A stretch of DNA of 20,622 bases, taken from a virus. The stretch spans positions 1-20,622 of the IMG/VR virus record IMGVR_UViG_3300036716_001198; one strand, written 5' to 3'. This document shows, piece by piece, positions 1-20,622 of this stretch. A program made the position numbers and the translations under genes. Numbering within the stretch: position 1 is the stretch's first letter; each line of letters begins with the position of its first letter. Under the pieces are notes generated by a model. The model had not been told where the DNA came from and did not search any database. It saw only the letters and a list, made by a program, of their open reading frames with translations.

Positions 1-1
1 G

Positions 2-217
2 TTTGAGTTGGATCCAGACATGTATTGTGATTCGGAAATGTTGAGAAACTATAATAGAAACAAACAGTTAATTGATTTGGGTGAAGTACCTGAGTCAATT
101 CGTATAAATATAACAGAACAATTCGAAACAACCGCAGTTGGTGATCGTAAGAGACTTCTTACATATTTCATAAATCATAGATTAAAGAACTTAACAGAAA
201 ATTTAACGGAGTTTTAA
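2..217 (+). CDS. Hypothetical protein, 5'-truncated by window edge
   Basis: The frame is open from the first complete codon at position 2 to a TAA at 215-217, so this is the C-terminal part of a gene that begins outside the window. The visible part is about 71 residues, charged and probably helical, ending in a Lys/Asn/Glu-rich tail. I see no recognisable domain, TM segment or catalytic motif. It lies 3 nt upstream of the DUF6433 gene, whose ribosome-binding site (GGAG) sits inside its last codons, so the two are probably translated together. A TTG at 8 and an ATG at 23 could be starts, but the open frame upstream makes a truncated longer gene more likely. Function unknown. Confidence 0.6.
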   Translation, partial: FELDPDMYCDSEMLRNYNRNKQLIDLGEVPESIRINITEQFETTAVGDRKRLLTYFINHRLKNLTENLTEF

Positions 218-220
218 TTT

Positions 221-643
221 ATGAGTGTACTAAGTATTCCACGAATATTTGAGGATGTAGCTGCTGCAAATTCCTTTGGAGCTAGAAAAAAAGTTCTATT
301 GGAAAACGAATCAACTCCTCTAAAGGACTTATTAAAATATGCCTTTCATCCAGATATAAAATTTGCTCTACCTTCTGGTGCACCACCGTACAAAACGATT
401 GGTTCTCCTGATGAGTACAATCCCACATATCTATATCCCAATATTAGAAAATTTTATCTATACATTGAAGGGGGCCATGATGGACTTACTCAATTACGAA
501 GAGAGCAACTTTTTGTTTCTATGTTAGAAAGTTTACATCCTAAAGAGGCTGATGTTGTAATTCAAATTAAAGATAAAAAATTAAAGTTTAGAGGTTTAAC
601 CTATAAACTAGTCAAAGACACTTTTCCAGAAATATTACCATAG
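221..643 (+). CDS. DUF6433 family protein of T4-like marine phages
   Basis: This 140-residue protein has the layout I associate with DUF6433, an uncharacterised family common in T4-like cyanophages. A short helical N-terminus leads into a KDLLKYAFHPDIKF segment. Then come a proline-rich LPSGAPPYK stretch, a Tyr-rich middle, and a C-terminal half with RREQLFVSMLESLHPKEADV and KDKKLKFRGLTYKLV. Family members typically carry the same 'REQLFVQLLE-LHP-EA' and 'KDK-L-Y-GLT--LV' pattern. The start at 221 has GGAG 10 nt upstream. It has no signal peptide or TM segment. Role unknown. Assignment is from memory of the family pattern, not a search. Confidence 0.75.
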   Translation: MSVLSIPRIFEDVAAANSFGARKKVLLENESTPLKDLLKYAFHPDIKFALPSGAPPYKTIGSPDEYNPTYLYPNIRKFYLYIEGGHDGLTQLRREQLFVSMLESLHPKEADVVIQIKDKKLKFRGLTYKLVKDTFPEILP

Positions 644-648
644 AGTAA

Positions 649-978
649 ATGATTAATATAAACAAATTTGAAAACCGAATAGTTAAATTTAAGCGTATAT
701 CTGAAGGCGTTGAAACTACCAAAGAAGCCGAACTACGGCGGATTGATTATGATAAAACTTCAGCTCTACCACGTTCCGTAACAGCAAGATTTGTTGAACC
801 ATTAAATGCCGTGATAACTTTAGATTATGATAAGTCAGCTAAAAAATTTCGAGGGCCTTTAGGTCCTGATATTTTAGAATCAGATTTTGACATTACAGCT
901 TTTATTAAAAGTTCGCAACTAGGTTCAGGCAATGAAGTTGTTGTACGAGGTCCTAAAAGAAACAGACCGAAGTTTTAG
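649..978 (+). CDS. Hypothetical protein, 109 aa
   Basis: A small soluble protein rich in Lys, Arg and Asp, starting 5 nt after the DUF6433 stop (GAG just upstream of the ATG). The sequence alternates beta-prone stretches (VKFKRI, VTARFVEPLNAVITLDYD) with basic patches and ends in a basic tail (GPKRNRPKF). A small beta-barrel or nucleic-acid-binding fold is possible, but I recognise no family. Its stop lies 29 nt before the start of the secreted hydrolase, so it belongs to the same rightward transcription unit. Function not assigned. Confidence 0.6.
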   Translation: MININKFENRIVKFKRISEGVETTKEAELRRIDYDKTSALPRSVTARFVEPLNAVITLDYDKSAKKFRGPLGPDILESDFDITAFIKSSQLGSGNEVVVRGPKRNRPKF

Positions 979-1006
979 GAACGTTAACCCAAAGAAAACG
1001 AGGAAT

Positions 1007-1627
1007 ATGCAGAAATATCTTTTATTTCTTTTTGTTCTCATTGTTAGTACTTTTGTAGCTTCCCCAGTAGGAAGTTCTGGATCATTCAGAGGAGACTTCC
1101 TTTGGTTTCATCCACAAAATACTACAATAGATGGATTGGTTGAAATAGCAGATAATGTAATAACTAAAAATCTTTTAGTTGATGAGAAAGAACTTTTGTG
1201 TATGGCAAAGAATATATTTTTTGAAGCTGCAATAGAAAGTACTGCAGGAAAATTAGCCGTTGCACAAGTAACATTAAATAGGGTAAACTCCAAGTATTAT
1301 CCAAATACAGTTTGTGGAGTAGTTTATGAAGGCCTACATTATACAGCAAGTAATGGTCTACAATTACCAGTAAGAGATCGTTGTCAATTTAGTTGGTATT
1401 GTGATGGTAAGGGTGATGAGCCAAGAAAAAACACAAAATTATGGGCCGACACTCAAGAGTTAGCAAAATATGTTCTCTTAAGACAAGATGAATTACCTGA
1501 CATTACAGATGGAGCTCTTAACTACCACGCCGATTATATTGCCGCTCCAAGATGGGCAGGTAGAAAACATAAAACAGCAAAAATTGATACACATATTTTT
1601 TATAGGCCACGCACATTGAGATTGTAA
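1007..1627 (+). CDS. Secreted SleB-type cell-wall hydrolase (endolysin candidate)
   Basis: A 206-residue protein of the Hydrolase_2/SleB family, lytic enzymes that cleave peptidoglycan glycan strands. Residues 1-19 form a hydrophobic signal or signal-anchor sequence after MQK. The catalytic core begins near residue 65: NIFFEAAIES carries the likely catalytic Glu (E73), followed by G-KLAVAQVTLNRV. Further family features are CQFSWYCDG (126-133) and the C-terminal GALNYHAD...PRWAG...DTHIFYR block. I chose the ATG at 1007 because it has an AGGA site and gives a clean signal peptide; the same frame is open back to 932 inside the previous gene. A Sec-exported muralytic enzyme suits host lysis, especially as the gp5-like spike appears to lack a lysozyme domain. 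The family is clear; the lysis role is inferred. Confidence 0.85.
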   Translation: MQKYLLFLFVLIVSTFVASPVGSSGSFRGDFLWFHPQNTTIDGLVEIADNVITKNLLVDEKELLCMAKNIFFEAAIESTAGKLAVAQVTLNRVNSKYYPNTVCGVVYEGLHYTASNGLQLPVRDRCQFSWYCDGKGDEPRKNTKLWADTQELAKYVLLRQDELPDITDGALNYHADYIAAPRWAGRKHKTAKIDTHIFYRPRTLRL

Positions 1628-1628
1628 C

Positions 1629-2180
1629 ATGATGAATATATTTGTTTTGGATTCCGATCCAAAAATGTGTGCTTACGCACATTGTGACGATCACGTAAAA
1701 GAGATGATTCCAGTATATGCACAAATTTTATGTAATACTCATCATCTCTTAGATCCTGAAGGTTCAATACTTAAAGACCTTAATGATTTAGATCCAGGCT
1801 TTCCGCTTATCCAAATGGAAACATCAACGGCTTGGGCTAAAGATACTAAGGCAAATTATCAATGGATACATGATCTTTGGTTTTGGCTTAATAAAGAATA
1901 TTGGTATAGGTTTGATGACATACATGAATCATGGAATAAATTTTATAATAAGTTAAGTCATATCCCAAATAATATAATTGAAGGTGATCTTAATTCTCCC
2001 CCCCAAAATATTGATACGTCCTATGTACAAGAAGGTTTAGAAGATGACCTGCAAAATATCATTGCGGGATATAGAAACTATTATAGACATTGGTGTAAAA
2101 ATAATGATGCTAATTGGAGTACACCAGATGGAGCAACACGAACACCCCCAAGCTGGATTATAGAAGATGCCAACGTATGA
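1629..2180 (+). CDS. Conserved phage protein of unknown function (MNIFVLD...CDDHVKEMI type)
   Basis: A 183-residue protein starting MMNIFVLDSDPKMCAYAHCD; the second ATG (1632) may be the true start. It resembles a family in many large phages with an N-terminal 'MNIF-LD-DP--AA---CD-HVVKMI-E-AQ-L---H--L' signature, a middle 'WA----NY-WL' stretch (here WAKDTKANYQWIHDLW) and a C-terminal 'YRNYY---K----W' segment (here YRNYYRHWCKNNDANWSTPDG). I know of no established function. The conserved Asp, Cys and His could be catalytic or metal-binding. It follows the hydrolase by 1 nt and overlaps the zinc-ribbon gene by 14 nt, so it sits in a tightly coupled cluster. Confidence 0.7.
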   Translation: MMNIFVLDSDPKMCAYAHCDDHVKEMIPVYAQILCNTHHLLDPEGSILKDLNDLDPGFPLIQMETSTAWAKDTKANYQWIHDLWFWLNKEYWYRFDDIHESWNKFYNKLSHIPNNIIEGDLNSPPQNIDTSYVQEGLEDDLQNIIAGYRNYYRHWCKNNDANWSTPDGATRTPPSWIIEDANV

Positions 2181-2451
2181 TTATAAGTGTGAAAAATGTG
2201 GACATACTTTCGAAGAAGATTTAAAGATAGCTGATAGAAATATTCCAACAGAGTCACCCTGTGTACAACAAATTCCTCAAACAAAACATATGAGTTTTGA
2301 ATGTGGTGGTGAAGTAAAACAGATAATCGCGGCGCCATATTTTGGTTATGATAATATTAAAACACGACATAGTACTAACAATAAAGAACCGGGATGGTTC
2401 AAAGATAAAATAACAGATTTGAAAAGAAATAATCCTGGACATTCAATGTAA
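2167..2451 (+). CDS. FmdB-type zinc-ribbon protein
   Basis: The N-terminus MPTYDYKCEKCGHTFE is the hallmark of the FmdB/Zn-ribbon_8 family, small zinc-binding proteins often labelled putative regulators. The first knuckle is C8-x2-C11. The second pair is C32 and C46, separated by 13 residues rather than the usual CPxC, then GGEVKQII, which matches the family's closing strand. The C-terminal part (residues 55-94) is basic and ends FKDKITDLKRNNPGHSM, a tail type seen in phage versions. It overlaps the upstream gene by 14 nt. It probably binds nucleic acid or a protein partner, but its target is unknown. Family assignment is strong; function is not. Confidence 0.85.
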   Translation: MPTYDYKCEKCGHTFEEDLKIADRNIPTESPCVQQIPQTKHMSFECGGEVKQIIAAPYFGYDNIKTRHSTNNKEPGWFKDKITDLKRNNPGHSM

Positions 2452-2454
2452 GAT

Positions 2455-3129
2455 ATGAAAAAATTTATACATCTCGCCAATAGACCTGAGTTGTCTTTTG
2501 GTATGAGAACTGAAAATATTAATGGGAAAAGAATTTATGTTACTCCAGACGGCGACAAATATCCATCAATCACAACTATACTTGGCGAGTTCTCCAAAGC
2601 TTCTATACAGGAGTGGAGAAAGCGTGTTGGAGAAACCGAAGCGAACAAAATCTCCGGTAAAGCCTCGCGTAGAGGAACCAGCGTACATTCTGTCTGTGAA
2701 GCCTATATCAAAAACGAAGACGGATATCTTGACGGACAAACGCCCAACATTATTGAACTATTCAAGACCATTGAACCGTTCCTTGAAAGAGTAGATAATG
2801 TTCATGGAGTAGAACTTGGATTATACTCAAATCATTTTGGTGTCGCGGGTAGAACAGATTTGATTGCAGAGTTCGATGGTAAGTTATCTGTAATAGATTA
2901 CAAAACCAGTAACAGAACCAAGAAGAAAGAATGGTGTGAAAGTTATTTTGCACAATGTGCTTTTTATGGAATAGCGTATGAAGAACTTACAAAAATACCA
3001 GTTCCACAAGTAGTAGTAATCATAGCTGTTGATAGTGAACAGCCCCAATTGTTTGTAGAGAACCGAGATGATTGGGTTGATAAAATATGGGAAGCTAAGA
3101 AATTATATTATGAGGCACATCTTTTGTGA
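2455..3129 (+). CDS. PD-(D/E)XK exonuclease (RecB/Cas4-like)
   Basis: A 224-residue nuclease with the RecB-type PD-(D/E)XK core. An N-terminal segment (YPSITTILGEFSK) leads into GTSVHSVCEAY with H78, then E120 (GVELGLYS), D135 in FGVAGRTDLIAEF, D148 and K150 in LSVIDYKTS, and Q167 in YFAQCAFYG. These are the metal-binding Asp residues, the catalytic Lys and the family's Q motif in the expected order and spacing. Related exonucleases occur in T4-like cyanophages and probably act in recombination or degradation of host DNA. It starts 3 nt after the zinc-ribbon gene with only a weak ribosome site, suggesting coupled translation. It is the last gene before the tmRNA locus. Confidence 0.85.
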   Translation: MKKFIHLANRPELSFGMRTENINGKRIYVTPDGDKYPSITTILGEFSKASIQEWRKRVGETEANKISGKASRRGTSVHSVCEAYIKNEDGYLDGQTPNIIELFKTIEPFLERVDNVHGVELGLYSNHFGVAGRTDLIAEFDGKLSVIDYKTSNRTKKKEWCESYFAQCAFYGIAYEELTKIPVPQVVVIIAVDSEQPQLFVENRDDWVDKIWEAKKLYYEAHLL

Positions 3130-3142
3130 CCTAAATATTATT

Positions 3143-3204
3143 GATACTGTTGACATATCTAGATAACAGTTAAGACATCGGTGCGATTCCGATCAGCTCC
3201 ACCA
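3143..3204 (+). ncRNA. ssrA: tmRNA acceptor piece (3' tRNA-like half)
   Basis: This segment carries the 3' strands of the long P2/P3 helix (3143-3148, 3155-3161, 3166-3171). After them comes a T arm: stem ATCGG (3177-3181) with CCGAT (3189-3193), a perfect 5-bp stem around a 7-nt loop TGCGATT. The loop differs from the usual TTCRANY at its second base. CAGCTCC (3194-3200), A3201 and CCA (3202-3204) complete the acceptor arm. Because CCA is encoded, maturation needs only cleavage after 3204. The exact 5' end is not visible; I place it at the first inter-piece pairing, and it could lie some bases upstream. Confidence 0.88.
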
Positions 3205-3213
3205 AAGGAAGTT

Positions 3214-3306
3214 ATGGAAAAGAAATTAATGTGGCTCACAATAATGATATTGCTCGCATTGGGTATTACTTATGCCACACTTTATTTTGGATATGACTTT
3301 CGTTGA
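3214..3306 (+). CDS. 30-aa single-pass membrane microprotein inside the tmRNA intervening segment
   Basis: An ATG at 3214 preceded by AAAGGAAG opens a 30-codon frame ending TGA at 3304-3306, one base before the coding piece of the tmRNA begins. The product starts MEKKLMW, has a continuous hydrophobic stretch (about residues 7-25, LTIMILLALGITYATLYFG) and ends GYDFR. That is a basic N-terminus, one TM helix and a short polar tail. The whole gene sits between the encoded CCA and the acceptor 5' strand, in RNA that tmRNA processing would discard. A good ribosome site and membrane-like composition argue for a real gene; its size allows a chance ORF. No function can be assigned. Confidence 0.55.
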   Translation: MEKKLMWLTIMILLALGITYATLYFGYDFR

Positions 3307-3307
3307 A

Positions 3308-3505
3308 GGGGCTGAAATAGATTTCGATTGATTGTGAAGGTAGATATAGAGGTATTCGGTAGAGGCACCACCGTAACGGTCCATCAAACTAATCGCAAAT
3401 AATGACGATTATACTGCATACTCTTACGCACTTGCTGCGTAGAGTATAGCCGAGTAGAGGGGTAATACTTTCGGGGAGTCACTTGGGAACAGAAGAACTC
3501 CCCAC
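3308..3505 (+). ncRNA. ssrA: tmRNA coding piece (5' tRNA-like half plus mRNA-like domain)
   Basis: It opens with GGGGCTG (acceptor 5' strand), then a D-loop-like segment containing ATTTCGA that parallels the GATTCGA of bacterial tmRNAs. The 5' strands of P2/P3 follow (3330-3356). Next comes a likely PK1 region (CGGT 3357-3360 can pair with ACCG 3370-3373), then the CTAATC motif just before the resume codon at 3395. Downstream of the tag is hairpin P5: ATACTC 3418-3423 with GAGTAT 3442-3447 and TACGCA 3425-3430 with TGCGTA 3436-3441, enclosing the tag stop. A further 7-bp stem follows (GGGGAGT 3473-3479 with ACTCCCC 3497-3503). I end the piece just after this stem; the true 3' end is uncertain. 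Confidence 0.88.
3395..3442 (+). other. ssrA: tmRNA tag reading frame (ANNDDYTAYSYALAA, stop)
   Basis: Fifteen codons from the resume GCA (3395-3397) to TAG (3440-3442) encode ANNDDYTAYSYALAA. With the untemplated alanine from the charged tRNA-like domain, the full tag would be 16 residues. The opening A-N and the closing Y-A-L-A-A match bacterial tags such as E. coli ANDENYALAA; the terminal LAA is the ClpXP recognition element. The last codons and stop lie inside hairpin P5, the usual place in tmRNA. The tag is five residues longer than the E. coli one. Confidence 0.92.
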
Positions 3506-3534
3506 TACTATAAACTTTCAATAGGAGTTAATTT

Positions 3535-3840
3535 ATGTCAGATTTTATTTTAGGACTATCACCTTCCCAGGGGACATTTTTTAAAGGTGGTTACAGATCA
3601 GAAGTACCTAGATATCAATTAATCCCTGGTGAAAGAAAATTATTTGAAAAACACATAGAGACAAGAGATTTGGTAGACTTGGCTGGAAAAATCGAAAGGG
3701 GTGAGCCCCATGAAGTTAATCCTAACTATGGTGGACAAGGATATACATATCTTTATCCTGAAGTAGAAGATTTGGGTCGAGTTAAAGTAAAACTTATAGA
3801 TGATAAATGGAATTTAAAATGGGAGAATAAACGTGGCTGA
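3535..3840 (+). CDS. Hypothetical protein, 101 aa
   Basis: This gene starts 30 nt after the tmRNA coding piece, with a good ribosome site (AGGAG, 7 nt spacing). The product is soluble and acidic-to-neutral, with SPSQGTFFKGGYRSEVPRYQ near the N-terminus, a helical middle (ERKLFEKHIETRDLVDLAGK), a Gly/Tyr-rich turn (NYGGQGYTYLYPE) and a short beta-like end (RVKVKLIDDKWNLKW). I recognise no family. It overlaps the nuclease gene by 8 nt, so the two are likely translated together. Confidence 0.6.
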   Translation: MSDFILGLSPSQGTFFKGGYRSEVPRYQLIPGERKLFEKHIETRDLVDLAGKIERGEPHEVNPNYGGQGYTYLYPEVEDLGRVKVKLIDDKWNLKWENKRG

Positions 3841-4342
3841 ATATACAAATGCTGAACCTTGTGAATTTATCTACAACATAACTACTGTAGAGAAGGTTGT
3901 TGATGGAGATACTATTGATGCAGTTTTTGATTTGGGTTTCGATGTACGAATATGTAATAGAATTCGCTTACTAGGAATCGATACTCCTGAATCACGAACG
4001 CGAGATTTGGAAGAAAAGTTTTATGGAAAACTCTCATCATCCGCACTTAAGTCGTGGGTGCATTGGGCAATATTGTCAGACAGAGATGATATAGAAATAC
4101 AATGTAGATGCCCAGAGTCGGATAGCCGAGGTAAGTTCGGTAGAGTATTAGGAGAACTTTGGATTAACTGTACTGAAGACGGACATGAATTTGGTGGATG
4201 GACAAATATAAACAAGTGGATGTGTGAAAGTGGTTATGCAGTAGGATACTTTGGTGGAAGTAAAGAAGAAATTGAAGCTGAACATATAAAAAATCGTCAA
4301 CTCCTTGAAGAACAAGGTATTAAATATATAGAATATGAATGA
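3833..4342 (+). CDS. Staphylococcal nuclease-like (thermonuclease/SNase) protein
   Basis: A 169-residue SNase-family phosphodiesterase that would hydrolyse DNA or RNA with calcium. The active-site elements are all present in order: VVDGDTID (D26 the metal ligand), IRLLGIDTPESR (R45 and E53) and GKFGRVLGELW (R104), matching D21, R35, E43 and R87 of the S. aureus enzyme. Between E53 and R104 lies a helical stretch and a short acidic loop as in the family. There is no signal peptide, so the protein is probably cytoplasmic, perhaps for host DNA degradation. It starts at GTG 3833, inside the preceding gene, after GGGAG. Confidence 0.88.
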   Translation: MAEYTNAEPCEFIYNITTVEKVVDGDTIDAVFDLGFDVRICNRIRLLGIDTPESRTRDLEEKFYGKLSSSALKSWVHWAILSDRDDIEIQCRCPESDSRGKFGRVLGELWINCTEDGHEFGGWTNINKWMCESGYAVGYFGGSKEEIEAEHIKNRQLLEEQGIKYIEYE

Positions 4343-4350
4343 GGAATACT

Positions 4351-4638
4351 ATGGCAGTTACTAAAAAACAATCCGGCGAAGAATTGTCGGCAATTGAAAA
4401 AAGAAAAGTAAAAAATTATTGGGCAAGAATTACTTTATCGTGGGGTATCGTTCTAACATTTTTAATCTTGATATATTTGTTATTCTTTACACAAGCTACT
4501 TCAGATCCCCACATGCAACTAATTAATATTCTGGTGGGAGCCTACGTGGCAGTCCTAGCGAAGAGTACTGATTACTGGTTCAAAGAGAAAGAAGATCCAG
4601 AACATAAAGAAGCTGAAGCATTAAATAATGGCCGTTAA
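4351..4638 (+). CDS. Two-TM small membrane protein, holin-like
   Basis: A 95-residue protein with a charged N-terminus (residues 1-25), two hydrophobic segments (about 26-46 and 57-73) joined by a short loop, and a highly charged C-terminal tail (KEKEDPEHKEAEALNNGR). This plan, with both tails probably cytoplasmic, is that of small holins; the segment LVGAYVAVLAKSTDYWF resembles the last TM of some phage holins ending near a Tyr-Trp-Phe cluster. I take ATG 4351 (GAGG six nt upstream) rather than the in-frame ATG 4339 that overlaps the nuclease stop. A holin role is inference; any small membrane protein remains possible. It overlaps gp33 by 11 nt. Confidence 0.6.
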   Translation: MAVTKKQSGEELSAIEKRKVKNYWARITLSWGIVLTFLILIYLLFFTQATSDPHMQLINILVGAYVAVLAKSTDYWFKEKEDPEHKEAEALNNGR

Positions 4639-4852
4639 AATGAATAATTCCATGATATTCATGGAGAACATTGAGCAGTTAGTTCAAAAAACTAAGATGA
4701 CTTATATAGATGCTATTATGTTTTACTGTGAAGAAAATAAATTAGAACCAGAAACCGCCGGTAAAATGGTTGGCGGAAAACTGAAACAAAATGTACAAGA
4801 TGAAGCAGAAGATCTTCATCTTATTCCAAAAACATCTAAACTACCAATATGA
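4628..4852 (+). CDS. 33: Late-transcription co-activator gp33
   Basis: In T4, gp33 bridges the sliding clamp gp45 and host RNA polymerase to activate late promoters together with sigma factor gp55. The stretch MTYIDAIMFYCEENKLEPE lines up with T4 gp33 GMSYLEATTAFLEENSIPE. The continuing helices (GKMVGGKLKQNVQDEAEDLHLIPK) match T4's FIPSGIIEKIQSEAIDENLLRP region, the polymerase-binding core. At 74 residues it is shorter than T4 gp33 (112); it lacks most of the N-terminal tail and the long C-terminal clamp-binding extension. The start could be 4628 or 4640; neither has a strong ribosome site. It lies directly upstream of gp32, as expected for this replication and late-transcription neighbourhood. 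Confidence 0.82.
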   Translation: MAVKMNNSMIFMENIEQLVQKTKMTYIDAIMFYCEENKLEPETAGKMVGGKLKQNVQDEAEDLHLIPKTSKLPI

Positions 4853-4883
4853 AAGGAGAGAAATTGGTGAAGACCTTTAGGGG

Positions 4884-4911
4884 TTGACAAATCAAAAAAG
4901 CATGGTATAAT
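4884..4911 (+). promoter_or_regulatory. Consensus sigma70 promoter for gp32
   Basis: TTGACA (4884-4889) and TATAAT (4906-4911) are both perfect consensus hexamers, 16 bp apart, with a start site expected near 4918. It lies between gp33 and gp32 and points at gp32, giving a leader of about 70 nt. A perfect match suggests strong early expression by unmodified host polymerase, fitting an abundant single-strand DNA-binding protein. Confidence 0.9.
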
Positions 4912-4930
4912 ATAGTTATATAATGATTAA

Positions 4931-4987
4931 GTGAATAAATCGCAATACAATCAATACAACGCAATACGAAATATACGAAAGGTAAAT
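4931..4987 (+). promoter_or_regulatory. gp32 mRNA leader with CAATAC repeats, possible autogenous operator
   Basis: The leader is A/C-rich, almost free of G and without obvious hairpins. It contains CAATAC three times (4943, 4952, 4962), then AATATACGAAAGG before the gp32 ATG. In T4, gp32 represses its own translation by binding an unstructured A/U-rich leader up to the ribosome site. A repeated, structure-poor leader here is what such an operator would look like. I see no clear upstream pseudoknot like T4's. The role is inferred. Confidence 0.5.
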
Positions 4988-5899
4988 ATGTCGTTTTCAG
5001 ATATGAAGAAAAAACGTGGAGATAAACTCCAATCCCTCCTAAAAGAAACCGCAAAAATTAATACTCCCGCAAGAGGTCAAGGTGATGATGATCGATTCTG
5101 GCGTCCAGAATTGGACAAGTCAGGCAATGGAATGGCCGTTGTTCGATTTCTCCCTGCTCCAGATGGAGAAGACCTTCCCTGGTCACGTTCATGGAATCAT
5201 GGATTTCAAGGACCGGGTGGGTGGTACATTGAAAACTCTTTGACTACTCTTGGTCAAAAAGATCCAGTAAGTGAACATAATTCACAACTCTGGAACTCAG
5301 GTATCGAGGCGAACAAAGAGATCGCCCGGAAACAGAAACGTAGACTTACTTATGTCTCAAATGTTTATGTTCTCAAAGACCCAGCAAATCCTCAAAACGA
5401 AAATCAGGTTCGCCTGTACAAGTATGGGAAGAAAATCTGGGACAAACTTAATGATAAGATGAATCCTCAATTCGAAGATGAAACTCCAGTCAATCCCTTT
5501 GATTTATGGGAAGGCGCGAATTTCAAAATAAAGATTCGTAAGATTGATGGGTTCTCAAATTATGATAAGAGTGAATTTGAAAATCCTTCTCCTCTTGATG
5601 AAGATGAGACTAAGATGGAAGAAATTTGGAAAACGGAACATTCATTGGAAGACTTTACTGATCCAAAGAATTTTAAATCCTATGCAGATTTGAAAGAGAA
5701 ATTGGATAGAGTTCTTGGAGTAACAACTAATACTCCCACACCACAATCTAATAGTTTTGATGCACCGTTTGATGGTGGCAAACCTATGACTACTCCACAT
5801 GTAGAACCTGTTGTTGAAAGTGTTACAACTGCAGAAACTGTAACTAGTACAGATTCAGATGAGTATTCATACTTTGCGAAATTAGCAGAGCAAGAATAA
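4988..5899 (+). CDS. 32: Single-stranded DNA-binding protein gp32
   Basis: A 303-residue gp32 homologue that coats single-stranded DNA during replication, recombination and repair. T4-like blocks are clear: LDKSGNGMAVVRFLP (T4 LDNAGNGQAVIRFLP), NHGFQGPGGWYIENS (T4 NHGFKKNGKWYIETC), VLKDPANPQNENQVRLYKYGKKIWDK and WEGANFKIKIRKIDGFSNYDKSEF. An acidic C-terminal tail (about 255-303) ends DSDEYSYFAKLAEQE, equivalent to the protein-interaction tail. T4 gp32 holds zinc through C77, C87 and C90 with H64; this protein contains no cysteine at all, the region reading SLTTLGQKDPVSEHNSQ. I place the start at ATG 4988 (AAAGG upstream), not the upstream GTG 4931, because the shorter form matches the family N-terminus and the leader looks regulatory. 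Confidence 0.95.
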   Translation: MSFSDMKKKRGDKLQSLLKETAKINTPARGQGDDDRFWRPELDKSGNGMAVVRFLPAPDGEDLPWSRSWNHGFQGPGGWYIENSLTTLGQKDPVSEHNSQLWNSGIEANKEIARKQKRRLTYVSNVYVLKDPANPQNENQVRLYKYGKKIWDKLNDKMNPQFEDETPVNPFDLWEGANFKIKIRKIDGFSNYDKSEFENPSPLDEDETKMEEIWKTEHSLEDFTDPKNFKSYADLKEKLDRVLGVTTNTPTPQSNSFDAPFDGGKPMTTPHVEPVVESVTTAETVTSTDSDEYSYFAKLAEQE

Positions 5900-6036
5900 T
5901 GAATAATGAGAATAATGCTATGTATGGATTTTTCTTTTGTGTGCTTTTAGTGGTATGGTGTGCGGCAGCTTGGGGTTCACCCGATTTGATTGATGCTCTT
6001 ATCTATTATCTTTCAGATGGTTTTTATAAAACTTAA
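5899..6036 (+). CDS. 45-aa single-pass membrane protein
   Basis: This short gene begins in a TAATG overlap with the gp32 stop and ends 3 nt before the stop of the convergent tape-measure gene. The product has an Asn-rich N-terminus (MNNENNAMYG), one strong hydrophobic segment (about residues 10-25, FFFCVLLVVWCAAAWG) and an amphipathic C-terminus (PDLIDALIYYLSDGFYK). Translational coupling to gp32 and full use of the gap between two genes support it as real. I recognise no family. Confidence 0.6.
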   Translation: MNNENNAMYGFFFCVLLVVWCAAAWGSPDLIDALIYYLSDGFYKT

Positions 6037-6039
6037 CTA

Positions 6040-9000
6040 CTAAGCTGGAGGCCTCCAATCACCATCAGTCGGATTCACTCCAGCGGCAGGCAATACCATA
6101 GGTTGAGAAGAATTTACTTGGTTAGTTGATGTGTTATTAACAACCACAGTACTCGATGATCCCGCTGTTGTCTGCTTGTCTCTCTCTAAGTCCATAAGAC
6201 TTTGACCACTACTTAAATCTTGTCCTTTTAATATCATAGCCGCCTGTAAGAATGTTTGGGCGGCTTGATTATCTAAAACCATTTCCCCCTGAGTTAGAGT
6301 AAATAACCCACCACTTTCAAGTCCCATGGCTGATCCAAGAGTGCCTGATGCAAATGAAGACAACCCTACCAAACCACCTTCAGCTTTATGTTTGACACCT
6401 TTTGTTAGTTCTAAAACAGCAGCAAGTTGTTGTCTATCATCTTCTGCAATGGCTGTATCACCTAATTGTAGAGTAAGAGCACTTATTAATTTTGCTTGTT
6501 CTGCCTTATCATTTTTTGATGCAGCAAGTGCAGCTTGAATTTTTGCAATGTCAAGATTGTCTTTATCCAACGGATTCCATTTTGAACCTTTTTCAATAAA
6601 GCCCATAGAATCAAGTTCTTTTTTTGATTTTTCGCTTCTACCCTTATCGAATTTTTCTTCTGCCTGCTTAACCTTTGCTTCCTCTTTTTCTCCTGTTTCC
6701 GGCCCCCCTCCAAATATCCAATCATATAATTTTGCTGGCATTATTGATTTTGCTAATGATCCAAAATCGAAATTTACAATACTATCAAATAAATCACTAA
6801 AGTAATCTCCGATTGCTTTTACTGCTTTAAATATCAAATCCCCAAAACTAAAATCTTTTCCAGCTGTCGCAATCGCTTCTGATTCTGCTTTAAATCCAAG
6901 AAGCCCTGCAAACCATGAAGCAATTCCTGCTACTGCTTTCACAAATAGATTTGGAATCCACATCATTATATTCATTACTGTTTTCAATACATCAGAACCA
7001 GAATCAAATTTAAACATAGAACCAAACCATTCCTTGACAGTTGTTACTATTCCTTTTATTGTCTTGACAATCCAACTATCCTTCTCATCTTCTGTAGATG
7101 CCCAACTAAACAATCCAGTAAACCATTCCTTGACGGTTGTAACTACAGAATCAATAGTAGTTACAATCCAACTTCCTGCTTCTGTCTCCTTTCCCCATGA
7201 GAGAAGACTAGAAAACCATTCTTTCACTTTTGTCCATGCACCTTCTACAAATGTTAAGAATGACCATCCACCTTCTTCTGTGGCTCCCGCATCTTTACCC
7301 CATGCAAACAATCCTTTAATCCATGCAACTACTTTATCCCATGCTGCCATGACTGTACCAGAAAGAGAAAATGATTCGGTTGCTGCCGCAGCGTCATCCC
7401 ATCCAAACAATTCCATTATCCATATGAAAGGTTTTTTCAACATATCAACGATAAAATCTCCTATTGAAAGCATGGCACCAAAATATCCTGAAAGTAACTT
7501 TGTTAATGCTGCAACTGGATCGCTGAATAAGAGATTGAACCATGCATAGATGTCATCCAAGAATTCGTTGAACATCTTAGAGAAAGAAAAACTATCAAGG
7601 AATTTTTCAACTTCATCAAATCCGAAAAATCCAGCAATCCAAGATATTCCACTTTTGAGTAGGTCTAAGAGTTGAAATATTGCTCCATCAATGAAACCAC
7701 CGATGGCACCAACAACAGAATTAACCATTGTAGCCATAATTCCTTCACTTTTTGATACAGCATCTTTTGCTTCAAAAAATCCATCAACAATACCCATAAT
7801 TATAGTAAGTGGTGCAGCAATAGCCTTTCCAACTGAAGCAAAGGCCTTGAAGACTTTTCCTATCATTCCACCTTTAAGGAAAGCCTTCATAGAGTTTAAA
7901 ATTCCAGAACCTTTTGCACCCGTTCCAAGTAATTTACTAAGTGGTTTGAATGCGTCGCCGAGGGTAGTTCCTAGTGTTTTCAGGGGTTTGAATACATCTT
8001 TTATACCCTTAAACATTTTTCCAATAGTTCCACCACCTCCACCTTTTGGTAATAGATCTTTGACTCCTTTGATAGCTTTACTAATTTCTTTAAACTTATC
8101 TGTGCTTTTAAAGAAATCTCCAATTGTGTCGAAAATCTTAAATTTTGGCATCTTAAAATTATCAATGATTTTCATAATTTTTTTACCAAGTTTACCTTCT
8201 TTGGTAAATGCTTTAAAGAAGTCATCAAGGAATTTAGGCATCTTAAAATTATCAATGATTTTCATAACTTTTTTAGCAATCTTACCTTCTTTGGTAAATT
8301 GCTTAACGAAATTATCTAACCATTTTGGTGCCTTGAAATCATCAATATATTTCATAGTATTTTTATAGAGTTTTCCTTCTTTGCTAAAAGCTTTGAAGAA
8401 GTCATCTAACCATTTTGGCAATTTAATTTTATCTAATTTAAAAATCTTTCCAAGTCTTTTTAGTAAGTCTCCCACAAAAGCTAACCACCCTACTAACAGA
8501 CCTGAAGCAAGACCCGCAGCACCTGCGCCAATCAATCCAAGAGCTTTCAGTACCCACATTAAAAATCCATCCTCTTTTTCTGGTGGTTCCATATTTACAG
8601 CAACTTCAATTGTCGGCTTATCTTCTTTTCTAGCCGCTTCTCTCGCGGCCTCTCTTTGAGCCATTTCCATTGCTTCCGCGGCTTCGATTTGATCTTCACC
8701 TTGATTTACCAATTTAGCAAGTTCTAATGTTGTTTCATCATTTCCAACTCTAGTTGCTTGCGCCGCTTCGATTTGATCTTCACCTTGATCAACCAATTCA
8801 CCCACCTCACCTGCAGATGCGGCCACAAAAGTTGCAAGTTTTGTTATATCATCATCAACTTGCTGCAGCGCATCTTGCTCCATAAAAAAGGTATCACCCA
8901 TGAGCTGGTCATTGTTTTCAGCTAAATCTTTAGAAGTCTGTGATGCTTGGGAGATTTTGTCCAGGCTCTCCGCCTGATCTTCTGCTTGTTTTTCTCTCTT

Positions 9001-9159
9001 CTTTTCTGCGTTTCTCTCCATTTGTCGAGCAATTTTTCCAACAATTCCAGAAGAATCTTGTAAGCTAAACATAGCATCGTCTTTTTCAAGCGTTTCTTGA
9101 AGGAGTTTGTTTGTATCCTCTAATTGCTTAACAACATCTTTAATGGTCTTATCGGCCAT
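6040..9159 (-). CDS. Tail tape-measure protein (1039 aa)
   Basis: The product is long, helical and repeat-rich. Residues 1-190 are charged coiled-coil with a duplicated QGEDQIEAA motif (125-133 and 153-161). Residues 199-235 are hydrophobic and Gly/Ala-rich, a likely membrane segment. Residues 246-335 are three copies of a 30-residue repeat, followed by a Gly/Lys-rich region, more hydrophobic stretches and a run of Trp/Phe-rich repeats. The end carries AEGGLVGLSSF and GGLFTLTQGEMVLDNQAAQTFLQAA, the 'GG-V...GE-VLD' element common near tape-measure C-termini. Its place after tail tube and frameshifted chaperone genes is the usual tape-measure position. It would set tail length and may help DNA cross the membrane. 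At about 0.15 nm per residue it predicts a tail near 155 nm, versus 590 residues in T4 gp29. No direct gp29 similarity is obvious by eye. Confidence 0.82.
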   Translation of the reverse strand: MADKTIKDVVKQLEDTNKLLQETLEKDDAMFSLQDSSGIVGKIARQMERNAEKKREKQAEDQAESLDKISQASQTSKDLAENNDQLMGDTFFMEQDALQQVDDDITKLATFVAASAGEVGELVDQGEDQIEAAQATRVGNDETTLELAKLVNQGEDQIEAAEAMEMAQREAAREAARKEDKPTIEVAVNMEPPEKEDGFLMWVLKALGLIGAGAAGLASGLLVGWLAFVGDLLKRLGKIFKLDKIKLPKWLDDFFKAFSKEGKLYKNTMKYIDDFKAPKWLDNFVKQFTKEGKIAKKVMKIIDNFKMPKFLDDFFKAFTKEGKLGKKIMKIIDNFKMPKFKIFDTIGDFFKSTDKFKEISKAIKGVKDLLPKGGGGGTIGKMFKGIKDVFKPLKTLGTTLGDAFKPLSKLLGTGAKGSGILNSMKAFLKGGMIGKVFKAFASVGKAIAAPLTIIMGIVDGFFEAKDAVSKSEGIMATMVNSVVGAIGGFIDGAIFQLLDLLKSGISWIAGFFGFDEVEKFLDSFSFSKMFNEFLDDIYAWFNLLFSDPVAALTKLLSGYFGAMLSIGDFIVDMLKKPFIWIMELFGWDDAAAATESFSLSGTVMAAWDKVVAWIKGLFAWGKDAGATEEGGWSFLTFVEGAWTKVKEWFSSLLSWGKETEAGSWIVTTIDSVVTTVKEWFTGLFSWASTEDEKDSWIVKTIKGIVTTVKEWFGSMFKFDSGSDVLKTVMNIMMWIPNLFVKAVAGIASWFAGLLGFKAESEAIATAGKDFSFGDLIFKAVKAIGDYFSDLFDSIVNFDFGSLAKSIMPAKLYDWIFGGGPETGEKEEAKVKQAEEKFDKGRSEKSKKELDSMGFIEKGSKWNPLDKDNLDIAKIQAALAASKNDKAEQAKLISALTLQLGDTAIAEDDRQQLAAVLELTKGVKHKAEGGLVGLSSFASGTLGSAMGLESGGLFTLTQGEMVLDNQAAQTFLQAAMILKGQDLSSGQSLMDLERDKQTTAGSSSTVVVNNTSTNQVNSSQPMVLPAAGVNPTDGDWRPPA
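7020..7335 (-). repeat. Degenerate Trp/Phe-rich repeats in the tape-measure gene
   Basis: About four imperfect units of roughly 31-33 residues, each ending in a W-x-x-x-L/M-F-x-W/F motif: VVAWIKGLFAW, VKEWFSSLLSW, VKEWFTGLFSW, VKEWFGSMFKF. The last two also share T-T-V-K-E-W-F and a preceding SWIV-TI. Regular aromatic spacing is typical of tape measures packed inside the tail tube. Boundaries are approximate. Confidence 0.75.
8155..8424 (-). repeat. Three tandem 90-bp repeats in the tape-measure gene
   Basis: Residues 246-275, 276-305 and 306-335 are copies of a 30-residue unit of the form K-x-P-K-W/F-L-D-x-F-x-K-x-F-x-K-E-G-K with the tail M-K-x-I-D-x-F, followed by a fourth start (KMPKF). 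The second and third copies are the closest, including identical KIIDNFKMPKF ends. Tandem in-frame units in a tape measure could change tail length by unequal recombination. Confidence 0.85.
8681..8789 (-). repeat. 25-bp direct repeat pair in the tape-measure gene
   Basis: GCTTCGATTTGATCTTCACC followed by TTGAT occurs at 8681-8705 and 8765-8789 on the + strand. It encodes the duplicated QGEDQIEAA motif. The near-exact nucleotide identity suggests a recent duplication of an 84-bp unit in the coiled-coil region. Confidence 0.8.
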
Positions 9160-9161
9160 GT

Positions 9162-9362
9162 TTATCTTCTCCCTTGTTTGGCGTTTTGTTCTTTCACTCT
9201 ATCATTCTCTTCTTTAATCCATGTCTCTAATAACATTACGTATATTTGTCTCTCAAATGGAATCATATTATCTAATTCTGTTAGACTCCATTTATGATGC
9301 TGAATCATAGCGAAGTTTGTTTGATAATGATTCGCCAGAGTATCATGACTCAGCCCTATTCG
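9162..9362 (-). CDS. 51: gp51-like C-terminal extension, expressed by -1 frameshift from gp26
   Basis: After the slippery site at the end of gp26, the -1 frame begins with CGA at 9362-9360 and runs 66 codons to TAA at 9164-9162, 2 nt before the tape-measure ATG. It encodes RIGLSHDTLANHYQTNFA, then MIQHHKWSLTELDNMIPFER and a helix ending LLETWIKEENDRVKEQN. The fusion with gp26 would be 309 residues (243 + 66). The only ATG in the frame (9308) has no ribosome site and lies in the predicted stem, so independent initiation looks unlikely. The position matches gp51 next to gp26 in T4-like phages and the T part of lambda gpGT. Assignment to gp51 rests on position and general pattern and is tentative; the frame itself is well supported. 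Confidence 0.75.
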   Translation of the reverse strand, partial: RIGLSHDTLANHYQTNFAMIQHHKWSLTELDNMIPFERQIYVMLLETWIKEENDRVKEQNAKQGRR

Positions 9363-9368
9363 AAAAAA
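9299..9368 (-). promoter_or_regulatory. Programmed -1 ribosomal frameshift signal
   Basis: The heptamer T_TTT_TTC (9368-9362) lies in exact zero-frame phase at the gp26 end, read TCT TTT TTC GAA TAG. After a 7-nt spacer, GCTGAGTCAT (9354-9345) pairs with ATGATTCAGC (9308-9299): ten pairs with one G-U. Inside the loop GCGAA (9335-9331) pairs with TTCGC (9314-9310). Slippery sequence, spacer length and stable downstream stem are the three standard components of -1 frameshifting. Confidence 0.85.
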
Positions 9369-10090
9369 GAGTCAATCCCCTCAAGTAATAAAGGAGCGGA
9401 TTTGTTACATTTTGAACAGGTCCACGTAATTTCATGTTGTAGTCTAGGCATCGATTCAAAAAAATCTCGTATTTTAGTAAATTGTATGGAATTAAGAGAT
9501 TCAACAAAATCAGTTAGTTCTTTTTTAGTAGAGTCTTTTGCCTTGTATATTTCTTCACCTTCCCAAATATATTCAATACAGTCATTAATCATTTTAAATA
9601 TTCCGTCAGCAGACATTCCCCCACCTTTGACTACATACTTTTGTACTGTCTCAAGTTGAGGATATCCCAATTTTATACCGATAGTTTCTGTAAGTTCTAT
9701 CTTAGAATCCATCATTGTTGAAGTGTCAATTTTTATATCATCGATATTAATTGAAACTTCTGTGCCTTCAGGACATTCAGCTTCTTCACAGTCAATCGAT
9801 TCTGGTTTTTTCAGCTTAAGACTTATTACATCACCAATCGATTTTCCTCTAAGTTGAAGAAAAATATATTCGATATCATAAGGTGCAAGAGTTTTAAGAT
9901 CTACTTCTCCTTCTGTACAAGAAAATATAATATCTCTCATAGCTTTGGTTATAGTAGCTACGTTTTGATCTTCTGCAGCCATTAATAATGTCTTTTCTTC
10001 TTTTACAAGAAAAGGTCTGTAACTGACTTTCTCACCAGAAGATGGTACTGTCAATTCATAAGTGGGTATGCTTACCTTTGGTAAAGCCAT
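9356..10090 (-). CDS. 26: gp26-type baseplate hub/tail assembly chaperone (T4_baseplate family)
   Basis: A 244-residue protein of the T4 gp26 family. The N-terminal block LPKVSIPTYELTVPSSGEKVSYRPFLVKEEKTLLMAAE (positions 3-40) is the family signature, followed by APYDIEYIFLQLRGKSIGD (69-87). C101, C106, C225 and C228 (WTCSKCN) could form a zinc site; the C-terminal CxxC is the plainest part. It starts with a clear AGGAG site. It lies between the tail-tube-like gene and the tape measure, the position of lambda gpG-type chaperones, and ends in a frameshift site that would give a longer fusion. T4 gp26 is listed as a hub component; genome order here suggests a chaperone role for the tape measure. 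Confidence 0.88.
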   Translation of the reverse strand: MALPKVSIPTYELTVPSSGEKVSYRPFLVKEEKTLLMAAEDQNVATITKAMRDIIFSCTEGEVDLKTLAPYDIEYIFLQLRGKSIGDVISLKLKKPESIDCEEAECPEGTEVSINIDDIKIDTSTMMDSKIELTETIGIKLGYPQLETVQKYVVKGGGMSADGIFKMINDCIEYIWEGEEIYKAKDSTKKELTDFVESLNSIQFTKIRDFFESMPRLQHEITWTCSKCNKSAPLLLEGIDSFFE

Positions 10091-10115
10091 AATATTCTCC
10101 TATAATATATAATAA

Positions 10116-10802
10116 TTAAAATTTTTCATCTATTACTAATTTTCCATTCACCCATTTTTGTCTAGTTCCTGTTCCCCCTGGTGTTACAGCAAACTTTGAA
10201 GGAGGAGCGGACTGGGGTTTGGTGGGTGCATTCGCAGAGCCTGTACTATTTACGCTATGTGCAGTCCACCAGCTATATGCAATATCTATTGTAAAATCTA
10301 TCAATTCGCCACTTTCCCATCCTAGTTCTATAGCACCTATTGTTTTCGGCCAACATTTATGTAATACTACTTTATGTGTGGGGGTTCCTGCTGTTTGTGC
10401 GTCTTCATTATAAACTGAAATTGAAACCGTTCCTATGAAATCTTTATAATATCGCATATTCCACGAACCGTTAGCTTGTATATGCTCATGCCAATCATAC
10501 CAAAATTTTCTAGCAGTCCAATCATTTGTACCTAAGAAAGTAAGTGACACGGGTTCCTCTGTTACTTCATAGGGAACTTCTAAGCCAAATTTACCACCAC
10601 TTCTGTAAGTGGTTGATCCTAAAGATCTACCTGGCAATGAAACGGCCGAAATAAGAAATTCTATTGATGCAACTGGAACCGAAGTAACTAAAGTTGGTGG
10701 TGGTATAATTTCAACAGTAAATCTATTTCTTTTTGCATAACTTCCTAGACCATCCAATTTGGCCATAAAATCAGTTATTGCAAATTGTGCTGTGCCTGAC
10801 AT
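10116..10802 (-). CDS. Tail tube protein of the gp19/gp54 family
   Basis: A 228-residue protein with the T4 gp19-like tube fold pattern: DFMAKLDGLGSYAKRNRFTVEI at 12-33, AVSLPGRSLGSTTYRSGG at 53-70, then EEPVSLTFLGTNDWTARKFWYDW, YYKDFIGTVSISVYNED and GAIELGWESGELIDFTIDIAYSWW. These are the strands and the long hairpin insertion that stack into tube rings. T4 gp19 has 163 residues; this one carries an extra Pro/Gly/Ser-rich C-terminal tail (about 188-228). Lying before gp26 and the tape measure, it could be the main tube protein or the tube initiator gp54. Start by TAATG overlap with the gp2-like gene. Confidence 0.8.
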   Translation of the reverse strand: MSGTAQFAITDFMAKLDGLGSYAKRNRFTVEIIPPPTLVTSVPVASIEFLISAVSLPGRSLGSTTYRSGGKFGLEVPYEVTEEPVSLTFLGTNDWTARKFWYDWHEHIQANGSWNMRYYKDFIGTVSISVYNEDAQTAGTPTHKVVLHKCWPKTIGAIELGWESGELIDFTIDIAYSWWTAHSVNSTGSANAPTKPQSAPPSKFAVTPGGTGTRQKWVNGKLVIDEKF

Positions 10803-11407
10803 TAGAACATCCTTCCGCTATGAGCCCATACTTGTTTTTTGCTTGCTTTTTTAAATCTTTCTACTGGTAGAAAAAGTGCTACTTCCCATTCATCTGCATT
10901 AACAAGAACATACTTAGATTTAACTTTACTTGAAAGATATCTATGTACTGTTGGTTTTGCTCTTTTAATTTTGGTGAAACCTTTTAGCATATTATATGTC
11001 AATTTCAATTTAGTAGTTTCATCATAGCTCTTATTATTTGCAAACATCTTAAGTTGATCCATTAATATAGCTCTATGTTTTGGAGCAAGATAATGAAAGT
11101 TCAATCCTAGAAATCCATCTGGATATTTTTCAATAGGAAAAACTAAAGGAAAAGTATCATACCAGGGAAGCTCATTTTTCCATTTAGGATCATAAGAATA
11201 GAAATACATTTTCCCTAGTACACTTTTAGATACTAAACTGTCTGAACGTGAAAGTATTGTCTTTGGCGTTTCATCAGAAAACTGACCCTTTGTTCTATTG
11301 ACAATTGAGCGAAACCAGTTACCCGCCGCTCTTGCTTTAGCAGTTACTGAATTAGTCTTTATTGCGTCTTTTAATTTATCCAAATAGGATTCTTCTACAG
11401 TAGCCAT
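10802..11407 (-). CDS. 2: Probable DNA end protector gp2
   Basis: A 201-residue protein with a basic helical N-terminus, then KMYFYSYDPKWKNELPWYDT with FPLVFPIE, GFLGLNFHYLAPKHRAILMD, NNKSYDETTKLKLTYNML, VHRYLSSKVKSKYVLV and EWEVALFLPVERFKKASKK. I associate this pattern with proteins annotated as gp2, the T4 DNA end protector that binds packaged DNA ends and guards them from RecBCD. Synteny agrees: in T4, gene 2 adjoins gene 4, with gene 53 transcribed the other way, as here. T4 gp2 is longer (274 residues). The alternative is an uncharacterised virion protein. Confidence 0.62.
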   Translation of the reverse strand: MATVEESYLDKLKDAIKTNSVTAKARAAGNWFRSIVNRTKGQFSDETPKTILSRSDSLVSKSVLGKMYFYSYDPKWKNELPWYDTFPLVFPIEKYPDGFLGLNFHYLAPKHRAILMDQLKMFANNKSYDETTKLKLTYNMLKGFTKIKRAKPTVHRYLSSKVKSKYVLVNADEWEVALFLPVERFKKASKKQVWAHSGRMF

Positions 11408-11411
11408 ATTA

Positions 11412-11834
11412 CTATTTAGTTATCAAAGTGTCCTCTGTTATTATTTGCCATTTCCAACCTTTATGTTCACAAAACTCTTCTGCTGCCTTCCATTTAGCTT
11501 CATTGACTCCCCATGTTCTCACTTCTTTGAGGAATCTTCTCCTATGTTTAGGATTGGGTTTTGGGGGTTTTGTTTGTTTCTTTGGTTTGATTTCAATTAG
11601 AGATTCCCCTTGATTAGTTTTAACCCAAAAATCGGGATAATACCTATGTACTCTATTGTCAATGGGTGAACGATAGGGTATAATAATTTCTTCACTTGAC
11701 CATCGCAAGACTTCAGGTTGTCGATCTAGGTATTTCATGAAGGTTAATTCCCACCCAGATCGATAAATAATTTTAGTATGATCCCCCTTATATTTTTTGT
11801 AATTTTGAGGGCGAAACTTTCCCTTGTATGCCAT
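11412..11834 (-). CDS. 4: Head completion protein gp4
   Basis: A 140-residue homologue of T4 gp4 (also called gp50), needed to finish the head before tail joining. Matching blocks include MAYKGKFRPQNYKKYKGD (T4 MAYSGKWVPKNVSKYRGD), IIYRSGWELTFMKYLD, VHRYYPDFWVKTNQGESLIE with IKPKK, and WGVNEAKWKAAEEFCEHKGW leading to IITED. The D...E-x-K arrangement in PDFW...LIEIKPKK resembles a PD-(D/E)XK nuclease core. The frame is open upstream to 11864 (MVFLNYLYIY) but the conserved MAYKG start at 11834 fits T4. It is the first gene of the leftward operon. Its start codon overlaps the late promoter box of the divergent operon. Confidence 0.92.
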   Translation of the reverse strand: MAYKGKFRPQNYKKYKGDHTKIIYRSGWELTFMKYLDRQPEVLRWSSEEIIIPYRSPIDNRVHRYYPDFWVKTNQGESLIEIKPKKQTKPPKPNPKHRRRFLKEVRTWGVNEAKWKAAEEFCEHKGWKWQIITEDTLITK

Positions 11835-11841
11835 ATAAATA
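11834..11841 (+). promoter_or_regulatory. T4-type late promoter for the baseplate operon
   Basis: TATAAATA on the + strand is an exact match to the T4 late promoter -10 box recognised by gp55-RNA polymerase with gp33 and gp45. Transcription would start near 11850, about 35 nt before gp48. It is one of only two exact copies I found on the + strand; the other, at 103, lies inside a gene. No equivalent box is visible for the leftward operon. Confidence 0.78.
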
Positions 11842-11883
11842 TATAGATAGTTCAAGAATACCAATCACAAAAGGATGTCCGTA

Positions 11884-12867
11884 ATGAAAATTTACACAGA
11901 AGTTATATATTTTTGGGATGATGAAAAAGGTGAGTTAGTACAAGAATCTTCAAAATTCTACGATTATGATGGCCCATTAACTTTGGCTAATGATTCATCT
12001 ACTGGAATTATGGACCCAACTGCTTCAGCAATGACAGCAATGCAATATTATGAATATCCTTCTAATATTGGAGGAATGTCCGGTCAAACTGATAATTGGG
12101 TAGCCTTTGAAGCTTCAGGTTTCAAATCTCAACGTCCGACGTTTGAGGTAGCATTATATATTCCTGGCGACGCTTTAAATACATCATATAAATCAGAATA
12201 TGAATCAGTTGCGTTAGGTGGATTAGGAGCTATGGCGGATAAAGCTGTTAAAGCAATGCAAACTACTGGAGGTCCACCCGGAGGATTTAGTGTCGATAAT
12301 TTGAAAGGTATATTGTCTGCCCAAGCCTCAGCAACGGGAAGTGAAGCCGGAAAAGTGGGGCTACTTAAAGCGGGAGAAAGAGCGAACCTTATGGTAGAAG
12401 GAACAAAAACTGTAATGGAACGAGCACAAGGTGCTGTACTTAATCCTTATATTGTTGCCGCATATAAAGGTCCTTCCGATATGAGAACACATGATTTTAC
12501 TTTTCAAATGTTACCTAAAGATGTAGATGAATCTAAGACTTGTGTGAAAATTGTAAATGTATTTAAAAAATCTATGTTACCTTCTCATGGAGGAGGAGAT
12601 TCCCAAACTGCACCTTCAATGTTGTTTGGATATCCTGACACATTTGAGATTAATTATTATATTGATGGAAGACCATTACCAAAAAGTGGTTCAAATCCTA
12701 TGTTTAATATAGGGAAATCAGTATTGACTGGTTGTGATTTAGATTTTACTACAGAAAGTGTACCTCTATTTTTTGATGGTACACAATTTCCAGTAAGTAT
12801 ATCAATGAAACTTTCATTTATGGAACTAGAAGTAATGTATCGAGAAAGAATAGAGCAAGGAGCATAA
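11884..12867 (+). CDS. 48: Baseplate tail-tube cap gp48
   Basis: A protein of 327 residues from ATG 11884 (AAGG upstream; an in-frame ATG lies at 11875). It resembles T4 gp48 (364 residues), which caps the baseplate hub and starts tube polymerisation with gp54. The C-terminal half shows the family pattern: NPYIVAAYKGPSDMRTHDFT with FQMLPKDVDESK and an IVNVFKK helix, GYPDTFEINYYIDG, then PVSISMKLSFMELEVMYRER at the end. The middle (about 110-195) is Ala/Gly-rich and helical, probably a variable insertion. It is first in the rightward baseplate operon, 3 nt before gp53. Confidence 0.78.
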   Translation: MKIYTEVIYFWDDEKGELVQESSKFYDYDGPLTLANDSSTGIMDPTASAMTAMQYYEYPSNIGGMSGQTDNWVAFEASGFKSQRPTFEVALYIPGDALNTSYKSEYESVALGGLGAMADKAVKAMQTTGGPPGGFSVDNLKGILSAQASATGSEAGKVGLLKAGERANLMVEGTKTVMERAQGAVLNPYIVAAYKGPSDMRTHDFTFQMLPKDVDESKTCVKIVNVFKKSMLPSHGGGDSQTAPSMLFGYPDTFEINYYIDGRPLPKSGSNPMFNIGKSVLTGCDLDFTTESVPLFFDGTQFPVSISMKLSFMELEVMYRERIEQGA

Positions 12868-12870
12868 TAC

Positions 12871-13446
12871 ATGTCTGAATATTTTCAACACTATCCACAA
12901 ATTAATTATGATATTACTGGAGCAAAACCCAGTAAAACTAAGACTGTGATTAACTTAATGTTAAATGCAAAAATAAAAAGCATTATTAAAAATGATATTA
13001 TTAATTATTTTTCTTATTCAATACCAGAATCAGAGCGTCCTGATATAACATCATTTAAGATATATGGTGATGTAAAATATACGTGGTTAATTTTTTTAAT
13101 TAATGAAATATATGATCCCATTTTTGACTGGCCATTGAATTCTAGAGAATTTGGAAATTATATTAAAAACAAATACGGAACTCTAGCAGCCGCAAAAAAT
13201 GGTGTACATCATTATGAACAAATTGTTAGGCAGAGAATAGAAGCAACAGGTACTAGTGAAGCAATTCCTTTAGCATGTTTGGAGGTTGATGTAACAACCT
13301 ATGATGCTCTTGATGCTGCAGATCGAAATATTGTATATTGTTATGATTGGGAAATAACTAGAAATGACGCTAAACGAGAAATTAAATTAATTGATAGAAG
13401 GTATGTTGCAGAGATACTTTCTGAACATTCGGAGAAACTTAACTGA
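12871..13446 (+). CDS. 53: Baseplate wedge protein gp53
   Basis: A 191-residue protein close in length to T4 gp53 (196), which joins neighbouring baseplate wedges. Family features are the N-terminal EYFQHYPQINYDITGA, then FSYSIPESERPDITSFKIYG followed by DVKYTWLIFLINEIYDPIFDWPL (residues 67-89), the LysM-like segment typical of gp53. The C-terminal VYCYDWEITRND with AKREIKLIDRRYV also fits. It ends in a TGATG overlap with the hub gene, implying coupled translation. Confidence 0.9.
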   Translation: MSEYFQHYPQINYDITGAKPSKTKTVINLMLNAKIKSIIKNDIINYFSYSIPESERPDITSFKIYGDVKYTWLIFLINEIYDPIFDWPLNSREFGNYIKNKYGTLAAAKNGVHHYEQIVRQRIEATGTSEAIPLACLEVDVTTYDALDAADRNIVYCYDWEITRNDAKREIKLIDRRYVAEILSEHSEKLN

Positions 13447-15206
13447 TGGCTGGAGGACCACCAAGCATTCTTGAGAGGCGAAAAGCGGGGCAGGGGGTTA
13501 ATCCACAGTCGGCTGATCATGGATCTAAATCAGATTTCTTAAAAAATCCTGACAGCAAAAAACTCCCCTCATTTCCTGGTGATTTTGAGCTTCAGAAACT
13601 TCGACTGACTTCGCCCAATAGAAAGGGGTATGTCGATCTAAAGGCCGCCTGGTCAGATTTTAATATCTATGAGGATCTTTTTGGAAGCTATCTTACTGGA
13701 AATATACAGATACAAGATGGTGTAGGATTACTGGAAAGTGTTCCTATTATTGGTGAAGAAACTATACACATTCAAGTAAAAACAAAAGGCCTTGAAAGAC
13801 AGAGAAATTCAAATGCAATTCCAGGCCCGTTTGAAGGAAGTCTAAATGAGGGCCTGATTAATTTAAAATTTAGAGTAGTTAAAATTCTTAATATTACGAA
13901 ACTTAATGAAGGAATAATAACTTATAAATTATCTTTCGTTTCTGAAGAGGCCATTTTAAATTTAAAACAAAAGGTTAAAAAATCCGCACTTGATCCAGTT
14001 TCACTTGAACCACGAAAAATATCTGATGTAGTAAAATCTCTTTATAGACAATTTTTTCAACGAGGTAGAGGAGGTAGAGCTAAACGTATTTTTATTGAAC
14101 CTACTAAGAATCTTACAGATTTAATTATACCAAATCAAACTCCATTCAAGGCTTTTAATTTCTTGGCATCAAGAGCAGTATCTGCGGGTAAACATGCGTT
14201 AGGATCTAGTTATGTTTTTTATGAAAGTATAAGAGGATTCTTTTTTATTTCTATGGAAACTCTTATGTCCGGTGGTGGTATGGGGTATAGTACAGTAGCA
14301 GGTGCACCGGGCTCACCTACTGAATTAGTATATACCGCACCAGAAGAACCTGTTAAAGAAGTGTACGTGGTACAGCCAAAACGAATGGGTTCAAAAACAG
14401 ATGAAGCTACAAATATTGCTATAGAAATGACAGCTGTTTCGGCATATTCATTTTCTTCTAATTTTGATGTTCTTGAAAACCTGACAGCCGGAATGTATGC
14501 AAATAGATTACTTACACATGATTTGATTAGAATGAAATATGATACCTTAGATTTTAATATGCATGATCCCACTTCAATAGGTGGTGAAACAAGGATAGAT
14601 CCAGATACCGGTGCAGTTGAAATAGTAGAGTCTCTACGACAACCCGCCGATGCCAAAAACTTTAGTGATTCTTTTACTCATTTAGGAACAGGAAAATTAG
14701 CTACTGAAAAACAAGATGCATTAGGTTCGCCTGAATCGGTAATGAGTTTTTATCCTTCTAATTTTGCACATGATATTAGATTTAAAACTGATCTAGGATC
14801 AAGAGGTGTAAAGGGAGAAGTAAAATCGAATCTAAACATTATTCCAAATAGAGTAGAACAATGGATGCAATCACGATTAGTACAAAGTCAGCAAGCCACT
14901 AATATTAAATTAAATATTCGAGCGCCTGGATTATCTACTAGAGCAGTAGGAGATTTAATAGAATTTAAATTACCTACAACATTTCTTGAAGATAGGGACG
15001 GAATTACACAATCACAACATCATGTGTATTTAAGTGGATACTATTTAATTACTAAATTACGCCATCATTTCAATAAAGAAACATATGATATCGAATTTGA
15101 GTGTATAAAAGATTCATTAAAAGTTCCACCTGGAAACGATAGATCAATACCGGAAGCTGATGATACAACAAGTATTACTCAGTCGCTACCACCATCACAA
15201 AGATAG
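13446..15206 (+). CDS. 27: Baseplate hub protein, gp27-like
   Basis: A 586-residue virion protein. After a disordered Gly/Pro/Ser-rich N-terminus (1-45), the segments FELQKLRLTSPNRKGYVDLK, WSDFNIYEDLFGSYLTGNIQ, FRVVKILNITKLNEGIITYK and LTDLIIPNQTPFKAFNFLAS follow the pattern of phage hub proteins (T4 gp27/gpD-like): tube-like beta domains joined by a helical part. The C-terminal part returns to beta strands (IRAPGLSTRAVGDLIEFKLP, HHVYLSGYYLITKLRHHF). It is longer than T4 gp27 (391 residues), with extra sequence around 270-310 and 380-430. Its place between gp53 and the gp5-like spike supports the gp27 role, though I rely on context as well as pattern. Confidence 0.75.
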   Translation: MAGGPPSILERRKAGQGVNPQSADHGSKSDFLKNPDSKKLPSFPGDFELQKLRLTSPNRKGYVDLKAAWSDFNIYEDLFGSYLTGNIQIQDGVGLLESVPIIGEETIHIQVKTKGLERQRNSNAIPGPFEGSLNEGLINLKFRVVKILNITKLNEGIITYKLSFVSEEAILNLKQKVKKSALDPVSLEPRKISDVVKSLYRQFFQRGRGGRAKRIFIEPTKNLTDLIIPNQTPFKAFNFLASRAVSAGKHALGSSYVFYESIRGFFFISMETLMSGGGMGYSTVAGAPGSPTELVYTAPEEPVKEVYVVQPKRMGSKTDEATNIAIEMTAVSAYSFSSNFDVLENLTAGMYANRLLTHDLIRMKYDTLDFNMHDPTSIGGETRIDPDTGAVEIVESLRQPADAKNFSDSFTHLGTGKLATEKQDALGSPESVMSFYPSNFAHDIRFKTDLGSRGVKGEVKSNLNIIPNRVEQWMQSRLVQSQQATNIKLNIRAPGLSTRAVGDLIEFKLPTTFLEDRDGITQSQHHVYLSGYYLITKLRHHFNKETYDIEFECIKDSLKVPPGNDRSIPEADDTTSITQSLPPSQR

Positions 15207-15215
15207 GATAATACT

Positions 15216-17210
15216 ATGGCATATTTTATGGGAAAAGGTGGATTTGTTTGGTGGCAAGGAGTTGTCGAAGACCGCCATGATCCGCTTTATCTTGGAAGAT
15301 GTAAGATTAGAGTTTTGGGGTGGCATTCGGAAAACAAGAACGACCAACCAACTGCAGGATTACCGTGGGCATATCCTGTCGCGCCGATTACTTCAGCAAG
15401 TCAAACAGGGGTTGGTTCCACACCATTAGGTCCAGTTGAAGGCACATGGGTAATTGGTTTCTATCGTGATGGAGAAGACGGACAAGAACCAATGTTTTTT
15501 GGAACAATTGGTGGTATTCCAGAATTAGATGCAAAAGGAGTTAATAATGATGGAACCGCAATAGGTGGTAGAGGGTTTCTTGATCCAAGATTAGAGGGTG
15601 GAGATGTCGGACATCCAATGTTTCCAGATGAGGGAGGAAAGAGAGATCTTTTCTATAATCCTCAAGCTGATTTGGTTCCCAGAGAACCAGCAAGCATTAA
15701 GCACAATGCAAATCCTGATCCTACTGAAGATGTACAAACTGTTGCAATTTCAGCTGATGTTACCCTTGAGAAAGAGAGTTCAGTAAAATCTTTGATTGGA
15801 ACAACTGGTCCTAATACAACGACTCCACCATTTACTGTTAAGGTTGTAGAACAGCCACTTAGATCAACATATCCTGATACGGGTTTAGCAAACACAGCCA
15901 TATCAACAACTAGAAATTTAGACTATCTAAAAGAACCAACTACAAATAGATTAGCAAGAGGTATTCGTGGAAATACTGATACGAGTGATCCAAGAGTTTC
16001 AGGTATTGTATTTGAAAAAATGGAAAACCGGAAAGCAGGACAAATGCATATTCCGACTGCTGATGGTAAATCTTGGTCTGAACCACCAAGTCCCTGGCAA
16101 GCAATCTATCCATATAATCACGTACACCAAACTGAAAGCGGCCACGTTATTGAAATGGATGATACACCCAATTCCGAAAGATTACATTGGTATCATCGAA
16201 CAGGTACTTTTACTGAAATTCATCCAGTAGGTATTAAGGTTGATAAAATAGTAAACAATTATTATAATATTATTTTAGGAGCAAAATATACACATATTGA
16301 AGCGGGTGATTATACGACTATTGATGGTTCGCAAGAAAATTATGTTCTTGGTAATAAAGTGGACAAGGTTGATGGTGATTATTCAGTTGCAATAAAAAGA
16401 GGAAGATTTAATGTTAATAATACATTAGGGGCAATTAATTTAATAGCCGCGAAAATGACATTAAGAGCATCAGAGACACTTACTCTATCGGCCAATAATG
16501 TGATTATTGAAAAGAAATCTGCACGTTCTTCTGAAACAACAATAGGCGATGAGAAGAAATCAGTAGGTGGAAAACTAACTATACAAACTGGAGCATATAG
16601 TTTAAATTCTCAAGGTTCTATCGGTATGCAAACTGGTGGAGGAATGACACTCAATATTACTGATTCGATAAACGAATCTATATTTGGAGTGTTACCATCA
16701 ATGACAATGGGTTATGCTAAAAAGACTTCTGCCACTTTAGGTAAGATTGGAATGGAATGTACTGATAATATAGTTTCAGGTGGAATTGAAATGAACATGG
16801 GCCTTGCTGGTGCAGGAGCTTCTATAGCATTAAAACCTATCGGTGATATAGAATTAAATTCTAATTTAGGAACGACTGGTATTACAGGTACTGCATTATT
16901 GGGAAATATAGAACTTTCTAGTGTGGTGGGAAGTGCTCAAATGAGTAGTCTATTATCGACACTTAAATTAGGTAGTGGGGGTGATGCCTCTATGCAAGGA
17001 ATATTAGGTGAGGTAACGATTGCTTCTTCAGGTAAAGTAAAAGTTGCTGGAGTAATTGCTTCATTGAAAGAGATATTAGATGAATTAATAGATATTATAA
17101 CAGAACATACACATCCAACTGGAACAGGACCTTCTGGGCCACCAATGCCCCCGGCTACTGTTAAGTTGGCATTACTTAAATCATTGAAAATTGGTGGGAG
17201 TCTTGATTAA
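15216..17210 (+). CDS. 5: Baseplate central spike, gp5/VgrG-like, no visible lysozyme domain
   Basis: A 664-residue protein. Residues 1-110 resemble the gp5 N-terminal OB domain: VEDRHDPLYLGRCKIRVLGW, PTAGLPWAYPVAPITSAS, GTWVIGFYRDGEDGQEPMFF, then GTIGGIPE. Residues about 110-290 are low-complexity and Pro/Thr-rich. From about 298 comes the VgrG/gp5 C-terminal pattern (YNHVHQTESGHVIEMDDTPN, then HRTGTFTEIHPVGIKV). It continues into a repetitive beta-helix (about 340-620, many GD/G-turns) and ends with the phage-spike motif EHTHPTGTGPSGPPMPP. In T4 the lysozyme sits between the OB domain and the helix; I see no lysozyme-like E/D/T motif there. It would form the membrane-piercing trimer. AGGA precedes the ATG. 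Confidence 0.85.
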   Translation: MAYFMGKGGFVWWQGVVEDRHDPLYLGRCKIRVLGWHSENKNDQPTAGLPWAYPVAPITSASQTGVGSTPLGPVEGTWVIGFYRDGEDGQEPMFFGTIGGIPELDAKGVNNDGTAIGGRGFLDPRLEGGDVGHPMFPDEGGKRDLFYNPQADLVPREPASIKHNANPDPTEDVQTVAISADVTLEKESSVKSLIGTTGPNTTTPPFTVKVVEQPLRSTYPDTGLANTAISTTRNLDYLKEPTTNRLARGIRGNTDTSDPRVSGIVFEKMENRKAGQMHIPTADGKSWSEPPSPWQAIYPYNHVHQTESGHVIEMDDTPNSERLHWYHRTGTFTEIHPVGIKVDKIVNNYYNIILGAKYTHIEAGDYTTIDGSQENYVLGNKVDKVDGDYSVAIKRGRFNVNNTLGAINLIAAKMTLRASETLTLSANNVIIEKKSARSSETTIGDEKKSVGGKLTIQTGAYSLNSQGSIGMQTGGGMTLNITDSINESIFGVLPSMTMGYAKKTSATLGKIGMECTDNIVSGGIEMNMGLAGAGASIALKPIGDIELNSNLGTTGITGTALLGNIELSSVVGSAQMSSLLSTLKLGSGGDASMQGILGEVTIASSGKVKVAGVIASLKEILDELIDIITEHTHPTGTGPSGPPMPPATVKLALLKSLKIGGSLD

Positions 17211-17683
17211 TGGCGCTAGTTAAAGCAACATTGTTTGGTGAATTAATGGGAACGTTTGCAACTCATAGTCCTGATCCCATGAAGCCAGGAAAAGATATCG
17301 CAAAATCATTTGCTAATTATTTAAAAATGGGACAAAATGCGGGTGGATTTCCTACAACAAATGTAGTGGACACTTCCACAGGAATGACAATAGGGCAAGT
17401 TTTTGCATCACAATTACCAGGCGGTGCGGCAATAGGTTCTCAGATAGCATCAGCATTATCATCTATGGCGCTAACATATATGTCCACAAATCAAATTGGT
17501 CCGCCAGTTGCACCACCTTCTCATATGGGACCGTTAATGAAATTATATTCTGGGCCACAACCATCGGGAATGAGTTTCGCAAAAGAGATGGCCGACATAT
17601 TAGATACGTGGGCAAAAACATGGGTAGTGAGTGGGTTGATTCCAGGCGCACCACCAATACCATTTTCAGGACCTTTATCATAG
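17210..17683 (+). CDS. Hypothetical baseplate-operon protein, 157 aa
   Basis: Joined to the spike gene by a TAATG overlap and followed by the large virion protein after 9 nt, so it is probably a tail or baseplate component. The sequence is rich in Gly, Ala, Pro, Met and Ser: KPGKDIAKSFANYLKMGQNA near the start, GGAAIGSQIASALSSMALTY in the middle and GLIPGAPPIPFSGPLS at the end, plus PPVAPPSHMGPLMKLYSGPQ. There is no signal peptide and no cysteine, and it lacks the PAAR pattern expected of a spike tip. Moderate hydrophobicity could suit a spike-tip or hub-associated role, but that is a guess from position. Confidence 0.65.
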   Translation: MALVKATLFGELMGTFATHSPDPMKPGKDIAKSFANYLKMGQNAGGFPTTNVVDTSTGMTIGQVFASQLPGGAAIGSQIASALSSMALTYMSTNQIGPPVAPPSHMGPLMKLYSGPQPSGMSFAKEMADILDTWAKTWVVSGLIPGAPPIPFSGPLS

Positions 17684-17692
17684 AGGAATTAT

Positions 17693-20578
17693 ATGGCCGG
17701 AATTGCTACAAAATTAATCGAACTAAAAGAAGAGTTAGACAACAGTCCTGACACTGCTTTGTCTGCGAGAACAGGGATTCTTGAAAGTATTACATTAGCC
17801 AGAGAATTTGCCGAAACACGATTAAATGCACTATGTGAGGCATTCACAGGAGGAAAGAATGAATCAGGAGTAGCCACAAATATGTCTCTTGCAACTGTAT
17901 GTGAATCTTTGGCGGCACAAAGATTAATATGTTATGGCGCCGGGTCCATAAAGGGTTCTACACAAGGTATTCGAAAATTTACATTACCGCCTGCAGGAAC
18001 AGTAAATGGCCCTATTGGTCTTACAGAACCAAATACCTCTTTTATGGGAATTAAGGCTACTAATATTGAAGAAACATATACTATTAATTTAACTAGTTTG
18101 GCTGGAACACAGACACAAGGTAGTAATACATTTAGTACTGATGTTCGGGATTATTATCTAGTCAGGTCAAGAGTAACTGGAGAATTAATAGACATTAATG
18201 ATAGTATTACTCCATATTCTACACCAGATAATGAAACTTCTTTTGGTAATGCAATTGCTTGGGGAGCAGATGTAACAACCGAAGCGGAAACATGGAATGC
18301 CGACTTTGCAAAAGCTAATATTGCTAGTGTATCATTACAAAGTGAGGGATTGTTTAATGAATTAAATACTTTGACATTGCAAGACCATTTGACACAAGGT
18401 AGTAATGGCAATTATACTACATTAGGTCCAGCATTCGGTCAGAAGTTATATTTAAAGAGACATACTAGCTATGTGAACTCTTTCACTATCATCGGAACCA
18501 CCACAGTAGATAGTATAGAAGTAACAGGAATATCAGATACCGATCTCGCAAAAATTAAATTTGGTGATACGATTGGTGGTACAGGAATTCCAGATGATAA
18601 TGTAACAATTGCAGCTGTAATGTCTGCAGATAGTAAAATCCGGCTTAGTAATACAGGAATTGCAACAACAACTGGAACAGTTAATCTTACTGTAAATAGT
18701 GTTCCATTTGGTTATGCAGAGAATGATATATTTTGTCAAGTAGAAATAGTAGGAGAGGGATTAGTAACAAATTCAGATTGGCTGCCGGTTGGTGATGATG
18801 CGGGTGATTATAGTGCAGCAGATGCGGGAGCAGATGCTTTATTAAATGCAAATACTTCTCAATTTGTAAGTCTACTTGGTTTCTTTGATCCAGATAATGG
18901 AAGTGCTAATGCAACAAATGATTTAACAAGGGGATCAAGAAGTGATTTTGTTTCTGAAGGAAAAGAAATAAATGATACCACATATCCTTATATAGAAACA
19001 AATCCAATTTTTCCGGCAATGGGTTCCACACGCAAGGCGTATGAGACAGAAGGTACTGGCGCGTCACTCACAATTATAGGAACACAACCTACTGGATTGG
19101 GTGAGAATGATATTCCTGCAGGAAGATATGTTAGAATGGATATGAAAAGGTCGGATAGTACCGGGAACTTACCTGAGTTTAGATATATAACTGACATCGC
19201 GGAAAGATTTTATTATGCTCCGCAAGCTAATGGTGCACTTGCAGCGATTGGTACAGATGCGGGAACAGCTGTTGCAAGTCTTACCTTGCCGAGAACTACA
19301 GAACCACGAGCAACACTTCCAAGAACAGGGTTGACAAAGGTTGTAACAAAAATACGAGCGAATGAAGAATTGGCAGGGAGTGCAAATTCAACAACGAACA
19401 GCACAGTTCCGGAGGATGATGTAATTCCTGCTGATGGGACTTCCGGATATCGCCAAGATTCACCCACGGTAACATCATATTGGTATAGAGTGAGCAATGG
19501 AATAATTCGAAGGCACTCATATGTAACATCTTATACGAACTCAAATTCAACATATGAAACGGTTTCAAATGGCCTAGGTCCTGTAATAGACTATCCTATT
19601 GTATCCAATTATATAGCAAGAAAATTGACAACCGATGGTAGTACAGCCAATGCAGATGTTGCATTTATAGCAAGTGTAATGGATGAATTACAAGGAACTA
19701 CAGCGGGTGGAGCTAAATTTCGTGATCCTGTTATGGAAGGGGCAAGCACTAAACATGTGACTTCGGCTTCAGCGAATGATGCTAATTTTGATACTTATGT
19801 TTCCGCGACTGTAGGTGGATTAGGTGTTTGGGATACTACATTGTCGGATATAAAAGGTTCATTAACCACTTTCTATTCTGCAGCTGGGATGAGTAGCAGA
19901 AATAACAGACTAGATGTGGGAGGCGATAATGTAGGATCAGCAGTAAATTTTGATAATTTTTCTAGTCAAAATGGTCACGCAAAATGGGTAACATTTTCTA
20001 CCGCGTGTGGTACTTTAGTAACCACATTGAATGCAAGAATTGCGGAAATAGATGCACGAATTGGAAAACCAACATATGCATATAGTACTGGGGCTACTGT
20101 TCGAGTCTCCGCTTTAACAATTGAGGCTAGTGGTAATGGTTATACTGCTGGAACTTTAACTGGTACTGGTGGAGGAGGTTCATCATTTGCTGGATCGTAT
20201 ACTGTTAATTCAGAAGGGGGAATTATTGGTGTGGCCATTACGGCCGGAGGTACTGGATATACATCCGCGCCCACAATAGTAATAAGTGATGCGGGCGATG
20301 GTGATGCAGTTATTACAGCTGAAATAGATGGTTCTGCTGCAGTGAATGAACCTTCAAGAGTTTATGTGTCTACAATACCGTCATCGAATACTACAGGCGG
20401 CCAAGTTCCGTATGGTAGGTCGATTTATAATAATATAAATCTCTTATTAGGAAAAGATATTGATTTAATGGGCAAAATCATAAAAGAAATTGGGAGTTTA
20501 TCCAGTTTGGTAGATTTAGTAAAAACAGCTAGAAACAAATATGAAATTTTTAGTGGAAGAGATAAGGAGTATAGCTAA
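17693..20578 (+). CDS. Large virion structural protein, 961 aa, with inserted beta segments
   Basis: The N-terminus (1-60) and C-terminus (QVPYGRSIYNNINLLLGKDI to the end, with IIKEIGSLSSLVDLVKTARN) are helical; the body is Thr/Ser/Gly-rich and beta-like, as in phage fibres or baseplate plates. Two segments look inserted. One, near residues 263-336, reads VDSIEVTGISDTDLAKIKFG and DTIGGTGIPDDN with Thr-rich strands. The other, near 810-880, is Gly-rich with two GNGYTAG/GTGYTSAPT-type repeats. Both resemble small modular beta units in marine phage tail proteins. It follows the spike and unknown protein and precedes another gene by TAATG. I cannot match it to a T4 gene; a wedge or short-fibre attachment role is possible. 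Confidence 0.75.
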   Translation: MAGIATKLIELKEELDNSPDTALSARTGILESITLAREFAETRLNALCEAFTGGKNESGVATNMSLATVCESLAAQRLICYGAGSIKGSTQGIRKFTLPPAGTVNGPIGLTEPNTSFMGIKATNIEETYTINLTSLAGTQTQGSNTFSTDVRDYYLVRSRVTGELIDINDSITPYSTPDNETSFGNAIAWGADVTTEAETWNADFAKANIASVSLQSEGLFNELNTLTLQDHLTQGSNGNYTTLGPAFGQKLYLKRHTSYVNSFTIIGTTTVDSIEVTGISDTDLAKIKFGDTIGGTGIPDDNVTIAAVMSADSKIRLSNTGIATTTGTVNLTVNSVPFGYAENDIFCQVEIVGEGLVTNSDWLPVGDDAGDYSAADAGADALLNANTSQFVSLLGFFDPDNGSANATNDLTRGSRSDFVSEGKEINDTTYPYIETNPIFPAMGSTRKAYETEGTGASLTIIGTQPTGLGENDIPAGRYVRMDMKRSDSTGNLPEFRYITDIAERFYYAPQANGALAAIGTDAGTAVASLTLPRTTEPRATLPRTGLTKVVTKIRANEELAGSANSTTNSTVPEDDVIPADGTSGYRQDSPTVTSYWYRVSNGIIRRHSYVTSYTNSNSTYETVSNGLGPVIDYPIVSNYIARKLTTDGSTANADVAFIASVMDELQGTTAGGAKFRDPVMEGASTKHVTSASANDANFDTYVSATVGGLGVWDTTLSDIKGSLTTFYSAAGMSSRNNRLDVGGDNVGSAVNFDNFSSQNGHAKWVTFSTACGTLVTTLNARIAEIDARIGKPTYAYSTGATVRVSALTIEASGNGYTAGTLTGTGGGGSSFAGSYTVNSEGGIIGVAITAGGTGYTSAPTIVISDAGDGDAVITAEIDGSAAVNEPSRVYVSTIPSSNTTGGQVPYGRSIYNNINLLLGKDIDLMGKIIKEIGSLSSLVDLVKTARNKYEIFSGRDKEYS

Positions 20579-20622
20579 TGGCTGAAGAAAATAAGTGGAA
20601 AGAAGCAGAACTACGAAGAGAT
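20578..20622 (+). CDS. Start of next baseplate-operon gene (truncated by window)
   Basis: An ATG in a TAATG overlap with the 961-residue gene, preceded by AAGGAG, begins MAEENKWKEAELRRD and is cut by the window end. Fifteen residues are too few to identify it; the start does not look like gp25. It most likely continues the baseplate operon. Confidence 0.7.
   Translation, partial: MAEENKWKEAELRRD

Follow-up and report, generated by a model that had tools for sequence, protein, structure and literature searches.

A permuted two-piece tmRNA of a T4-like phage probably carries a small membrane-protein gene in its intervening segment

The analysis of a linear virus record of 20.6 kb, the whole of which (20,622 nucleotides) is called here the window, points to a late phage gene with two successive uses: one transcript would serve as the mRNA of a small membrane protein and then as the precursor of a circularly permuted two-piece tmRNA, a reading to which we assign a probability of about 0.85. 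The spacer of a two-piece tmRNA is usually regarded as waste, and here it appears as a gene slot for unrelated, selected small proteins in marine phages, a slot that is absent from bacteria on this sample (among the matches listed). This would be a new way of packing genes inside structured RNA.

The RNA at 3143-3504 is almost certainly an alpha-type permuted two-piece tmRNA on a fragment of a T4-like phage, as the sequence-only reading had proposed for 3131-3505. In the covariance-model search recommended for checking this proposal, two Rfam models exceeded their gathering scores (Infernal, Rfam 15): RF04321 (tmRNA_permuted) was matched over the full model at 3143-3442 with 109.7 bits (E 5e-21, gathering 47), and RF01849 (alpha_tmRNA) at 3099-3504 with 67.1 bits (gathering 50). 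ARAGORN, also recommended, reported no tmRNA in the window as run here, and a BLASTN search of the window tmRNA against phage records gave no match. The structure mapped from the covariance model contains the acceptor half described earlier, i.e., a 7-bp acceptor stem (3194-3200/3308-3314) that includes the U-G pair of alanine type (G3-U70), ACCA at 3201-3204 with the encoded CCA, and the T arm, together with three further inter-piece helices. The piece boundaries placed near 3204 and 3308 agree with the ends predicted by the model, and the expected resume codon, tag and stop were found as GCA and then ANNDDYTAYSYALAA with its stop. At the same time, the idea that the tag redirects proteins found no support, as the readable phage tags nearly all end in ALAA, AIAA, AMAA or similar proteolysis signals. 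The ORF inside the spacer, which is the most unusual feature of the locus, had been overlooked.

The compensatory changes anticipated for the inter-piece helices were found in an alignment of 21 related loci with 31 modelled pairs. Standard pairs filled 89.9% of the cells, against 32-45% when the partners were slid by 1-3 columns, and double-sided changes occurred in 37 cells (10 of the 31 pairs), with a shuffle mean of 14.3 and 0 of 500 shuffles as high. The acceptor stem is invariant in the relatives. For the two outer inter-piece helices, the paired share was only 69-72% of cells, in part because the divergent tmRNA bodies align poorly there.

Table 1 Features of the tmRNA locus and its conserved neighbours in the window
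Feature	Position	Strand	Basis
Exonuclease (PHROG 298); conserved upstream neighbour of the tmRNA, shared with HTVC008M and Mosig	2455..3129	+	
TAAATA, T4-late-promoter-like; predicted transcript start near 3143	3132..3137	+	enrichment in phage loci
Acceptor piece of the two-piece tmRNA, encoded CCA	3143..3204	+	RF04321/RF01849 alignments, covariation
T arm	3177..3193	+	5/5 pairs conserved across the 21 relatives; one C-G to G-C change, compensatory
Acceptor stem, 3' strand; partner 3308-3314	3194..3200	+	covariance-model structure, covariation
Intervening segment, removed in the two-piece model; holds the protein gene	3205..3307	+	position, homologue scans
Shine-Dalgarno AGGAAG, directly 3' of CCA; pairs with the ORF end in the predicted fold	3206..3211	+	sequence, fold
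Family A ORF MEKKLMWLTIMILLALGITYATLYFGYDFR, 30 aa, predicted single membrane helix (Kyte-Doolittle 2.05, residues 5-23)	3214..3306	+	homologues, dN/dS
Coding piece, with the 5' portion of the tRNA-like domain, the tag frame and the 3' helices	3308..3504	+	Rfam match
Tag reading frame ANNDDYTAYSYALAA, stop TAG, resume codon GCA	3395..3442	+	tag reading
gp33-like late transcription co-activator (PHROG 254); conserved downstream neighbour of the tmRNA	4628..4852	+	

The CCA ending at 3204 and the GGGG starting at 3308 are separated by 103 bases, and this interval is almost filled by an ORF (family A) that is preceded by AAGGAAG, begins 9 nt after CCA and ends 1 nt before GGGG. A homologue search of IMG/VR, queried by the ORF itself and blind to the tmRNA, placed 53 of 53 homologues between CTCCACCA and GGGG, i.e., in a tmRNA spacer, and all of them keep an intact frame. 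The dN/dS computed over 43 distinct ORFs was 0.41 in frame (bootstrap over codons 0.25-0.66, a wide interval because synonymous substitutions are few and the sequences are related) against 0.73 and 1.38 in the other frames. The spacer is 75-95% identical in relatives whose tmRNA body drops to as low as 44%; compared with the window, four loci (L010, L012, L048 and L056) have 75-83% identity in the spacer and 44-52% in the tag-bearing body, a pattern suggesting that tmRNA-like flanks swap around the family A spacer. Taken on these sequence comparisons, the spacer ORF is very probably a real, translated gene. Its loss appears to be tolerated at least sometimes, since two loci (L009 and L073), with a 42-nt spacer in which both ends are kept and the middle is gone, lost most of the ORF and kept the stem and the tmRNA. 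Their spacer looks like what a deletion left of the family A ORF, with the Shine-Dalgarno region, the first codons and the terminal stem retained.

When IMG/VR was scanned with the beginning of the coding piece, many loci showed a family A ORF at the same place and others showed unrelated ORFs. At least three other protein families fill the spacer slot in other marine phages, the cultured Methylophilales phage Melnitz included. Family B (50-59 aa, ending in HEHFNKDWDKDLWD) is found in spacers and as a free gene elsewhere. The ORF of family C (..KIPKYLSG; the Melnitz copy begins with MFKWLSKTRLVV) starts 19-20 nt after the acceptor CCA at 18/18 loci, extends past GGGG at 13 of them, as in Melnitz, and has a dN/dS of 0.23 (bootstrap 0.10-0.45, Melnitz included). 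Family D (38 aa, ..MFRAYIVWSICADI..; dN/dS 0.16, bootstrap 0.09-0.25) lies in the spacer at 59 of the 80 loci examined under a strict rule, with a usual distance of 41 nt from CCA and 1 nt from GGGG; at some non-spacer loci it immediately precedes the tmRNA or has another genomic position (e.g., G010). Phage records searched by tblastn gave no match to the proteins of families A, B and D. Ordinary gene callers skip spacer proteins because these overlap with an RNA gene, and the Melnitz copy is unannotated: in this phage (MZ577097; L281 from 1097), a 54-aa family C ORF lies in the spacer, and its last codons overlap the mature coding piece. The spacer protein of another locus, L199, resembles by eye the gene immediately upstream of the Melnitz tmRNA.

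In the predicted fold of the window (z -3.5 for 3177-3315), the Shine-Dalgarno sequence and the AUG lie opposite the YDFR codons in a stem that continues the acceptor stem. The last four codons of family A show synonymous change of 0, 0.05, 0 and 0, compared with values that rise to about 0.5 in mid-ORF, as would be expected if these codons both encode protein and pair. Base-pairing of the first 14 and last 16 bases is a property of phage spacers with an ORF (median -10.0 kcal/mol, z -3.5) and of those without one (median -13.2 kcal/mol, z -4.7), and the stem probably serves tmRNA folding, because its presence in ORF-less spacers marks it as predating the ORFs or as more widespread than they are. 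An additional role in gating translation, as a switch between translation and folding, is a tentative suggestion from the predicted fold, and we consider it somewhat less probable than its opposite. The same fold could be taken to indicate a leader peptide, the translation of which controls tmRNA folding or expression and the product of which has no other job; the ribosome-binding site and start codon pair with the ORF end and adjoin the acceptor stem, and a single base separates the stop from the predicted RNase P site. However, the amino-acid sequence is under selection, and the slot holds unrelated proteins of 27 to 120 aa, some of which are ordinary genes elsewhere, and we therefore regard a pure leader function as improbable.

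It is also conceivable that the spacer is conserved only as RNA, i.e., as a processing hairpin, with the ORF being an accident of low stop-codon density. The pairing of spacer ends with and without an ORF is compatible with this explanation, the UGA stop could be a by-product, since most spacers of both groups end in TGAT, and the length of the ORF in the window alone is only modestly unusual (p = 0.03 against shuffles). An accident of this kind is nevertheless very unlikely in view of the frame-specific purifying selection in three unrelated families (A, C and D), the Shine-Dalgarno-like motif before 102 of 119 spacer ORFs, the occurrence of families B and D as genes outside spacers, and the filling of some spacers by ORFs that, in the singletons L030 and L193, reach 114-120 aa.

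The proposal that the tmRNA acts late in infection gains support from a putative promoter: a late-promoter-like TAAATA stands at the expected place in the window, with 6/8 letters of TATAAATA, and Melnitz has the complete TATAAATA. Among the matches listed, 122 of 162 permuted tmRNAs from phages have TAAATA at 45-95 nt before the acceptor strand (median -63, 19.5 expected), against 2 of 105 host loci. By T4 promoter geometry, the window motif would set a late start at about 3143, which is the first base of the model. The placement of TAAATA thus suggests late transcription of the tmRNA locus.

Under the preferred reading of a transcript used twice, the T4-like late promoter would give an RNA from about 3143 that comprises the acceptor piece, the spacer with the translated small-protein gene and the tag-coding piece. 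Ribosomes would load at the Shine-Dalgarno sequence just behind CCA as long as the distal part of the spacer has yet to be transcribed or is kept open, and would produce a 30-residue single-helix peptide, presumably located in the membrane. Once the ribosomes have cleared the spacer, the ribosome-binding site would pair with the last codons and extend the acceptor stem, and RNase P and 3' processing would then cut at 3307/3308 and after 3204. The resulting two-piece tmRNA would act with host SmpB and alanyl-tRNA synthetase in ribosome rescue and tagging for proteolysis; the need for host SmpB follows from the finding of no SmpB in six large phage records. It may be speculated further that the RNase P cut, which would put the UGA one base from the RNA end, turns the trimmed spacer mRNA into a non-stop message, and that this message becomes a substrate of the tmRNA from the same transcript, in a kind of feedback. 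As for the peptide, a late membrane role in lysis timing or superinfection exclusion is our guess. A more general form of this proposal, in which the spacers of permuted tmRNAs are a cargo site throughout marine T4-like phages, the RNA being first mRNA and then tmRNA precursor, with the stem that hides the ribosome-binding site making translation and maturation mutually exclusive, appears doubtful at present. If it were true, ribosome traffic would set the amount of rescue RNA made. It offers a testable link between the translation of an RNA and its maturation into a translation-rescue machine, for which the cultured Melnitz allows tests.

Spacers were also compared between phages and bacteria by an ORF length rule (at least 25 aa and at least 60% of the spacer filled), with one pattern-based draw of Alphaproteobacteria from a genome-contig scan as the bacterial control. 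Among the matches listed, the rule was passed by 14 of 85 phage spacers found with a generic coding-piece pattern, by 33 of 40 found with a window-like pattern and by 1 of 106 spacers (median 30 nt) of bacterial permuted tmRNAs, and these counts are not prevalence estimates because the samples rest on exact patterns and on the matches listed. The single bacterial ORF (26 aa, p 0.23) has no Shine-Dalgarno sequence, and a credible combination of Shine-Dalgarno sequence and ORF was found in 0 of the 106 bacterial spacers listed; three Pelagibacter spacers measure 11-12 nt. The phage locus thus resembles the alphaproteobacterial two-piece tmRNA (RF01849, RF04321) in gene order, acceptor stem, T arm, inter-piece helices and tag type, but the latter has, among the matches listed, short spacers without a credible gene and no late-promoter motif. 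A long spacer was also seen in Sinorhizobium phage Phosso (L268; PV764938, about 349596-350198), the permuted tmRNA of which has the longest spacer (410 nt) seen here in a cultured phage; no convincing ORF was found in this spacer.

The assignment to a T4-like phage made from the letters alone was confirmed by homologues in the window of a gp32-like single-strand binding protein, a gp33-like late co-activator, an exonuclease, an endolysin, tail tube and baseplate proteins, a DNA end protector and a head closure protein. Among annotated phages, Kyanoviridae (cyanophages, uncultured phage C48C1) are nearest at the protein level, with 52-54% identity for the exonuclease and gp32. The order exonuclease - tmRNA - gp33 is common to the window, the Pelagibacter phages HTVC008M and Mosig, and L532; in Melnitz, an exonuclease-like gene, the tmRNA and the co-activator are also grouped. 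A tmRNA of this kind is also present in a 177-kb relative (L072, G001). Bacterial misassembly was considered and is ruled out by dozens of independent contigs and the T4-like neighbours. In the window, a gene for an FmdB-like small regulator (PHROG 385) at 2167-2451 adjoins the exonuclease gene.

A split tmRNA in a T4-like phage is not new, contrary to what had been supposed: 53 two-piece structures were described in 18,146 phage genomes, 50 of them marine or aquatic, including those of Melnitz and Mosig (PMC9004378), and the window tmRNA alone is therefore a further case of a known class. Like that of the window, the Melnitz and Mosig tmRNAs are alpha-type permuted, belong to marine T4-like phages and adjoin the gp33 co-activator (PMC9004378). 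Melnitz shares with the window a conserved spacer ORF, although it is of family C in Melnitz and of family A in the window, and differs in having a glutamine riboswitch after its tmRNA, which the Rfam scan found in Melnitz and did not find in the window; Mosig, unlike the window, has only a 44-nt hairpin spacer. A report of an ORF in the intervening segment of a tmRNA was not found in the open-licence literature, and an earlier report is possible. The 2025 tmRNA database lists 79 unique phage sequences and defines the intervening sequence as absent from the mature RNA (PMC11915505). That source also describes a permuted tmRNA whose intervening sequence contains a tRNA-Ala gene. It resembles the window in that a gene is nested in the spacer, but the nested gene is an RNA gene known from one case, a single MAG, and no protein gene was reported in the parts consulted (PMC11915505).

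Group I introns with homing endonuclease genes, which are known from tmRNA genes, have in common with the window a protein gene in a removed precursor segment (PMC11915505). Colonisation of the spacer by selfish DNA, for instance by a homing gene encoded in an intron, would agree with this precedent and with the presence of unrelated genes in the same slot of different phages. However, the intron described there (PMC11915505) is self-splicing, lies in the T loop and encodes an endonuclease, whereas the window has a small non-nuclease protein in the spacer of a permuted form. A PHROG/Pfam search of ten spacer proteins gave only insignificant matches, with no nuclease or intron-encoded protein; the spacer proteins are mostly of 27-60 aa, many of them of membrane type, and the RNA family scan of the window gave tmRNA only, all of which makes a selfish origin highly improbable. 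Equally remote is the explanation that the tmRNA has decayed or lost its function and that the locus is merely a gene of a small membrane protein, for although two relatives (L034/L093) have decayed acceptor halves, the acceptor stem is invariant, the inter-piece helices covary, the tags are intact with ALAA-type ends at most loci, and the covariance-model scores are well above threshold.

In L034/L093, the truncated second acceptor half precedes a complete tmRNA whose T arm differs, an arrangement that looks as though recombination had brought one tmRNA locus into another. In L338 (L062), at 1500-2760, the tmRNA coding half follows a family B gene and a lipase-like gene; no CCACCA occurs in the 2.5 kb upstream of this coding half, the acceptor half of which may be displaced or lost. 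Family B genes outside the tmRNA (L341-L349) often precede a terminator-like hairpin. Additionally, HTVC008M (NC_020484, about 145161-145370; L282:2686-2870) has an unannotated permuted tmRNA with a 49-nt hairpin spacer, and an annotated hypothetical CDS overlaps the 5' part of this tmRNA.
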